Origin: an uncultured Hyphomicrobiales bacterium
GTDB lineage: Bacteria > Pseudomonadota > Alphaproteobacteria > Rhizobiales > Beijerinckiaceae
Assembly: GCA_903902915.1 (NCBI GenBank)
Contig: CAIUWR010000032.1
Coordinates: 1-64,000 of the forward strand
DNA length: 64,000 nt
Direction of reading: 5' to 3'
Below, piece by piece: positions 1-64,000 of this stretch. The first letter of the stretch is position 1. The number at the start of each line of letters is the position of its first letter. The notes under the pieces were generated by a model. That model searched no databases. It worked only from the letters and a program-made list of their open reading frames with translations, and was not told the DNA's origin. The position numbers and the translations under genes were made by a program.

Positions 1-278
1 AGCTGTTTGCCGAGCTTGTCGATGGCGACGGTCAGGGCGACATGGGGATCCTTGTGGCTGGCTTCCGCGCTCATCATGGGGACGCCGCCGCATTGCATGT
101 TGGCGGTGCACCGGTAGTCGATCCCTTCGCGGCCAAAGTGGACGGACCCGTTGGTGATTCTCCCGAAATATTTCGACGCAAGGTCGAAGAGCGCCGTGCG
201 CGCCCGCTCCGTCAGGGCCTCTCCGATGTCGACGTTCGAACTGCCCACCGTAATAGCCTTGTCGATGGAGATATCCAT
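1..278 (-). CDS. hpf: Ribosome hibernation promoting factor HPF/RaiA family (partial, C-terminus beyond the window)
   Basis: Reading leftward from an ATG at 276-278 gives about 92 residues starting MDISIDKAITVGSSNVD and containing ALFDLASKYFGRI and VHFGREGIDYRCTANM. This is the N-terminal beta-alpha-beta domain of the HPF/RaiA (sigma-54 modulation) family, which binds the 30S subunit and promotes 70S/100S hibernation in resting cells. The start is supported by an AAAAGGT ribosome binding site seven bases upstream. The rest of the gene lies left of position 1, so I cannot tell whether it is the long form. In many alphaproteobacteria rpoN lies just upstream of hpf; here the upstream neighbour is the divergent rlpA, so rpoN is not adjacent. 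Confidence 0.85.
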   Translation of the reverse strand, partial: MDISIDKAITVGSSNVDIGEALTERARTALFDLASKYFGRITNGSVHFGREGIDYRCTANMQCGGVPMMSAEASHKDPHVALTVAIDKLGKQ

Positions 279-542
279 GAAAGTGACCTTTTGAAGCGCC
301 CCCGATGGTGCAAACGGCTGAAGGGCCAACCGGTTGCAGCCCCGCAGTCCGCAAGGCGAAGGCAGAGCTTGCCCCAATTTGGTCACAATTCAGGAGCCAA
401 AGGGGTCGTTCCCGGCAGCTTGGCTGGTGACATTCCTGATTAAGGCTTTCGAAACCAGAAAGCTGCAAAGTGGGCGCTGCGAACGGTGATCCGTGGTAGC
501 GCTCTGGCTTGGTCGGCCAATCGCAGCCAAGGGGAAGTGCCG

Positions 543-1574
543 ATGCGCAACTGTTGGCTTTCGAGTAATGCGTATCGTCATATGGCAGAATCAGCGTTCT
601 CATTCGAATTCCAGCCAGCAGGCGCGGCTCGCCTCGCCGTCCGTGGCCTGGCTTGCGTCGCATTTGCCGGTTTTGTCGCTGGCTGTGCGCAGACGCCCCA
701 GCAAAAGGGTCATTCGAAAGAATTTTTCTCCTCCTCGATCTACGGTCGCGCCAGCGAGCGTGTCGTCGCCGAGGGTGAGCCCGTGCCGCATGGCGGCGGC
801 CAATATCTTGTCGGTCGCCCTTACACGATCGCTGGCAAGCGATATGTGCCCACATCGCAGCCCAGAGAGAGCCAGATCGGCATGGCCTCCTATTACGGCG
901 GCGCTTTTCATGGTCGCCGGACCGCCAATGGCGAAATCTATGACATGAACTCGGTCACGGCGGCGCATCCCACGTTGCCGCTGCCGAGCTATGCCCGCGT
1001 GACGAACATGCGCAACGGTCGCTCCATCATCGTGCGGGTGAATGACCGCGGCCCCTACCATTCCGGGCGCGTGATGGACGTATCGTCCAAGGTCGCCGAG
1101 GCGCTCGCCTTCAAGTCCATCGGAACAGCGCAAATCAAGGTCGAATATATCGGAAAGGCCGGTTTGCAGGGGTCCGACGACAACAAGTTGCTGGCCTCTC
1201 TGCGCACGGATGGCCGCCCGGCCGTGCTCGACGGCTCGCCTTCGCTGCCTCCCACGATGATCGCCCGGAATGTTCCGGCTCAGGCTCCGGCGCAGCCCGC
1301 CCCGCAACGCATCGCGCTTGGGGAAGAGGCGGCGGCTCCTCTTCAGGAGCCATCGCCCGTATCGCCGCTCGTGAGCGCGCCCCGAATCGCTGCGATGCCT
1401 GCGAATGTGCCGCTGCCGCCCAGTCGGCCGTTTGATCTTGGCTTGTCGGGCGGGCAGACCTCCGGCGCCTGGCCCCGGACGGCTCTCTTCGACAGCACCC
1501 CCCAGTCGCCCCTGCTGGCTCTGCGGAAGGATCCGATCGCCGAAGTTCTCATGCTCCCTCCTCGTCGCCCTTGA
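543..1574 (+). CDS. rlpA: RlpA-like septal ring lytic transglycosylase lipoprotein
   Basis: The 343-residue product has a double-psi beta-barrel RlpA domain at about residues 90-190 (GMASYYGGAFHGRRTANGE, then VNDRGPYHSGRVMDVS), with the His of TAAHPTLP and the Asp of VNDRGP expected at the active site. RlpA cleaves peptidoglycan strands lacking stem peptides and helps daughter-cell separation. A lipobox (FVAGC) puts the lipidated Cys near residue 48, so the N-terminal region is long. I chose ATG 543 because AAGGGGA precedes it; ATG 582 would give a more usual signal length but has no clear ribosome binding site. The C-terminal third is Pro/Ala-rich and lacks a recognisable SPOR domain, unlike E. 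coli RlpA. The next gene is also a peptidoglycan enzyme. Confidence 0.85.
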   Translation: MRNCWLSSNAYRHMAESAFSFEFQPAGAARLAVRGLACVAFAGFVAGCAQTPQQKGHSKEFFSSSIYGRASERVVAEGEPVPHGGGQYLVGRPYTIAGKRYVPTSQPRESQIGMASYYGGAFHGRRTANGEIYDMNSVTAAHPTLPLPSYARVTNMRNGRSIIVRVNDRGPYHSGRVMDVSSKVAEALAFKSIGTAQIKVEYIGKAGLQGSDDNKLLASLRTDGRPAVLDGSPSLPPTMIARNVPAQAPAQPAPQRIALGEEAAAPLQEPSPVSPLVSAPRIAAMPANVPLPPSRPFDLGLSGGQTSGAWPRTALFDSTPQSPLLALRKDPIAEVLMLPPRRP

Positions 1575-1672
1575 TGATACGCCTAACGCGGCGTTGATTT
1601 GACCCTCTCAAACGGGCAAATTGCATCCAGCGCCTCACGTCTGGCGGTTCGGTTGCGTTTCGGGAGTGGTTC

Positions 1673-2854
1673 GTGCGGTCATATCTGCGTCTGCTTCTGC
1701 TCATGGGGCTGTTTGGTCCGGTCCTTGGCGCGCCCGTGCGGGCGCAAGCGCCCTTTCAGACCACGGCGCCCCATGCGTTCCTCATCGACGCCGAATCCGG
1801 CTCCGTGCTGTTCGAGAAGGGCGCGGATACGCCCGCGACGCCGGCCTCCACCGCAAAAATCATGACTGCGGAACTGGTTTTCCGGGAGTTGAAGGAAGGT
1901 CGCCTCAAGCTCGACGATGAATTCACCGTCAGCGAAAACGCCTGGCGCACGGGCGGCGCGATGGCGCGCGGATCCAGCATGTTCGCTGCGCTCAACAGCC
2001 GGGTGCGGATCGAGGATTTGATTCGCGGTCTTGTGATCGTCTCGGGCAACGACGCGGCCATTGTTCTGGCGGAAGGGATCGCGGGAACGGAACAGGCCTT
2101 CGCCGAACGCATGACGAAACGCGCGGCGGAGCTTGGCTTGCCGCATCTGACCTTCCGCAACGCCTGGGGCAAGGATGATCCCGGCCAGAAGGTCACCGCC
2201 CGCGACATGACCTTGCTCGCCGCCCATATCATCAAGACCTACCCGGAATATTATCGCTACTTTGGCGAACGAGAGTTCGTCTGGAGCAAGATCAAGCAGC
2301 AGAACCGCAATCCGCTTCTGGGAATGGATCTTGGCGCCGATGGCCTGAAGACCGGCAATATCGACGAGGCCAGCGGCTATGGTCTGGTGGGCTCCGCAGT
2401 CCAGAACGACCAACGCTTGATTCTCGCCATCTATGGACTGCGCAACTCGAAGGACCGCTCCGAGGAAGCGCGCAAGATCCTGCAATGGGGTTTCCGTTCC
2501 TTCGAGACGCGAACTGTCCTGGCTGCGGGCGACAGCGTGGGGTCGGCCAGGCTTTATGGCGGCGAGCAGATGAGCGTGTCCCTCGTCACGCCGACGCCCG
2601 TGCGGGTGCTCGTGCCGCGCGGCGCAACGGAACGCCTGACCGCGAAAATCGTCTATCAGGGGCCAATCATGGCCCCGGTGAAGAATGGCGCGGAATTGGC
2701 GCATCTGATGATTTATCGCGGCTCCACGCTCGCCCTTGACGCGCCGCTGGTGGCTGGGGAGGCGGTGCCGCTTGGGCCCCTCCATCGACGCGCGTTCGAC
2801 GCCGGGCTGGAGCTCGGGCAATCCCTGTTTCGCACCTATGTGTTGAAGCAATGA
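1673..2854 (+). CDS. D-alanyl-D-alanine carboxypeptidase (PBP5/6-type, S11 family)
   Basis: The 393-residue precursor has a signal peptide (about residues 1-24, cut after VRAQA). All three serine-acylase motifs are visible: SxxK as STAK at 59-62, SGN at 124-126 and KTG at 226-228. The enzyme removes the terminal D-Ala of peptidoglycan pentapeptides in the periplasm and so limits cross-linking. A C-terminal PBP5-type domain follows from about 280. The start is GTG, preceded by CGGGAG at good spacing. The stop codon overlaps the start of tmk (ATGA), so translation is probably coupled. Exact paralogue naming (dacA, dacC or dacF) cannot be decided from sequence alone. Confidence 0.92.
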   Translation: MRSYLRLLLLMGLFGPVLGAPVRAQAPFQTTAPHAFLIDAESGSVLFEKGADTPATPASTAKIMTAELVFRELKEGRLKLDDEFTVSENAWRTGGAMARGSSMFAALNSRVRIEDLIRGLVIVSGNDAAIVLAEGIAGTEQAFAERMTKRAAELGLPHLTFRNAWGKDDPGQKVTARDMTLLAAHIIKTYPEYYRYFGEREFVWSKIKQQNRNPLLGMDLGADGLKTGNIDEASGYGLVGSAVQNDQRLILAIYGLRNSKDRSEEARKILQWGFRSFETRTVLAAGDSVGSARLYGGEQMSVSLVTPTPVRVLVPRGATERLTAKIVYQGPIMAPVKNGAELAHLMIYRGSTLALDAPLVAGEAVPLGPLHRRAFDAGLELGQSLFRTYVLKQ

Positions 2855-3528
2855 GCGCTTCGCGTGCGGCCGGTCGCGGCAGGTTCATCACGCTGGAAGG
2901 CGGGGAGGGGGCTGGCAAATCCACCCAGGCCCATCTGCTGGCCGAACATATCCGCAGCCTCGGCCACGAATGCGTCGTGACGCGCGAGCCCGGCGGCTCC
3001 TCGGTGGCGGAGGCCCTGCGCGAGGCGATCCTGTCCGGCGTGGCGGCGCCTCTTGGCCCTTCGGCCGAGACGGTGCTTTTTGCTGCGGCGCGTATTGACC
3101 ATGTGGCGCAGACGATCCTGCCAGCTTTGGCGCGCGGCGCTTTCGTCGTCTGCGACCGCTTCACGGATTCGACCCGCGTCTACCAGGGCGCGCTGGGCAA
3201 GGTGGACCCGGCTTTGATCCGAACGCTGGAAGACATCGCCGCAGGCCAGTGCCGCCCGGACCTGACCCTGATCCTTGATCTGCCCGCCAAGACCGGCCTC
3301 GCCCGCGCGGCCGCAAGGCGTGCGCAACAGGCGGCTGATCGGTTCGAGGCGGAGGGTCTGGCCTTTCATGAGGGGCTGCGGACCGCTTTTCTGGACATCG
3401 CGGCAAGCGAGCCTGGGCGTTGCAAGGTGGTGGACGCCGCCAAGGGACCGGACGAGGTGGCGCGGGCGATCCTCAGCGCCGTCGAGGCCCGCCTTGGGCC
3501 GCTAGCCGCCAAGGCCGACGCCTCATGA
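2851..3528 (+). CDS. tmk: Thymidylate kinase
   Basis: The 225-residue protein opens with the P-loop EGGEGAGKST (residues 16-25), followed by the DR(F/Y) motif in CDRFTDSTRVYQG and a LID region rich in Arg (ARAAARRAQQAADRFEAEG). It phosphorylates dTMP to dTDP for DNA synthesis. The ATG overlaps the carboxypeptidase stop by four bases and its own TGA overlaps the holB start by four bases. The tmk-holB pairing is very widely conserved. Length is slightly above the usual 205-215 because of a short polar N-terminal extension. Confidence 0.96.
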   Translation: MSASRAAGRGRFITLEGGEGAGKSTQAHLLAEHIRSLGHECVVTREPGGSSVAEALREAILSGVAAPLGPSAETVLFAAARIDHVAQTILPALARGAFVVCDRFTDSTRVYQGALGKVDPALIRTLEDIAAGQCRPDLTLILDLPAKTGLARAAARRAQQAADRFEAEGLAFHEGLRTAFLDIAASEPGRCKVVDAAKGPDEVARAILSAVEARLGPLAAKADAS

Positions 3529-4610
3529 AAAAGCGCAGCGCCGACGAAGCCGTCCCCGAGAGCGATTGCGTCGAGGATGCGCCCCATCCCCGCCATAACC
3601 ATCTTCTCATCGGCCATGACGTCGCCGAGCGGCAATTGCTCGAAGCCTATCGTTCGGGGCGGCTGCCGCAGGCCTGGATCATCGGCGGGCTGGAGGGCAT
3701 CGGCAAGGCGACCTTGGCGTGGCGAATGGCCCGCTTTCTCTTCGCCAACCCGCTGCATGACAGCGCGGCGGTGGCGCGGGCGCATGACCTTTCGGTCTCG
3801 CCCGATCATCCCGCCGCCCATCGCATCGATTCCATGTCGCTGGGCGACCTTTCCTTGCTGCGGCGGGAATGGAACGAGAAGACCAAGAAGCATTTCACTG
3901 AAATCCGCATGGACGACGTGCGCCATGCCCTGGAAATGTTCCACCACGCGGCGGGCGAGGGCGGCTGGCGCATCTGCATCGTGGATTGCGCCGAGGATCT
4001 CAACCGCTCGGGCGCCAACGCCTTGCTGAAAGTTATGGAAGAGCCGCCGCCGCGCTCGCTCTTCCTCATCGTTTCCCATCGCCCCGCCCGCATTCTGCCC
4101 ACCATCCGCTCCCGCTCGCGAATGCTGCAACTAGAACCCCTGAGCGCCGATCAGGTCAGCCAAGTGGTGAGGACGCTCGGCGAGCCATGGTCGAGCCTGG
4201 GGCCGGACATCGACGCGGCCGCGCAACGGGCGGGCGGCTCGGTGCGCCAGGCCCTGCGTTATCTCGACAAGGACAGGTTCGAGCTGGCCGAATCCGTCGA
4301 GGGGCTGCTGTCGCATTTGCCCAAGGTGGATTGGCACGGCGTGCACCGACTGGGCGACCGGATCGCAGGCTCTGCGGCGGTGGACGATTTCGACTCGGTC
4401 ATCGGCGCCCTGTTCGATTGGCTGGACGCGCAGGTTCATCTGGGCGCTCAGGCGGGCGAGGCGCCGGGTCGCCTTGCGCCCTATGCCGAGGTATGGGAGA
4501 AAGTGGCTGACGCGGTCCGCGAGGCCGAGGCGCTGAACCTCGACAAACGCCCGCTCGTTCTGTCGATTTTCGCCGATCTCGCAGCCGCCGTGCGCGCCGC
4601 CCGGTCCTGA
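3525..4610 (+). CDS. holB: DNA polymerase III subunit delta prime
   Basis: The 361-residue protein carries the clamp-loader AAA+ fold: a P-loop-like [10 protein letters not shown] at about 54-63, and [21 protein letters not shown], the signature of delta-prime/gamma. It is part of the clamp loader that places the beta clamp on DNA. I chose ATG 3525 because it overlaps the tmk stop in the usual ATGA arrangement and leaves a normal length; an open frame runs 35 codons further upstream inside tmk but has no support. Downstream metG follows after about 70 bases. Confidence 0.93.
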
Positions 4611-4680
4611 ATTGAGCCAACCGGCCAGGCGCCAGCAAAGCGCAGTCAGCCGCGTTCATCGCTCCGTAATTGGGAATTCC

Positions 4681-6249
4681 ATGGCCAGCAGCCGTTTCTA
4701 CATCACCACCGCCATCCCCTACGCCAATGGCGCGCCCCATATCGGCCATGCCTATGAGCGCATCGCCACCGACGCCATCCAGCGCTTCATGCGGCTCGAC
4801 GGGCGCGAGGTGCTTTTCGTCACTGGCATGGACGAACATGGACAGAAGATGCAGCAGACGGCGGCGCGCGACGGCCTCACGCCGCAGCAGCTCGCCGACC
4901 GCACCGCCGCCCAGTTCGAGCGCATGGGCGATGTGCTGAACGCCCGCGCCGACGATATCGTGCGCACCACGCAAGCCCGCCACCATGCCGCCAGCCAGGA
5001 GATGTGGCGCCGCATGGAGGCCAACGGCGATATCTTCCTGTCGAAATATCCCGGCTGGTATTCGGTGCGCGACGAGGCCTTCTTCGATGAAGACGAACTG
5101 ACCAAGGACGCCAGCGGCAAGCGCTACGCCCCCACCGGCGCGCCTGTGGAGTGGGTGGAGGAGGAGAGCTATTATTTCCGCCTTTCCGCCTGGCAGGACC
5201 GGCTTCTGGCCTATTATCGCGACCACGCCGACTTCATCGTTCCCGACAAATACCGCAACGAGATCGTCGCCTTCGTGGAGCGCGGCCTGACGGATCTGTC
5301 GATCAGCCGCTCCACCTTCAACTGGGGCGTTCCCGTGCCGGGCGACGACCGCCATGTGATGTATGTGTGGGTGGACGCCCTCACCAACTACATCACAGCG
5401 ACCGGCTTTCCAGACGAGAGCGCCGAGCGCGCGCCTTTCTGGCCCGCCGACGCCCATGTGATTGGCAAGGACATCACCCGCTTCCACGCGATCTTCTGGC
5501 CCGCCTTCCTCATGTCGGCTGGCCTGCCCGTGCCCAAGCAGATCGTGGTGCATGGCTTCCTGTTCAATCGCGGGGAGAAGATGTCGAAGTCGGTCGGCAA
5601 TGTCATCGACCCCTTCACCCTGGCCGAGCATTATGGCGTGGACCAGATGCGCTATTTCTTCCTGCGCGAGGTGCCCTTCGGTCAGGACGGCAACTATTCG
5701 CACGAGGCCATCGTGCAGCGCGTCAATGCCGATCTCGCCAATGACCTTGGCAATCTGGCGCAGCGCTCGCTGTCGATGATCGCCAAGAACTGCGGCGGCG
5801 TCATCCCCACGCCCGGCGATTTCACACCCGCCGACAAGGCCCTGCTGGCCGAGGTGGACGCTCTGCCCGCCAAGGCCCGCGCCTCGATGAAGGACTTCGC
5901 GCTACATACGATGCTGGCCGATGTCTGGCATGTGGTGGCCGAGGCCAACCGCTATTTCGCCTCGCAGGAGCCCTGGCGCCTCACTAAGAGCGATCCGGCC
6001 CGCCGCGACACCGTGCTCTATGTGACCGCCGAGACCCTGCGCAATATCGCGATCATGGCCCAGCCTGTGGTTCCCACGGCTGCGGGCAAGCTGCTCGACC
6101 TTCTGGGCGTGGCCGAAGATGCGCGGTTCTTCGCCCATGTGGGCGCGGCGCATCGGCTGCCCGCTGGCGCGACCTTGCCTGCGCCCGCGCCCATTTTCCC
6201 GCGCTATGTGGAAGCAGAGGAGGGGGCTGCGATCGCCCCCAAGCCCTGA
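4681..6249 (+). CDS. metG: Methionyl-tRNA synthetase
   Basis: The 522-residue class I synthetase has the HIGH motif as HIGH at 20-23 and KMSKS at about 300-304. It charges tRNA-Met. There is no CxxC zinc knuckle pair in the connective peptide (GMDEHGQKM type) and no C-terminal EMAP/Trbp111-like tRNA-binding domain, so it is the short, zinc-less MetG form common in alphaproteobacteria. ATG 4681 was chosen because the family begins directly with the beta-strand [13 protein letters not shown]; an upstream TTG at 4612 is possible but adds 23 unconserved residues. The TGA overlaps the next ATG by one base. Confidence 0.96.
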
Positions 6250-7034
6250 TGCTGATTGATTCGCACTGCCACCTCGACTTCCCCGAATTTTCGGCGGAAC
6301 TGCCCGCCGTCATCGCGCGCGCCCATGCGGCGGGCGTGGGACGGATGATCACCATCTCCACCCGCGTATCGAAATACGACGTTTACCGGGCCATAGCCGA
6401 GGCCAACGAGGCCGTCTGGTTCAGCGTGGGCACCCATCCGCATCAGGCGCATGAGGAGCCGGACGTCACCGTCGAGCAACTGGTGGCGCTGGCGGGCCAT
6501 CCGCGCTGCGTGGCGATTGGCGAGGCCGGGCTCGACTATCACTACGACAAGAGCCCGCGCGATGTGGCGGAGATCGTCTTCCGCCGCCATATCGAGGCGG
6601 CGCGCCAGACCGGCATGCCGCTGGTGATCCATTCGCGCGACGCAGACGACGACATGGCGCGGATCCTGCGGGAGGAAATGGGGAAGGGGGCTTTCACGGC
6701 CCTGCTCCATTGCTTCACCTCCAGCCGCGAATTGGCCATGACCGGGCTTGAGCTGGGGCTCTATGTGTCCTTCTCGGGCGTCCTGACCTTCAAGAATTCG
6801 CAGGAGCTGCGCGACCTCGTGCGCGACGTGCCGCTGGACCGTTTGCTGGTGGAGACCGACGCGCCGTTTCTGGCGCCCGTGCCGCATCGCGGCAAGCGCA
6901 ACGAACCGTCCTTCGTGGCCGAAACCGCGCGGGTGCTGGCGCAGGCCAAGGGCGTCAGCTTTTCGGAAGTCGCTGAAAAGACGACGGCGAATGTGTTGAG
7001 AATTTTCACTAAATTGCCTCCGGTCGCAGCATGA
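6249..7034 (+). CDS. TatD family metal-dependent hydrolase (YcfH-like DNase)
   Basis: The 261-residue protein begins [14 protein letters not shown], the HxH metal site of the TatD TIM barrel. GEAGLDYHYD, VIHSRDADDD, LLHCFTSS and ETDAPFLAPVPHRGKRNEPS supply the remaining Glu, His and Asp ligands. Members are Mg-dependent 3'-5' DNases or related hydrolases acting in the cytoplasm; the exact substrate is not known from sequence. It starts on the metG stop (TGATG) and ends overlapping the next gene, so it lies in the tmk-holB-metG operon, an arrangement seen in many proteobacteria. Confidence 0.92.
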   Translation: MLIDSHCHLDFPEFSAELPAVIARAHAAGVGRMITISTRVSKYDVYRAIAEANEAVWFSVGTHPHQAHEEPDVTVEQLVALAGHPRCVAIGEAGLDYHYDKSPRDVAEIVFRRHIEAARQTGMPLVIHSRDADDDMARILREEMGKGAFTALLHCFTSSRELAMTGLELGLYVSFSGVLTFKNSQELRDLVRDVPLDRLLVETDAPFLAPVPHRGKRNEPSFVAETARVLAQAKGVSFSEVAEKTTANVLRIFTKLPPVAA

Positions 7035-7825
7035 GCCTATCTGTCACCATCCTTGGCTGCGGATCTTCGGGCGGCGTGCCGCGCGTCGCTCAGGGCTGGG
7101 GCGTGTGTGATCCCGCCAACCCGCTCAACCGCCGCCGCCGCTGTTCAATACTCGTGGAACAGATGGGGCCAGAGGGCGTGACCCGGGTGCTGGTGGACAC
7201 ATCTCCAGACTTGCGCGAGCAGTTGATCGCGGCTGACGTCGAGCACCTCGACGCAATCCTGATGACCCATCCGCACGCCGATCACACGCACGGCATCGAC
7301 GATGTGCGGCCACTCGTCCTGCATCAGCGGCGAATGCTCGACATCCATATGGACGAACAGACGTCGGAGTCGCTGCGGCGCGCCTTCGGCTATATTTTCG
7401 AGACGCCGGAGGGCAGCCAGTATCCGCCTTTGCTGCGCGAGCGGCGGCTCCATGCGGGCAAGGCCTGCCGCATCGAGGGCGCGGGCGGCGTGCTGGAGGC
7501 CATGCCTTTGCGGTTGGACCACGGCGAGATCGAGTCTCTGGGATTCCGCTTCGGAAATGTGGCCTATACGCCTGACGTAAAGTCGATTTTCCCCGAGACC
7601 TACCGGCATCTGGAAGACCTCGACCTCTGGATCATCGACGCGCTGCGCTACACCAGCCACCCGACCCATTTCTCGGTCGCCGAGGCGCTGGACATGATCA
7701 AGCTGTTCCGGCCAAAGCGCGCGATCTTGACGAATCTGGCGACCGAGATTGATTTTGAAACTGTGAGAGCCGAGCTTCCGCCGCATGTCGAGCCGGCACA
7801 TGACATGATGCGGATCGTTCTCTGA
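7031..7825 (+). CDS. MBL-fold metallo-hydrolase (PhnP-like)
   Basis: The 264-residue protein has the metallo-beta-lactamase signature THPHADH at about 79-85, with downstream His and Asp ligands in MPLRLDHGEIESLGFRFGN and IIDALRYTSHPTHFS. The opening TILGCGSSGGVPR is typical of the PhnP/RNase Z-like phosphodiesterase branch. It probably cleaves cyclic or diester phosphates, but the natural substrate is unknown. The ATG overlaps the TatD-like stop by four bases and it is the last gene of the operon. No obvious T-tailed terminator follows. Confidence 0.88.
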   Translation: MSLSVTILGCGSSGGVPRVAQGWGVCDPANPLNRRRRCSILVEQMGPEGVTRVLVDTSPDLREQLIAADVEHLDAILMTHPHADHTHGIDDVRPLVLHQRRMLDIHMDEQTSESLRRAFGYIFETPEGSQYPPLLRERRLHAGKACRIEGAGGVLEAMPLRLDHGEIESLGFRFGNVAYTPDVKSIFPETYRHLEDLDLWIIDALRYTSHPTHFSVAEALDMIKLFRPKRAILTNLATEIDFETVRAELPPHVEPAHDMMRIVL

Positions 7826-7837
7826 GCGCTGGCAATT

Positions 7838-7913
7838 GGTGGCAGTATTTTAGGTTCCATAATATTGATTATGCGAATTATGGGTCCATTCAACCTATCA
7901 ATGATCCGCCACC
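7838..7913. repeat. Nested inverted repeat after the MBL hydrolase gene
   Basis: Three sets of arms are arranged symmetrically: GGTGGC 7838-7843 with GCCACC 7908-7913, AGGTT 7852-7856 with AACCT 7892-7896, and CCATAAT 7857-7863 with ATTATGG 7877-7883. Together they make a long imperfect hairpin with an eight-base bulge. There is no T-run, so a simple intrinsic terminator is unlikely. It could be a small RNA, a degenerate mobile palindrome or an mRNA-stabilising end. Confidence 0.5.
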
Positions 7914-8340
7914 CCATTGTCCTCTCATCATATTCGCAGTGAGCGATCAGACTCAGGTCGCCGCCTGTCTCCGTTCACATTGTCGTGATCACCTTGCCGG
8001 ATCCACGCCTTGACCGGCGTTGATCGAATTGTCGACAACCAGACCGATCATCCAAGCTCCGCTTCTGTGCTGAAAAAGGTCTTGGCGCAGGCTCTGGCGA
8101 ATATGGTTTTTTTCGCATTTGGACGCACGCGATGACATTCACGCCGCATGGACCCGCCCCCGGCGGCCCATTTTCTTCTATTTTTGACCTTCAGGCGAAG
8201 GATAGAAGTAGCCAGGAACGTTGCTTTGCTGCTACATTACTGCGAGGAGCGCACACAAACTGACGGCAGACCCTAATTGCGGCCTTCGCTGGCACGATAT
8301 CAGGACTGGGCTACGGACTGCGGTGCTGCTCCGGCCAGGG

Positions 8341-8366
8341 ACGTTTGTATCAGGATGAGCAAACGT
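8341..8366 (+). promoter_or_regulatory. Leader hairpin upstream of the cold-shock gene
   Basis: ACGTTTG (8341-8347) and CAAACGT (8360-8366) form a perfect 7-bp stem around a 12-base loop, ending 38 bases before the chosen ATG. Cold-shock mRNAs often carry structured leaders; whether this one is regulatory is inference. Confidence 0.45.
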
Positions 8367-8404
8367 TGGGCGGAGCGAAGAATGGTCGGCGGAGACTTGG
8401 TGGC

Positions 8405-9124
8405 ATGAGCAAGGGTAAGGATTTCCGGCCTCGTAAGCGGGGCTTTGACGATGATGATGGCCCGTCGGGCTATGAGCCCCGCAACAGGGTCGTCCGACAG
8501 CCCTTCGGCGGCGGTTTTGACGCCCCCGTTGGTGGCATGCCGATTTCTCCCATAGCTGCCGGCCCGACCCCCGGATCAATCGACGCGACTGTGAAATGGT
8601 TCAAGGGCGACAAGGGCTTCGGCTTTGTCGAACTGGCCAATGGCACTGGCGACGCGTTTCTTCATATCGGCGCGCTGCAATCGGCCGGTTATGAGTCCGT
8701 TCCTCCCGGCGCCAAGATGAAGGTGCTTGTCACGCAGGGCATGAAGGGCGCTCAGGTGTCCCGGGTGCTCGAGGTTGACACATCGACGGCCGTTGAACCC
8801 CGTCCCCGTTTCGAAGGCGGCGGCATGGGCGGCGGCGGTGGCTTTGGCGACCGTGCAGGCGGTGGCGGCATGGGTGGCGCTCGTGCGCCCCGTCGCGCTC
8901 CCGATCCGGCCTCGGCAGTTGAAGTCAGCGGCAAGGTCAAATGGTTCGACGAGACCAAGGGCTTCGGCTTCGTGGCGAGCGATGACGGCGGCAAGGATGT
9001 GTTCATCCACATCTCCGTCCTGCGTCCCGCTGGCATCGCGTCTCTGGTCGAAAGCCAGGCGGTGCAAATGCGCGTCGTCGACACGCCGAAGGGCCGCGAA
9101 GCGGTTTCCATCGCGCTCGGCTGA
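8405..9124 (+). CDS. Double cold-shock-domain RNA-binding protein
   Basis: The 239-residue protein contains two cold-shock domains, at about 58-125 and 173-239. Each has RNP1 (KGFGFV) and RNP2 (DAFLHI or DVFIHI). They are joined by a Gly-rich linker (about 137-160) and preceded by a charged tail with RPRKRGFDDDD. Such CSPs bind single-stranded RNA or DNA and act as RNA chaperones. Two-domain CspA-like proteins are typical of Rhizobiales. ATG 8405 was chosen because the conserved MSKGKDFRPRKR begins there; an in-frame start at 8345 would fall inside the leader hairpin. It is a monocistronic unit with its own terminator. Confidence 0.9.
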   Translation: MSKGKDFRPRKRGFDDDDGPSGYEPRNRVVRQPFGGGFDAPVGGMPISPIAAGPTPGSIDATVKWFKGDKGFGFVELANGTGDAFLHIGALQSAGYESVPPGAKMKVLVTQGMKGAQVSRVLEVDTSTAVEPRPRFEGGGMGGGGGFGDRAGGGGMGGARAPRRAPDPASAVEVSGKVKWFDETKGFGFVASDDGGKDVFIHISVLRPAGIASLVESQAVQMRVVDTPKGREAVSIALG

Positions 9125-9147
9125 TTCCGGTTGCATCACGTTTCAGA

Positions 9148-9174
9148 GGCGGCGAATCTTTCGCCGCCTTTTTT
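9148..9174 (+). terminator. Intrinsic terminator of the cold-shock gene
   Basis: A perfect 9-bp stem (GGCGGCGAA at 9148-9156, TTCGCCGCC at 9160-9168) with loop TCT is followed by six T residues. It lies 24 bases after the stop codon. Confidence 0.93.
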
Positions 9175-9214
9175 GTTGCCTCGACGCCCTCACCACACCC
9201 AAGACGAGTCCGCC

Positions 9215-10045
9215 ATGCCCCCTTCCCGCGATCTCGCCGCGCTTCTGGACATCATGGTGGCCCTGCGCACGCCTGGGTCGGGCTGTCCCTGGGATCTGGA
9301 ACAGACCTTCGCGAGCATCGCCCCCTACACGGTGGAAGAGGCCTATGAGGTCGTCGACGCAATAGAGCGCGGCGATCTGGCCGATCTGAAGGACGAATTG
9401 GGCGACCTCCTGTTGCAGGTCGTCTTTCACGCGCGTATCGCGCAGGAGGCTGGTCATTTCGCATTCCCCGATGTGGTGGAGGCGATCACCGCCAAGATGA
9501 TCCGCCGTCATCCCCATGTGTTTGGCGACGCGAAGGATCTGACGTCAGCTGAGGTCAAGGGGCTGTGGAGCTCCATCAAGGCGCAAGAAAAGGCGCTGCG
9601 CGCACAGGCGCGCGTGAAGGCGGGCTTGCCGCCGGAGCGCGAGGCCAAGGGGCTCCTTGGGGGCGTTCCGACCACCCTGCCCGCCCTGAGCCGCGCGGTG
9701 AAGCTGCAAGCCAAGGCCTCCACCGTCGGTTTCGACTGGAACGACGCGCGCCTCGTACTCGCCAAGATTCAGGAAGAAGCGCTTGAGATCGAAGCGGCGC
9801 TGAACGCCGGGGCTTCGAAATCTGAGGTCGCTGGCGAAGTCGGCGACCTGCTTTTCGCCGTCGCCAATCTGGCCCGCCATGTGGACGCAGACCCCGAGGC
9901 GGCGCTGCGGATGACGAACGCCAAATTCGAGCGGCGCTTCGCCTATATCGAATCAAGCCTGGAGGCCGCTGGCGGATCTTTGACGGAAGCCTCGCTGGAA
10001 GAAATGGACGCTCTGTGGAATGCGGCGAAAGCGCAGGAGCTCTGA
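9215..10045 (+). CDS. mazG: Nucleoside triphosphate pyrophosphohydrolase MazG
   Basis: The 276-residue protein has two MazG domains. The first holds EEAYEVVDAIERGDLADLKDELGDLL and the second EEALEIEAAL with EVAGEVGDLLFAVANLAR, the ExxE-12-ExxD metal sites of the all-alpha NTP pyrophosphatases. It hydrolyses NTPs to NMP and pyrophosphate and is linked to nucleotide-pool cleaning and the stringent response. I chose ATG 9215, where the conserved region begins (LLDIMVALRTPGSGCPWD). An upstream TTG frame overlaps the terminator. The stop directly abuts the stop of convergent hflX. Confidence 0.95.
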   Translation: MPPSRDLAALLDIMVALRTPGSGCPWDLEQTFASIAPYTVEEAYEVVDAIERGDLADLKDELGDLLLQVVFHARIAQEAGHFAFPDVVEAITAKMIRRHPHVFGDAKDLTSAEVKGLWSSIKAQEKALRAQARVKAGLPPEREAKGLLGGVPTTLPALSRAVKLQAKASTVGFDWNDARLVLAKIQEEALEIEAALNAGASKSEVAGEVGDLLFAVANLARHVDADPEAALRMTNAKFERRFAYIESSLEAAGGSLTEASLEEMDALWNAAKAQEL

Positions 10046-11455
10046 TCAGGCCTGCTGCGCCAGTGCGTCATGGTCTTCGCGCATCGCTGACGGAAACCGC
10101 CGCTCGAACCGCTCCGTGCGGTCAGGCGGCACGCGCACCAGAAGGCGTTGTCGCCCCTTATGGTCCGAGCCGCGCGCCAGCACTTCGGTGTTTTCATAGA
10201 CCCAGGCGAGGCCCTCGCCGTCGCTGGCCTCAAGGCGCAAGCGATAGCGCCGCCGCCCTTCCGCCAGTTGCTCTTCAATGGCGAGCAAAAGGGAGTCAAC
10301 GCCCTCCCCCGTCACCGACGACACGACCAATTGCTGGCGGGCCTGCGGGCCGAGCCGCTGCGCCGCATTGACGACGCGCTCCCGTTCCGCAGGCGCAAGC
10401 AGATCCGCCTTGTTCCAGACCTCGATGATGCGCCGCTGTTCGGCCGCCTCGATCCCCAGATCATGCAGGATCGCCGAAACGTCGGCGCTCTGGGCTTCGG
10501 TGTCCGCATGGGAGATGTCGCGCACATGCAAGATCACGTCGGCCTCGATCACCTCCTCCAGCGTGGCGCGGAAGGCGCTCACCAGCATGGTGGGCAGGTC
10601 CGAGATGAAGCCCACCGTGTCCGACAGCATGACCTTGGCGCCATGGGGCAACCGCAGGCCGCGCAGGGTCGGGTCGAGCGTGGCGAACAGCATGTCCTGC
10701 GCCAGCACATCGGCGCGGGTCATTTTGTTGAAGAGGGTCGACTTGCCAGCATTGGTGTAGCCGACCAGCGCGACCACCGGATAGGGGACGTCCTGACGGC
10801 TGCGGCGATGCAGGCCGCGCGTCTTCTTGACCCCTTCCAGATCTCGCTCGATCCGCGTGATCCGCTCCTGGATCAGACGCCGGTCGGTCTCGATCTGGGT
10901 TTCGCCGGGGCCGCCGAGAAAGCCAAAGCCGCCGCGTTGGCGCTCCAGATGGGTCCATGAGCGCACAAGCCGGGATTTTTGATAGGCGAGATGGGCCAGC
11001 TCGACTTGCAGGGAACCCTCGCGGGTGCGGGCGCGTCGGCCGAAAATTTCAAGAATCAGTCCGGTGCGGTCGATCACCTTGGCCCCGAAGGCCTTTTCGA
11101 GATTGCGCTGCTGCACGGGCGAGAGCGCGCAATCCATCATCACCAGATCGCATTCTTCGGCCTTCACCGTCTCGGCGATCTCCTCGACTTTGCCTTTGCC
11201 GAGATAGGTCGCTGGCCTGATCTGGGTCAGGGGCGCGTAAACAGCGCCCTTGACGTCAAGATCAATCGCACGCGTGAGGCCGGCCGCCTCGTCGAGGCGG
11301 GCGTCGGGGGAGCGCAGGGCTGAGCCCGCGCCATCCCCTGGCAAGCGGGCCTGAACCCGCTCGCTGAGATAGGGGCCGACGACCAGAACATGGGTATGTT
11401 CAGCGCGGCGGCGTTCGAGATCGAATCCGGACGAGTCTTGCTCTGAATTGCTCAT
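10046..11455 (-). CDS. hflX: GTPase HflX
   Basis: The 469-residue protein has the HflX N-terminal domain (up to about 220, with [26 protein letters not shown]) and a GTPase domain: G1 [11 protein letters not shown]3 DTVGFI, G4 NKAD. HflX binds the 50S subunit and rescues or splits stalled ribosomes, for instance after heat stress. It lies 27 bases downstream of hfq, in the classic hfq-hflX arrangement, and shares its 3' end with convergent mazG without any spacer. Confidence 0.96.
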
Positions 11456-11482
11456 TCAACCTCGATCAACCGTCGCCTTGCG

Positions 11483-11740
11483 TCAGGCCAACGGCTTTTC
11501 GCCGCCCTCTTCGGTCTCGAACATCTGGATCGGCGCGCCGGGCATGATGGTCGAGATGGCGTGTTTGTAGACGAGCTGCGAGTGCCCGTCCCGGCGCAGC
11601 AATACGCAGAAATTATCGAACCATGTGACAACGCCCTGAAGCTTCACCCCGTTCACCAGAAAGATCGTGAGGGGAATCTTGCTCTTGCGGACATAGTTGA
11701 GGAATGTGTCCTGAAGGTTCTGCGTGCGTTCGGCCGCCAT
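11483..11740 (-). CDS. hfq: RNA chaperone Hfq
   Basis: The 85-residue protein shows Sm1 (VFLVNGVKL-type, here [19 protein letters not shown]) and Sm2 (YKHAISTI). The distal-side family start is [16 protein letters not shown]. It forms a hexameric ring that pairs small RNAs with mRNAs. It is preceded by a strong AAAGGA site. A 7-bp hairpin sits directly upstream of that site. Downstream hflX is probably cotranscribed. In many Rhizobiales trkA lies between ntrX and hfq; it is missing here. Confidence 0.98.
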
Positions 11741-12104
11741 TTTCTCGTTCCTTTATAGCCGCTCCCATGAGCGGCGAAGTTTGGCGACAGGCCAGGCCCG
11801 CCACCGCGCCACGGTTTCTGTGAACCGTGAAGCAAAACTGAAGCCAACTTGCCGCCACGCTGGAAGACCGGCAAGCCAGTCTTTCGGATGCGTCGGCATG
11901 GTTTGACTCGTTTCAGACTGCGCCAGAGACGCAGAACCAGACACGGCGGGAGCTGTAGCGAATTCCCGCGTCATCCGCCATCATTAAGTGCGCTGACGGA
12001 CAAGTTTCCGTCAATTCAAGCCAAGTGGCCGCCAGTGAAGGTGAAGAAACCGGGTCGACAAAAGACCCAATAGGACATTCGATTCAACAGGAAGCGTATG
12101 CCCT
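11741..12104. other. ntrX-hfq intergenic region with a 20-bp dyad
   Basis: No gene is visible in these 364 bases, where trkA is found in many relatives. Besides the hfq-proximal hairpin it holds a perfect inverted repeat, TGACGGA (11994-12000) and TCCGTCA (12007-12013), spaced by six bases. The interval should carry the hfq promoter, but I could not identify convincing -35 and -10 boxes. Confidence 0.55.
11758..11775 (-). promoter_or_regulatory. Hairpin immediately upstream of the hfq ribosome binding site
   Basis: GCCGCTC (11758-11764) and GAGCGGC (11769-11775) are perfect complements around a CCAT tetraloop. On the minus strand the hairpin ends a few bases before the AAAGGA site and about 17 bases before the hfq ATG. 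Hfq controls its own mRNA through the leader in E. coli; a similar role here is inference. Confidence 0.5.
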
Positions 12105-13472
12105 CTAGTCGATCGCAAGCGATTTGAGCTTGCGATGCAGGGCCGAGCGTTCCATGCCGATGAATTCTGCGGTGCGCGAAATATTGCCGCCGAACCGGCT
12201 GATCTGGGCGACAAGATATTCGCGTTCGAAGACTTCGCGGGCTTCACGCAGTGGCAGGCTCATAAGCTTTTCGCCGCCCGCGCCATTGGGCGTCGCCGGA
12301 ACGAGGGCGCCAATTTCCGAAGGCAACATGGAGGCGTCGATCTCCACATCCGCATCGCCTGCCGCCAAAATCAGCAAACGCTCGATGTTGTTGCGAAGCT
12401 GGCGCACATTTCCCGGCCAGTCGTGCGATTGCAGAATGGCCATGGCGTCCAGCCCCACCTTGCGGCTCGGCAGGCCGGTGGTGAGCGAGAGCTGTTCCAT
12501 GAAAAAATCGACCAGTTCAGGGATGTCGTCGCGCCGCTCTGACAGGGCGGGCACCCGGATCGGGACAACTGACAACCGATGGAACAGATCCTCGCGGAAC
12601 AGCCCCTCCTCGATGGCCAGCGCGAGGTCGCGGCTCGTCGATGAGACGATGCGCACATCCACATGCACCCGCGTGGCGCCGCCAACCCTTTGGAAGTTCT
12701 GATCCACCAGAACGCGCAGGATCTTGCCTTGCGTCTCCTTGGGCATGTCGGCGACTTCGTCGAGATAGAGCGTGCCGCCGTGGGCCTCTTCGAGGGCGCC
12801 CACCTTGCGCGAGCGTCCGTCGCCGCCCTCGGTGCCAAACAGTTCCTCTTCCATTGACTCGGGCGTAATCGTCGCCGCGTTCAGAACCACGAAAGGCCCG
12901 CTGGCGCGCAGGGACGATTCATGGATCATGCGCACCACGAGTTCCTTGCCCGCCCCTGACGGGCCGGAGACCATGATGCGGGAATTGGCCGGCGCGACGC
13001 GCTCGATGACCTGCCGCAGCTGGTTCATGATGGTCGAACGCCCGATGATCCGGTTGGTCGTGCCCGCGCGGGCGCGCAGTTCGCTCACTTCGCGCTTCAG
13101 GCGAGAGGTTTCCAAAGCGCGTTCAGCCACCAAGACCAGACGATCGGCCTTGAACGGCTTTTCAATGAAATCATAGGCGCCAAGGCGGATCGCCTGAACG
13201 GCCGTCTCGATATTGCCGTGGCCGGAAATCATCACCACCGGCAGATTGGGGTGCTGCCGCTTGACGATTTCCAGCAACTGCATGCCGTCCAGTCGCGACC
13301 CCTGCATCCAGATGTCGAGAAAGATCAATTGGGGCCGCCGCGCTTCGATCGCAGCGAGCGCCTCGTCGGAATTCTTGGCCGTGCGCGTATTGTGACCCTC
13401 GTCGGAGAGGATCCCGGAAACGCCTTCACGAATGTCCGCCTCGTCATCGACGATAAGGATGTCGCTCGCCAT
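12105..13472 (-). CDS. ntrX: Nitrogen assimilation / redox response regulator NtrX
   Basis: The 455-residue regulator has a receiver domain with phospho-acceptor Asp53 (IFLDIW), an AAA+ domain with Walker A GPSGAGKE near 170-177 and Walker B TLYLDEVADMP, and a Fis-type HTH at the C-terminus (GNISRTAEFIGMERSALHRKL). The loop that normally reads GAFTGA is replaced by a shorter GTEGGDGRSRKVGALEEA (about 213-230), so it probably cannot activate sigma-54 in the classical way. This matches what is seen in alphaproteobacterial NtrX proteins. It lies six bases after ntrY. NtrYX responds to nitrogen and oxygen status. Confidence 0.96.
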   Translation of the reverse strand: MASDILIVDDEADIREGVSGILSDEGHNTRTAKNSDEALAAIEARRPQLIFLDIWMQGSRLDGMQLLEIVKRQHPNLPVVMISGHGNIETAVQAIRLGAYDFIEKPFKADRLVLVAERALETSRLKREVSELRARAGTTNRIIGRSTIMNQLRQVIERVAPANSRIMVSGPSGAGKELVVRMIHESSLRASGPFVVLNAATITPESMEEELFGTEGGDGRSRKVGALEEAHGGTLYLDEVADMPKETQGKILRVLVDQNFQRVGGATRVHVDVRIVSSTSRDLALAIEEGLFREDLFHRLSVVPIRVPALSERRDDIPELVDFFMEQLSLTTGLPSRKVGLDAMAILQSHDWPGNVRQLRNNIERLLILAAGDADVEIDASMLPSEIGALVPATPNGAGGEKLMSLPLREAREVFEREYLVAQISRFGGNISRTAEFIGMERSALHRKLKSLAID

Positions 13473-13478
13473 GGATGC

Positions 13479-15800
13479 CTACGCCTTCTGTTGGAGCGGT
13501 TGCACGCCGGATGTCCCCTCTACAGGCGGCGCAATTTCGTTATTCCGGAGCGGGAACCAAAGGCGCACCCATGCCCCCTGCCCCTCTGGCGCGTCGAACA
13601 GCTCGATGCCGCCACCGTGATCCTCTAAAATTTTGGCGACAATAGGCAGGCCCAGTCCGGTTCCCTCAGCGCGGGTCGTAACATAGGGCTCGAGCAGCTT
13701 GTGCCGGCTCTCCTTGGGAAATCCCTTGCCGTTATCAATCACATCAATCGAAACCACGCCGGCGGCGTCCACCTTCAGGGAAACATCGATGCGCGGCGCG
13801 TCGCCCCGTTCCTGCGCCGCGGCGATGCCTTCGGTGGCGTTCTTGATGATGTTGGTGAGCGCCTGAGACAATAGCCGTCGGTCGAACCGCGCCGTGACGG
13901 TCGCTTCGGGCGAATGTTCCACCATATCGACGTCTGGATGGCCCACGCGCATGAGGAAAAGCACCTGCCGGATGCAGGCGGACAGGTCGTCTTCCTCCAG
14001 ACGCGCCTTGGGCATGCGGGCGAACGACGAGAACTCGTCCACCATGCGCTTGATGTCCTCCACCTGGCGCACGATCGTGTCGGTGCATTGATCGAAGATG
14101 TCGCGATCCTGGGTGATGACGCGGCCGTATTTGCGCTTGAGCCGCTCGGCGGACAGTTGAATGGGGGTCAGCGGATTCTTGATCTCGTGGGCGATGCGCC
14201 GCGCCACATCCGCCCAGGCGGAGGTGCGCTGTGCGCTGACGAGTTCGGTGATGTCGTCCAGCGTCACCACGAAGTTCTGCGCGCCTGCTGTGGAAGCCTC
14301 GCTTGTGACGCGAACGTTGTACATGCGCTCGCGTCCATGTCGGCTGAGCGTGAGCTGGCTCTGCATCATGCGCGAACGGCTGTCGCGCGCGTCGTCCATG
14401 ACCTCCGCAAGTTCAGGTATGACGTCTTCGAAAAGCGCGCCGATATGATGCTCCGCCGGATGATCGCCCGGGCCGTCGAGCAGCCGGGCCGCCGATGCGT
14501 TGAGCACCGTGATGCGTCCTTGCTCATTGATGCCAATGACGCCTGCGGGCACGCCGGACAGGACGGCCTCAGTGAACACGCGCCGCTCGTCAATCAGCGC
14601 GCTAGCCGCGATCAGGCGATTTTGCTGGAGGCGCAGCTCCGAAGTCATCTTGTTGAAGGTCTCGCCGAGATGGGCGAGATCGCCTTCGGCGCTGTTCACA
14701 GGCACCTGAACATAGAGATTGCCGGTCGAGACCTGATCGGTTGCGGAGATCAGGCGGCGGATGGGCGTGACCAGCCGCGTCGCGAAGGACAGGCCCAGCC
14801 ACGTCGCCGAGAGCACCATGATGAGGGCGATCAGCACATACATGGTCGCAAAGGCGATCTGGATATTGGTGCGATGATGTTCGTAGCTTTCATAGAGCCC
14901 GATCAGCCCTGCGGCCTGCGCGGGAAACTCCAGCGCGAAAGGATCAATGGGCCGCGCTGCGTAAAGAAACATCTCCTGGGCGGCGGGCACCTGACGAAGC
15001 GCCACAAAGGTACGCCCTTCCGCCAGAATGAGGCAGAGCGGCTCGTTCTTTCGCGCATCTTCGAAATCGCTGGCCTCGGGCGTCGCAAGAACGGCGGGGG
15101 CCGCCGGAGCCGTCGCTTCGGCATCCGGAGCGGCCTCGCCAGTCGGCGTCGCAGGCTTCACGGCTGGCAGATCGAACCGGTCCACCACGGTTCCATCGGG
15201 TTTCAACAAGGCGGCGACGGAGAAATTCAGATAGCGTGCGCGCGAGTTGAAGAATTCCTCGAAGATTTGCTTGTTCGTATTGTAGATCGGCAGCGCGCGC
15301 GACACATCGAAAGCGGCGAGCCGCGTCTCTTGCAGAAGCGACCGACACTGCGACTCCCGAAACAGGCGCGCCGCTTCGGCCGTGTTGTAAACAAAGCCTC
15401 GCACATCCTGCATGAATGCCGGATTGAGGCTACGCTCCAGCGTGATCGAGCCGACGATGGCGATCAAAATGGCGGGCGCGGCGGCTATCATCGAAAACAA
15501 GGTGACGATGCGGATATGAAGCCGCGCGCCAGCCGCCTGTTTGCGGCGCGCCACAACCAGCCGCCAAACCTCAACCAGAATGAGTGCCAGCAGAATGAGG
15601 ACGATCGCCAGATTGCCGACAAAAAGCCCGATCACGACATTGTTGGTCGGGGTGATGGGCGTGTAATCGGCGAAAACGAGCAAGGTGCTGATCGACAGCA
15701 GCACGGCGAACGTCACCACCACCGGCCCGAACCGGGAGAGGAATTTACGTTCGGCGCCAGCGACGGCGGGAACAGATAAATTTGGACTGGCGTCGTTCAT
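13479..15800 (-). CDS. ntrY: Sensor histidine kinase NtrY
   Basis: The roughly 773-residue membrane kinase has N-terminal hydrophobic segments (VVVTFAVLLSISTLLVF, then GLFVGNLAIVLILLALILV, then LFSMIAAAPAILIAIVGSI) and a periplasmic stretch. A further segment (FATMYVLIALIMVLSATWLGL) leads into HAMP, PAS, HisKA ([21 protein letters not shown]) and HATPase (GKGFP, GTGLGLPIV) domains. It phosphorylates NtrX. I chose the start at 15800 (MNDASPNLS) because CCGGGATCC precedes it and a frame opening at 15845 adds an unconserved tail. A 174-base gap containing two palindromes separates it from ntrC, so it may have its own promoter. Confidence 0.94.
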   Translation of the reverse strand: MNDASPNLSVPAVAGAERKFLSRFGPVVVTFAVLLSISTLLVFADYTPITPTNNVVIGLFVGNLAIVLILLALILVEVWRLVVARRKQAAGARLHIRIVTLFSMIAAAPAILIAIVGSITLERSLNPAFMQDVRGFVYNTAEAARLFRESQCRSLLQETRLAAFDVSRALPIYNTNKQIFEEFFNSRARYLNFSVAALLKPDGTVVDRFDLPAVKPATPTGEAAPDAEATAPAAPAVLATPEASDFEDARKNEPLCLILAEGRTFVALRQVPAAQEMFLYAARPIDPFALEFPAQAAGLIGLYESYEHHRTNIQIAFATMYVLIALIMVLSATWLGLSFATRLVTPIRRLISATDQVSTGNLYVQVPVNSAEGDLAHLGETFNKMTSELRLQQNRLIAASALIDERRVFTEAVLSGVPAGVIGINEQGRITVLNASAARLLDGPGDHPAEHHIGALFEDVIPELAEVMDDARDSRSRMMQSQLTLSRHGRERMYNVRVTSEASTAGAQNFVVTLDDITELVSAQRTSAWADVARRIAHEIKNPLTPIQLSAERLKRKYGRVITQDRDIFDQCTDTIVRQVEDIKRMVDEFSSFARMPKARLEEDDLSACIRQVLFLMRVGHPDVDMVEHSPEATVTARFDRRLLSQALTNIIKNATEGIAAAQERGDAPRIDVSLKVDAAGVVSIDVIDNGKGFPKESRHKLLEPYVTTRAEGTGLGLPIVAKILEDHGGGIELFDAPEGQGAWVRLWFPLRNNEIAPPVEGTSGVQPLQQKA

Positions 15801-15868
15801 GGATCCCGGGTTGCGCTGAAGCCAGCGAACCGGGGGTAAAACCATCGGCGCGCCACCTTGATATCTCT

Positions 15869-15903
15869 GTCACGTCTAACGTGACCAAGATACAACGGTG
15901 TTG
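15869..15903. promoter_or_regulatory. Two adjacent palindromes in the ntrC-ntrY gap (candidate operator)
   Basis: GTCACGT-CTA-ACGTGAC (15869-15885) is a perfect 17-base palindrome. CAAC-GGT-GTTG (15893-15903) is a second dyad of the form CAA-N5-TTG. They lie 69-103 bases upstream of the ntrY start. From memory, a CAA-N(3-5)-TTG type site has been described for Brucella NtrX at its own promoter, so autoregulation is plausible but unproven. Confidence 0.5.
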
Positions 15904-15974
15904 CCAGATTGCGACATTTTTGAGAAGCCGCCGCCCCAAATTGTGGAAAGCGGCGCCATTTCAGCCCTGCTGTG

Positions 15975-17462
15975 TCATCTGGGCGCACGCATCAGGCGCA
16001 CATCCAGATCCCGCACCTTCTTGCGCAAGGTGTTGCGATTGAGCCCCAGCAGCTCCGCCGCCTTGATCTGATTTCCGCGCGTCGCCGCCAAAGCCGCTGA
16101 AATCAAGGGGTATTCTATCTCTCGCAGGATGCGGTGATAGAGGCCGGGCGGTGGCAATTGCTCTCCGAATTCCTTGAACAGGGCGGAGAGGTGATGCTCG
16201 ACGGAAAGGGAAAGGGTCGAATCCTCCGGGCCGCCGCCCGAGGCTGGCGGAGCCGCCGGGGCGGAACCGTTCTGGGCGAGCCGAAGGGGCGAGGCCAGCG
16301 GCGAGTCGGCGCCCAGCTCCGTTTCCACCAGCTGATCGGAGATGGTTTCCTGCGGGTAGAGCGCGGCGAGACGCCGGATCAGGTTTTCAAGTTCGCGAAT
16401 ATTGCCCGGCCAGCGATAGCGCTTCATGCGCTCAAGCGCGGCGGCTTCCATATGCTTCAGAGGCAATCCCTCGGCAGCGGCGATCTTGAAGAAGTGACGC
16501 ACGAGATCGGGCACGTCCTCGGAGCGCTCGCGCAGGGGCGGCAGGCGCAGGGGCACCACATTCAGGCGGAAAAACAGATCCTCGCGGAACAGGCCCTGCT
16601 GGATCAGGATCCGCAGATCCTTGTTGGTCGCCGCCACGATCCGCACATTGGTCTTGATCGGGGTGCGTCCGCCCACGGTCGTATATTCGCCCTGTTGCAG
16701 CACGCGCAGCAGCCGGGTCTGCGCCTCCATGGGCATGTCGCCGATTTCGTCGAGGAAGAGCGTGCCGCCCTCGGCCTGCTCGAAACGCCCGGCCGAGCGG
16801 GCGTTGGCGCCGGTGAAAGCGCCCTTCTCGTGGCCGAAGAGCTCACTCTCGATCAGGTCGCGCGGAATCGCGGCCATATTGATGGCGACGAAGGGGCCCT
16901 TGGTGCGCTTGCCGTAATCGTGCAGGGCGCGGGCGACCAGCTCCTTGCCGGTGCCGGACTCGCCCGTGATCATGACGGTCAGATCCGTCTGCATCAGGCG
17001 CGCGAGGGTGCGGTAAATCTCCTGCATGGCTGGGGAACGGCCCACCAGCGGCATGCCTTCCAGTTCCTCGACCACGTCGCGGGGCACGCGGGTGCGCGGC
17101 TCGGCGAGCGCGCGGCCGACGATGGCGATCAACTCCTTCAGATCGAAGGGCTTCGGCAGATAGTCATAAGCGCCGCCCTCCGACGCCTTGATGGCGGTCA
17201 TGAAGGTGTTTTGCGCGCTCATGACGATGATGGGCAGATCGGGGCGCACCTTCTTGATGCGCGGCAGAAGCTCGAAGGCGTTCTCGTCGGGCATGACGAC
17301 GTCGGTGATGACGAGATCGCCCTCGCCCGCCTGCACCCAGCGCCAAAGCGTCCCGGCGGTTCCAGTGACGCGCACGTCGTATCCAGCCCGCGTCAGCGCC
17401 TGGCTGATGACCGTGCGAATGGCTGCGTCGTCATCGGCAACGAGAATGTTTCCGGTCGCCAT
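15975..17462 (-). CDS. ntrC: Nitrogen regulator NtrC (sigma-54 activator)
   Basis: The 495-residue regulator has a receiver domain with Asp54 (LVITDVVMP), an AAA+ domain with Walker A GESGTGKE (about 167-174), an intact GAFTGA loop at about 214-219 and Walker [12 protein letters not shown], and a Fis-type HTH near the C-terminus ([20 protein letters not shown]). It activates sigma-54 promoters under nitrogen limitation. ATG 17462 was chosen because AGGAGA stands nine bases before it. It follows ntrB by 48 bases in the dusB-ntrB-ntrC operon. Confidence 0.97.
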
Positions 17463-17510
17463 ATCGGCTTGTCTCCTGAATGCTATTTGAAGCAAGAACG
17501 AGAACGCAAC

Positions 17511-18641
17511 TCACTCGGCGGCGGTCGCGCGGCCATCTGTGTGCGAGAACATCGGCATAAGAACCCGGAAGGTCGTTCGCCTAGGATGAGACTCGCATTC
17601 GATGATGCCGCCGTGATCGCCTATGATCTTGGCGACAAGTGCAAGACCGAGGCCAGTTCCTGACGCCTTGTTGGTCACGAACGGATCAAAGAGGTGTTCC
17701 GCGATGTCGGGCGAGACGCCCGGTCCATTGTCGCGCACGCAAAATTCAAGCGGCAGGCTGACGGGCGCGGCGGAAGCCGTCATCTTGAGGCGAACGCCAG
17801 GCTTGAAGGCGGTGGAAAGCTCGATCTCACCATCGATCGTGTCCTCGCCGATGGCTTCGGCGGCGTTTTTCACCAGATTGAGGAACACCTGGATGAGCTG
17901 ATCCCGATTGGCCCAAACCGGCGGAAGCGAGGGGTCATAGACCTCAAGGAAGCGAATGTGCCGGGCGAAGCCCGCCTGGGCGACGCGCTTCACATGGTCC
18001 AGAACGGCATGGATATTGACCCGCTCGCGCTCCACCGGCCGCTCGTCGGAGAAGGCCTCCATACGATCGACCAGCTTCACGATCCGGTCAGTTTCGTCGC
18101 AGATGAGACGGGTCAGCGAGCGATCCTCATCGGGGACCGACATCTCCAGCAATTGCGCGGCGCCGCGAATGCCTGAAAGCGGGTTCTTGATTTCATGAGC
18201 CAGCATGGTCGCCATGGCGGAGACCGAGCGAGCTGCCCCTCGATGCGTCAATTGCCTGTCCATTTTATCGGCAATTGTGCGTTCTTGCAGCATAACGATG
18301 ACGCCTTCGGCATCTCCGGGGGTCGGGCAGGCGTGAATGTCCACCACCCGCTCCATGCCGATCTTCGGCGTCCCAAGGTCGACCCGATATTCGTTCACGG
18401 TGACGCCACGCGTGCGAACATAGTCGACAAGCGCCAGCAGCGGCGACCCGAAGGGCAGGATTTCATCGAGGCGCCGCCGCACAAGCATCATGCGGCTCAT
18501 CTCGAAAAAGCCCTCGGAAGCTGCGTTGGCGTCGGCCACCCTGCCCTGCGGGCCGATGGTGAGGATGGGATAGGGCAAGGCGTTCAGCAATTCCCCTGCG
18601 TCGACCGCAAAGGATTTGGGTTTCAGGTCCAGCGCCGACAT
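17511..18641 (-). CDS. ntrB: Nitrogen sensor kinase NtrB
   Basis: The 376-residue soluble kinase has a PAS domain (about 15-120), the H-box [21 protein letters not shown] with phospho-accepting His149, and N, G1 and G2 boxes ([35 protein letters not shown]). It phosphorylates or dephosphorylates NtrC under control of PII (glnB is at 47.2 kb). The ATG follows the dusB stop by a single base, so the two genes are translationally linked. Confidence 0.97.
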
Positions 18642-18642
18642 G

Positions 18643-19665
18643 TCAGGCCGCCTCAGCTTCAGGGGGATCGGAAAAGAGACGCGCGATCAGACGGCGCACC
18701 TCATGGATGTCTTCGCTCGTCACAAGCCGCAGGCGGTCGCGCGCGGCGCCCGCGCCGCCGTCAGGCCGCGCGTGGTCCGCATAGGCCGCGAGATGTTTGC
18801 GGGCATGACGCAGGCCGCCCCGCTCGCCAAAGAGGCGCAGCAGGCCTTCATAATGTTCGAGAGCCGCCTCGGCGCGCGCCGCGTTGGACGGCGCCTCGAA
18901 CCTGACGCCTGCAAGTCCGGCGGCGATCTCGCCGACCAGCCACGGACGCCCCATCGCGGCGCGGCCGATCATGACGCCCTGCGCACCGGACGCCTTCAGC
19001 ATGGCCCGCGCATCGGCGACCGAGGCGCAGTCGCCATTGGCCACCACCGGGATTGAGACCGCGTCAACGACGGCGCGGATTGCGTCCCAGTCGGCGGAGC
19101 CCTTGTAGAACTGGCAGCGGGTGCGGCCATGGATGGTCACGAGCTTGACGCCCGCCTGCTCGGCCCGGCGGGCCAGATCGGCGGCGTTGAGGCTGTTGTC
19201 GTCCCAGCCCAGCCGGGTTTTCAAGGTCACGGGGATCGACACCGCCTTGACGGTGGCCTCAATAAGCCGCAGGGCGAGGTCGGGCGTGCGCATGAGGGCG
19301 GAGCCAGCGTAGCCGCCAGTCACTCTTTTGGCCGGGCACCCCATGTTGATGTCAACCATGGCGGCGCCGGAGGCCTCCGCGAGGCGTGCGGCCTCGCCCA
19401 TCCAGTGAGGGTCGCAGCCCGCGATCTGCACCACATGAAGATCGAGCCCTGCGCCCTCGGCGCGCACCCGGCTCTCCTCTTCGCCACGCACGTAATCGTC
19501 GGAGGCCACCATTTCGGAAACCACGAGCGAGGCGCCGAAACGGGCGCTGATTCGACGCATGGCGACGTCCGTCACGCCTGACATGGGCGCAAGCACCGCG
19601 CGGCCGGGCAGATCAATCGACCCGATGCGCAGGGATTTGCCTAAATCTTCAGCATCCAGCATCAT
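18643..19665 (-). CDS. dusB: tRNA-dihydrouridine synthase B
   Basis: The 340-residue FMN-dependent enzyme reduces uridine to dihydrouridine in tRNA D-loops. Visible are [15 protein letters not shown] (FMN site), [11 protein letters not shown] with the catalytic Cys, the Lys of [21 protein letters not shown], and VVANGDC followed by [14 protein letters not shown] chose ATG 19665 (MMLDAEDLG); the frame stays open far upstream into ispDF on the opposite strand, which is only high-GC shadow. Its first codon lies six bases from a -10 box, suggesting a leaderless mRNA. dusB heads the ntrBC operon, as in many proteobacteria. Confidence 0.95.
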
Positions 19666-19671
19666 GCCTAC

Positions 19672-19699
19672 ACTATAATCAATTTTGTGCAGTGCGCAA
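19672..19699 (-). promoter_or_regulatory. Putative sigma-70 promoter of dusB-ntrB-ntrC
   Basis: On the minus strand TTGCGC (19699-19694), a 16-base spacer and TATAGT (19677-19672) resemble -35 and -10 boxes. Only six bases separate the -10 box from the dusB ATG, so the transcript would begin at or next to the start codon. Confidence 0.5.
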
Positions 19700-19788
19700 T
19701 AAGCGGCGGCCATGGTCAGCTGTTTGACGGGACCGTTGAAACCGGCGACACAATCGGACATTGCCGAGTTGCGTGAATCCCCCATCCC

Positions 19789-20994
19789 ATGAGCGCCCCC
19801 ACGATGACACCGTCCTCCCTCGCCATCGTCATGGTCGCCGCTGGCCGGGGCTCGCGCGCTGGCGAGGGGCCGCCCAAGCAATACCGCACGCTTTGCGGCG
19901 AGCCGATCATCACGCATGCCTTGCGCGCGCTCCATCGGGGCGCGCCAGAGGCCCGTATCCTCGTCACGATTCACCCGGACGACGAGGCGCTTTATGAAGC
20001 GGCAGTCGCGCTGCTGGATGGCCCCGCGCGCGCCGCACTGCTGGAGCCGGTGGCGGGGGGCGCCACCCGTCAGGCGAGCGTGCTCGCCGGTCTGGAGGCC
20101 CTCGGAAAGCACGCTCCCGACCTTGTCTTGATCCACGACTGCGCCCGCCCTTTCGTCAGCGCTGGCCTCATCGCCCGCGCCATCGCAGCGGCGCGGGCCA
20201 ATGACGCGGCCGTGCCCGGCCTGCCCGTCACCGATACGATCAAGCAGATTGCTCAAGACGGCCACATCGTCGCCACCCCGCCGCGCGCCATGCTGCGCGC
20301 CGTCCAGACGCCGCAAGCTTTCCGTTACGCGCTGATCGTGAACGCCCACCGCCTCGCCGTCTCCACCGGCCAGAGCGAATTGACCGACGATGGGGCTGTG
20401 GCCGAATGGGCGGGCCATGCCGTGCATGTCTTCGAGGGAGATCCCGCGAATATGAAAGTCACCAACCCACAAGATTTCGCCGCCGCAGAGGCGCGGCTGA
20501 TGGGACAATTGCAGGATATCCGCACCGGGCAGGGCTTTGACGTCCATGCCTTCACCGACGGCGATCAGGTCTGGCTCGGCGGCGTTCCCATTGCGCACAG
20601 CCATGGGCTGCTCGGCCATTCGGACGCCGACGTGCTCATGCACGCGGTGACGGACGCCATCTATGGCGCGCTGGCGGATGGAGACATCGGCTCGCACTTC
20701 CCGCCGTCCGATCCGCAATGGAAGGGCGCGCCATCCGACATCTTCCTGCGCCATGCGGCCCAGCGGGTGCGCGAGCGCGGCGGCATGATCGCCCATGTGG
20801 ATGGGACGGTGATCTGCGAGGCCCCGAAGGTCGGCCCGCACCGCGACGCCATTCGCGCAAAGCTGGCTGACATCATGGGCGTGGACGTCTCACGCGTGGC
20901 CGTGAAAGCCACGACCTCCGAACAGCTAGGCTTCGCCGGCCGCCGCGAAGGCATAGCCGCCATGGCGCTGGCGACGGTTCGGCTGCCCGCTTGA
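19789..20994 (+). CDS. ispDF: Bifunctional IspD/IspF isoprenoid enzyme
   Basis: The 401-residue fusion has an IspD domain at about 10-230 ([36 protein letters not shown]) and an IspF domain at about 243-401 ([44 protein letters not shown]). IspD makes CDP-methylerythritol and IspF the 2,4-cyclodiphosphate, both in the MEP pathway. The fusion is characteristic of alphaproteobacteria and some epsilonproteobacteria. It is transcribed divergently from dusB. The Asp-x-His metal ligands of IspF (FDVHAF) are intact. Confidence 0.97.
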
Positions 20995-21065
20995 CCGCAG
21001 GACCGCTTTCTCTTCAAATTGGACTGCATGCCCTTCGCCTGAAGGCCGCCAACGATCAACCCCTC

Positions 21066-21208
21066 GCGACCCCCACCCCGTCCGCTGGCGCGGCCGACCC
21101 TCCCCACAGGGGGGAGGGTGTGCGGCGCCACTGACCCGAATTATCTGCGCGAAACGCCAGCCGATACCCTCCCCCCTTTGGGGAGGGGTGCGGGGCGGGG
21201 GTCGTCGC
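21066..21208. repeat. MITE-like inverted-repeat element
   Basis: Outer arms GCGACCCCCACCCCG (from 21066) and its near reverse complement, which ends at 21208, enclose two internal hairpins. These are ACCCTCCCC (21097-21105) with GGGGAGGGT (21111-21119), and ACCCTCCCC (21166-21174) with GGGGAGGGG (21180-21188). There is no coding capacity. The layout resembles dispersed intergenic palindromic elements of alphaproteobacterial genomes. It fills the gap between ispDF and pncC. Whether further copies exist cannot be seen from one window. Confidence 0.6.
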
Positions 21209-21290
21209 ATTTGGGGAGGTTCGAGCTGTTCGAAACGGTGAAGATGCATGTGAATCAGGCGGCGGCGACAGGGCCGCAAAGGACTTCAAC

Positions 21291-21788
21291 ATGCCCTCCC
21301 CCTTCGACGCCCCCCTCCTCGCCCGCGCCGCAGCGCTCATCAAGGCCTATGCCGCGCGCGGCGAGATGCTCGCTGCGGCGGAATCCTGCACGGGAGGGCT
21401 GGTGTCGGCTCTGCTGACCGAAATCGCCGGTTCCTCAGCGGTGGTGGACCGGGGCTTCGTCACTTATTCGAATGAGGCCAAGCAGGACATGCTGGGGGTG
21501 TCGGGGGCGCTGCTCATCGCCCATGGCGCCGTGAGCGAGCCGGTCGCCCGCGCCATGGCGGAAGGGGCGCTGGCCCATTCGCGCGCACATGTGACTGTCG
21601 CCATCACGGGCGTAGCGGGTCCGGGCGGGGGCAGCGTTGAGAAGCCTGTTGGCCTCGTGCATTTCGCTTGCGCCCGGCGGGGGGGCGAGACGCAAGCGGT
21701 GGAGCGGCGCTTTGGCGATCTGGGCCGAGCCGAGGTTCGCCGCGCCGCCCTGCTCTGCGCGCTCGATCTGCTGGAAGCGCGGCTTTAG
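21291..21788 (+). CDS. pncC: Nicotinamide-nucleotide amidase (CinA C-terminal family)
   Basis: The 165-residue protein is the stand-alone amidohydrolase domain of CinA: AAESCTGGLVSALLTEIAGSS with catalytic Ser32, DRGFVTYSNEAKQDMLGV, and AITGVAGPGGG. It converts nicotinamide mononucleotide to nicotinate mononucleotide, recycling the product of NAD-dependent DNA ligase. It sits in the conserved alphaproteobacterial position next to ispDF. Its TAG overlaps the TAA of the convergent downstream gene. Confidence 0.93.
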   Translation: MPSPFDAPLLARAAALIKAYAARGEMLAAAESCTGGLVSALLTEIAGSSAVVDRGFVTYSNEAKQDMLGVSGALLIAHGAVSEPVARAMAEGALAHSRAHVTVAITGVAGPGGGSVEKPVGLVHFACARRGGETQAVERRFGDLGRAEVRRAALLCALDLLEARL

Positions 21789-22813
21789 ATCGCCTCGTCG
21801 CGGTGGAAGCCCAGAGCCTCCTGCGCGGCGCGGTCGGAATAGCTGAAGATCACGCAATCTTCATCGGCATGGAAGGCGAAGTCGCACCACGATGGCGCCA
21901 CCAACACATCATGCGCCGAAAAGGCGAATCGCTCGCCCGAGATGACCACGACGCCCGAGCCTTCGGCCACGTTGAAAACGATGTTTTCCGTGGTGCGCCA
22001 AGGCTTGCCCGCGAAGCCCCTGGGCAGGAACTGCATGAAGGCGGCCATGGTCGGGAAGGGATGTTTGCCATTGGCCGGATTGGCGAAGCGCAACTTCACG
22101 CCATGGGAGGCGTGCAGCGGCTGCGACTTGTAGAGGTGATGCAACGCCTCGAGCGTGCGGGCGTAGGGGTATTTCAGCAACGGCGACGCGGCCTGCCCCA
22201 AGGCGTAATCCACCGGCAGCAAGGCCGAGCCGAAGGCGGCGGCGGAGTGACCCTCAGCACGGTCGAGCGTCTGGATCTCGTCGGGGTGATCTTCGCGGAA
22301 TGTCGCGCCGAAGAATTTCGTGAAGGCGGAATCGAGGCCGTCCATCCACACGACCGGGCCTGAGCCGATGTTTCCGTGATCGTGCCAGGCCCAGTTGGGC
22401 GTCACGATGAAATCGCCGGGGCTGATCATCATCCGCTCGCCGCCAACCGCCGTATAGGCGCCCTCCCCCTCGACCACAAAGCGCAGGGCGTTGGGCGTGT
22501 GGCGATGAGCGGCGGCGATCTCGCCGGGCAAGATGATCTGGAGGCCCGTGAAAAGGGTGTTGGCGATGAAGCTGGAGCCGGGCATCTGCGGATTTTCCAG
22601 CATCAAGACGCGACGATCCGCGTCCTTGGTGCCGATCAGCTCGCAGGAGCGCAGAAGCTGCGGCTTCAGATCCCGCCACTTCCAATGGTTTGGCTGACAG
22701 GGCGAACCTGGTTTCTGAGAAACGGTGCGCTCCCAGAGCGGGTTCAGCCCGAGCGATTTGATATCCTTGGAAAAGACCGCGAGTTCAGGCGTCTGGGCGG
22801 CGGCGGTGGACAT
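21785..22813 (-). CDS. Gentisate 1,2-dioxygenase-like bicupin protein
   Basis: The 342-residue protein has two cupin domains. The first carries the metal-ligand region AAHRHTPNALRFVVEGEGAYT and a second HxH in WAWHDHGN. The second cupin ends near VLVAPSWCDFAFHADEDCVIFSYSD. This matches gentisate 1,2-dioxygenases, Fe(II) enzymes that cleave gentisate to maleylpyruvate; related enzymes act on salicylate or 1-hydroxy-2-naphthoate. ATG 22813 is preceded by GAGGAGA at good spacing. No maleylpyruvate isomerase or fumarylpyruvate hydrolase is nearby, so it is isolated from its pathway. It interrupts the usual pncC to COQ10 adjacency, which suggests insertion. Confidence 0.82.
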   Translation of the reverse strand: MSTAAAQTPELAVFSKDIKSLGLNPLWERTVSQKPGSPCQPNHWKWRDLKPQLLRSCELIGTKDADRRVLMLENPQMPGSSFIANTLFTGLQIILPGEIAAAHRHTPNALRFVVEGEGAYTAVGGERMMISPGDFIVTPNWAWHDHGNIGSGPVVWMDGLDSAFTKFFGATFREDHPDEIQTLDRAEGHSAAAFGSALLPVDYALGQAASPLLKYPYARTLEALHHLYKSQPLHASHGVKLRFANPANGKHPFPTMAAFMQFLPRGFAGKPWRTTENIVFNVAEGSGVVVISGERFAFSAHDVLVAPSWCDFAFHADEDCVIFSYSDRAAQEALGFHRDEAI

Positions 22814-22892
22814 CGGGCTGTCTCCTCGATCTTTCAAATCACTAGGCGCAACGAATCGGCGAGCGTGAGCTTTTCGTCAAGCCCACCCGAGT

Positions 22893-23399
22893 TCAAGCCT
22901 CTTCGGCGGGCGCGGGATTGACGGGCGTCGCAACCAGCTTGCGGCGGCCATAAACGAAGTCCGCGCGCTTTTCGAAAGCTTCCGCGAATTTACGGAAAGC
23001 CGTGTCGAACATTGAGCCCATCAGCAGACCAAGGGTGCGGCTGCGGAAGTCGTAATCTATGAAGAACTCCACGCCACAGGACGGCGTCTCCTTGCCCTCA
23101 TCGCGGAAGGTCCAGCGGTTCTCCAGATGGCGAAAGGGGCCGTCCACATATTCGACGAGGATCGACAGGCTGGCGCGGTCGAGGGTCACGCGGCTGGTGA
23201 AGGTCTCGCGGATGGCGCGATAGCCCACCTCCATATCGGCGACGATCACCTCAAGGCCCTTGTCGTCAGTGGCGCGGCGGCGCACCCGCAAGCCCTGACA
23301 CAGCGGCAGGAACTTCGGATAGGCCTCAACATCGGCGACGAGGTCGAACATGTCCACAGGCGAATGGCGCACGCGGCGGATCGAACGAAAAGACGGCAT
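22893..23399 (-). CDS. COQ10/RatA-like START-domain protein
   Basis: The 168-residue protein begins MPSFRSIRRVRHSPVDMFDLVADVEAYPKFLPLCQGLRV, the standard opening of the COQ10-type polyketide cyclase/START family, and includes VDGPFRHLENRWTF and VEFFIDYDFRSRTLGLLMG. Eukaryotic COQ10 binds ubiquinone and supports respiration; bacterial members are often mislabelled RatA toxins. A start at 23399 gives the family length; the open frame extends 22 codons upstream without support. It lies downstream of lipA in the conserved alphaproteobacterial order. Confidence 0.88.
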   Translation of the reverse strand: MPSFRSIRRVRHSPVDMFDLVADVEAYPKFLPLCQGLRVRRRATDDKGLEVIVADMEVGYRAIRETFTSRVTLDRASLSILVEYVDGPFRHLENRWTFRDEGKETPSCGVEFFIDYDFRSRTLGLLMGSMFDTAFRKFAEAFEKRADFVYGRRKLVATPVNPAPAEEA

Positions 23400-23467
23400 G
23401 ACGGACCCGGTGAAAAGCTGCGCCCTCATAGCACGGCGCGCGCCCGGATACATCCAGCTGGTCATGG

Positions 23468-24052
23468 TCAGGTCAAGGGCCTGCCGCCGCCCTTCGCACG
23501 ATGGTCCCCGAAGCCGCCAGCATCCGGAAGGCGGGAGAGGAACTGGGCGATCTCGTAGCGCGACCGCAAAATGAAGATGGTGCGGTTGCGCCGCTCCCGC
23601 TCGATGGTCCCCATGATGCGGGGCGCAACCTCGTTGGGGAAATTCAAAATGTCGCGGAAGCGCGGCAGACGAAGCCGGTCGATCAGGCTCATGGCGGGCT
23701 TGGCGCCGACCGGGACGCGCATCGCGTTTCTGAGCACCGCCAAGGCGCAGGCCGAGATGGGCAAATCGACCCAGACGAACCAGTCGGCCCGTGGGACCCG
23801 CAAGTCGAAAGTCCCCAGATCATTGCCCGTCATGACCCATTCCGGCCTTTCGGCGAGCGCCCGCATATGGGTTCGCCAAGCCTGCGCCTCCCCATTGACC
23901 GGCGCCATCCCCTGTTCGCGTTCCACATCAATGAGGGGAATGGAAAACCGTTCCGAGAGCAGCTTTGCGATACGGCCCCGCCCCGAGCCGCGATTGCCGA
24001 CCACGAGCACGCGCCGCGGCGGATCGACCTGAAACCGACGCGGATGCTCCAT
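23468..24052 (-). CDS. P-loop NTPase-like protein with degenerate Walker A (FlaR/adenylate-kinase-like)
   Basis: The 194-residue protein resembles topology-modulation (FlaR) or adenylate-kinase-like proteins: RVLVVGNRGSGRGRIAKLLSE, then VMTGNDLGTFDLRVPRADWFVWVDLPISACALAVLRN. In the first motif the invariant Lys is Arg and the following Ser/Thr is Gly (residues 25-26). ATP binding in the classic way is therefore doubtful. It starts 16 bases after lipA and so is probably in the same transcript. Function is unknown; it could be a nucleotide sensor or a structural remnant. Confidence 0.7.
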   Translation of the reverse strand: MEHPRRFQVDPPRRVLVVGNRGSGRGRIAKLLSERFSIPLIDVEREQGMAPVNGEAQAWRTHMRALAERPEWVMTGNDLGTFDLRVPRADWFVWVDLPISACALAVLRNAMRVPVGAKPAMSLIDRLRLPRFRDILNFPNEVAPRIMGTIERERRNRTIFILRSRYEIAQFLSRLPDAGGFGDHRAKGGGRPLT

Positions 24053-24068
24053 ATGGTCCCTCGGGTTG

Positions 24069-25043
24069 CTAGGTTCGCGCCTGCCTCGCCGCCTTTAGCT
24101 TCGCAAAATCCTCCCCCGCATGATGGGAAGACCGCGTCAGCGGAGAAGCCGATACCAACAGGAACCCCTTGGCCCCGGCAACGGTTTCATAGGACTTGAA
24201 TTCTTCCGGCGTCACGAAGCGCAGCACGGGATGATGCTTCTTCGTGGGCTGGAGATATTGCCCGATGGTGAGGAAGTCGACCTCCGCCGAACGCAGGTCG
24301 TCCATGAGCTGGAGCACTTCGTTCCGCTCCTCGCCCAGCCCGACCATGATGCCCGATTTGGTGAAGATGGTCGGATCCATCTCCTTCACCCGCTGCAACA
24401 GGCGGATGGAGTGGAAGTAGCGGGCGCCCGGGCGCACATGCAGATATTTCGAGGGCACGGTTTCGAGATTGTGGTTGAACACATCCGGACGCGCCTGCAC
24501 CACCACCTCCAGCGCGCCTTCCTTGCGCAGGAAATCCGGCGTCAGAATCTCGATGGTGGTGGCGGGAGAGCGGGCCCGAATGGCGCGGATGGTCTGCGCG
24601 AAATGTTCCGCCCCACCATCGGCCAGATCGTCGCGATCGACTGAAGTGATGACCACATGGGACAGGCCCAGCTTGGCCACCGCGTCGGCCACATGCGCGG
24701 GCTCGGCGGCGTCGAGGGGGGCGGGCATGCCCGTGCGCACATTGCAGAAGGCGCAGGCTCTCGTACAGGTGTCGCCCATGATCATGAAGGTGGCGTGCTT
24801 CTTCTCCCAGCACTCGCCCATGTTGGGGCAGCCCGCCTCTTCGCAGACCGTGACGAGATTGTTCTCCTTCACGATGCGGTTGGTTTCGGCCCATTGCGGC
24901 GAGCCCGGCGCCTTCACGCGGATCCAGTCCGGCTTGCGCAAAATGGGCTGGTCCGGCCGATGCGCCTTCTCGGGATGGCGCGGCTTGGCCTCAGCGCTGG
25001 TCTGGCGGCGGGGATCCTTGTCGATATCGAAGACGACAGCCAT
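24069..25043 (-). CDS. lipA: Lipoyl synthase
   Basis: The 324-residue radical SAM enzyme has both iron-sulfur sites: the auxiliary-cluster triad [12 protein letters not shown] and the radical [11 protein letters not shown]. It also has [15 protein letters not shown], the product-binding VGLGE region and the C-terminal RSSHHAGE, whose Ser is the cluster ligand. It inserts sulfur at C6 and C8 of octanoyl groups on lipoyl domains. Its location next to lpdA and the pdh genes, whose products carry lipoate, fits the role. It lies upstream of the P-loop and COQ10-like genes. Confidence 0.97.
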
Positions 25044-25129
25044 GGTCTGATCCTGAAGAGGCGGCGGCGCCGCTTGCGTTCGTATCTAGGCCGGAGCGCA
25101 TTTCCGCGCAATCGCGGCCCTCAAATTGG

Positions 25130-25828
25130 CTATTTGTCACGCCCCGCGCGCGGCGGGCCGCCTGCGGTTCCCAGCCAGATCACATGGCGGGCGCCGCTCT
25201 TGCCGCGATGGGCGCGCACGGTGACTTCCTCCACCTGAAAGCCGCTGCGGCCAAACCGGCTCTTGAAGTCGCGATCCGGCCCCTGAGACCAGACCGCCAG
25301 CACGCCGCCCGACTTCAGCGAATGGCGGGCGATGGAGAGGCCGGACATGCCGTAGAGTCCGTCGTTGGCGGACTGGGTCATGGCCTCCGGCCCATTGTCC
25401 ACGTCGAGCAGGATGGCGTCCCAGCCCCCTGCCCCCGGCGTGATGAGCCGCGCCACGTCCACCTGTTCGATGGTGACGCGCGGATCGTCAAGGCAGTCGC
25501 CGAACAGCGCCGCCATGGGGCCGCGCGCCCAAGCGATCACGGCGGGCAGCAATTCGGCCACAACCACCTTGGCCTCCGGTCCCAGCACCGCCAGCGCGGC
25601 GCGTAGCGTGAAGCCCATGCCGAGGCCGCCGATGAGGATCCTTGGCCGCTTGCGGTCGGCGATGCGCGCGCAACTCAAGGTCGCCAGCGCCTCTTCCGAG
25701 CCGCTGAGGCGGCTGTTCATCAGCTCATTGCCCGCCAGACGGATGGAGAACTCGTCGCCGCGTTGCGACAGCTTGAGCTCCCCGCCGCCGGGAATGTTCG
25801 TTTTATCCAGATGGATCCAAGGTTGCAT
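25130..25828 (-). CDS. Spermidine-synthase-like SAM-dependent methyltransferase-fold protein
   Basis: The 232-residue protein has a Rossmann glycine loop RILIGGLGMGFTLRAAL, an acidic strand VVAELLPAVIAWARG and ILLDVDNGPEAMT, which replaces the canonical polyamine-synthase Asp region. Members are annotated as spermidine synthase-like or generic class I methyltransferases. The polyamine-binding signature is not clear, so I do not assign a substrate. The ribosome binding site is weak. It stands between lpdA and lipA, transcribed with them. Confidence 0.75.
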   Translation of the reverse strand: MQPWIHLDKTNIPGGGELKLSQRGDEFSIRLAGNELMNSRLSGSEEALATLSCARIADRKRPRILIGGLGMGFTLRAALAVLGPEAKVVVAELLPAVIAWARGPMAALFGDCLDDPRVTIEQVDVARLITPGAGGWDAILLDVDNGPEAMTQSANDGLYGMSGLSIARHSLKSGGVLAVWSQGPDRDFKSRFGRSGFQVEEVTVRAHRGKSGARHVIWLGTAGGPPRAGRDK

Positions 25829-25927
25829 TTCAAAGCGTTTTCAAGCGAAGGGGCCACCGGTTCGCGTTAAGAAAACGCGTTAAAACATAGACTTGGGCCG
25901 CCTCGCTTCCATTTGAAGCGAAGTGGC

Positions 25928-27373
25928 TCAGCTGTGGATCACGCGGCCATAGGCGTCAAGCACCGCTTCGTGCATCATTTCCGACAGGGTCGGATGCGGG
26001 AAGACCGTGTGCATCAGCTCTTCTTCGGTCGTCTCGCAATTCATGGCGATGACGTAGCCCTGAATCAGCTCGGTCACTTCCGCGCCGACCATATGGGCGC
26101 CCAGAAGTTTGCCGGTCTTGGCGTCGAAGACCGTCTTCACAAGACCATCCGGCTCGCCCAGCGCAATCGCCTTGCCATTGCCCACGAAGGAGAAACGCCC
26201 GACCTTGACCGTATGGCCCGCCTCCTTGGCCTTGGCCTCGGTAAGACCGACGCTCGCAACCTGCGGATGGCAATAGGTGCAGCCGGGAATCATGGTCTTT
26301 TCCATGGGATGCGTATGCAGACCCTTGATGGTCTCCACGCAGATCACGCCCTCGTGCTCGGCCTTGTGGGCCAGCATGGGCGGGCCAGCGACGTCGCCGA
26401 TGGCGTAGACGCCGGGCACATTGGTGCGGCCATGGCCGTCGGTGACGATGGCGCCGCGATCCAGCTTCACGCCGAGCGTCTCAAGCCCGAGGTTCTCGGT
26501 GTTGCAGACCACGCCCACGGCGGAAATCATCCGCTCGGCCTTGAGGCTCTGCTTCACACCCTTGTCGTCCTCCACCGTGCAGGTGACGTCATTGGCGCCC
26601 TTCTCGACCTTGACCACCTTGGTGGAGGTCATGATCTTGATGCCCGCCTTCTCGAACCGCTTGCGCGCGACGGCGGCGATTTCAGCGTCTTCCACCGGCA
26701 TGATCTGCGGCAGCACTTCGACGACCGTCACTTCGCAGCCCATGGTGGCGTAGAAGCTGGCGAATTCGATGCCGATGGCGCCCGAGCCCATGACGATCAA
26801 CGACTTGGGGAAGGTCGTCGGGACCATGGCCTCGAAATAGGTCCAGATCAGCTTGCCGTCCGGCTCGATGCCCGGCAGCACGCGCGGGCGGGCGCCAGTG
26901 GAAACGATGATATGCTTGGCCTGATAGGTTCCCGCACCCAGCACGCCCTTGGGCACGGGGTTCTGCGGCTGCACCACCGGCTTCGATGAGGCGCCGACGG
27001 TGACTTCGCCGACCTTGGAGATGGTCGCCTCGCCCCAGATCACATCGACCTTGTTCTTCTTCAGCAAGAAGGCCACGCCGCCATTGAGCTGGGCGGAGAC
27101 GCCGCGCGAGCGCTTCACCACCGCCCCCGGGTCGAAGGTCACCTTGCCTTCGATCTTGAGGCCATAGGCCTCCGGATGCTGGGCGTAATGATAGATTTCA
27201 GCCGAGCGCAGCAGGGCCTTGGTGGGAATGCAGCCCCAGTTGAGGCAGATGCCGCCCAGATGCTCGCGCTCAACAATCGCGGTCTTGAAGCCGAGCTGGG
27301 CCGCGCGAATGGCGGCGACATAACCGCCCGGTCCGCCGCCGATGATGAGGATGTCGTAGGGAGTTGAGGCCAT
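25928..27373 (-). CDS. lpdA: Dihydrolipoyl dehydrogenase (E3)
   Basis: The 481-residue flavoprotein has the FAD motif IIGGGPGGYVAAIRAAQLG, the redox disulfide GGICLNWGCIPTKALL (Cys43 and Cys48), an NAD-binding GSGAIGIEFASFY and the C-terminal active-site His of FPHPTLSEMMHEA. It reoxidises dihydrolipoamide on E2 of the pyruvate dehydrogenase complex and passes electrons to NAD. It follows pdhC after a 91-base gap containing a 10-bp hairpin, so its expression may be partly separate. Confidence 0.97.
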   Translation of the reverse strand: MASTPYDILIIGGGPGGYVAAIRAAQLGFKTAIVEREHLGGICLNWGCIPTKALLRSAEIYHYAQHPEAYGLKIEGKVTFDPGAVVKRSRGVSAQLNGGVAFLLKKNKVDVIWGEATISKVGEVTVGASSKPVVQPQNPVPKGVLGAGTYQAKHIIVSTGARPRVLPGIEPDGKLIWTYFEAMVPTTFPKSLIVMGSGAIGIEFASFYATMGCEVTVVEVLPQIMPVEDAEIAAVARKRFEKAGIKIMTSTKVVKVEKGANDVTCTVEDDKGVKQSLKAERMISAVGVVCNTENLGLETLGVKLDRGAIVTDGHGRTNVPGVYAIGDVAGPPMLAHKAEHEGVICVETIKGLHTHPMEKTMIPGCTYCHPQVASVGLTEAKAKEAGHTVKVGRFSFVGNGKAIALGEPDGLVKTVFDAKTGKLLGAHMVGAEVTELIQGYVIAMNCETTEEELMHTVFPHPTLSEMMHEAVLDAYGRVIHS

Positions 27374-27430
27374 GGTCAGACTCGATCAATGAAGGGCAGT
27401 CGGCAGTCGGGCTTCGGCAATCGGATGAAT

Positions 27431-27453
27431 GCGCCTCACCACTGGCGAGGCGC
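27431..27453 (-). promoter_or_regulatory. Hairpin between pdhC and lpdA
   Basis: GCGCCTCACC (27431-27440) and GGCGAGGCGC (27444-27453) pair over 10 bp with one G-U pair and a three-base loop. No T-run follows on the minus strand. It could be an attenuator or an mRNA-end stabiliser that sets the pdhC:lpdA ratio. A short tandem GGCAGTC-GGCAGTC lies beside it. Confidence 0.45.
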
Positions 27454-27464
27454 ACCAGAAAACC

Positions 27465-28811
27465 TCACACCAGCATCGACATCGGGTTTTCGATCAGCTG
27501 CTTGAAGGCGGCGATCAGTTCGGCGCCGAGCGCGCCGTCAACCGCCCGGTGATCGGTGGAGAGCGTCACGCTCATCACGGTGGCGACCGCAGGCTGGCCG
27601 TTCTTCACCACCACGCGTTGCTCGCCGGTGCCAACCGCCAGGATCGTCGCGTGGGGCGGGTTGATGACCGCCGAGAAATGCTTGATGCCGAACATGCCCA
27701 GATTGGACACAGCCGAGGTGCCGCCCTGATATTCGTCGGGCTTCAGCTTGCGGGCGCGAGCGCGGGCCGCGTAATCCTTCATCTCGTTGGAGATGGTGGA
27801 GAGCGACTTTTTCTCCGCGCTGCGCACGACCGGCGTGATCAGCCCGCCGGGGATCGACACCGCCACGCCCACATCGGCGGTGCGATGCTTCAGCATGGCG
27901 CCTTCGGTCCAGGTCACATTGGCGTCGGGCACGCGCATCAAGGCGAGCGCCATGCCCTTGATGACGAAATCGTTGACCGAGACCTTGTAGGCGGGCTTGC
28001 CGTCAACGGACGGGGCCGCCTTGTTGATCTCCTCGCGCAGGGCCAGCAGCTTGTCGAGGTCGCAATCCACCGTGAGGTAGAAATGCGGGATCGTCTGCTT
28101 GGCCTCGACGAGGCGGCGCGCGATGGTCTTGCGCATGGAATCGTGCGGGATCTCTTCATAGCTGCCCGGCACGTAGAACTTCTTCACCTGCTCGTCGCTC
28201 ATGGCGGCGGGCGCGGCGGCGCGAGGCGCCTGCGGAGCGGGAGCAGAAGCAGCGGCGGGAGCCGGAGCCGCCTTGACGCCGCCGCCTGCGATGGCGGCCT
28301 TCACGTCGCGCTCGACGATGCGGCCATGGGGGCCGGTGCCGCTCACGGCCGTCAGGTCAAGGCCTGCGTCCTTGGCGATGCGGCGCGCCAGCGGCGAGGC
28401 GAATACGCGGGCGCCAGCCGCAGGCGCCGAAGCTGTTGGGGCTGCGGCGGCGACGGGCGCCGGGGCGGCCGCAACTGGCGCTGCGGGGGCAGCAGCTGCT
28501 GCGGGAGCGGAAGCGGCAGGCGCGGAAGCAGGCGCTCCGCCACCAGCGGCCACACCCGCCACATCCTCGCCATCGGCGGCGATGAGGCCGATCAGCTGGT
28601 TGACCGGCACATCGGCTGTGCCGTCGGGCACAAGGATCTTGGCGAGCACGCCCTCGTCGACGGCCTCGATCTCCATGGTCGCCTTGTCGGTCTCGATCTC
28701 GGCGATCACGTCGCCGGACTTGATCGAGTCGCCTTCTTTTTTCAGCCAGCGGGCGATATTGCCCTTTTCCATCGTGGGAGACAGCGCGGGCATGAGGATG
28801 TTGATGGGCAT
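27465..28811 (-). CDS. pdhC: Pyruvate dehydrogenase complex dihydrolipoamide acetyltransferase (E2)
   Basis: The 448-residue protein has one N-terminal lipoyl domain (lipoyl Lys43 in [10 protein letters not shown]), an Ala/Pro linker (about 80-135), a peripheral-subunit-binding domain ([29 protein letters not shown]) and a catalytic domain ending with [13 protein letters not shown], whose His and Asp are catalytic. It transfers acetyl groups from lipoate to CoA. It lies in the pdhA-pdhB-DUF5076-pdhC-lpdA operon. The lipoyl coding segment is nearly identical in DNA to that of pdhB. Confidence 0.97.
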
Positions 28812-28819
28812 GGCTCGCC

Positions 28820-29116
28820 TCAGTTGATCACGTCTGTTTGGCCATCATCGTCGGGAATCGACCATTCGGCCTGAATCGTCTTGTAAATTTCGGCGAGCGC
28901 CTGATCGCGCAGCGCGCCGCCTTCCCTGGAATACATGCGCGCCACGTGGCGCGCGATGTCGACCAGTAGAACGCCCCATACGGCGGGACGCTCGAAGGCG
29001 TTGGTCAAACTCACGTGCAACTCGCCTTCCACGATGAAGGCGCGCAACACTTCCTGGCCGCCGAGGCGGACAGCCTCTTCTGGCGCAGGAAGCTCATGCA
29101 CGATCTGTTCAGCCAT
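28820..29116 (-). CDS. DUF5076 family small protein in the pdh operon
   Basis: The 98-residue protein ([37 protein letters not shown]...) contains [13 protein letters not shown] and an acidic C-terminus. I recognise it as the DUF5076 family, found between pdhB and pdhC in alphaproteobacteria. The gaps are three bases after pdhB and eight before pdhC, so it is certainly cotranscribed. No catalytic motif, signal or membrane segment is visible. Its role in the complex is unknown. Confidence 0.8.
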
Positions 29117-29119
29117 GGA

Positions 29120-30484
29120 TCACCGATAGAGCACAGCCTTCGCCGCCTGGATGACATCTGCGACGGTGGGCAACGCCAACTTCTCGAGATTTGCGGCGTA
29201 GGGCATCGGCACATCCTTGCCGGTCACGCGGACCACGGGCGCGTCGAGATAATCGAACGCGGCTTCCATGATGCGCATGCCGATTTCGGCGGTGACGCCG
29301 CTCTGCGGCCAGCCCTCTTCCACGGCGACGCAGCGACCAGTCTTCTTGATCGAATTCACCACGGTCTCGGTGTCCATGGGACGGATCGTGCGCAGATCGA
29401 TGATCTCCGCCTCGATGCCTTCCTTGGCGAGCTCGTCAGCGGCCTTGACGCAATAGGTCATGCCGATGCCGAAGGAGACCAGAGTGATGTGATGGCCGGT
29501 GCGATGCACCCGCGCCTTGCCGATCGGAACGAGGAAGTCGTCGAGCTTCGGAACCTCGAAGCTCTGACCATAGAGGATCTCGTTCTCGAGGAAGATGATC
29601 GGGTTGGGATCGCGAATGGCGCTCTTCAGCAGACCCTTGGCGTCGGCGGCGGTGTAGGGCATCACCACCTTGAGGCCGGGAACCTGCGAATACCAGGCCG
29701 CGAAGTCCTGACTGTGCTGGGCGCCGACGCGGGCCGCTGCCCCGTTCGGACCACGGAACACGATGGGCGCGCCCATCTGACCGCCGGACATGTAGAGCGT
29801 CTTGGCGGCTGAGTTGATGAGATGGTCAATCGCCTGCATGGCGAAATTGAAGGTCATGAACTCGACGATGGGCCGCAGGCCCGTCATCGCCGCGCCGACG
29901 GCCATGCCCGCGAAGCCATGTTCGGTGATCGGCGTATCGACGACGCGGCGCGGTCCGAATTCCTGCAAAAGGCCCTGGGTGATCTTGTAGGCGCCCTGAT
30001 ATTCGGCGACCTCTTCGCCCATGACGAAGACATCGCCGTCGCGGCGCATTTCTTCGGCCATGGCGTCGCGCAGCGCCTCGCGAACGGTGGTAATCACCAT
30101 CGGCGTGCCGGCTGGAATTTCAGCCACGGCGGGCGCCGAAGCGACGGTGGCGGGCACGGTGGCGACGAGGGGAGCCGCAGCGGGCGCCTCGACATGCGCT
30201 GCGGGAGCGGGCGCCGCCACAGGCGCGGCGTCGGCCGATTCGCCCTCTTCCACGATCACGCCGATCACCGTGTTGACGGCGACATTATCCGTACCGTCCG
30301 GAACGATGATCTTGCCAAGCAGACCCTCATCGACCGCCTCGACCTCCATGGTCGCCTTGTCGGTCTCGATCTCGGCGATGACGTCGCCGGACTTGATGCG
30401 GTCGCCTTCCTTCTTCAGCCATTTCGAAAGCTTGCCCTGCTCCATGGTCGGAGACAGCGCGGGCATGAGGATATTGGTGGCCAT
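29120..30484 (-). CDS. pdhB: Pyruvate dehydrogenase E1 component subunit beta, with N-terminal lipoyl domain
   Basis: The 454-residue protein begins with a full lipoyl domain (Lys43 in [10 protein letters not shown]) and an Ala/Pro linker to about residue 130. The E1-beta transketolase-like domain follows ([62 protein letters not shown]). A lipoyl domain on E1-beta is typical of alphaproteobacteria. ATG 30484 follows GAGGACCACC; the frame extends 13 codons upstream without support. Partner of pdhA. Confidence 0.97.
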
Positions 30485-30569
30485 GGTGGTCCTCACCGAT
30501 GGGGCTCGAGACCCCGGGTTCATTCCAGCGAAAGGCGCGCCCGCAAGCGCGCCCGAGGGTTCATGCGCT

Positions 30570-31616
30570 TTAAAGCGTGATGTCGGTCCAGAGCTCCGAC
30601 ACGTCGGGCTCGGGATCGTTCGAGGCGAATTCGGCGGCCTCGGCGACGATGGCCCGCACCTTGGCGTCGATGGCCTTCAACTCGTCCTCGGTGGCGAATT
30701 TATCGCGCAGCAGACGACCACGCACCTGCTCGATGGGGTCATGCTCCTCGCGCATCTTCTGCACTTCTTCCTTGGAGCGGTATTTCGCCGGATCGGACAT
30801 CGAGTGGCCGCGATAGCGATAGGTCTGCATCTCGAGGATGTAAGGCCCCTTGCCGCTGCGCGCCCATTCCAGCGCCTTGGCGCCGGCGGCCATCACCGCG
30901 CGCACATCCATGCCATCCACCTGCTCGCCGGGGATGTTGAAGGAGACGCCGCGCTTGGAGAAATCCTGCTGGGCGGACGAGCGCGAAACAGCGGTGCCCA
31001 TCGCATAGCGGTTGTTCTCGATGATGTAGACGGCGGGAAGCTTCCAGAGCTCCGCCATGTTGAAGCTCTCGTAGACCTGACCCTGATTCGCGGCGCCGTC
31101 GCCGAAATAGATCATCGAGGCCGAGCCATTGTTGCGATATTGGTTGGCGAAGGCGAGGCCCGTGCCCAGCGACACCTGACCGCCCACGATGCCGTGGCCG
31201 CCATAGAAATGCTTCTCTTTCGAGAACATGTGCATCGAGCCGCCCTTGCCCTTCGACAGGCCGCCGCGACGCCCGGTCAATTCGGCCATGACGCCCTTGG
31301 GGTCCAGACCGCAGGCGAGCATATGTCCATGATCGCGGTAGCCGGTGATGATCTGATCGCCCTGCTGGAGGGCCATCTGCATTCCGATCACGACGGCTTC
31401 CTGGCCGATGTAGAGATGGCAGAAGCCGCCGATCAGGCCCATGCCATACAGCTGGCCTGCTTTTTCTTCAAAGCGGCGAATCAGGAGCATGGCGCGATAG
31501 GCCTCAAGCTCCTGTTCCTTGCTGAAGGACGGAACGGCGGGAGCGGAGGCGGGGGCAGCTTTTGCGGCGGCCCGTGCGGGCGCCGATTTCGTGCGGGCGG
31601 ATGCGGCAGATGCCAT
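30570..31616 (-). CDS. pdhA: Pyruvate dehydrogenase E1 component subunit alpha
   Basis: The 348-residue subunit has an Ala-rich N-terminal tail followed by [28 protein letters not shown], the thiamine-diphosphate motif GDGAANQG...ENN, and the phospho-loop-like [15 protein letters not shown]. With PdhB it decarboxylates pyruvate and acetylates lipoyl domains. It is the first gene of the operon. Its leader (31617-31799) is AT-richer than its surroundings and should hold the promoter; I could not fix the boxes. Confidence 0.97.
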
Positions 31617-31799
31617 TTTGAACCTCTGAGGAGCCGCCCCGGCGGGGCGCAGAAGAGGATCAGACTTTAGCTCAATAGTGTTCCAATGGCGAGACGTGTG
31701 CGTTGCGATATTTTGAAAACCAAGTCACTGAAAATGAACGTTTTTATTGAATTAACCGGTTCGCGGTTATGCACAAAAATAAACCAGTATCAGGTTAAT

Positions 31800-32117
31800 T
31801 CACTCTGGCGCTGTCAAAATCACCAAATCGGACTTCCCGACCCGACCGAGCACGAGGCGCGCCTCCTCGTCGAGAAGATCGCGTTCAACCTGATCGGTCT
31901 GCATCATGCCGACGCGGCGCTCCAGGCGCTCCCGCGCCGCCACAAGCTCATTCAATTCAGCGGAAAGCTCTTTGATCTTCGCCTCATAGGCGACCTTTGC
32001 GTTCAAGCCGCGGTCTCCATTGAGCGCGTGCCAAACGAAATAGCCGCCGGACGCCCCCGATAAAAGGAACAGAACGACAGGGATGAGGATAGAGCGAAAA
32101 CGAGTGCGAACGACCAT
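31800..32117 (-). CDS. ftsB: Septum formation initiator FtsB/DivIC family protein
   Basis: The 105-residue protein has one N-terminal membrane segment (ILIPVVLFLLSGASGGYFVWHAL) followed by a coiled coil (KVAYEAKIKELSAELNELVAARERLERRVGMM), the FtsB layout. FtsB links FtsL and FtsQ in the divisome. Its location between eno and pdhA is the conserved alphaproteobacterial one, except for the inserted OYE gene upstream. The start codon lies inside a perfect 12-bp inverted repeat and lacks a good ribosome binding site. An in-frame stop just upstream excludes an earlier start. Confidence 0.9.
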   Translation of the reverse strand: MVVRTRFRSILIPVVLFLLSGASGGYFVWHALNGDRGLNAKVAYEAKIKELSAELNELVAARERLERRVGMMQTDQVERDLLDEEARLVLGRVGKSDLVILTAPE

Positions 32118-32135
32118 GAGCTTATGGTCGTTCGC
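32106..32135 (-). promoter_or_regulatory. Perfect 12-bp inverted repeat spanning the ftsB start codon
   Basis: GCGAACGACCAT (32106-32117) and ATGGTCGTTCGC (32124-32135) are exact complements with a six-base loop. On the transcript the ftsB ATG lies in the loop-proximal part of the 3' arm. The same structure could serve as an OYE terminator, a translational lock or a DNA operator. Confidence 0.65.
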
Positions 32136-32173
32136 CGCAGTTAATTTTCAATGAAGCGGCGCCGTTACGCCGC

Positions 32174-33223
32174 TCAAGCCGCTGGATAATCGGTATATCC
32201 CTCGGGGCCCTTTGCGTAATGCGTCTTGGGATCGTCCGCAGCGAGCGGCGCCCCATCTGCGAAACGTTGCGGAAGATCCGGATTGCTGATGAAGAGCTTG
32301 CCGTAAACAACGGCGTCGGCGCTTCCCTCGGCCAGCATGGCCGCGCCCTTGGCCTGATCGAGGCCCGCGCCCGCGAAATAAAGACCCTTGAAAACAGGCC
32401 GGATGGCCGCATGAACGTCGTAAGCGCCCTGCAAGGCGCCATGGAGATAGGCGATTCCCCGCGCGTTCAGCTCGCGGGCGAGATGCGGATAGACCTCCTC
32501 GGCGTCCGGATCCGCCACATCGTTGAATTTGATTCGCGGGGAGATCTTGATCCCGGTTCGCGAGGCGCCGACCGCGCCGATGATCGCGTCGAGGACCTCA
32601 AGGGCGAAGCGCACGCGATTGGCGACCGAACCGCCGTAGGCGTCGGTGCGGCTGTTGATCGAGGCGTCGAGGAATTGATGCACCAGGTAGCCGGAGGCGG
32701 CATGCAGCTCCACGCCGTCGAAGCCAGCCGCCACGGCGTTGCGCGCGGCTGCGCCGAATTCAGCGACGATTCCAGGGATTTCCTCCAGTTCCAGAGCGCG
32801 CGGCGTCACATAATCGATGGGGCCGAAATCCGTGTAATTCTTGCCGTTGATCGCGATGGCGGAGGGCGCCACCGGCTGCACGCCTTCTGGCAGCAACTGC
32901 GGCACGGCCACGCGGCCCATGTGGAACAGTTGCGCGAAAATGCGCCCGCCCTTGGCGTGAACGGCGTCCGTCACCTTGCGCCAGCCCGCGACCTGCGCCG
33001 CGCTGTGGAGACCGGGAATGCGCGAATAGCCCTTGGCGCCAGGCGAAACATAGGTCGCTTCGCTGATGATGAGGCCCGCGCTGGCGCGCTGGGCGTAATA
33101 GGTCGCCACGATGTCGGTCGGCACGCCCTCGTCATCGGCGCGCGAACGGGTCATGGGCGCCATGATCAGGCGGTTGGGAAGCGTGATGGGGCCTAGCGCC
33201 AGCGGGTCGAACAGGGTTGTCAT
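32174..33223 (-). CDS. Old Yellow Enzyme family alkene reductase (NemA-like)
   Basis: The 349-residue FMN protein has NRLIMAPMTRSRAD, VPTDIVATYYAQRASAGLIISEATYVS, AQLFHMGRVA, and the active-site block VELHAASGYLVHQFLDASINSRTDAYGGS. OYEs reduce activated C=C bonds with NAD(P)H. The usual His/Asn or His/His substrate pair (HxxN or HxxH before GYL) here reads HAAS, so the second residue is Ser. The chosen ATG 33223 starts the conserved MTTLFDPLALG; the upstream frame is unsupported. It sits between ftsB and eno, interrupting core synteny, which suggests a recent insertion. Confidence 0.88.
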   Translation of the reverse strand: MTTLFDPLALGPITLPNRLIMAPMTRSRADDEGVPTDIVATYYAQRASAGLIISEATYVSPGAKGYSRIPGLHSAAQVAGWRKVTDAVHAKGGRIFAQLFHMGRVAVPQLLPEGVQPVAPSAIAINGKNYTDFGPIDYVTPRALELEEIPGIVAEFGAAARNAVAAGFDGVELHAASGYLVHQFLDASINSRTDAYGGSVANRVRFALEVLDAIIGAVGASRTGIKISPRIKFNDVADPDAEEVYPHLARELNARGIAYLHGALQGAYDVHAAIRPVFKGLYFAGAGLDQAKGAAMLAEGSADAVVYGKLFISNPDLPQRFADGAPLAADDPKTHYAKGPEGYTDYPAA

Positions 33224-33289
33224 GTTTGTCTCGTTGTGGAGGGTGGCTGGCGACATCGTAGCGCGGGCGCAGGCGGCGCGTCGAGCCCC

Positions 33290-33319
33290 AAGAAAAAGGG
33301 CCGACGTCTCCGCCGGCCC
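33290..33319 (-). terminator. Intrinsic terminator of eno
   Basis: On the minus strand GGGCCG (33319-33314) pairs with CGGCCC (33303-33298), extended by one C-G and one G-U pair, and is followed by TTTTTCTT. It starts 28 bases after the eno stop codon. Confidence 0.8.
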
Positions 33320-33346
33320 CGCAACCTTCGATCCCGACAAGCCCGC

Positions 33347-34744
<1,398 letters not shown>

Positions 34745-34826
34745 TCATGGACGCTGGGACAATTCGCCTCGACCATGCGTCATTCCACCATTGATTCCGC
34801 AAGCAGTCGCCTCTATCTCGACCCTC

Positions 34827-35288
34827 ATGGTCAAGCAATCAGACACTCCCAACCTTCTGGGCCAGCACGCGTCCCTCCCCGCCTCTCCCGAGGAGGCCGA
34901 GCTCGACCGTGTGCCCAACCCGCATCCCGACACGAATTATCTGGCGCGTTTCACCGTGCCGGAGTTCACGTCGCTTTGCCCCGTCACCGGCCAGCCAGAC
35001 TTCGCCCACATCGTCATCGACTATGTGCCGGACCAATGGCTGGTCGAGTCGAAGTCGCTGAAGCTCTATCTCGGCTCGTTCCGCAATCATGGCGCGTTCC
35101 ACGAAGATTGCACCGTGCGAATCGGCCGCGACCTCGCCGGGCTGCTCGCGCCCCGCTGGCTGCGCATCGGCGGCTATTGGTATCCGCGCGGCGGTATTCC
35201 CATTGACGTGTTCTGGCAGAGCGGCGCGGTTCCCGCTGGCCTCTGGGTGCCCGATCAGGGCGTTCCGTCTTACCGGGGGCGCGGCTGA
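34827..35288 (+). CDS. queF: NADPH-dependent 7-cyano-7-deazaguanine reductase
   Basis: The 153-residue T-fold enzyme (short, single-domain type) has catalytic Cys51 and Asp58 in [14 protein letters not shown], and the QueF motif [21 protein letters not shown]. It reduces preQ0 to preQ1 in queuosine synthesis. ATG 34827 fits the family start ([13 protein letters not shown]). It is transcribed divergently from eno. No other que genes are nearby. Confidence 0.96.
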
Positions 35289-35296
35289 GATGCAGA

Positions 35297-35317
35297 GCCC
35301 GCCTTTACAAGGCGGGC
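35297..35317. terminator. Bidirectional hairpin between queF and the convergent envelope gene
   Basis: GCCCGCCTT (35297-35305) and AAGGCGGGC (35309-35317) form a perfect 9-bp stem with loop TAC, lying between two convergent stop codons. It lacks a long T-run on either strand, so termination efficiency is uncertain. Confidence 0.6.
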
Positions 35318-35321
35318 GAGC

Positions 35322-35969
35322 TTAACGGCCTGTCACGCTGGGGTTCTGGCCGAACCGATAATTCAGATGAAAAAAGGCGCCGAAACTGCGCTGATCGGCT
35401 TTTGGCAAACTCAGCGCACCGTAGCTGGCGTCCACCGCTTCGGGGCTTGATAATGAATAGCTGCCGCCAAGGCCCGCGCTTAGCGCATTGGTAAAGTCAT
35501 AGGATAGAACCCATTCGGTCCTGAAGCCTGCGCCCCCTGCGCCCGCCTCGCGAACGCCGGACATATTGTGCATGGTCCAGCTGCTGTCATGGGCGAGCGA
35601 GCTCATATAGGGCCGCCAGACAAGGTCGCCAGCAACCCTGATCCGGTCCATCACCTGCAAATCGCCGCCAAGGCCAACGGCTCCGGGCGCTTGGTGCAGG
35701 AGAATATGGTCCGTCCGCGCGCCACCGCCGCAAATGGGGCCGGATGCGCCAATGAGACAGCCATAGACGTTGAGTTTGGTCTGTTGGGTCTGCTCGTCGA
35801 GGAAAGCGCCGAGGCGACCGGAGGCGCTGCTGAGCAGCGCGACGCCGGACGCCAGATAGCTGGAGGAAACGCCGCTCACAGCAGCGCTCTCTTGCGCCCG
35901 AGCGCCCATGCTGCTCGCCACAACCAATATCGAGACCAACAAGCGTGCGGAAATCAACTCTGCCCCCAT
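35322..35969 (-). CDS. Secreted / outer-membrane beta-barrel-type protein of unknown function
   Basis: The 215-residue protein has a signal peptide (ISARLLVSILVVASSMGARA, cut before QES). The mature part shows alternating amphipathic strands and ends SFGAFFHLNYRFGQNP, with an aromatic-rich last strand typical of outer-membrane barrels, though the true C-terminus is not Phe or Trp. Two Cys (GCLIGASGPICGG) could form a disulfide. I do not recognise the family. No Shine-Dalgarno sequence precedes the ATG; a promoter 19 bases upstream implies a very short leader. Confidence 0.6.
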   Translation of the reverse strand: MGAELISARLLVSILVVASSMGARAQESAAVSGVSSSYLASGVALLSSASGRLGAFLDEQTQQTKLNVYGCLIGASGPICGGGARTDHILLHQAPGAVGLGGDLQVMDRIRVAGDLVWRPYMSSLAHDSSWTMHNMSGVREAGAGGAGFRTEWVLSYDFTNALSAGLGGSYSLSSPEAVDASYGALSLPKADQRSFGAFFHLNYRFGQNPSVTGR

Positions 35970-35987
35970 GGACGGACACTGGCGAAG

Positions 35988-36036
35988 TTAATACACTTTT
36001 AACCTGAAAATTCAAGCTGCGCTGCCCAGACGCAGC
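35988..36036 (-). promoter_or_regulatory. Terminator-like hairpin and sigma-70-like promoter between the acyltransferase and envelope-protein genes
   Basis: On the minus strand CGCAGC and GCTGCG arms (36031-36036 and 36016-36021) form a 6-bp hairpin followed by TTGAATTTT. That tail also supplies a -35 box, TTGAAT (36015-36010), followed after 16 bases by TATTAA (35993-35988). Transcription would start about 12 bases before the ATG. Confidence 0.5.
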
Positions 36037-36062
36037 AAGTCTTGCGCCAAGCATACTGAAAA

Positions 36063-36869
36063 TCAAAGAGAATATGTGGCCGCGCGCAACGCCTCCACCA
36101 GAGCGTTTTTATCTGTAAAATGCGACAATCGCTCAAAACTGATCAGCTCGCCGATCTTCACCTCGAACCGCCCGCCGATCCGCCGACGCACCTCATGGAA
36201 GAACAGCGCGAGCCTGAGCGTGACGCTGATATGGCTGACGATCTGGAACAGACGGGAGTTTTGCCCCGGGAAATAGATCGGAACCACAGGCGCACGCGCG
36301 CTCTGGACAAGCCGCGCGACATAGGGCGTCCAGGGTGGATCGACAGCCGGGCGTCGGCCCAGCGCATCTGGCGAGGTGGAGACGGCGCCGGCGGGGAAAA
36401 TCACCACGCAGCCGCCATTTTGCAAATGTTTCAGAGCCTTCGCGCGGGAAGCCACATTGGCGCGCTGCGCCTCCATCGTCTCCGTGAAATCAATGGGCAA
36501 CATATGGTCGCGCATTTCAGGCGCACGCAGCAACACCGCATTGCTCAGCACCAGAAAATCCGGCCGCGCCTTGCGCATCAGGGCGCACATGACGATTCCG
36601 TCGAGGACGCCGAAGGGGTGGTTGGCGACGACGACCAGCGGCCCTTCCCGAGGGAGCGCAGCCAGCCGGCTGGCGTCATATTGCAAGTCCAGCGAGAGGG
36701 CCTTGATCGCCACGTCGAAAAAGCTGGCGCCTGCCCATCCGCTCGCCTGATGCTGCAAGTAAAGCCGCTTGATCAGGTTGCGGCCCGTCGCGACCTCAAG
36801 CGCGCCGATGGCCAGCCGCTTCAGCAGCGGGTCGGCGGGATCGGCGTAGGTGAAGGCGCTTTCGTCCAT
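36063..36869 (-). CDS. Lysophospholipid / 1-acylglycerol-phosphate acyltransferase family protein
   Basis: The 268-residue protein carries the acyltransferase block VVVANHPFGVLDG (His84, Asp90) and the second motif VVIFPAGAVSTS. The NHP-F-G-x-x-DG spacing marks the OlsA/hemolysin-like subfamily rather than canonical PlsC with HxxxxD. It probably acylates a lysolipid at the inner membrane, for example lyso-ornithine lipid or lysophosphatidate. It lies 43 bases after kdsA, in the same direction, so an envelope-lipid operon is likely. Confidence 0.8.
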   Translation of the reverse strand: MDESAFTYADPADPLLKRLAIGALEVATGRNLIKRLYLQHQASGWAGASFFDVAIKALSLDLQYDASRLAALPREGPLVVVANHPFGVLDGIVMCALMRKARPDFLVLSNAVLLRAPEMRDHMLPIDFTETMEAQRANVASRAKALKHLQNGGCVVIFPAGAVSTSPDALGRRPAVDPPWTPYVARLVQSARAPVVPIYFPGQNSRLFQIVSHISVTLRLALFFHEVRRRIGGRFEVKIGELISFERLSHFTDKNALVEALRAATYSL

Positions 36870-36912
36870 TGCGAGCCACTACGACGCGAATATGACAAGC
36901 GCGCGACGCTCG

Positions 36913-37758
36913 TCAGTAACCCTTGGCGAGGCGATCAAAGGCCATGAGGCGGGCGAGCAGCGCCTCAAGTTCCCCAAGCGGCACTTGATTGGGGCCATCC
37001 GAGAAGGCTTCCGCCGGGTTGTCATGGGTCTCGATGAAGACGCCAGCGACGCCCACAGCCACGGCGGCGCGGGCCAGCACGGGCACGAATTCGCGTTGAC
37101 CACCCGAGGACGTCCCCTGTCCGCCCGGCTGCTGCACCGAATGCGTCGCGTCAAAGATCACCGGGGCGCCGGTCTGCTCAGCCATGATCGGCAGCGCGCG
37201 CATGTCCGAGACCAGAGTGTTGTAGCCAAAGCTCGCCCCGCGCTCCGTGACGAGCACCTGCGGGTTGCCGGCGCCCGTGACCTTGGCGACCACGTTTTTC
37301 ATATCCCAAGGCGCCAGAAACTGACCCTTCTTCACATTCACCGGCTTGCCCGTCGCCGCCGCCGCGAGCAACAGATCGGTCTGGCGGCAGAGAAATGCGG
37401 GAATCTGGAGAACGTCCACCACTTCAGCGGCGATGGCGCATTGGTCGTTCTCATGCACATCGGTCAGGATCGGAAAGCCGAATTTTTCCTTGATTTCGGC
37501 GAAGACCGGCAGCGCCTCCTTCAAGCCGAGGCCCCGGCGGCCGGTGAGGGAGGTGCGGTTGGCCTTGTCAAAAGAGGACTTGTAGACGATCCCCACCCCA
37601 AGCCTGCCCGCGATCTCCTTGAGCGCAGCCGCCATGGTCAGGGCGTGATCCCGACTTTCCAGGGCGCAGGGCCCAGCGATGAATGCGAGCGGGAGATCAT
37701 TGCCGAATGCCACGGCTCCCGCGCCCGTCCCGATCGTCACCCGCGATTGCGTCTGCAT
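36913..37758 (-). CDS. kdsA: 3-deoxy-D-manno-octulosonate 8-phosphate synthase
   Basis: The 281-residue aldolase has [64 protein letters not shown] and [14 protein letters not shown]. It condenses phosphoenolpyruvate and arabinose 5-phosphate for LPS inner-core KDO. The ATG at 37758 follows AGAGGCGG; the open frame extends 36 codons upstream over the phr promoter and is not used. In relatives kdsA is near eno, as here. Confidence 0.97.
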
Positions 37759-37853
37759 GATCCGCCTCTTCCTGTGAATGTCCAAAGCGCTAAAGGAGCC
37801 GGGTCGCCATGGCAAGCGACGATGCCGCCAAGTCCGCACTTCGCCGCGGCGGG

Positions 37854-37882
37854 TGATCCGCCACACTCCCGGCCCCGTAACA
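37854..37882 (+). promoter_or_regulatory. ECF11/RpoE-like promoter of the photolyase operon
   Basis: TGATCC (37854-37859), an exact 18-base spacer and TAACA (37878-37882) match the consensus I know for the Rhodobacter RpoE-ChrR regulon (TGATCC, about 18 bases, TAAGA). The predicted start near 37889 leaves about 33 bases before the ATG and excludes the upstream in-frame ATG at 37886. Confidence 0.7.
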
Positions 37883-37921
37883 GCGATGACGCTCGGTCAA
37901 GCCTGGAGGCTGGTGAAGGTG

Positions 37922-39394
37922 ATGAAAGCGACTGCGCAGAGTGGACCCGCTATCGTCTGGTTGCGGGACGACCTGCGGCTCGCTGATCAACCGGCGCTGG
38001 CGGCGGCGGCAGCCAGCGGCTCGCCGATTCTCTGCATCTACGTTTTCGACGAGGAAAGCCCGGGGCTGCGCCCCCTTGGCGGGGCCTCGCGCTGGTGGCT
38101 GCATCACAGCCTCGCCGCTCTGGCCGCCTCGCTGGAGGCGATTGGCGGGCGGCTCGACATTCTCCACGGACGCGCGGGCGAACTGGTTCCGGCGGTGGCG
38201 CGCGCTGCTGGCGCCGCCTGCGCCTTCTGGACGAGGCGTTACGAGGCCGCGACCATCGCCATCGACACCGATGTGAAGGCGCAGCTTGCGGCTGACGGCC
38301 TGCGTGTGGAGAGCTTCAACGGCCAGCTCCTGTTCGAGCCCTGGACCATCCGCACCAAGATGGGCGAATATTATCGGGTCTTCACGCCCTTCTGGCGCAG
38401 CTGCCTCGCCCTGCCCGACCCCGGCCAGCCCACCCCCGCCCCGCGCAAGCTCATGGGCGCGGACTGGCCGGTACATGCGCCCGCCCGCGTCGATCTCGAT
38501 CAGTTGGGCCTGCTGCCGACCAAGCCTGACTGGGCGAGCGGGCTGCGCGCGGCGTGGACGCCCGGCGAAGCTGGGGCCGTGGCGCGGCTGGCGGGTTTCC
38601 TCGACGACGGGATCGCCGTCTACGCCAGCCATCGCGACAGGCCGGACATTCCCGCCACCTCGCGCCTGTCGCCCCATTTGCGGTTTGGCGAAATCAGCGC
38701 GCGGCAGGCGCTGGCTGCGGCGCGGCATGCGGGTGATTCGGGCAAAGCGCCCCCCCGCGATGTGGAGAAATTCGCCGCCGAACTCGGCTGGCGCGAATTT
38801 TCCTACCATCTGCTGTTCCACAACCCCGATCTGGCGCGAAAGAACTTTCAACCGCGCTTCGACGCCTTCCCCTGGCGCACCCCCTCCAGCGAGGAGCTGA
38901 CCGCGTGGCGGATGGGCCGCACCGGCTACCCCATCGTGGACGCTGGCATGCGCGAGTTATGGCGGACCGGAACCATGCACAACCGGGTGCGCATGATCGC
39001 CGCCTCCTTCCTCGTGAAGGATTTCATGGCGGATTGGCGCCTTGGCGAAGACTGGTTCTGGGATACGCTCTGCGACGCCGACCCCGCCAGCAATGCGGCG
39101 AGCTGGCAATGGGTGGCGGGCTCGGGCGCTGACGCGGCCCCCTATTTCCGCGTCTTCAACCCGATCCTGCAAGGTTTGAAGTTCGATCCGTCGGGGGCCT
39201 ATGTGCGCACCCATGTGCCCGAGCTCGCCGCGCTGCCCGACGAATGGATCCACAAGCCCTGGGAGGCGCCGCCGCTCGTGTTGAAGGCGGTCGGCGTCGC
39301 CCTGCCCCGCGACTATCCCCTGCCCATCGTCGATCACGGCAAGGCCCGGGACCGGGCGCTCGCGGCTTTCGGCGAAATGAAGTCGGCCACGTGA
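37922..39394 (+). CDS. phrB: Deoxyribodipyrimidine photolyase (cryptochrome/photolyase family)
   Basis: The 490-residue flavoprotein has the N-terminal antenna domain (IVWLRDDLRLADQPAL) and the FAD domain with SRLSPHLRFGEIS, WREFSYHLLFHNPDL, GRTGYPIVDAGMRELWRTGTMHNRVRM and WQWVAGSGADAAPYFRVFNP. These residues bind FAD and the pyrimidine dimer. It repairs UV lesions using blue light. ATG 37922 is preceded by GAAGGTG and fits the mapped-like promoter. It heads the run phrB - FAD oxidoreductase - DUF1365 - cfa, the singlet-oxygen regulon. Confidence 0.95.
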   Translation: MKATAQSGPAIVWLRDDLRLADQPALAAAAASGSPILCIYVFDEESPGLRPLGGASRWWLHHSLAALAASLEAIGGRLDILHGRAGELVPAVARAAGAACAFWTRRYEAATIAIDTDVKAQLAADGLRVESFNGQLLFEPWTIRTKMGEYYRVFTPFWRSCLALPDPGQPTPAPRKLMGADWPVHAPARVDLDQLGLLPTKPDWASGLRAAWTPGEAGAVARLAGFLDDGIAVYASHRDRPDIPATSRLSPHLRFGEISARQALAAARHAGDSGKAPPRDVEKFAAELGWREFSYHLLFHNPDLARKNFQPRFDAFPWRTPSSEELTAWRMGRTGYPIVDAGMRELWRTGTMHNRVRMIAASFLVKDFMADWRLGEDWFWDTLCDADPASNAASWQWVAGSGADAAPYFRVFNPILQGLKFDPSGAYVRTHVPELAALPDEWIHKPWEAPPLVLKAVGVALPRDYPLPIVDHGKARDRALAAFGEMKSAT

Positions 39395-39509
39395 TCACGA
39401 AACAGTGGGGCGGGCGCCCTCTCGCAAAGCTCAGTCTTGGCGGCTATTCATGGACTTGGGTGGAAAACCGCCCCTGCGATTCCCTCCTTCGTTCCGCCTG
39501 CGAGACCTC

Positions 39510-40814
39510 ATGCGCATAGCCATCATCGGATCGGGCATTTCTGGCATGGGCGCCGCGCTGGCCCTGTCCGAGGCTGGCCATGAGATCACGCTCTTCGAGA
39601 AAGATCTGCGCCCCGGCGGCCATGCGGCCACCGTGGATATCGAGCATTCCGGCCATAAAATCGCGGTCGACACCGGCTTCATCGTCTACAATACGCTGAA
39701 TTATCCCAACTTCACGCCCATGCTGGACTGGTTGGGGGTGGCGACGCAGGCCTCCGAAATGAGCTTCTCGGTGTCGGCCGACCGGGGCCGCTTCGAGTGG
39801 TGCGGGCGCGATAGCGGGGGTGTGCTGCGCTCCATCTTCGCCCAACGCAGCAACCTGCTCTCGCCGGGCTTTCTGCATATGCTGATGGAGGTCGGGCGTT
39901 TCCAGACGCAGGCGCGCGGCGATCTGCGCGAGGCGACCATCGGCGAGGGCAGCCTTGGCGACTACCTGACGCGCCATCGTTTCAGCGCCCGCCTGCGCGA
40001 CGACTATCTCGTGCCCATGGGCGCCGCGATCTGGTCAACCTCGCCCGCCAAGATGCTGGAATTCCCTGCCGCCAGCTTCATCTCCTTCTTCGACAACCAT
40101 TGCCTGCTGCAATGGAAGCGGCCGCAGTGGCGAACCGTGACGGGCGGCAGCCGCTCCTATGTGCTGGCGATCATGCGTCGGCTCGGCGACAGCCTGCGCC
40201 TTGGCGCCTGCGTCACCGAACTGCATCGCGATGCAAGCGGGGTCGAAGTGGTGGACGCGGATGGCCGCCGCGAGCGTTTCGATCACGCGGTCATCGCCGC
40301 TCACGCGCCGGACGCGCTCGCCATGCTGGCGGATGCGGACGCGAACGAAGTGGATGTGCTGGGCGCCTGCTCCTATTCGGCCAATGACGTGGTCCTGCAT
40401 CGCGACCCGCGCCTCATGCCAAAGCGCAAGGACGCCTGGGCCGCGTGGAACTTCCTGCGCGAAGGCGCGGACGACACGCGCAAGGTCGCTGTCACCTATT
40501 GGATGAACGTTTTGCAGGGCATCGACCCGGCCCGTCCGGTGTTCGTGACGCTCAATCCGCCCTTCGAGCCGGATCCGGCGCTCATATTCGCGCGTTTCAG
40601 CTACGATCATCCCCAGTTCGATCTTGCGGCTCTTGAGGCGCGCGACAAACTCGGAGACATTCAGGGGCGCCGCAGGACGTGGTTCTGCGGGGCCTGGACC
40701 GGGCATGGCTTCCACGAAGACGGGCTGGTTTCAGGACTGGGCGTCGCGGCTTCGCTTGGGGCCATGGCGCCTTGGGCGACTTCGGACGAGGCCCTGCGGA
40801 CAGCCGCAGAATGA
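39510..40814 (+). CDS. FAD-dependent amine-oxidase-like oxidoreductase of the cfa cluster
   Basis: The 434-residue protein starts with a dinucleotide-binding fold (MRIAIIGSGISGMGAALALSEAGHEITLFEKD, RPGGHAAT) and ends WFCGAWTGHGFHEDGLVSGLGVAAS, the second FAD contact of the NAD(P)/FAD oxidoreductase family often annotated as a predicted NAD/FAD-binding protein. Homologues regularly neighbour DUF1365 and cfa genes and may act on membrane fatty acids or lipids, but the reaction is not established. It is 115 bases after phrB and 16 before DUF1365. The start was chosen at the beginning of the Rossmann strand. Confidence 0.85.
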   Translation: MRIAIIGSGISGMGAALALSEAGHEITLFEKDLRPGGHAATVDIEHSGHKIAVDTGFIVYNTLNYPNFTPMLDWLGVATQASEMSFSVSADRGRFEWCGRDSGGVLRSIFAQRSNLLSPGFLHMLMEVGRFQTQARGDLREATIGEGSLGDYLTRHRFSARLRDDYLVPMGAAIWSTSPAKMLEFPAASFISFFDNHCLLQWKRPQWRTVTGGSRSYVLAIMRRLGDSLRLGACVTELHRDASGVEVVDADGRRERFDHAVIAAHAPDALAMLADADANEVDVLGACSYSANDVVLHRDPRLMPKRKDAWAAWNFLREGADDTRKVAVTYWMNVLQGIDPARPVFVTLNPPFEPDPALIFARFSYDHPQFDLAALEARDKLGDIQGRRRTWFCGAWTGHGFHEDGLVSGLGVAASLGAMAPWATSDEALRTAAE

Positions 40815-40830
40815 GGACAAGATCAAGCCT

Positions 40831-41619
40831 ATGAACGAACAGCTGTTTCCGCCGCCAGCCGACGCCGCCTCGCTTTATGTGGGCGACGTCATGCATGCGC
40901 GGCTGAAGCCTTTCGGTCATCGCTTCACCTATCGCGTCTTCTCACTGTTGCTGGATCTTGACCGTTTGGCGGAGGCCGGGGGCCGCTCGGCGTTGTTTTC
41001 CGTAGGGCGCTTCAACCTCGTGTCGTTTTCGCCCCAGGATCATGGCCCGCGAGACGGCGGCGACCTTCGCGCTCATGTGGCGGACCTGCTGGCGGCGCAG
41101 GGAATTGCGACGCCCGCGCGCATTCTGTTGCTGGCCTATCCGCGCGTTCTGGGTTTCACCTTCAACCCGCTCGCGGTCTATTACTGCTATGATGCGCAAG
41201 AGCGGCTCACCGCCCTGATCTACGAGGTGCGCAATACATTCGGCGGCATCCATCCCTATGTGCTGCCGGTGAGCGAAGGCGCCCTTGACGCACGCGGGCT
41301 GCGGCAGGAACAGGCCAAGCTCTTCTATGTCTCGCCCTTCCTGCATATGGACCATCGTTACTTCTTCCGCATGCGTCCGCCCGGCGACACAGTGCATATC
41401 CGAATTCTGGAACGTGACGCGCAAGACCCTGTGCTCGCCGCCACCTTTCAGGGGGCGCGCCAGCCACTCACCACAGCCACCCTCGCCCGCGCCTGCCTCG
41501 CCCTGCCCTTCATGACCTTCAAGGTCATGGCCGCCATTCATTGGCAGGCTTTGAAGCTTTGGTTGAAGGGCGCCAAATATATCCCCGACGACGCCAGCGT
41601 CGTTCGCCCGAACCCCTAG
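40831..41619 (+). CDS. DUF1365 domain-containing protein
   Basis: The 262-residue protein matches DUF1365: MHARLKPFGHRFTYRVFSLLLDLDRL, LLAYPRVLGFTFNPLAVYYCYD, VRNTFGGIHPYV and YVSPFLHMDHRYFFRM. Homologues in the Rhodobacter sphaeroides RpoE regulon are needed for making furan fatty acids, to my knowledge together with the neighbouring cfa-like methyltransferase. It starts 16 bases after the FAD oxidoreductase stop and ends 14 bases before cfa. No membrane segment is certain. Confidence 0.9.
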   Translation: MNEQLFPPPADAASLYVGDVMHARLKPFGHRFTYRVFSLLLDLDRLAEAGGRSALFSVGRFNLVSFSPQDHGPRDGGDLRAHVADLLAAQGIATPARILLLAYPRVLGFTFNPLAVYYCYDAQERLTALIYEVRNTFGGIHPYVLPVSEGALDARGLRQEQAKLFYVSPFLHMDHRYFFRMRPPGDTVHIRILERDAQDPVLAATFQGARQPLTTATLARACLALPFMTFKVMAAIHWQALKLWLKGAKYIPDDASVVRPNP

Positions 41620-41633
41620 GATCGCCAGAAGCC

Positions 41634-42872
41634 ATGCCCGACGATAACGCCGCCTATCCGGCTGTGGATCTTGATAGCGCCAACGTTGCGCGCGAATCCG
41701 CGCGCTATCCTTTCGCCGTCCGACAGGCGTTGAAACTGGCGACCCATATCGAGGCTGGTCAGCTTGACGTGCGCATGCCCGATGGCCGCGCCTTCCGCAT
41801 TGTGGGCGACAAGCCGGGGCCGCAGGCCATGATGGTGATCCGGGATCTGAAATTCGCCAGCACGTTGTCGCAAGGCGAGCTTGGAATCGCCGAAGCCTTT
41901 TTGCGCGGACAATGGGACAGCCCCGACCTTACGGCGTTTCTGGAATTGTTCTGCGTCAATCAGCCGTTTCTCGAAAGACTGATGGAGGGCAAACCGCTGA
42001 TCCGCCTCTTCCAGATGGTGCGCCACTGGATGAACCGGAACACGAAGGCCGGATCGCGTCGCAACATCCACGCCCATTATGATCTGGGCAACGCATTCTA
42101 CGGCGCCTGGCTCGACGACTCGATGACCTATTCCTCGGCCCTGTTCGACGAGGGGAAGGATCTGGTCGGCGGGCAGCGGCGCAAATATGCGGCGCTGGCG
42201 CAGGCCTGCGCCATCAGGCCGGACCATCATGTGCTGGAGATCGGCTGCGGCTGGGGCGGTTTCGCCGAATATGCCGCGCGCGAGATCGGCTGCAAGGTCA
42301 CGGGCCTGACGATCAGTCAGGAGCAATATGATTTCGCCTGCAAGCGCATCTTCGAGGCGGGCCTGAACGAGAAGGTCGATCTGAAGTTGCAGGACTATCG
42401 CGACGAGAAGGGCGCCTATGACCGCATCGCCTCCATCGAAATGTTCGAGGCGGTGGGCGAGGAATATTGGCCGACCTATTTCCAGCAACTGCGCGAGCGG
42501 CTGAAGCCGGGCGGCTTTGCGGGCGTTCAGGTCATCACCATCGACGAGCGCCTGTTTCCACGCTATCGGCGCGAGCTGGATTTCATCCGCCGCTATGTCT
42601 TTCCCGGCGGCATGTTGCCCACGGGGACCATCATGCGCGACCTTGGCGCGAAGGTAGGCCTGTCGCTGCATGACGAGCGCAACTTCGGGCTGGATTACGC
42701 CCAGACGCTGGTGCTGTGGCGCGAGCGGTTCCGCGCCGCTTGGCCGACCCTGACGCCGCTCGGCTTCGACGAGCGGTTCCGGCGCCTGTGGGAGTATTAT
42801 CTGGCCTATTGCGAGGCGGGGTTCCGGGCGGGGACCATCGACGTGCGGCAGATGGTCTTCTCGCGGAGCTGA
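41634..42872 (+). CDS. cfa: Cyclopropane-fatty-acyl-phospholipid synthase family methyltransferase
   Basis: The 412-residue protein has an N-terminal lipid-binding domain and a SAM domain with VLEIGCGWGGFAEYAAREIGCKVTGLTISQEQ, IASIEMFEAVGEEYW and FIRRYVFPGGMLPT. It methylates unsaturated acyl chains in membrane phospholipids using SAM. In the RpoE-ChrR regulon such enzymes modify lipids under singlet oxygen. It is the last gene of the phrB run and ends three bases from the convergent SDR stop. Confidence 0.95.
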   Translation: MPDDNAAYPAVDLDSANVARESARYPFAVRQALKLATHIEAGQLDVRMPDGRAFRIVGDKPGPQAMMVIRDLKFASTLSQGELGIAEAFLRGQWDSPDLTAFLELFCVNQPFLERLMEGKPLIRLFQMVRHWMNRNTKAGSRRNIHAHYDLGNAFYGAWLDDSMTYSSALFDEGKDLVGGQRRKYAALAQACAIRPDHHVLEIGCGWGGFAEYAAREIGCKVTGLTISQEQYDFACKRIFEAGLNEKVDLKLQDYRDEKGAYDRIASIEMFEAVGEEYWPTYFQQLRERLKPGGFAGVQVITIDERLFPRYRRELDFIRRYVFPGGMLPTGTIMRDLGAKVGLSLHDERNFGLDYAQTLVLWRERFRAAWPTLTPLGFDERFRRLWEYYLAYCEAGFRAGTIDVRQMVFSRS

Positions 42873-42875
42873 TCT

Positions 42876-43658
42876 TCAGCCCCGCCCCGTGCCCTTGCCG
42901 ACCAGCCGGAAGAACAGGGGATAGGGCAAAAGCCGCAGCGCCTTCAGCAACCAGACCATGCGCCGGGGGAAGGCCACTTCGAAACGGTTGGAGGCCAGCC
43001 CGTCGCAGATGCGCCTTGCCGCGTCGTCGGCCTCGATCACGAAGGGCATGGGGAAATCGTTCTTCGCGGTGAGCGGCGTATGGACAAAGCCGGGACAGAT
43101 CACCTGAACGCCCACGCCCAGCGGCTCCAGCCCAAATCGTAGCGACTCGCACATAGAGATCAGCGCCACCTTTGAAGACCCATAAGCGGCCGCCCTTGGC
43201 AGGCCCACATAGCCCGCCACCGAGGCGACGACGGCCACTTGGCCCCTGCCCCGCGCGATCATGCGCGGCAGCAGCGGCTCCAGCGCGTTCAGCGTGCCGC
43301 CAAGGTTCACGTCATAGGTCTGGCGAAAGGCGTCGCCCGCCCATTGGCCGGAATCATCGGGAAAGAACGTGCCCACATTCAGCATGGCGAGGGCGATGGG
43401 CTGTCCGCCCGCCTCGATCTCCGCCACGACCTGGGCCAGCCCCGCCCGGTCGGTCACGTCGCCGACAAATGGCAGGATGGTCAGCCCCTGCGCGCCCGCC
43501 TCGGCGGCGAGCTTGTCCAGCTCGTCAGCCCGCCGCGCGGTGGCCGCGACCCGCCAACCACGGCGCGCCAACTCGAGGGCGACCGCCCGGCCGATGCCGG
43601 AGCTCGCGCCCGTGATCCATGCCAGACCATCGGACGGCGATGTGCGGGTCGTCTGCAT
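42876..43658 (-). CDS. Short-chain dehydrogenase/reductase
   Basis: The 260-residue SDR has the cofactor motif TGASSGIGRA, NVG in place of NNAG, and the catalytic S-Y-K set (ASVAGYVGLPRAAAYGSSK). A hydrophobic or basic C-terminal tail (FPRRMVWLLKALRLLPYPLFFRLV) may touch the membrane. The substrate is unknown. It lies 27 bases after chrR and is probably driven by the chrR promoter. An SDR also belongs to the Rhodobacter cluster of this regulon. Confidence 0.88.
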   Translation of the reverse strand: MQTTRTSPSDGLAWITGASSGIGRAVALELARRGWRVAATARRADELDKLAAEAGAQGLTILPFVGDVTDRAGLAQVVAEIEAGGQPIALAMLNVGTFFPDDSGQWAGDAFRQTYDVNLGGTLNALEPLLPRMIARGRGQVAVVASVAGYVGLPRAAAYGSSKVALISMCESLRFGLEPLGVGVQVICPGFVHTPLTAKNDFPMPFVIEADDAARRICDGLASNRFEVAFPRRMVWLLKALRLLPYPLFFRLVGKGTGRG

Positions 43659-43685
43659 GGCGGTCTCCCCGGGCTATAGGCCCCG

Positions 43686-44351
43686 TCAGTGCGCCCGGCC
43701 GAAGAAGCGGTCCAGGATACGGCCGACCGGGCCGGTGAGATGCAGCGGCGCGTCCGTCACGGCGAAGCAGATGCAATCCTCCCCCTCGCCCGTTATCGGA
43801 CGATGGTCGAGATCAGCTTCCGCAATCGCGATGTCGCCACGGCCATAGCGGCCCGTGACATCGGAAAAGGCGCCCTGAAGAACAAGCGTCACTTCGGAAC
43901 CCTCGTGGGTATGCGAGGGAATGCGGCGACCGCCGCCAATCCAAAGAAGCGAAGCTTCCCCCCGCTCGCTCTCGCTGATGCGATATTCGCGAACGCCCGG
44001 CAGCTTCTTGCGCCACTTGAGGTCCGAGACGTCGGAGCCGACGAGGCGCAGAAGCGGGGCTGGCAAGATGGAGGATGGCGCGGGCGCAGCCGCAGGGCTG
44101 GCGCTGGCGAAAATCGCCGCAAGCCGAGCGTCGCGGCCGCTGAGCGGACTGGGCGCGGCGCGCGCGACTTCTCCGGCGGCGAGATCCTCAAGCGCCGCAA
44201 CAAACCGGCGGTTTTGCGGATTGAGGAGAAGATGGGAAGCGACGAGGGCGTGGGTCGCCCGGTCGAGAGCGCCGACGCAATAGGAAGCGAGAAGGGCGTC
44301 GAGCGGCTTGATCGTGTCTTGGGGATGCGCAGGCTGGTGCATAGATGACAT
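43686..44351 (-). CDS. chrR: ChrR-family anti-sigma factor with cupin domain (zinc-site cysteines missing)
   Basis: The 221-residue protein aligns with Rhodobacter ChrR. The N-terminal anti-sigma domain (LDALLASYCVGALDRATHALVASHLLLNPQNRRF) precedes a cupin domain with HTHEGSEVTLVLQGAFSD and ADLDHRP, where all metal ligands (His, His, Glu, His) are kept. In known ChrR the anti-sigma zinc site reads HxxxCxxC; here it is HxxxNxxN (His40, Asn44, Asn47). No sigma factor gene lies upstream, where rpoE normally is; instead divergent cysK follows. The start at 44351 has AAGAG upstream. Promoter, neighbours and cupin all indicate a singlet-oxygen or lipid-peroxide sensor. Confidence 0.85.
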   Translation of the reverse strand: MSSMHQPAHPQDTIKPLDALLASYCVGALDRATHALVASHLLLNPQNRRFVAALEDLAAGEVARAAPSPLSGRDARLAAIFASASPAAAPAPSSILPAPLLRLVGSDVSDLKWRKKLPGVREYRISESERGEASLLWIGGGRRIPSHTHEGSEVTLVLQGAFSDVTGRYGRGDIAIAEADLDHRPITGEGEDCICFAVTDAPLHLTGPVGRILDRFFGRAH

Positions 44352-44390
44352 TGAAAGCTCTTGGCGGCTCAGGTGAGACGAAAGCGAACA

Positions 44391-44419
44391 GATTACGGAC
44401 GGCTTTCGACATTGGATCA
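44391..44419 (-). promoter_or_regulatory. ECF11/RpoE-like promoter of chrR
   Basis: On the minus strand TGATCC (44419-44414), an exact 18-base spacer and TAATC (44395-44391) mirror the phrB promoter in box and spacer. The predicted start again lies about 33 bases before the ATG. This implies that chrR-SDR and phrB-cfa share one ECF sigma factor. Confidence 0.65.
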
Positions 44420-44474
44420 CCGACCCTGCGCGATCATGTTCATGCGCCGAAGCCCCCATAAAGACAAGCCGACC

Positions 44475-44503
44475 TTGCGAATTGGACTGCTTCCCCCTAC
44501 TTT
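44475..44503 (+). promoter_or_regulatory. Putative sigma-70 promoter of cysK
   Basis: TTGCGA (44475-44480), a 17-base spacer and TACTTT (44498-44503) resemble housekeeping boxes. The cysK ATG follows 26 bases later. Confidence 0.4.
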
Positions 44504-44529
44504 GACTGTGAAATTGCGAAAGGCGTGTC

Positions 44530-45561
44530 ATGTTTGACCAAAAAGACGTCATCGGGGCCATTGGAAGCACCCCGATGATCAAACTCCGCCGCGCTTCGGA
44601 GGAGACGGGCTGCACGATTCTGGGCAAGGCCGAGTTCATGAATCCCGGCGGCTCCGTGAAAGATCGCGCTGCGCTCGCCATCGTGCGGGACGCTGTGGCG
44701 CGCGGCCAGCTCAAGCCGGGCGGCGTCATCGTCGAGGGTACGGCGGGGAATACGGGCATCGGGCTGGCGCTGGTCGCCAACGCCATGGGCTTTCGCACGG
44801 TCATCGTCATTCCCGACACCCAGTCGCAGGAAAAGAAGGACATGCTGCGGCTGCAGGGCGCCGAGCTGATCGAAGTTCCGGCTGCGCCTTACTCCAACCC
44901 GAACAATTACGTGAAGCTCTCAGGGCGCCTCGCCGAGCGGCTTGCGCGCGAATGTCCTGAAGGGGCCATCTGGGCGAACCAGTTCGACAATGTCGCCAAC
45001 CGTGCGGGCCATCAGGCCACCACGGGACCAGAAATCTGGGACCAGACCGGCGGCAAGATCGACGGCTTCACCTGCGCGGTCGGCACTGGCGGCACGCTGG
45101 CGGGTGTGGGCATGGCGCTCAAGGCGCGCAATCCCGCCATCAAGATCGCGCTGGCGGATCCCATGGGGGCGGCGCTTTACGCCTGGTATTCGCGCGGCGA
45201 ACTTAAGGCCGAGGGGTCCTCGATCACCGAAGGCATCGGCCAGGGCCGCGTCACCGCCAATCTGGTGGATGCGCCCATCGACATGGCCTTCCAGATCTCG
45301 GACGAAGAGGCCCTTCCCATCGTCTTCGATCTGGCGGAACATGAGGGCCTGCTGCTCGGCGGATCGTCGGGCGTCAACGTGGCTGGCGCCATCAGGCTCG
45401 CAAAAGCGCTGGGGCCAGGCCATACGATCGCGACGATCCTGTGCGATTCGGGCGCCCGCTACGCCTCGAAACTCTATAATCCGGCCTTTCTGGCGTCGAA
45501 GAATCTCCCGGCGCCGGGTTGGCTGCTGCGCAAGTCCACGATAAATCCAGATCTCGTATGA
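44530..45561 (+). CDS. cysK: Cysteine synthase A (O-acetylserine sulfhydrylase)
   Basis: The 343-residue PLP enzyme has IGSTPMIKL, the Schiff-base Lys44 in NPGGSVKDRAAL, the substrate loop EGTAGNTGIGLALV and the PLP phosphate loop GTGGTLAGVG. It forms cysteine from O-acetylserine and sulfide. It is somewhat longer than E. coli CysK, with an extended C-terminus. sseA follows 18 bases later, so the two sulfur genes are likely one operon. Confidence 0.94.
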   Translation: MFDQKDVIGAIGSTPMIKLRRASEETGCTILGKAEFMNPGGSVKDRAALAIVRDAVARGQLKPGGVIVEGTAGNTGIGLALVANAMGFRTVIVIPDTQSQEKKDMLRLQGAELIEVPAAPYSNPNNYVKLSGRLAERLARECPEGAIWANQFDNVANRAGHQATTGPEIWDQTGGKIDGFTCAVGTGGTLAGVGMALKARNPAIKIALADPMGAALYAWYSRGELKAEGSSITEGIGQGRVTANLVDAPIDMAFQISDEEALPIVFDLAEHEGLLLGGSSGVNVAGAIRLAKALGPGHTIATILCDSGARYASKLYNPAFLASKNLPAPGWLLRKSTINPDLV

Positions 45562-45579
45562 AAACAAAGGCCTGAAAGA

Positions 45580-46431
45580 ATGATCTCACAGGATGGTTTC
45601 GGCATTCTCGTCTCGACCGACTGGCTCGGCGCCCATTTGGCCGATCCCGACCTCGTGGTGATCGACGCATCCTGGCACATGCCGGCCAGCAATCGGGACG
45701 GGCGGAAGGAGTTTCTGGCCGGGCATATTCCCGGCGCCGCCTTTTTCGATCTGGATGCGGTGAGCGACCACACAAGCCCCCTGCCCCACATGCTCCCCTC
45801 GCCCGAGGATTTCTCCAGCGCCATGGGCGTGCTCGGGGTGAGCAATGACATGCGAGTGGTCGTCTATGACGCGGCGGGGCTTTTTTCCGCGCCGCGCCTG
45901 TGGTGGATGCTGCGCGTCTTCGGTCATGACAAGGTCGCCGTGCTCGATGGCGGTCTGCCGAAATGGACGGCTGAAAGTCGGCCGCTCGAAACAGGCGAGG
46001 TCAATCCGCAAGCGCGGACTTTCGTCCCCGATTTCAACGCCGCCGCAGTGGCGGACGCCGCCCAGGTGCGCCAGGCCCTCGACATGGGGTCCGATCAGGT
46101 GCTGGACGCCCGCTCTGCGGATCGCTTCTTTGGCCGCGCCCCCGAGCCGCGCGCGGGGCTGGCGAGTGGGCATATGCCCGGCGCGCTGAACATGCCCAGC
46201 ACGGAGATGGTCTCAGGCGGGCGGCTGAAAGAGCCAGCGGATTTGGAGGCCGCTCTGTCCGGCATCGGCGTGCGTGGCGACAAGCCAGTGATCACCTCCT
46301 GCGGCTCGGGCGTTTCGGCGGCGATCATCACGCTTGCGCTGGCTCGGCTGGGGTGGCCGGTGGGACGGCTCTATGACGGATCCTGGACCGAATGGGGCGG
46401 GCGGCCCGACCTGCCTGTGGCGACCGACTGA
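45580..46431 (+). CDS. sseA: 3-mercaptopyruvate sulfurtransferase
   Basis: The 283-residue protein has two rhodanese domains. The first is inactive and the second has the loop CGSGVSA with catalytic Cys241, which marks mercaptopyruvate rather than thiosulfate sulfurtransferases. WHMPASNRDGRKEFLAGHIPGA and SGHMPGALNMPS are the CH2-type motifs. It moves sulfur from 3-mercaptopyruvate to thiol or cyanide acceptors. It probably forms one transcript with cysK and is followed by a terminator. Confidence 0.95.
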   Translation: MISQDGFGILVSTDWLGAHLADPDLVVIDASWHMPASNRDGRKEFLAGHIPGAAFFDLDAVSDHTSPLPHMLPSPEDFSSAMGVLGVSNDMRVVVYDAAGLFSAPRLWWMLRVFGHDKVAVLDGGLPKWTAESRPLETGEVNPQARTFVPDFNAAAVADAAQVRQALDMGSDQVLDARSADRFFGRAPEPRAGLASGHMPGALNMPSTEMVSGGRLKEPADLEAALSGIGVRGDKPVITSCGSGVSAAIITLALARLGWPVGRLYDGSWTEWGGRPDLPVATD

Positions 46432-46465
46432 CCTCGCGCCGGACATCAGCTTCCAATTCTCTCGC

Positions 46466-46498
46466 AAGGTCGGGCAACCACAGCCCGGCCTTCTTCGT
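46466..46498 (+). terminator. Intrinsic terminator after sseA
   Basis: AAGGTCGGGC (46466-46475) pairs with GCCCGGCCTT (46483-46492) over 10 bp including one G-U pair, followed by CTTCGTT. The T-tail is weak. Confidence 0.6.
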
Positions 46499-46540
46499 TG
46501 CTGGACTCATGCTGGGGTCTCAAGACACGGAGCAGAAGCG

Positions 46541-46921
46541 ATGTGCGATTATTCACTCGAAATGTACGGGTCACGCCCGGCCCGCGAATCCGAACGCTAC
46601 GAGACGACGCGCTTTCCATCGGGCAGCATCGGCCTGGCTTCGCCGGGAGATTGCGGCACGGCGGTCTGCGTTCAGTACGACACGCGGCTGCGGCTGGAGA
46701 ATATTCCTGTCCATCTGCAAACGACGCTGCGCATCAAGGCCAGCGAAGAAGTCACCTTCGTGCGCCTTGACCACGGCGCCTATCGGGATGGATTGCGCTT
46801 TTCCAACGGGAAGTGCGTTTCTCTGCAGCAACTGAACACCGGCGTCACGGCGGTGGTCGTCCAGATGCTTGAAAATGCGCCTGTGGCCGCGCCCGTCGCT
46901 TCGGCTTTCGAACGGGCCTGA
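46541..46921 (+). CDS. Small conserved-type hypothetical protein
   Basis: The 126-residue protein starts MCDYSLEMYGSRPARESERYETTRFPSG and includes GDCGTAVCVQYDTRLRLENIP and LRIKASEEVTFVRLDHGAYRDGLRFSNG. It has four Cys, no signal peptide and no membrane segment, and looks all-beta. GGAG stands upstream of ATG 46541. Flanking terminators make it a single-gene unit. I have the impression of relatives in Rhizobiales but cannot name a family or function. Confidence 0.7.
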   Translation: MCDYSLEMYGSRPARESERYETTRFPSGSIGLASPGDCGTAVCVQYDTRLRLENIPVHLQTTLRIKASEEVTFVRLDHGAYRDGLRFSNGKCVSLQQLNTGVTAVVVQMLENAPVAAPVASAFERA

Positions 46922-46964
46922 ACCGACCGCCAACAGGACTGAGGCGTCGCCCTCCACAAAGTTT

Positions 46965-46990
46965 CAGCCGCCCACTTCGACGGGCGGCTG
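46965..46990 (+). terminator. Hairpin after the hypothetical gene; 46922-47221 otherwise without a gene
   Basis: CAGCCGCCC (46965-46973) and GGGCGGCTG (46982-46990) form a perfect 9-bp stem with an eight-base loop, followed by a mixed T-containing stretch. The rest of the 300-base gap is the glnB leader. I looked for a sigma-54 -24/-12 site there and found no GG-N10-GC pair in good context. Confidence 0.6.
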
Positions 46991-47164
46991 ATTGCCGTCT
47001 GTTTCATGATGTCCGCCTGTTTTAAGCGATTTCGATCAGGGCGAGCGCCGATCCGGGGGAAAAGTCGCGACGACGTGCGCAAATTCGCGTCAAATTTCCG
47101 TCCCCCTTGTAAAAACGGCGTGGCGGTTTGCCTCAGCAGATGCTATCAGCCAGAGGTTTCCTGA

Positions 47165-47560
<396 letters not shown>

Positions 47561-47621
47561 CGTCCTCGCCCACAGCATTCCTCCCAGACCTCAACACATA
47601 ACCGACAAGAGAGGCTTTGAC

Positions 47622-49031
47622 ATGAAGACCGCCAAGGATGTCCTGAAGGCGATCAAGGACAATGACGTGAAATACGTCGATCTTCGCTTCACCGACCCGC
47701 GTGGAAAGTGGCAGCATGTGACCTTCGACCAGTCCCTCGTCGATGAGGATATGTTCTCCGAAGGCACGATGTTCGACGGCTCCTCGATCGCTGGCTGGAA
47801 GGCGATCAACGAGTCCGACATGACCCTCATGCCCGACCCGACCTCCGCCTGCATGGACCCCTTCTTCGCGGCGTCCACCATGGTCATCACCTGCGACATC
47901 CTGGAGCCCTCGACGGGCGAGCCCTACGGTCGCGATCCCCGCTCGATGGCGAAGAAGGCCGAGGCCTATCTGAAGTCCACCGGCATCGGCGACACCTGCT
48001 TCGTCGGCCCCGAGGCCGAATTCTTCGTGTTCGACGACGTGCGCTTCAAGGCCGATCCCTACAACACGGGCTTCGTCCTCGATTCCTCCGAACTGCCGTC
48101 CAACATGGACACCGCCTATGAAGGCGGCAACCTCGGGCACCGCGTCCGCACCAAGGGCGGCTACTTCCCGGTTCCCCCGGTCGACTCCGCTCAGGACATG
48201 CGCGGCGAAATGCTGGCGTCCATGGCCTCGATGGGCGCCGTGGTCGAGAAGCATCACCACGAAGTCGCCTCCGCCCAGCACGAACTCGGTCTGAAGTTCG
48301 GCACGCTGACGACGATGGCCGACCACATGCAGATCTACAAATACTGCATCCATCAGGTGGCCCAGAGCTACGGCAAGTCCGCGACCTTCATGCCCAAGCC
48401 CATCTTCGGCGACAATGGTTCGGGCATGCATGTCCACCAGTCGATCTGGAAGGCTGGCAAGCCGGTTATGGCTGGCAACAAATACGCCGACCTATCGCAG
48501 GAATGCCTCTACTACATCGGCGGCATCATCAAGCACGCCAAGGCTTTGAACGCCTTCACCAACCCGTCGACGAACTCCTACAAGCGCCTCGTCCCCGGCT
48601 ATGAAGCTCCCGTGCTGCTGGCCTATTCGGCCCGCAACCGTTCGGCCTCCTGCCGTATCCCGTGGACGAACAACCCGAAGGCCAAGCGCGTCGAGGTTCG
48701 CTTCCCCGATCCCACCGCCAATCCCTATCTCGCTTTCGCGGCCATGCTGATGGCCGGCCTCGACGGCATCCAAAACAAGATTGATCCGGGCGCCGCCATG
48801 GACAAGGATCTCTATGACCTCCCCCCCAAGGAGCTCAAGAAGATCCCGACCGTTTGCGGCTCGTTGCGCGAGGCGCTCTCGAACCTCGACAAGGACCGTT
48901 CGTTCCTGAAGTCCGGCGGCGTGTTCAACGACGACTTCATCGACAGCTACATCGAGCTGAAGATGCAGGATGTGATGCGCTTCGAAATGACGCCTCACCC
49001 GGTCGAATTCGACATGTATTATTCCTACTGA
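47622..49031 (+). CDS. glnA: Glutamine synthetase, type I
   Basis: The 469-residue enzyme has FDGSSIAGW, the metal-binding [19 protein letters not shown], the ATP-binding [12 protein letters not shown] region, NRSASCRIP, and the adenylylation Tyr398 in [10 protein letters not shown]. It makes glutamine from glutamate and ammonia and is controlled by adenylylation. ATG 47622 follows GAGAGG; the open frame upstream overlaps glnB and is not used. A strong terminator follows. Confidence 0.98.
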
Positions 49032-49083
49032 GCGGACCGTCCGGGGGCGTCACGCTTCCAGACGTCTGCTGTGAAACAAGGAT

Positions 49084-49112
49084 CCGGGCGCGTCAGCGTC
49101 CGGTTTTTTTTT
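49084..49112 (+). terminator. Intrinsic terminator of glnBA
   Basis: CCGGGCGC (49084-49091) and GCGTCCGG (49096-49103) form an 8-bp stem with one G-U pair and loop GTCA, followed by nine T residues. Confidence 0.92.
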
Positions 49113-49301
49113 GGTCGCTAAAGACCCAATCCGGCCATTCGAGGCGGAACCGTTGAATTCGTCCCGTTGGCCGTCCGGCCGATATCCCCCGTTATCTGAC
49201 GCATGACGCGCATATAGGCGCTGGCGCCTGATTTCGTCGCTTGACGTAACCGTGGCCAAGGCGTGACTTTAGGCGGGAGTTCACCAGGGGCGTCGGGGTT
49301 C

Positions 49302-50849
49302 ATGATCAACGAGCGGGAGATGCATGCGGCGCCGCTGCTTTCGCTGCGTGGAATCGTGAAGCGATTCGGCTCCTTCACCGCAAATGACCAGATCAGCCTC
49401 GACATTCACGAAGGCGAGGCCCACGCGCTGATTGGCGAGAATGGCGCGGGCAAATCGACTCTTGTGAAAATCATCTATGGATTGCTGGAGCCAACGGAGG
49501 GCGTGATCGCTTTCCATGGCCAGCCGGTGCGCCTCGCAGGCCCGGAGGCCGCCCGCGCGCAAGGCGTGGGCATGGTGTTTCAGCATTTCTCCCTCTTCGA
49601 CAACCTCACGGTAGCGGAGAACATCGCTCTTGTTCTGCCTCGCAAGACGCCGCTCTCGGGCCTGCGCGACCGGATTGCGGAAGTGGCCGACCGTTACAGG
49701 ATGCCGCTTGATCCTGACCGCGAGGTCTGGTCGCTTTCGGCGGGCGAGCGTCAACGCATCGAAATCGCGCGCTGCCTGTTGCAGGATCCCCGGCTGATCA
49801 TTTTGGACGAGCCCACCTCCGTCCTTACCCCACAAGAAGCCTACGCACTGTTCGAGACCCTTGACCGCCTGAAGGACGAAGGGCGGGCGCTTCTCTACAT
49901 TTCCCACAAACTCGAAGAGGTGCGTCGTCTGTGCGAGACGGCGACGATCCTGCGGCTGGGGCGCAAGGTGGGCAGTTGCGACCCGCGTCAGGAGAGCTCT
50001 CGCTCCCTCGCCGCTCTGATGGTTGGTTCCGCCATCTGCGACATACGCAGCCCGGCGACCCGCGACCTTGGGAGCGAGCGTCTGACGGTGAGCCACCTTT
50101 CGCTCGCCAGCGAAGACATCCACGGCGTTGATCTGGACGACGTGTCGCTCAGCGTGCGCTGTGGCGAAATTTTCGGGATCGCCGGCGTCGCCGGTAACGG
50201 ACAGTCGGAATTTTTCGCGGCCCTCTCGGGCGAACGTCTCGCGCAAAGCCATGAAGCGATCAGGCTCGACCGTCTTGCGGTCGGCAAAAGCGACATCACG
50301 GAACGGCGCAAGCGCGGCGCGGCCTTCGTGCCGGAAGAGCGCAATGGCCACGCGGCCGCAGGGGATTTTTCCCTTACCGGGAACTTCGTCCTGTCGCGTC
50401 ACGCCACCGTCGGCCTCATCTCTCGCGGCCTGATCCATTTTGGCAAGGCGCGCGCGCTGACCGCCGAGGTGATCGCCACCTTCGACGTGCGCAAGGCGGG
50501 CGAGGACCCGGCGGCGCGCACCCTGTCGGGCGGCAATCTGCAAAAATTCGTGGTGGGGCGCGAGATTCTGAGCGAGCCCAAAATCCTCGTGATCAATCAG
50601 CCGACCTGGGGCGTGGATGCGGCGGCGGCGGCCACGATCCGGCAAGCGCTTGTGGATCTGGCGGCGCGGGGCGCAGCCGTGCTGCTGATCAGTCAGGATC
50701 TCGACGAATTGTTCGAAATCTGCGACCGCATCGCGGTCATGCACGAAGGCCGCCTTTCGAAGGCGCGCGAGGCGCGGGGCGTCACCCGGGAGGAGATCGG
50801 TTTGCTGATGACGGGCGACGGGCCGGAAGGGAGCGCCCATGCGCATTGA
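49302..50849 (+). CDS. ABC transporter ATP-binding protein, nucleoside/BMP type (double NBD)
   Basis: The 515-residue protein has two nucleotide-binding domains. The first is complete: Walker A GENGAGKST, signature LSAGERQR, Walker B LIILDEPTS. The second has the degenerate GVAGNGQSE, signature LSGGNLQK and INQPTWGVD, as normal for the RbsA/YufO class. It drives the two downstream permeases. The start at 49302 is the better supported of several; ATG 49320 sits too close to its GGGAG. It overlaps the first permease by 11 bases. A palindrome AGGCGC-TG-GCGCCT at 49216-49229 lies upstream. Confidence 0.93.
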   Translation: MINEREMHAAPLLSLRGIVKRFGSFTANDQISLDIHEGEAHALIGENGAGKSTLVKIIYGLLEPTEGVIAFHGQPVRLAGPEAARAQGVGMVFQHFSLFDNLTVAENIALVLPRKTPLSGLRDRIAEVADRYRMPLDPDREVWSLSAGERQRIEIARCLLQDPRLIILDEPTSVLTPQEAYALFETLDRLKDEGRALLYISHKLEEVRRLCETATILRLGRKVGSCDPRQESSRSLAALMVGSAICDIRSPATRDLGSERLTVSHLSLASEDIHGVDLDDVSLSVRCGEIFGIAGVAGNGQSEFFAALSGERLAQSHEAIRLDRLAVGKSDITERRKRGAAFVPEERNGHAAAGDFSLTGNFVLSRHATVGLISRGLIHFGKARALTAEVIATFDVRKAGEDPAARTLSGGNLQKFVVGREILSEPKILVINQPTWGVDAAAAATIRQALVDLAARGAAVLLISQDLDELFEICDRIAVMHEGRLSKAREARGVTREEIGLLMTGDGPEGSAHAH

Positions 50850-51927
50850 TCTCGAACCTCGCCCCGCCCGCACCCTCGCCCTCGACATAGGGGCGCCCAT
50901 CGTCGCGCTGGTCGCCGCCATCATCTTTGGCGGGATCGTGATCTGGCTGCTGGGCAAATCTCCCACGCTGGCCTTTGAGGTCTATTTCATCAATCCGCTG
51001 CTGGAGGGATGGTCGCTCCAGGAACTGGCGGTGAAAGCCTGTCCGCTGGTGCTCATCGCGGTGGGCCTGAGCTTCTGCTACCGCGCCAATTTGTGGAACA
51101 TCGGCGCGGAGGGGCAATTCATCACGGGCGGCCTGCTGGGCGGCTGGCTCGGCATCCTCACCCACAACGAGGCATATCAGGGCCTCATCGGCGGCTGGTG
51201 GATCTTGCCTTCGATGCTGGTCCTTGGCGCCATTGGCGGCGCGCTCTACGCCTTGATTCCCGCATTGCTGAGGGTCTGGCTGGGCGCCTCGGAGATCCTC
51301 ACCAGCCTCATGCTGGTTTATGTCGCGGAACTGGGTCTCGACTGGCTGGTGCGCGGCCCCTTCAAGGATCCGGAGGGGTTCAACTTCCCCCAGAGCGTCG
51401 TCTTCGACGACATCGCGCGCCTGCCCTTTCTGGCCGAGGGCGAGCGCTTGCATGCGGGCGTGCTGCTGGCGCTGATCGCCGCGCTCATCGCGGCCTTCGT
51501 ATTCGCCCGCAGCCTCTTCGGCTTTGAAGTGCGGTTGATCGGCGAGGCGCCACGCGCGGCCCGGTTCGCGGGCTTCGACGACCGCAAGCTGACCCTTACG
51601 GTCTTCGTCATTTCGGGCGCGCTGGCGGGGCTGGCGGGCATCTGCGAAGTGGCGGGACAGATCGGGCAACTGACGCCGAAGATTTCGCCCGGCTACGGTT
51701 TCACGGCCATCATCGTGGCCTTCCTCGGGCGGCTCTCGCCCGTCGGCATTCTGGTGGCGGCGCTGGTGCTGGCGCTGACCTATATCGGTGGCGAGGCGGC
51801 GCAGGTGGAATTGTCCTTGCCCAGCGACATGACGCGCGCCTTCCAGGGCATCCTCCTGATGTGTGTCCTCGTGGCCGACATTGCGACGCGCTATCGCATC
51901 CGCCTGCGTTTGGGAGCCGCCGCATGA
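50839..51927 (+). CDS. ABC transporter permease, nucleoside/BMP type (first subunit)
   Basis: The 362-residue protein is strongly hydrophobic, with about eight to ten membrane segments. It carries the BPD_transp_2 signature FCYRANLWNIGAEGQFITGG and IGEAPRAARFAGF, the YufP-like subunit of BMP-dependent nucleoside transporters. It overlaps the ATPase gene by 11 bases and the second permease by four. Confidence 0.92.
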   Translation: MRIDLEPRPARTLALDIGAPIVALVAAIIFGGIVIWLLGKSPTLAFEVYFINPLLEGWSLQELAVKACPLVLIAVGLSFCYRANLWNIGAEGQFITGGLLGGWLGILTHNEAYQGLIGGWWILPSMLVLGAIGGALYALIPALLRVWLGASEILTSLMLVYVAELGLDWLVRGPFKDPEGFNFPQSVVFDDIARLPFLAEGERLHAGVLLALIAALIAAFVFARSLFGFEVRLIGEAPRAARFAGFDDRKLTLTVFVISGALAGLAGICEVAGQIGQLTPKISPGYGFTAIIVAFLGRLSPVGILVAALVLALTYIGGEAAQVELSLPSDMTRAFQGILLMCVLVADIATRYRIRLRLGAAA

Positions 51928-52847
51928 CGTCGGAAATGTTTCAGCTCATCCTGATGACCGTGGTGACGGCGGCGACGCCGCTGATCCTGGCGGCCATTGG
52001 CGAGCTGGTGACGGAGCGCGCGGGCGTCCTGAACCTCGGCGTGGAAGGCATGATGATTATGGGCGCGGCCCTCGGTTTCGCGGGCGCCTATGCAAGCGGC
52101 TCGACGACCATCGGCGCCCTGTGCGGCATAGTTGCGGGAACCTTGATGGCCGCGCTCTTTGGCTTGCTCACCATCGGACTGGCGATCAATCAGGTGGCGT
52201 CGGGCCTCGCCTTGACGATCTTCGGCCTCGGCCTGTCGGGCCTGCTCGGCACCGGATTCGTCGGCCTCAAGCGCGATGCGGCGCCGCAACTGCATATTCA
52301 GGGCCTGTCGGACCTGCCCTATATGGGCGAACTTGTGTTCGGCGAGGATCCGTTCGTTTATGCCGCCATCCTGCTCGTCGCCGGGACGGCATGGTTTTTG
52401 AGCCGCACGCGCGCTGGCCTCGCTCTGCGCGCCACGGGCGACAATCATCAGTCGGCCCATGCGCTGGGCCTGCCGGTGCGCCGCACGCGGTTTCTGGCGA
52501 CACTGTTCGGCGGCGCCTGCGCTGGACTGGCGGGCGCCTATCTCACGCTCGCCTACACGCCGTTCTGGTCGCCGGGCATGACGGCGGGGCGCGGCTGGAT
52601 CGCGCTGGCGCTGGTGGTCTTCGCTTCGTGGAGGCCGTGGCGGATTGTTTTGGGCGCGCTGCTCTTTGGCGGCGCAACCGTGCTGCAATTGCATGCACAG
52701 GCGGCCTCCTTCGGCCTTCCCGGACAGTTGCTGTCGGCGGCGCCCTATCTCGCGACCATCGTCGCACTTCTGTTTCTGAGTTCCGGGGCGCGCAGGAACG
52801 CCGCAGCGCCAGCCGCCCTCGGGCAGCCCTTCATCGCGCCCCGGTAG
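51924..52847 (+). CDS. ABC transporter permease, nucleoside/BMP type (second subunit)
   Basis: The 307-residue membrane protein has the YufQ-like signature ITERAGVLNLGVEGMM (here VTERAGVLNLGVEGMMIMGA) and LRATGDNHQSAHALGLPVRRTRF, with about eight membrane segments. ATG 51924 overlaps the previous stop in an ATGA junction. The binding-protein gene follows after 80 bases with its own promoter. Confidence 0.92.
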   Translation: MTSEMFQLILMTVVTAATPLILAAIGELVTERAGVLNLGVEGMMIMGAALGFAGAYASGSTTIGALCGIVAGTLMAALFGLLTIGLAINQVASGLALTIFGLGLSGLLGTGFVGLKRDAAPQLHIQGLSDLPYMGELVFGEDPFVYAAILLVAGTAWFLSRTRAGLALRATGDNHQSAHALGLPVRRTRFLATLFGGACAGLAGAYLTLAYTPFWSPGMTAGRGWIALALVVFASWRPWRIVLGALLFGGATVLQLHAQAASFGLPGQLLSAAPYLATIVALLFLSSGARRNAAAPAALGQPFIAPR

Positions 52848-52852
52848 GAAAA

Positions 52853-52881
52853 TTGCATGCGAATCTTGCCTGCGATATCAA
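52853..52881 (+). promoter_or_regulatory. Putative sigma-70 promoter of the binding-protein gene
   Basis: TTGCAT (52853-52858), a 17-base spacer and TATCAA (52876-52881) lie just before the binding-protein gene, whose AAGGGA site and ATG follow. A separate promoter would fit the excess of binding protein needed over permease. Confidence 0.5.
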
Positions 52882-52927
52882 TAGTAGAGTTCAAGTCAGG
52901 TTAAACGATCCAGAAAGGGAAACAAAA

Positions 52928-54001
52928 ATGAAGAAAACCGCGTTCAAACTGGTGCTCCTGTCGGCCGTGGCCATCGCCGCCGCCAGCGCCTCATTCGCCG
53001 CCGAAAAGCTCAAGGTCGGCTTCGTCTATGTCGGCCCCGTCGGCGATTTCGGCTATTCCTATCAGCATGATCAGGGCCGCATCGCCATGCAGAAGGCGCT
53101 CGGCGACAAGGTCGAGACGACCTTCCTCGAGAACGTGCCCGAGACCGACAGCGAGCGCTCCATCGAGCAGCTTGCCCGCTCCGGCCACAAGCTGATCTTC
53201 ACGACCTCGTTCGGCTTCATGGAGCCGACCCTGCGCGTGGCGAAGAAGTTTCCGGGCGTGAAGTTCGAACACGCCACCGGCTACAAGCGCGCCGGCAACG
53301 TCTCCACCTATACGGCGAAGTTCCATGAAGGCCGCTACGTGATCGGCCAGATCGCCGGCAAGATGACCAAGACGAACACGCTGGGCTACGTCGCCTCCTT
53401 CCCGATTCCCGAAGTGGTCGCTGGCATCAACGCCTTCATCCTGGGCGCGCAGTCGGTCAATCCCGATGTGAAGGTCAAGATCGTCTGGGCCAACACCTGG
53501 TTCGATCCGGGCAAGGAAGCTGACGCCGCCAAGGCCTTGCTGGCTCAGGGCGCCGACATCATCACCCAGCACACGGACTCCGCAGCCCCGCTGCAAGAGG
53601 CTGAAAAGGCTGGCAAGTTCGGCTTCGGTCAGGCTTCCGATCAGGCCCGCTTCGCACCGAAGGCGCAGTTGACCGCCATCGTCGACAACTGGTCCACCTA
53701 CTATATCGAGCGCACCAAGGCCGTGCTCGACGGAACCTGGAAGTCCACGGACACATTCGGTGGCATGGACGCCGACATGGTGCATCTCGCGCCCTTCGCC
53801 AACATGCCCGACGACGTGAAGAAGATGGCCGAAGAGACCGCAGCCGCCATCAAGGCGAAGAAGCTCAACCCCTTCAAGTGCCCGATCCTCGATCAGGACG
53901 GCAAGGCGGTCGAGTGCAAGGACGGCAAGGCCCTCTCGGACGCCCAGATCACCAGCATGAACTGGTATGTGAAGGGCGTTGACGACAAGCTGCCCAAGTA
54001 A
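52928..54001 (+). CDS. BMP-family ABC transporter substrate-binding protein
   Basis: The 357-residue precursor has a signal peptide (VLLSAVAIAAASASFA, cut before AEK) without a lipobox, so it is periplasmic rather than lipid-anchored. The BMP domain includes VGFVYVGPVGDFGYSYQHDQGR, ITQHTDSAAPLQEAEKAG and SDQARFAPKAQLTAIVDNW. Characterised relatives (PnrA, YufN-type) bind purine nucleosides. xdhABC follow at once, which supports a purine-related ligand such as xanthine, hypoxanthine or their nucleosides. Confidence 0.93.
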   Translation: MKKTAFKLVLLSAVAIAAASASFAAEKLKVGFVYVGPVGDFGYSYQHDQGRIAMQKALGDKVETTFLENVPETDSERSIEQLARSGHKLIFTTSFGFMEPTLRVAKKFPGVKFEHATGYKRAGNVSTYTAKFHEGRYVIGQIAGKMTKTNTLGYVASFPIPEVVAGINAFILGAQSVNPDVKVKIVWANTWFDPGKEADAAKALLAQGADIITQHTDSAAPLQEAEKAGKFGFGQASDQARFAPKAQLTAIVDNWSTYYIERTKAVLDGTWKSTDTFGGMDADMVHLAPFANMPDDVKKMAEETAAAIKAKKLNPFKCPILDQDGKAVECKDGKALSDAQITSMNWYVKGVDDKLPK

Positions 54002-54027
54002 GGCCAAAACGGACCCGCGAGCCCCAA

Positions 54028-55509
54028 ATGAAACGTGATCATATCAGCTTCATCTTCCGGGGCGCGCGGGTCGATCTTGCAGGCTTCTCTCCCCACGCCA
54101 CGCTTCTCGAATGGCTGCGGCTCAACGCGCGCGCCACCGGCACGAAGGAAGGCTGCGGCGAAGGCGACTGCGGCGCCTGCACCGTCGTTCTGGCGCGCGC
54201 CAGCGATGGTGCGCTCGATCTGCGTCCCGTCAACGCCTGCATCCTGCTCATGGGTCAGGTGGACGGGGCGGAGATCCTGACCGTCGAGGATCTGGCGGAG
54301 GGGAACACGTTGCATCCCATCCAGCAGGCCATGGTGGACCATCACGGTTCGCAATGCGGCTTCTGCACGCCGGGCATCGTCATGAGCCTTTTCGCCTTGC
54401 AGCAAAGCGCGCAAGGCCCCGTCACCCGCCCGCAGGTCGAGCGTGCGCTGGCGGGCAATCTGTGTCGATGCACCGGCTATCGACCCATCGTCGATGCGGC
54501 GATGGAATCCTGTTCCGGCCCCGCGCAAGACCGTTTCGCCGCCGCCACCGCGCTGCGCCTCGCAGCCCTTGCGGAAATGACCGACAGCGCCGACGTCTTC
54601 GTGGGAACGAGCACGCAATTTTTCGCCGCTCCCGCGAGCGAAGATGCGCTGGCGGCCCTCTATCTGGAACATCCCGACGCGCTCATCCTGTCGGGGGCGA
54701 CCGATGTGGGACTATGGATCACCAAGGCCCTTCAGACCCCGCCCAAGATCATCTGGCTGGGCCGGTTGCGCGGCGCCTTCACCGCGATCGAGGCGGGCGA
54801 CAAGGCGCTTTCTCTGGGCGCTGGCCTGACGCTGGCCGACGCAAGCGCGCCGCTCATCACCCTCCATCCGGATTTCGCCGAGATCATGCGCCGCTTCGGC
54901 TCCGCGCAGGTGCGCGCCTCCGGCACCATTGGCGGCAGTCTCGCCAACGGCTCGCCCATCGGCGACATCGCGCCCTGCCTCATCGCGCTGGGCGCCGAGA
55001 TTGAACTGCGGCGCGGGAGCGATTTGCGCCGCCTGCCGCTTGAAGCCTATTTCATCGCCTACAAACAGCAAGACCGACGCTCGGGCGAATATCTGCGCCG
55101 CATCATCATTCCCCGTCCCGCGCCAGACCGCGCATTCCGCGCCTTCAAGGTCAGCAAGCGCTTCGATGAAGATATTTCGGCTGTGCTGGGCGCCTTCCAT
55201 ATCGGGCTGGCGGGACGGCATGTGATCTTCGCCCGCATCGCCTTTGGCGGCATGGCGGCGACCCCCTCGCGCGCGCCGCAGGCGGAGATGGCGGCCATAG
55301 GCATCGACCTCGACGCCCCCGCCACCTGGGCCGAAGCGCTGACGGCGATTACGCTGGATTACGCCCCCATTGACGATGCGCGGGCTTCGGCTGGCTACCG
55401 CACATTGATCTCGCGAAACCTTTTTCTCAAAACATTGATGGAAATATCTGGAATACCAGCCGAAATAACCCGAATATCAGGCTTTGAGGTTCCTCATGCC
55501 GCCGAATGA
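54028..55509 (+). CDS. xdhA: Xanthine dehydrogenase small subunit (2Fe-2S and FAD)
   Basis: The 493-residue subunit has a plant-type [2Fe-2S] site (GCGEGDCGACTVV) and a second cluster (GSQCGFCTPGIVMS, LCRCTGYRPIVDA). An FAD domain follows from about 190 (LILSGATDVGLWITK, ASGTIGGSLANGSPIGD). Electrons pass from the molybdenum centre in XdhB through these clusters to FAD and NAD. It starts 26 bases after the BMP gene and its end overlaps xdhB by 14 bases. Confidence 0.95.
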   Translation: MKRDHISFIFRGARVDLAGFSPHATLLEWLRLNARATGTKEGCGEGDCGACTVVLARASDGALDLRPVNACILLMGQVDGAEILTVEDLAEGNTLHPIQQAMVDHHGSQCGFCTPGIVMSLFALQQSAQGPVTRPQVERALAGNLCRCTGYRPIVDAAMESCSGPAQDRFAAATALRLAALAEMTDSADVFVGTSTQFFAAPASEDALAALYLEHPDALILSGATDVGLWITKALQTPPKIIWLGRLRGAFTAIEAGDKALSLGAGLTLADASAPLITLHPDFAEIMRRFGSAQVRASGTIGGSLANGSPIGDIAPCLIALGAEIELRRGSDLRRLPLEAYFIAYKQQDRRSGEYLRRIIIPRPAPDRAFRAFKVSKRFDEDISAVLGAFHIGLAGRHVIFARIAFGGMAATPSRAPQAEMAAIGIDLDAPATWAEALTAITLDYAPIDDARASAGYRTLISRNLFLKTLMEISGIPAEITRISGFEVPHAAE

Positions 55510-57814
55510 CTCCAGCTTGCTGGGCGCCGAATCGCTCGCCGTCGTCAGCCACCCGGTCAGGCATGATTCCGCCGCGCTGCATGTGCGCGGCGCCGCCGCC
55601 TATATCGACGACATCCGCGAACCGCAGGGCGCGCTGCATGTGGCGCCGGGCCTCTCTCCCGCCACGCGCGGACGCATCAAGACGCTGAACCTCGATCCCG
55701 TGCGCGCTGCGCCCGGCGTGGTGGCGGTGCTGACGCCTGCCGACGTGCCCGGCCACAACAACACCTCGCATTTTGACGACGATCCGTTGATCGCCGATGG
55801 CGCCGTGGTGTTTCGCGGTCAGGTGACCTTCGCCGTCGTCGCCCGCACCCGCGATGAAGCGCGCCGCGCCGCAAGGCTCGCCCAGGTCGAGATCGAGGAA
55901 GAGACGCCGATCCTCACCATCGAAGACGCGCTGGCGGCCAATGCGACCGTGCTCCCCGATTATGATTTCAAGATCGGCGATCCCCATGCGGCGCTGGCGG
56001 CGGCGCAACATCGCCTCGAAGGCAAGCTGCGCATCGGCGGGCAGGAGCATTTCTATCTCGAAGGCCAGGCCGCCTTCGCGATCCCCGGCGAGTCCGGCGA
56101 GATGCTGGTGCATTCCTCGACGCAAGATCCGACCGAGCTGCAAAATGTTGTGGCGGGCGTGCTCGGCATGCCCAATGCGTTCGTCACCGTGGAGACGCGG
56201 CGCATGGGCGGCGCCTTTGGCGGCAAGGAGACGCAGGCCGCCCAGACCGGCGCGCTGGCCGCGCTGGCGGCCTATGTCACCAAACAGCCCTGCAAGTTGC
56301 GGCTCGACCGCGACGATGATTTCGCCATCACCGGCAAGCGCCACGATTTCCGCGCCGACTGGACCGTAGGCTTCGACGACGAAGGGCGGATCGCCGCCTA
56401 TGACGTGGCGCTGAACGCGCGCTGCGGCTGTTCGGTGGATATGTCTCCGGGCGTGGTGGACCGCGCCATGTTCCACGCGGCCAACGCCTATCACCTTCCC
56501 GCCACGAACATCATGAGCCGCCGGCTCTTCACCAACACGGTTTCCAACACCGCCTTCCGGGGCTTCGGCGGCCCGCAGGGCATGCTGGCCATTGAGCGGG
56601 TGATGGATGCGGTGGCCCATGCGACGGGCCGTGATCCGCTGGATGTGCGCAAGGCCAATCTCTATACCGCGGGCGCCAATGTGACCCCCTATGGCCAGAC
56701 CGTCGAAGATCCCGACGTGCTCGCCAGCCTGATCGACAAGCTGGAGGCTTCCAGCGACTACCGCGCGCGCCGGGCGCAGATCGCGGCCTGGAACGAGACC
56801 AGCCCGATCATCAAACGCGGGCTTGCGCTGACGCCAGTCCAGTTCGGCATTTCCTTCACCTTGCAGCACCTCAATCAGGCGGGCGCGCTGGTGCATGTCT
56901 ATCAGGACGGCTCGGTCCATCTGAACCATGGCGGCACGGAGATGGGCCAGGGCCTCTTCACCAAAGTGGCGCAGGTGGTGGCCGAAGAGTTCGGCATTCC
57001 GCTCGACTGGGTGCGCATCACCGCCACCAACACCGCCAAAGTGCCCAACGCCTCGCCCACGGCGGCGAGCGCGGGCTCCGACCTCAACGGCATGGCGGCG
57101 CAGGCGGCGGCACGCGAGATCAAGGGCCGCATGATCGCCTTCGCCACTGAGCGTTATGACGCAACGCCCGACCAGATCCGCTTCCGCGACGGGCTGGTGG
57201 TGATCGGCAACCAAACTGTGCCCTTCCCCGAATTGGCGAAACTGTGCCGCCAGAACCGTGTGCAACTCTCCCATGCGGGCTTCTACAAGACCCCCGACAT
57301 CCACTGGGACCGGGCGGCGCGCACCGGCAGACCCTTCCTTTATTACGCCTATGGCGCGGCCTGCGCGGAGGTGGCGATCGACGTCCTCACTGGTGAGAAC
57401 AAGGTGACGCGGGTGGATATTCTCCACGACGCCGGACGCTCCCTCAACCCGGCGCTGGACATCGGCCAGATCGAGGGCGGCTTCGTGCAGGGCATGGGCT
57501 GGCTGACCACCGAAGAGCTGGTCTTCGACGCCAAGGGGCGTCTCGCCACCCATGCGCCCTCGACTTACAAGATCCCGGTCGCCTCGGACGTGCCCGCCGA
57601 TTTCCGCGTCGCTCTGCTCGACGAGCCCAACCGCGCCGCGACCATCTATCGCTCCAAGGCGGTGGGCGAGCCGCCGCTGATGCTGGCCATCGCGGTCTAT
57701 TCCGCCTTGCTCGACGCGCTGCATTCCATCGACCCGGGCAAGCAGGTCCAGCTTGACGCGCCCGCCACGCCGGAGCGGATCCTGAAAGCCGCCGAGGCGC
57801 TGAAGGTCGTCTGA
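55496..57814 (+). CDS. xdhB: Xanthine dehydrogenase large (molybdenum) subunit
   Basis: The 772-residue subunit binds the molybdopterin cofactor: GGAFGGKETQ, TAFRGFGGPQGM with the substrate-stabilising Arg, GGTEMGQGLFTKV and the catalytic Glu in AVGEPPLML. It hydroxylates hypoxanthine and xanthine to urate. ATG 55496 has GAGG six bases upstream and lies inside the xdhA reading frame end. The stop overlaps xdhC by one base. No uricase gene is in the window. Confidence 0.96.
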   Translation: MPPNDSSLLGAESLAVVSHPVRHDSAALHVRGAAAYIDDIREPQGALHVAPGLSPATRGRIKTLNLDPVRAAPGVVAVLTPADVPGHNNTSHFDDDPLIADGAVVFRGQVTFAVVARTRDEARRAARLAQVEIEEETPILTIEDALAANATVLPDYDFKIGDPHAALAAAQHRLEGKLRIGGQEHFYLEGQAAFAIPGESGEMLVHSSTQDPTELQNVVAGVLGMPNAFVTVETRRMGGAFGGKETQAAQTGALAALAAYVTKQPCKLRLDRDDDFAITGKRHDFRADWTVGFDDEGRIAAYDVALNARCGCSVDMSPGVVDRAMFHAANAYHLPATNIMSRRLFTNTVSNTAFRGFGGPQGMLAIERVMDAVAHATGRDPLDVRKANLYTAGANVTPYGQTVEDPDVLASLIDKLEASSDYRARRAQIAAWNETSPIIKRGLALTPVQFGISFTLQHLNQAGALVHVYQDGSVHLNHGGTEMGQGLFTKVAQVVAEEFGIPLDWVRITATNTAKVPNASPTAASAGSDLNGMAAQAAAREIKGRMIAFATERYDATPDQIRFRDGLVVIGNQTVPFPELAKLCRQNRVQLSHAGFYKTPDIHWDRAARTGRPFLYYAYGAACAEVAIDVLTGENKVTRVDILHDAGRSLNPALDIGQIEGGFVQGMGWLTTEELVFDAKGRLATHAPSTYKIPVASDVPADFRVALLDEPNRAATIYRSKAVGEPPLMLAIAVYSALLDALHSIDPGKQVQLDAPATPERILKAAEALKVV

Positions 57815-58734
57815 TGGCCGCGTTCCGCCAATTGCATGAGGCGGTCGAGGCGGAGGGCTTCGCGGCCTTCGTCACCATAGCGCAGGTCGAGGGCTCCGCC
57901 CCGCGCGAGCGCGACGCCTATATGGTCGTGCGGCCCAGCGGCGCCTTTCACGGGACCATCGGCGGCGGGGCGCTCGAATTCGAGGCCATCGCCCATGCCC
58001 GCGAGGCTCTGGCGCGCATGGCGCCCGCCCATCATCGCAGCCGGTCGCTTGGGCCCGATCTTGGCCAATGTTGCGGAGGCCGGGTGCGGCTGCGGATCGA
58101 ATGTTTCGACAGCAAGGCCCTGCCCGACATCGCCCGCTGGGCGCAGGCTGAGCGCGACCCGGACCTGCGGCTGCTGATGCGCGAGGATGCGCAGGGCGCG
58201 GTTTTGCGGCGGGTGGCGGACCATCCCGCCGATCTCCACCCCGGCGAGGCGGAGGAGCGCTACGCGCCCCCAACCACGCCGCTGCTGCTCTTTGGGGCGG
58301 GCCATGTGGGCCGCGCGCTGGTGCTGGCTCTGGCGCCCCTGCCCTTCGCCGTGCGCTGGATCGACCCGCGCGCCGACTGGTTTCCCGCGCTGACGCCAGC
58401 CAACGCCCAGCCCGTGGCGACGCTTGACCCGGTGGCGGAGCTGAACGCCGCCCCGCCGGGCGCCTTCGTGGCGGTGATGACCCATTCCCACCCGCTTGAT
58501 CTCGATATCGTGGCGCGCGCCCTGCAACTCGGCCATTTCCCCTATGTCGGCCTCATCGGCTCGGCCACCAAGCGGGCGCGGTTCGAGAGCAGGTTGAGGG
58601 ACTTGAGGGTCGAGGCTGAACGCATCGCGGGCCTCGTCTGCCCCATTGGCGCCCCCCGGGTGCGCGACAAGACCCCCGCCGTGATCGCCGCGACAGTGGC
58701 CGCCGAACTGCTCCAATGGCGGGATGGCGCCTGA
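57814..58734 (+). CDS. xdhC: Xanthine dehydrogenase accessory protein XdhC
   Basis: The 306-residue protein has the XdhC N-terminal domain (EGSAPRERDAYMVV, GTIGGGALEFEAI, LGQCCGGRV with a Cys pair) and a C-terminal Rossmann domain (LLLFGAGHVGRALVLALAPLPF, MTHSHPLDLDI, YVGLIGSATKRARF). XdhC binds molybdenum cofactor and helps its sulfuration and insertion into XdhB. It starts on the xdhB stop codon. Confidence 0.95.
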   Translation: MAAFRQLHEAVEAEGFAAFVTIAQVEGSAPRERDAYMVVRPSGAFHGTIGGGALEFEAIAHAREALARMAPAHHRSRSLGPDLGQCCGGRVRLRIECFDSKALPDIARWAQAERDPDLRLLMREDAQGAVLRRVADHPADLHPGEAEERYAPPTTPLLLFGAGHVGRALVLALAPLPFAVRWIDPRADWFPALTPANAQPVATLDPVAELNAAPPGAFVAVMTHSHPLDLDIVARALQLGHFPYVGLIGSATKRARFESRLRDLRVEAERIAGLVCPIGAPRVRDKTPAVIAATVAAELLQWRDGA

Positions 58735-58852
58735 TCTCACCTGTGGCTGAAGCGCTGCGTCACGCACAAATCGTTTTCGTTCCGTTCCCATCCGCGCCCT
58801 GATCGTGGCATAGATGGAGACAGACCGAATCAGGACGACGACCGGCAGGACC

Positions 58853-60913
58853 ATGGCCAACAACAACGATCTTTTCGGCGGAGCCGCCGCGCGCAAACCA
58901 GCTCCCGCGAAGGCGGCGGTCGCCGCGCCCGAGCCCAAGCAAGCGCCCCGCGCCAACGGCACCCCCGGCGAGGCGGGCTATACGGCCGCCTCCATCGAGG
59001 TGCTCGAAGGGCTGGAGCCCGTGCGTCGTCGTCCGGGCATGTATATCGGCGGCACCGACGAAGCGGCGCTGCATCACCTCTTCGCCGAAGTGCTCGACAA
59101 TTCCATGGACGAGGCCGTGGCCGGTCACGCCACCTGGATCGACGTGTCGCTTGAGGAAGGCGGCTGGCTTTGCGTGGGCGACAATGGTCGCGGCATCCCG
59201 GTCGATCCCCATCCCAAATTCCCGAAAAAGTCGGCCCTCGAAGTCATCATGACCACGCTGCATGCGGGCGGCAAATTCGATTCCGGCGCCTACCAGACCT
59301 CCGGCGGTCTGCATGGCGTGGGCGTCTCGGTGGTGAACGCGCTGGCGGAGCGGCTGGAAGTGGAAGTGGCGCGCGGTCAGGTGCTGTATCGCCAGATCTT
59401 CGAGCGCGGCCTGCCTGTCACCAAGCTGGAGACCGTGGGCAAGGCGCCGAACCGGCGCGGCACCCGCGTGCGCTTTCGCCCCGACGAGCAGATCTTCGGC
59501 AAGGGCGCGCATTTCAAGGCGGCGCGTCTGTTCCGCATGGCGCGGTCCAAGGCCTATCTGTTCGGCGGCGTCGAAATCCGCTGGCGCTGCGCGCCGTCCT
59601 TGGTGACCGATTCCAGCGTGCCGACGGAAGCGGTGCTGCGCTTCCCCGGCGGTTTGAAGGACTATCTGGCGCAGGACATCGAGGGCAAGCCCACGGTGGT
59701 CGAGCAACCCTTCACCGGCAAGGTGGAAAAGCCCGAGGGCCATGGCTCCGTCGAATGGGCGGTCTCGTGGCTGGCCGAGGACGATGGCTTCGTTCAGTCC
59801 TATTGCAACACCATTCCCACGCCCGACGGCGGCACCCATGAATCAGGTTTGCGCACCGCCCTGCTGCGCGCCTTGAAGGACCATGCGGAGCGCATCGGCC
59901 AGGCCAAGCGCTACGCCATCGTCACCAGCGACGATGTGATGACCGGCTGCGCCGCGCTGATCTCGGTCTTCTACCGCGAGCCCGAGTTTCAGGGCCAGAA
60001 CAAGGGCCGTCTGATGTCGGCGGGCGCCGCGCGCATCGTCGATCAGACCATCCGCGACGCCTTCGACCATTGGCTGGCCGCCTCGCCCTCGCAGGCGCTC
60101 AAGCTTCTGGACTGGACCGTGGACCGGGCCGACGAGCGCATGCGCCGCCGCGCCGAAAAAGACGTGGCGCGCAAGACCGCGACCCGCAAGCTTCGCCTGC
60201 CCGGCAAGCTCGCAGATTGCTCGAACACTTCTGCGCAAGGCTCTGAATTATTTATCGTTGAAGGCGATTCCGCCGGTGGCTCCGCAAAGCAGGCGCGCGA
60301 CCGCGCCAATCAGGCCGTGCTGCCCCTGCGCGGCAAGATCCTCAATGTCGCCTCCGCGACCAAGGACAAGCTGAGCGCCAACCAGCAACTCTCCGACCTG
60401 TCGCAGGCGCTGGGCTGCGCGGGCGGCTCCCAGTATCGCGACGCCGATCTGCGCTATGACAAGGTCATCGTGATGACAGACGCGGACGTGGACGGCGCCC
60501 ATATCGCCTCCCTGCTGATCACCTTCTTCTATCGGCAAATGCCCAAGCTCATCGAGGGCGGGCATCTCTATCTGGCGGTGCCGCCGCTCTACAAGCTGAC
60601 GCAAGGCGCCAAGACCGCCTATGCCCGCGACGACGCCCACCGGGCCGAACTGACGCGCACATTCTTCACCGGCAAGGGCAAGGTGGAGGTCAGCCGATTC
60701 AAGGGCCTTGGCGAGATGATGCCAGCCCAGCTCAAGGAAACCACGATGGACCCACGCCGCCGTACCCTGCTGCGTGTCGTCATAAAAGCGGAAGATCAGG
60801 TTGATACAGCTGATTCGGTCGAGCGTCTGATGGGCAACAAGCCCGAAGCGCGCTTCACGTTCATCCAGGAACGGGCGGCATTTGCAGCCGAACAGGATTT
60901 GGTGGATATCTAG
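58853..60913 (+). CDS. parE: DNA topoisomerase IV subunit B
   Basis: The 686-residue GHKL ATPase has VRRRPGMYIGGTDEAALHHL, the ATP-binding Glu and Asn in EVLDNSMDEA, DNGRGIPVD and LHGVGVSVVNAL. Its TOPRIM domain includes FIVEGDSAGGSAKQARDR, MTDADVDGAHIASLL and FKGLGEMMPAQLKETTM. The absence of the GyrB insert and its length fit ParE, which decatenates daughter chromosomes with ParC. I chose ATG 58853 after CAGGACC. A short Ala/Pro-rich head precedes the conserved fold. Confidence 0.95.
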   Translation: MANNNDLFGGAAARKPAPAKAAVAAPEPKQAPRANGTPGEAGYTAASIEVLEGLEPVRRRPGMYIGGTDEAALHHLFAEVLDNSMDEAVAGHATWIDVSLEEGGWLCVGDNGRGIPVDPHPKFPKKSALEVIMTTLHAGGKFDSGAYQTSGGLHGVGVSVVNALAERLEVEVARGQVLYRQIFERGLPVTKLETVGKAPNRRGTRVRFRPDEQIFGKGAHFKAARLFRMARSKAYLFGGVEIRWRCAPSLVTDSSVPTEAVLRFPGGLKDYLAQDIEGKPTVVEQPFTGKVEKPEGHGSVEWAVSWLAEDDGFVQSYCNTIPTPDGGTHESGLRTALLRALKDHAERIGQAKRYAIVTSDDVMTGCAALISVFYREPEFQGQNKGRLMSAGAARIVDQTIRDAFDHWLAASPSQALKLLDWTVDRADERMRRRAEKDVARKTATRKLRLPGKLADCSNTSAQGSELFIVEGDSAGGSAKQARDRANQAVLPLRGKILNVASATKDKLSANQQLSDLSQALGCAGGSQYRDADLRYDKVIVMTDADVDGAHIASLLITFFYRQMPKLIEGGHLYLAVPPLYKLTQGAKTAYARDDAHRAELTRTFFTGKGKVEVSRFKGLGEMMPAQLKETTMDPRRRTLLRVVIKAEDQVDTADSVERLMGNKPEARFTFIQERAAFAAEQDLVDI

Positions 60914-60967
60914 AGCCTGACAACAGATCGGGGAAAGATTCGCAATTGCAGAGGCGGAACGCTCGCC

Positions 60968-60984
60968 GCTCCCCGGTGGGGAGC
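60968..60984. promoter_or_regulatory. Hairpin between parE and the cytochrome b561 gene
   Basis: GCTCCCC (60968-60974) and GGGGAGC (60978-60984) form a perfect 7-bp stem with loop GGT. There is no T-run, so it is at best a weak terminator. Confidence 0.4.
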
Positions 60985-61030
60985 TCTAGTGATCTGATAT
61001 CGCTCTAGAATTTGATGACAGGAACGCGTC

Positions 61031-61570
61031 ATGTCGGACACCCCCAGCACGTCAACCCGCTACACCCTGCCCGCGATCCTCTTCCACTGGACGAGCTTCG
61101 CGCTGATCGTCTTCGTCGGCGCGCTTGGTCTTGCATTTGACCTCTTTCCGAGAGGCGGGCGCATGTTCTGGATCAACATCCACGCCATTGCCGGCCTTGC
61201 GATATTGGCCATCGCGTTCATGCGCATCGCCTGGCGCCGACGCCATGCGCCGCCTGCTTATCCAGCAGAAACGCCTGAACTGACGAAGCGCCTCTCCCAT
61301 CCGGTTCACATGCTGCTCTACGCCCTGATGATCGTGCTGCCCGTGATCGGATTCATCGCCTTCGTCTGGCATGCGCGGGTCTTTGATTTCGGTTTGTTCA
61401 AGGTGGATCTCGGCGTCGCCTCGGACAAGCTGGTCTTTGGCCCGGCGGAGAAAATTCACGCATTGCTCGCCTATGGCCTCTTTGGTTTGGCGAGCCTGCA
61501 TGGACTGGCGGCCCTGTGGCATCGCTTCGCCCGCAAGGACGGCTTGATGGAGCGCATGTGGCCCGGCTGA
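61031..61570 (+). CDS. Cytochrome b561 family protein
   Basis: The 179-residue membrane protein has four hydrophobic segments with heme-ligand His residues in AILFHWTSF, NIHAIAGLAIL, HPVHMLLYALM and FGLASLHGLAALWHRF. It belongs to the CybB-type cytochrome b561 family, which oxidises quinol in the inner membrane and can pass electrons to oxygen or superoxide. No periplasmic partner gene is adjacent. Confidence 0.92.
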   Translation: MSDTPSTSTRYTLPAILFHWTSFALIVFVGALGLAFDLFPRGGRMFWINIHAIAGLAILAIAFMRIAWRRRHAPPAYPAETPELTKRLSHPVHMLLYALMIVLPVIGFIAFVWHARVFDFGLFKVDLGVASDKLVFGPAEKIHALLAYGLFGLASLHGLAALWHRFARKDGLMERMWPG

Positions 61571-61615
61571 GTGGGCCGACAGCCGTTGCGCGAGCGCCAT
61601 ACTTTGTGAATTCCA

Positions 61616-61643
61616 TTGACTTTCCGACAATAGGCCGTATGAC
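61616..61643 (+). promoter_or_regulatory. Putative sigma-70 promoter of the DEAD-box helicase
   Basis: TTGACT (61616-61621), a 16-base spacer and TATGAC (61638-61643) resemble housekeeping boxes. A leader of roughly 130 bases would follow before the helicase ATG. Confidence 0.5.
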
Positions 61644-61778
61644 TTCTTCGTCGAACGAGAGGCCAACGCGTGCCCGTTCGTCAATTCCGCTGCAAACCGT
61701 GCAGCGAGGTTTTCTCAGCAGACGCGGACAGTGGCGATCAGCGCATTCAATCGCGCCGCTGCGCCCAGGCACCCCAGA

Positions 61779-63380
61779 ATGACATTCAGAGACACAGGAC
61801 TCAGCGAGAAGGTTCTCGCAGCCGTCGAAGCCGCCGGCTACACCACCCCCACCCCCAACCAGGCGCAGGCCATTCCGCACGCCCTGCAAGGCCGGGACGT
61901 GCTCGGCATCGCCCAGACCGGCACCGGCAAAACCGCCGCCTTCGTGCTGCCCATGCTCTCAAGGCTCGAACAGGGCCGCGCCCGGGCGCGCATGCCCCGC
62001 ACCCTCATCCTCGAGCCGACCCGCGAACTCGCCGCACAGGTCGAGGAAAGCTTCCTGAAATATGGCGCCCATACGCGCCTCAACGTGGCGCTGCTCATCG
62101 GAGGCGTTTCATTCTCCGATCAGGAGGCCAAGATCATGCGCGGCGCCGACGTGCTGATCGCCACCCCCGGCCGCATGCTCGACTTCTTCGAGCGCGGCAA
62201 GCTGCTGCTGCAGGGCATCGAGATCCTCGTCATCGACGAGGCGGACCGCATGCTCGACATGGGCTTCATTCCCGACATCGAGAAGATCTGCAAGCTCGTG
62301 CCCTTCACGCGCCAGACCCTGTTCTTCTCCGCCACCATGCCGCCGGAGATCACCCGCCTCACCGAGGCCTTCCTGCACAATCCTGTGCGTGTGGAAGTGG
62401 CCCGCGCCGCCTCCACCGCGCTGACCATCACCCAGGGCCTCGTGGCCTCGGCTGGCGGCGGCGCCAAGCGCGAGACCCTGCGTCGCCTCATTCGCGGCGC
62501 CGACAATTTCAAGAACGCCATCATCTTCTGCAATCGCAAGCGCGATGTGGCGATCCTGCACAAATCCCTGACCTCGCATGGCTTCAGCGCCGGCGCGCTG
62601 CATGGCGACATGGATCAATCGGCGCGCATGGCCTCGCTCGACGCCTTCAAGACCGGCGACGTCGCCCTGCTCGTCTGCTCCGACGTCGCGGCGCGCGGCC
62701 TCGATATTCCAGACGTGAGCCATGTCTTCAACTTCGACGTGCCCACCCATGCGGAGGATTATGTCCACCGCATCGGCCGCACGGGCCGCGCGGGCCGCTC
62801 CGGCACCGCCCTGACCATCGTGACCCGCGAGGACACGAAATATATCGACGGGATCCAGAAGCTCACCACCGAGAAGATCAACTGGATGGGCGGCACGCTC
62901 GACGACGTGGTCGAGACCGAAGGCCATAGCGACGAGCGCCGCAGCCGCCGCCGCAACGACAGCTCCCGCAGTGGGCGCCCCGAGCGCAGCAGCTCGGATC
63001 GCGGCCGCAACCGTCAGCCCGAGTCGACTGCACGAGCCGAGCGCTTCGCCCGCGCAGAGCAGCCCGCCCAGCAGGCGAGCGACGAGCAGCCGCATGAGGT
63101 GCGCGAGCCGCGCGCGCCCAGAGCGCCTCGCGAGGATCGGCCCGCCCGCACGCCGCGCCCTGCGCGCGCCGAGCACGTCGAGCAGCCCCGTCAGGAGCAG
63201 CCCCGCTTCGAACAGCCCCGCGCCGCGCAGGCTCAGCCCACCGGCGACCGCCGCCGCCCCGACCGTCGCCGCAATGACGACGATGACGCGCCGGTTGTGG
63301 GCCTTGGCGATCACATCCCCTCGTTCCTGCTGCGCCCCGTGCGCCTGAAGCCTGCGAAGGTTGCGGCGGTCGAAGACTGA
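61779..63380 (+). CDS. DEAD-box ATP-dependent RNA helicase (RhlE/CsdA-like) with long charged tail
   Basis: The 533-residue protein has all core motifs: Q motif TPTPNQAQAIP, motif I AQTGTGKT, Ia PTRELAAQ, II VIDEADRML, III SATMP, V ARGLDIP and VI HRIGRTGR. The core ends near residue 370. The remaining 150 or so residues are a low-complexity Arg/Glu/Pro/Ala tail, probably disordered and RNA-binding. It remodels RNA in ribosome assembly or decay. ATG 61779 begins the conserved MTFRDTGLSEKVLAAVEAAGY. Confidence 0.94.
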   Translation: MTFRDTGLSEKVLAAVEAAGYTTPTPNQAQAIPHALQGRDVLGIAQTGTGKTAAFVLPMLSRLEQGRARARMPRTLILEPTRELAAQVEESFLKYGAHTRLNVALLIGGVSFSDQEAKIMRGADVLIATPGRMLDFFERGKLLLQGIEILVIDEADRMLDMGFIPDIEKICKLVPFTRQTLFFSATMPPEITRLTEAFLHNPVRVEVARAASTALTITQGLVASAGGGAKRETLRRLIRGADNFKNAIIFCNRKRDVAILHKSLTSHGFSAGALHGDMDQSARMASLDAFKTGDVALLVCSDVAARGLDIPDVSHVFNFDVPTHAEDYVHRIGRTGRAGRSGTALTIVTREDTKYIDGIQKLTTEKINWMGGTLDDVVETEGHSDERRSRRRNDSSRSGRPERSSSDRGRNRQPESTARAERFARAEQPAQQASDEQPHEVREPRAPRAPREDRPARTPRPARAEHVEQPRQEQPRFEQPRAAQAQPTGDRRRPDRRRNDDDDAPVVGLGDHIPSFLLRPVRLKPAKVAAVED

Positions 63381-63430
63381 GAGGCTCCGGCTTTTCCATC
63401 CTTCAGCTTCTGACCAGGATGCGCTAGTCT

Positions 63431-63466
63431 TCCTCCCGAACACGCCGCAAAGGCGTGACGGGAGGA
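63431..63466 (+). promoter_or_regulatory. Ribosome-binding-site-sequestering hairpin before the last gene
   Basis: TCCTCCCG (63431-63438) pairs perfectly with CGGGAGGA (63459-63466), and CACGCC (63441-63446) with GGCGTG (63452-63457), around a GCAAA loop and one small internal bulge. The 3' arm is the Shine-Dalgarno sequence itself, six bases before the GTG start. Confidence 0.7.
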
Positions 63467-63472
63467 GACATC

Positions 63473-64000
63473 GTGCGCCATCACCCCATTCGTATGATCG
63501 TTGCGGCCTGTTTTGGCCTACTGTCCTGCGCCGCCGTCGAGGCCGCTGACAAAGTCAACGTCGCCGTTCTGAACGCGGCTGGCGACGTTGGACTCTTCAT
63601 CGCCCAGGAGCGCGGCTATTTCCGCGACGAGGGCCTCGAGGTCACGCTCACCCATATCGACGCCGCCGCGAAAATGATCCCCTTGCTTGGCACGGGCGAT
63701 CTGGACGTTGGCGGCGGCGCCACGACCGCCGGACTTTACAATGCGGCGGACCGCAAGATTGATGTGCGGGTCGTAGCGTCGCGCGCGCGCACCGCGCCGG
63801 GCTATGGCTATCAGGCATTGGTGATCCGCAAGGATCTTGTCGATAGCGGCAAGTACAAGGGGTATGGCGACCTCAAGGGGCTGAAGTTCGCTTTCGCCTC
63901 GCCCGGATCGACGCCCATCTCGTCCCTGAACGAAGCGCTGAAAAAAGCCGATCTGAAATTATCCGACATGACGCTGATCAATCTGAGCTTCGCCGCCCAG
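63473..64000 (+). CDS. NMT1/THI5-like ABC transporter substrate-binding protein (partial, runs off the right edge)
   Basis: The first 176 residues show a signal peptide (MIVAACFGLLSCAAVEA), then VAVLNAAGDVGLFIAQERGYFRDEGLEVTLTHIDAAAKMIPLLGTGDLDVGGGATTAGLYNA. This is the NMT1/SsuA fold of NitT/TauT-type transporters for sulfonates, nitrate, aromatic acids or pyrimidine precursors. The GTG start follows AGGAGG-like GGAGGA, which is held in a hairpin. LLSC could be a lipobox, but a cut after VEA is equally plausible. The gene is cut by the window end, so partners and ligand are unseen. Confidence 0.85.
   Translation, partial: MRHHPIRMIVAACFGLLSCAAVEAADKVNVAVLNAAGDVGLFIAQERGYFRDEGLEVTLTHIDAAAKMIPLLGTGDLDVGGGATTAGLYNAADRKIDVRVVASRARTAPGYGYQALVIRKDLVDSGKYKGYGDLKGLKFAFASPGSTPISSLNEALKKADLKLSDMTLINLSFAAQ

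Follow-up and report, generated by a model that had tools for sequence, protein, structure and literature searches.

A predicted split RpoE-ChrR-like switch with a zinc-less ChrR in a Hyphomicrobiales genome and its relatives

The locus and its promoter-like sites

The window, meaning the whole 64 kb stretch of DNA that was analysed, contains two convergent operons, phrB-ufaD-ufaO-ufaM on the + strand and chrR-SDR on the - strand. By domains and gene order, the first operon combines a photolyase gene with predicted furan-fatty-acid genes. phrB (37922..39394, +; 37922 is the likely start in a frame open from 37778) matches the photolyase family PF03441 (1.3e-85), and its photolyase class is left unsettled because all NCBIfam matches of the product fall under their cut-offs. 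Behind it lie a ufaD-like gene for an NAD/FAD fatty acyl desaturase, a flavin oxidoreductase (39510..40814, +; frame from 39405, likely start 39510; PF01593, 8.1e-22), a ufaO-like gene for a DUF1365 protein (40828..41619, +; frame from 40624; PF07103, 1.9e-79), and a ufaM/cfa-like gene for a SAM-dependent fatty acyl methyltransferase (41634..42872, +; frame from 41541; PF02353, 1.1e-76). The starts of the last two genes were counted by hand. The ufaD identification is a prediction made from the descriptions in the excerpted text of PMC7380195 and from the gene order D-O-M, rather than by sequence comparison with Ufa proteins; set against those published descriptions, the domains and order of the predicted UfaMDO genes fit the pathway.

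The second operon begins with chrR (43686..44351, -; ATG at 44351), whose product passes the curated cut-off of the ChrR family TIGR02451 (152.6 bits vs 124.5). The second gene of this operon encodes a short-chain dehydrogenase (SDR; 42876..43658, -; PF00106, 4.7e-43), which comes next after chrR in most of 43 named loci. No sigma gene adjoins chrR. The space upstream holds a promoter-like site and then the divergent cysK (44530..45561, +; NF007989, 553.7 bits), a conserved neighbour with no motif of its own in any of 40 split genomes (those in which chrR and the sigma gene lie apart, see below).

Each operon is preceded by an ECF11-type promoter-like site, TGATCC-N16-CGTA, that ends 43 nt before the first gene: 37854..37879 (+) before the phrB start, and 44419-44394 (-) before the chrR ATG. 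A strict form of the motif, TGATC(C/T)(A/G)-N15-CGTA, matches exactly twice in the 64 kb, at 37854 (+) and 44419 (-), which are the two operon starts. The loose form TGATC-N17-20-TA was found 15 times in the window vs 8.3 expected, a count attained by 3 of 100 shuffles, and was judged unconvincing as stand-alone evidence. The original prediction had described two convergent operons with RpoE-ChrR-type genes and, next to chrR, a promoter followed by divergent cysK in place of a sigma gene. Domain matches confirm this layout, and the end points it had given are the two strict sites.

An unlinked sigma factor and a zinc-less ChrR

An RpoE-like ECF sigma is encoded on another contig than chrR (G000:C6:44364-44936), in agreement with the earlier expectation that the sigma factor lies elsewhere. 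Its best solved relative is R. sphaeroides RpoE (E 5.5e-44), and when searched against its own genome at 1e-10 it matches only itself. This sigma is probably of ECF11 type, as judged by the closest solved relative and the TGATCC/CGTA promoter core rather than by published ECF11 group models. The genome, which is 99.91% complete, holds one ChrR over the cut-off and one RpoE-like ECF sigma, unlinked; a search of the genome for an rpoE-chrR pair, proposed with the original prediction, found none. The sigma gene is divergent from a conserved gene that has no Pfam family at E 0.001, and the name IalB was rejected for this neighbour. No motif faces it (0/51).

The separation recurs among relatives. 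In a survey of 121 genomes (this one and 120 relatives, many of them drafts), TIGR02451 was matched at E 0.001 in 93, with 79 over the cut-off; the pair table comprises these 79 and three weaker or cut matches (G041, G044 and G079), and omits 11 genomes with weak matches only, mostly to the cupin part. chrR and the sigma gene lie apart in 49 genomes and form an adjacent pair, the arrangement expected of an RpoE-ChrR operon, in 32. One draft has chrR without the sigma (G013), in two the sigma is present but no chrR was detected (G016 and G017), and 37 have neither a ChrR of the TIGR02451 kind nor a close sigma. Both forms together were seen in none of the 121. In the single-contig genomes G070 and G112, the two genes are >1 Mb apart. 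In nine of nine named genomes whose chrR locus is of the split type, a single close match to the sigma lies elsewhere; Roseibium aggregatum, Stappia taiwanensis and Pannonibacter carbonis are examples of this arrangement. The 43 named loci and the survey genomes are not independent, since several share sequence (e.g. L040 and G027).

A single branch divides split from paired rows both in the sigma tree (99/83) and in the ChrR tree (SH-aLRT 100, from a quick search without bootstrap), which omitted rows of <180 aa (G036, G041, G044, G111 and G116). A mirror-tree analysis of 35 of the 49 split genomes (the other 14 had no suitable CysK or a short ChrR) gave r 0.94 between sigma and ChrR and a partial r of 0.84 given CysK; the maximum in 1000 permutation runs was 0.47. 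These comparisons indicate that sigma and ChrR co-diverge despite being unlinked, beyond what CysK accounts for, and that their separation marks a lineage and is no local accident. Thus, the missing adjacent sigma of the original prediction is real, but other genomes share it. A Rhodobacter-type RpoE-ChrR regulon of the ordinary kind, disturbed here by a trivial rearrangement or a missing contig, would agree with a gene set and promoter core equal to those of the classical system. However, given the completeness of the genome, the 49 separated cases with their single-contig examples, and the shared dividing branch, this explanation is extremely improbable.

The placement of the motif differs between the two forms. 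The motif precedes chrR in 46 of 48 split genomes (shuffle mean 1.05) and 0 of 32 paired ones, and it is this conservation upstream of chrR orthologues that gives the promoter-like sites their weight. Within 300 bp upstream of the sigma gene, it is found in 0 of 49 split and 27 of 32 paired genomes; so the autoregulation expected of a sigma gene behind an ECF11 promoter has no counterpart in the split form. A weight matrix was concordant (45/48 split chrR, 0/32 paired chrR, 0/49 split sigma and 27/32 paired sigma). Fisher values for the survey counts take no account of common descent among the genomes. The motif is absent before chrR in 2/48 split genomes and 3/43 named loci. It precedes phrB in 8 of the 18 split genomes for which the fetched locus includes that gene, and the named loci likewise give 8 of 18. 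Among the genes compared, the motif is best conserved before chrR.

The core of the motif is the same before split genes as before paired rpoE-chrR operons. This argues against control of the operons by another ECF factor, for which two genes are present in the genome: the C33 sigma, which adjoins a PhyR gene and is EcfG by neighbourhood, and a third ECF-like frame at C95:123526, which has a PhyR-type region 2; the 135-aa frame that comes next has no Pfam family. The C95 frame is dissimilar to the C6 sigma (blastp E 2.1), which is itself the RpoE relative, and EcfG sites start with GGAAC, according to an account of RpoE2 in the excerpted PMC6180224. Control by either gene is therefore very improbable. 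The excerpted text of that S. meliloti ECF paper lists no ECF11. The C95 frame came from a check of region-4 matches that had no accompanying region-2 match; of the others, C61:3267 is a region-4 fragment at a contig edge, and those on C40 and C39 are LuxR-type regulators.

The window ChrR matches R. sphaeroides ChrR (E 3.3e-38) and likewise has an anti-sigma domain (ASD) and a zinc-cupin domain, and the first match of its AF2 model is 2q1z (2.5e-16). The His-His-Glu-His (HHEH) zinc ligands of the cupin are intact in the window protein, in 47 of 49 split proteins (the other two are cut off), in 32/32 paired proteins and in 43/43 named loci. In the ASD, H40, N44 and N47 align with the R. sphaeroides zinc ligands H31, C35 and C38, so that the ZAS signature H-x24-H-x3-C-x2-C is replaced by H-x3-N-x2-N, and the N-terminal His of the signature has no counterpart in the alignment. 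The zinc cysteines are present in 0 of 48 readable split ChrRs vs 27 of 30 readable paired ones, a count that omits G036 (ChrR cut at the contig end) and G111 and G116 (ASD outside the hit range); for the N-terminal His column the figures are 1/48 and 27/30. Three of the 30 readable paired proteins (G065, G067 and G091) also lack the cysteines, and therefore splitting and zinc loss are separable. Thus, the gene types of the predicted Rhodobacter-like regulon are present, but the anti-sigma domain without zinc cysteines departs from it.

At the sigma position aligned with Rhodobacter K38, presumably important for ChrR binding, 6 of 51 split or sigma-only rows have K, vs 29 of the 32 paired rows with K or R. 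According to the excerpted PMC6852236, which makes no mention of K38, ASD zinc is required for inhibition in R. sphaeroides; inhibition by a zinc-less ChrR might therefore be weak or absent. Together with the K38 column and the loss of the cysteines from every readable split protein, this would fit a split ChrR that no longer inhibits the sigma and is kept in the regulon as a cupin-type sensor or enzyme, the orphan sigma being controlled otherwise (at the level of its own transcription, or by the conserved gene divergent from it). However, the split ASD is conserved across 35 aligned proteins, with L20, G27, L29, H40, V51 and E55 invariant, and its residues 21-60 are modelled as helices (pLDDT 87-94). 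The co-divergence with sigma beyond CysK and the standing of chrR as best conserved motif-bearing gene also speak for a retained partnership, and RseA and RskA work without reliance on zinc (PMC7406223, in excerpt). Loss of inhibition is thus unlikely.

A proposed split switch and its regulon

Outside the window, a site with one mismatch lies 62 nt upstream of the start of an rpoH gene on contig C1, and rpoH-like genes lie directly behind a strict site in five of six split relatives. The strict sites of six split genomes include ones upstream of chrR, phrB, ufaD and rpoH-like genes; in eight system-free genomes, none of the 30 fetched sites (of 41) lies beside any of these genes. Strict matches are about equally frequent with or without the system (40 in the six genomes, 30 of them examined, vs 41 in the eight), and therefore a single site proves nothing. 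Since per-genome strict counts do not separate the two groups, a regulon defined by motif alone was rejected. Two further strict sites in this genome are not claimed as targets: C17:57642, which is located past the end of a gene and points toward a convergent frame, and C95:93405, 101 nt before a frame that resembles polyprenyl synthetase by eye. Calling the regulon of the window "complete", as the original prediction did, was too strong, because the sigma is encoded elsewhere and the rpoH site is on C1.

The reading we consider likely is a split ECF11 variant whose ChrR would use a zinc-free domain to hold an unlinked sigma that is not autoregulated, and would sense through its cupin. The window would then carry one half of an RpoE-ChrR-like switch, that of the anti-sigma and the effectors, with the zinc-less N-terminal domain of ChrR holding the C6 sigma. 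By analogy with Rhodobacter, photo-oxidative stress may act on the zinc-cupin domain to trigger release or turnover of ChrR, and the freed sigma would fire TGATCC-N16-CGTA promoters before phrB-ufaDOM, chrR-SDR and probably rpoH. Because no motif precedes the sigma gene, the classical loop, in which sigma induces both sigma and anti-sigma, would be rewired to negative feedback via the anti-sigma alone. The binding, signal, promoter activity and dynamics of this switch are proposed from features read directly in the genomes, namely separation, co-occurrence, co-divergence, zinc-cysteine loss and motif placement.

In Rhodobacter, furan fatty acids are needed for ChrR turnover, and the ASD zinc finger has been proposed as the singlet-oxygen sensor. 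A broader and more tentative idea, somewhat short of an even chance, is that the split lineage senses singlet oxygen across the order without this finger: the cupin alone (or furan-fatty-acid products) would sense, and the sigma would induce its inhibitor alone, which would make a homeostat of a self-amplifying switch. Zinc removal in Rhodobacter presumably cannot tell sensing from structure, because folding and the holding of sigma depend on the metal as well. A ChrR lineage that naturally has no ASD zinc, but retains the cupin site and has target genes of the same kinds, separates the two, and because the split form lacks the zinc site and recurs in many relatives, it can serve as a natural experiment on the working of the switch. 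It would also represent an ECF circuit, in dozens of genomes, in which the positive loop of the sigma is absent and the negative loop of the inhibitor is kept. Anti-sigma searches restricted to sigma gene neighbourhoods would miss such split pairs.

Comparison with known systems

A limited literature search found no earlier description of the split form. It resembles the R. sphaeroides RpoE-ChrR (ECF11) system in its RpoE-like sigma, its ChrR with ASD and zinc-cupin domain, the motif core, and the kinds of genes that follow the motif, namely photolyase, predicted furan-fatty-acid and rpoH-like genes. Unlike that system, its sigma and anti-sigma are unlinked, the ASD zinc cysteines are absent, and, of the two regulators, only chrR has the motif before it. 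The excerpted text of PMC7380195 gives the Ufa genes as RSP2144, RSP1091 and RSP1090 in R. sphaeroides and RPA2569-2571 in R. palustris, and states that UfaO contains DUF1365. The Cfa-like, NAD/FAD and DUF1365 genes of the window, likened to this UfaM-UfaD-UfaO pathway by description and not by direct sequence comparison, follow the R. palustris D-O-M order but, unlike those loci, sit behind phrB in one operon.

RseA and RskA are membrane proteins. These class I anti-sigmas likewise have an ASD without a zinc site, according to excerpts of PMC6852236 and PMC7406223. However, they belong to other ECF groups, whereas the split protein is a cupin-bearing ChrR.

The sigma factor and the separation of chrR

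The genome of the window (3.68 Mb in 102 contigs, 99.91% complete) contains five Sigma70_r2 matches: one the size of rpoD, two the size of rpoH, and two ECF factors. One ECF gene, on contig C33, adjoins a gene for PhyR (identified by Pfam). The other, at C6:44364-44936, encodes a protein whose closest solved relative is R. sphaeroides RpoE (5.5e-44), followed by SigK (1.3e-18), and its sequence matches only itself in the genome at 1e-10. A Region 4 search adds an ECF-like frame on contig C95 (177 aa; L302:646-1179, - strand), which was missed by the Sigma70_r2 search, has a PhyR-type region 2, and bears no similarity to the C6 sigma factor. It is very improbable that another ECF factor, and not the C6 sigma, runs the operons of the window. 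The C95 frame overlaps a 135-aa frame (L302:249-656, - strand) that belongs to no Pfam family and has a hydrophobic stretch at its end; the pair is perhaps an ECF factor with a membrane anti-sigma.

A single ChrR lies above the cut-off in this genome, on a different contig from the C6 sigma gene. Among 121 genomes, the window's own included, chrR and the closest sigma gene are separate (split) in 49 and adjacent (paired) in 32; chrR alone is present in one (G013), the sigma gene alone in two (G016 and G017), and neither in 37. None of the 121 was seen to carry both forms. Both forms are present among species of the window's genus (G001-G050), which have either the split or the paired system, with no genome seen to have the two together; this suggests exclusion or replacement. 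In single-contig genomes the two genes lie more than 1 Mb apart (at 2.904 and 4.482 Mb in G070; at 2.482 and 3.493 Mb in G112). Each of the 9 named genomes with a split chrR locus (two Roseibium, Labrenzia, Stappia, Pannonibacter, Salinarimonas, Chthonobacter, and two Rhizobium) yields a single hit for this sigma at 1e-30, and that hit falls outside the fetched chrR locus. Separation is not a local accident. The chrR site itself is kept in the 43 loci from named organisms, most of which have a divergent cysK and an SDR gene behind chrR, often with convergent phrB/ufa genes.

The split sigma gene also has a conserved neighbor. In 50 of the 51 genomes with a split or lone sigma gene, this neighbor is the same divergent gene (46 by script rule and 4 by coordinates, where the stop-to-stop frame overlaps the sigma gene); in the one miss, G047, the sigma gene is near a contig edge. 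It was found in 8 of the 9 named genomes. In the window's genome this gene lies on C6 (L038:7107-7745, + strand). No Pfam family was named for it, and by eye its product starts like a secreted protein. An ECF11 motif points toward it in none of the 51 genomes.

In the sigma tree a single branch parts split from paired (bootstrap 99, SH-aLRT 83), as does one in the ChrR tree (SH-aLRT 100; a quick search with no bootstrap). The nearest paired-type row to the split sigmas is R. sphaeroides RpoE, on a long branch. In a comparison of 35 split genomes, the correlation is 0.94 between the distances of sigma and those of ChrR and 0.80 between those of ChrR and its physical neighbor CysK, and the partial correlation of sigma and ChrR given CysK is 0.84 versus at most 0.47 in 1000 permutations. 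Two unlinked genes, sigma and ChrR, evolve together.

Zinc ligands of split ChrR

Passages in PMC6852236 give the zinc ligands of Rhodobacter ChrR as H6, H31, C35, and C38 in the anti-sigma domain (ASD) and H141, H143, E147, and H177 in the cupin domain. In split ChrR, H31 is kept in all 48 readable proteins and both C35 and C38 are absent from all 48, position 35 being K, R, S, N, T, or A and position 38 N, S, G, or A; the 43 named loci show the same pattern. The H6 column is His in 27/30 paired and 1/48 split rows, and 27/30 readable paired proteins carry H-C-C. The three paired exceptions (G065, G067, and G091; adjacent sigma-chrR loci L148, L117, and L145) lack the ASD cysteines, and thus zinc loss also arose without splitting. 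The cupin ligands are HHEH in every ChrR protein that is not cut off. In the AF2 model, whose scope excludes metals, the ASD is helical with pLDDT 87-94 over residues 21-60, and Foldseek with this model returns 2q1z first (2.5e-16). The residue aligned with RpoE K38, which we take to matter for ChrR binding, is K or R in 29/32 paired sigmas and K in 6/51 split or sigma-only ones.

Promoter-like sites and their genes

The strict ECF11-type sequence TGATC(C/T)(A/G)-N15-CGTA has 2 matches in the 64 kb, 37854-37879 (+) and 44419-44394 (-), which coincide with the end points of the singlet-oxygen regulon originally predicted at 37854-44419. The genes listed in that prediction are real. The + operon opens with phrB, which probably starts at 37922 and encodes a photolyase of provisional class, with NCBIfam matches that fall short of their cut-offs; the next three genes encode an NAD/FAD oxidoreductase, a DUF1365 protein, and a Cfa-like methyltransferase. 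chrR, whose ATG is at 44351, lies on the - strand with the SDR gene behind it, and cysK is divergent from chrR. As described in Lemke 2020 (PMC7380195), UfaD has an NAD-FAD domain, UfaO is a DUF1365 protein, UfaM is a fatty acyl methylase that depends on SAM, and the R. palustris order is D-O-M (RPA2571-2569). Because its domains and gene order fit this description, the + operon is probably best named phrB-ufaD-ufaO-ufaM.

TGATC-N18/19-TA precedes split chrR in 46/48 genomes (shuffle mean 1.05, maximum 4) and chrR in 40/43 named loci. The C and G before the TA, though outside the search pattern, are invariant in 45/45 aligned sites. The motif precedes 0/32 paired chrR genes, in contrast to the 46/48; in the 300 bp upstream of sigma genes, it occurs in 27/32 paired and 0/49 split genomes. 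Fisher values for this placement, which ignore shared ancestry, are below 1e-15. A weight matrix concurs: 0/49 split sigma genes reach a score of 13, the best scoring 8.2 against a maximum of 10.9 in shuffled sequence. Lacking the motif, the split sigma gene would not be autoregulated, and the loop, thus rewired, would be purely negative in the split lineage.

Six diverse split genomes have 40 strict sites, of which 30 were fetched and their genes matched by tblastn. Fetched sites lie before chrR in 4 of the 6 (G112 and G114, the other two, each have an unfetched site identical in sequence to the one upstream of chrR), before phrB in 3, and before ufaD in 1; strict sites precede rpoH-like genes in 5 of the 6, with matches starting less than about 120 nt from the site. 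In the window's genome, a site with one mismatch (L256:1638-1664, - strand; score 13.6) lies 62 nt upstream of the start of the rpoH in the C1:43500-46500 region. Strict sites in L225 (G028) and L223 (G070) precede frames that by eye resemble nadA and ribA, which may be chance. Eight family members with neither full ChrR nor close sigma have 41 strict sites; none of the 30 fetched is by these genes, with one weak SDR match, and in G069, which has a DUF1365 gene and no system, no strict site was found around that gene. The motif itself is common by chance and its placement is non-random, since genomes without the system have sites, yet not by these genes.

Sensing and relation to known systems

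The anatomy of the split lineage, its separation of genes, its standing as a lineage, co-divergence, zinc-ligand loss, and motif placement are matters of observation. The zinc-less ASD would still bind sigma, and the cupin domain would be the sensor. According to one passage of PMC6852236, the Rhodobacter singlet-oxygen response requires the cupin domain and t-BOOH is effective in cells without an intact cupin domain; according to another, E147 and H177 are important for singlet oxygen or t-BOOH. These passages differ, and thus the two signals are not cleanly separated in that text. Passages in PMC7380195 and in Donohue 2019 (PMC6852236) tie furan fatty acids to ChrR turnover under singlet oxygen, and Chabert 2019 (PMC6432622) proposes the ASD zinc site as a key element of singlet-oxygen sensing. 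The split lineage predicts either singlet-oxygen sensing without this site or a changed signal, and either outcome would be informative. No photosynthetic reaction-center genes were found in the window's genome, and therefore singlet oxygen here would need other sensitizers.

Passages in PMC7406223 indicate that ECF groups mix zinc and non-zinc ASDs and state orphan anti-sigmas as a possibility. In the literature searched, of incomplete coverage, no description of a split, zinc-free ChrR system was found, and priority is not certain. The split system is a variant of the known RpoE-ChrR type.
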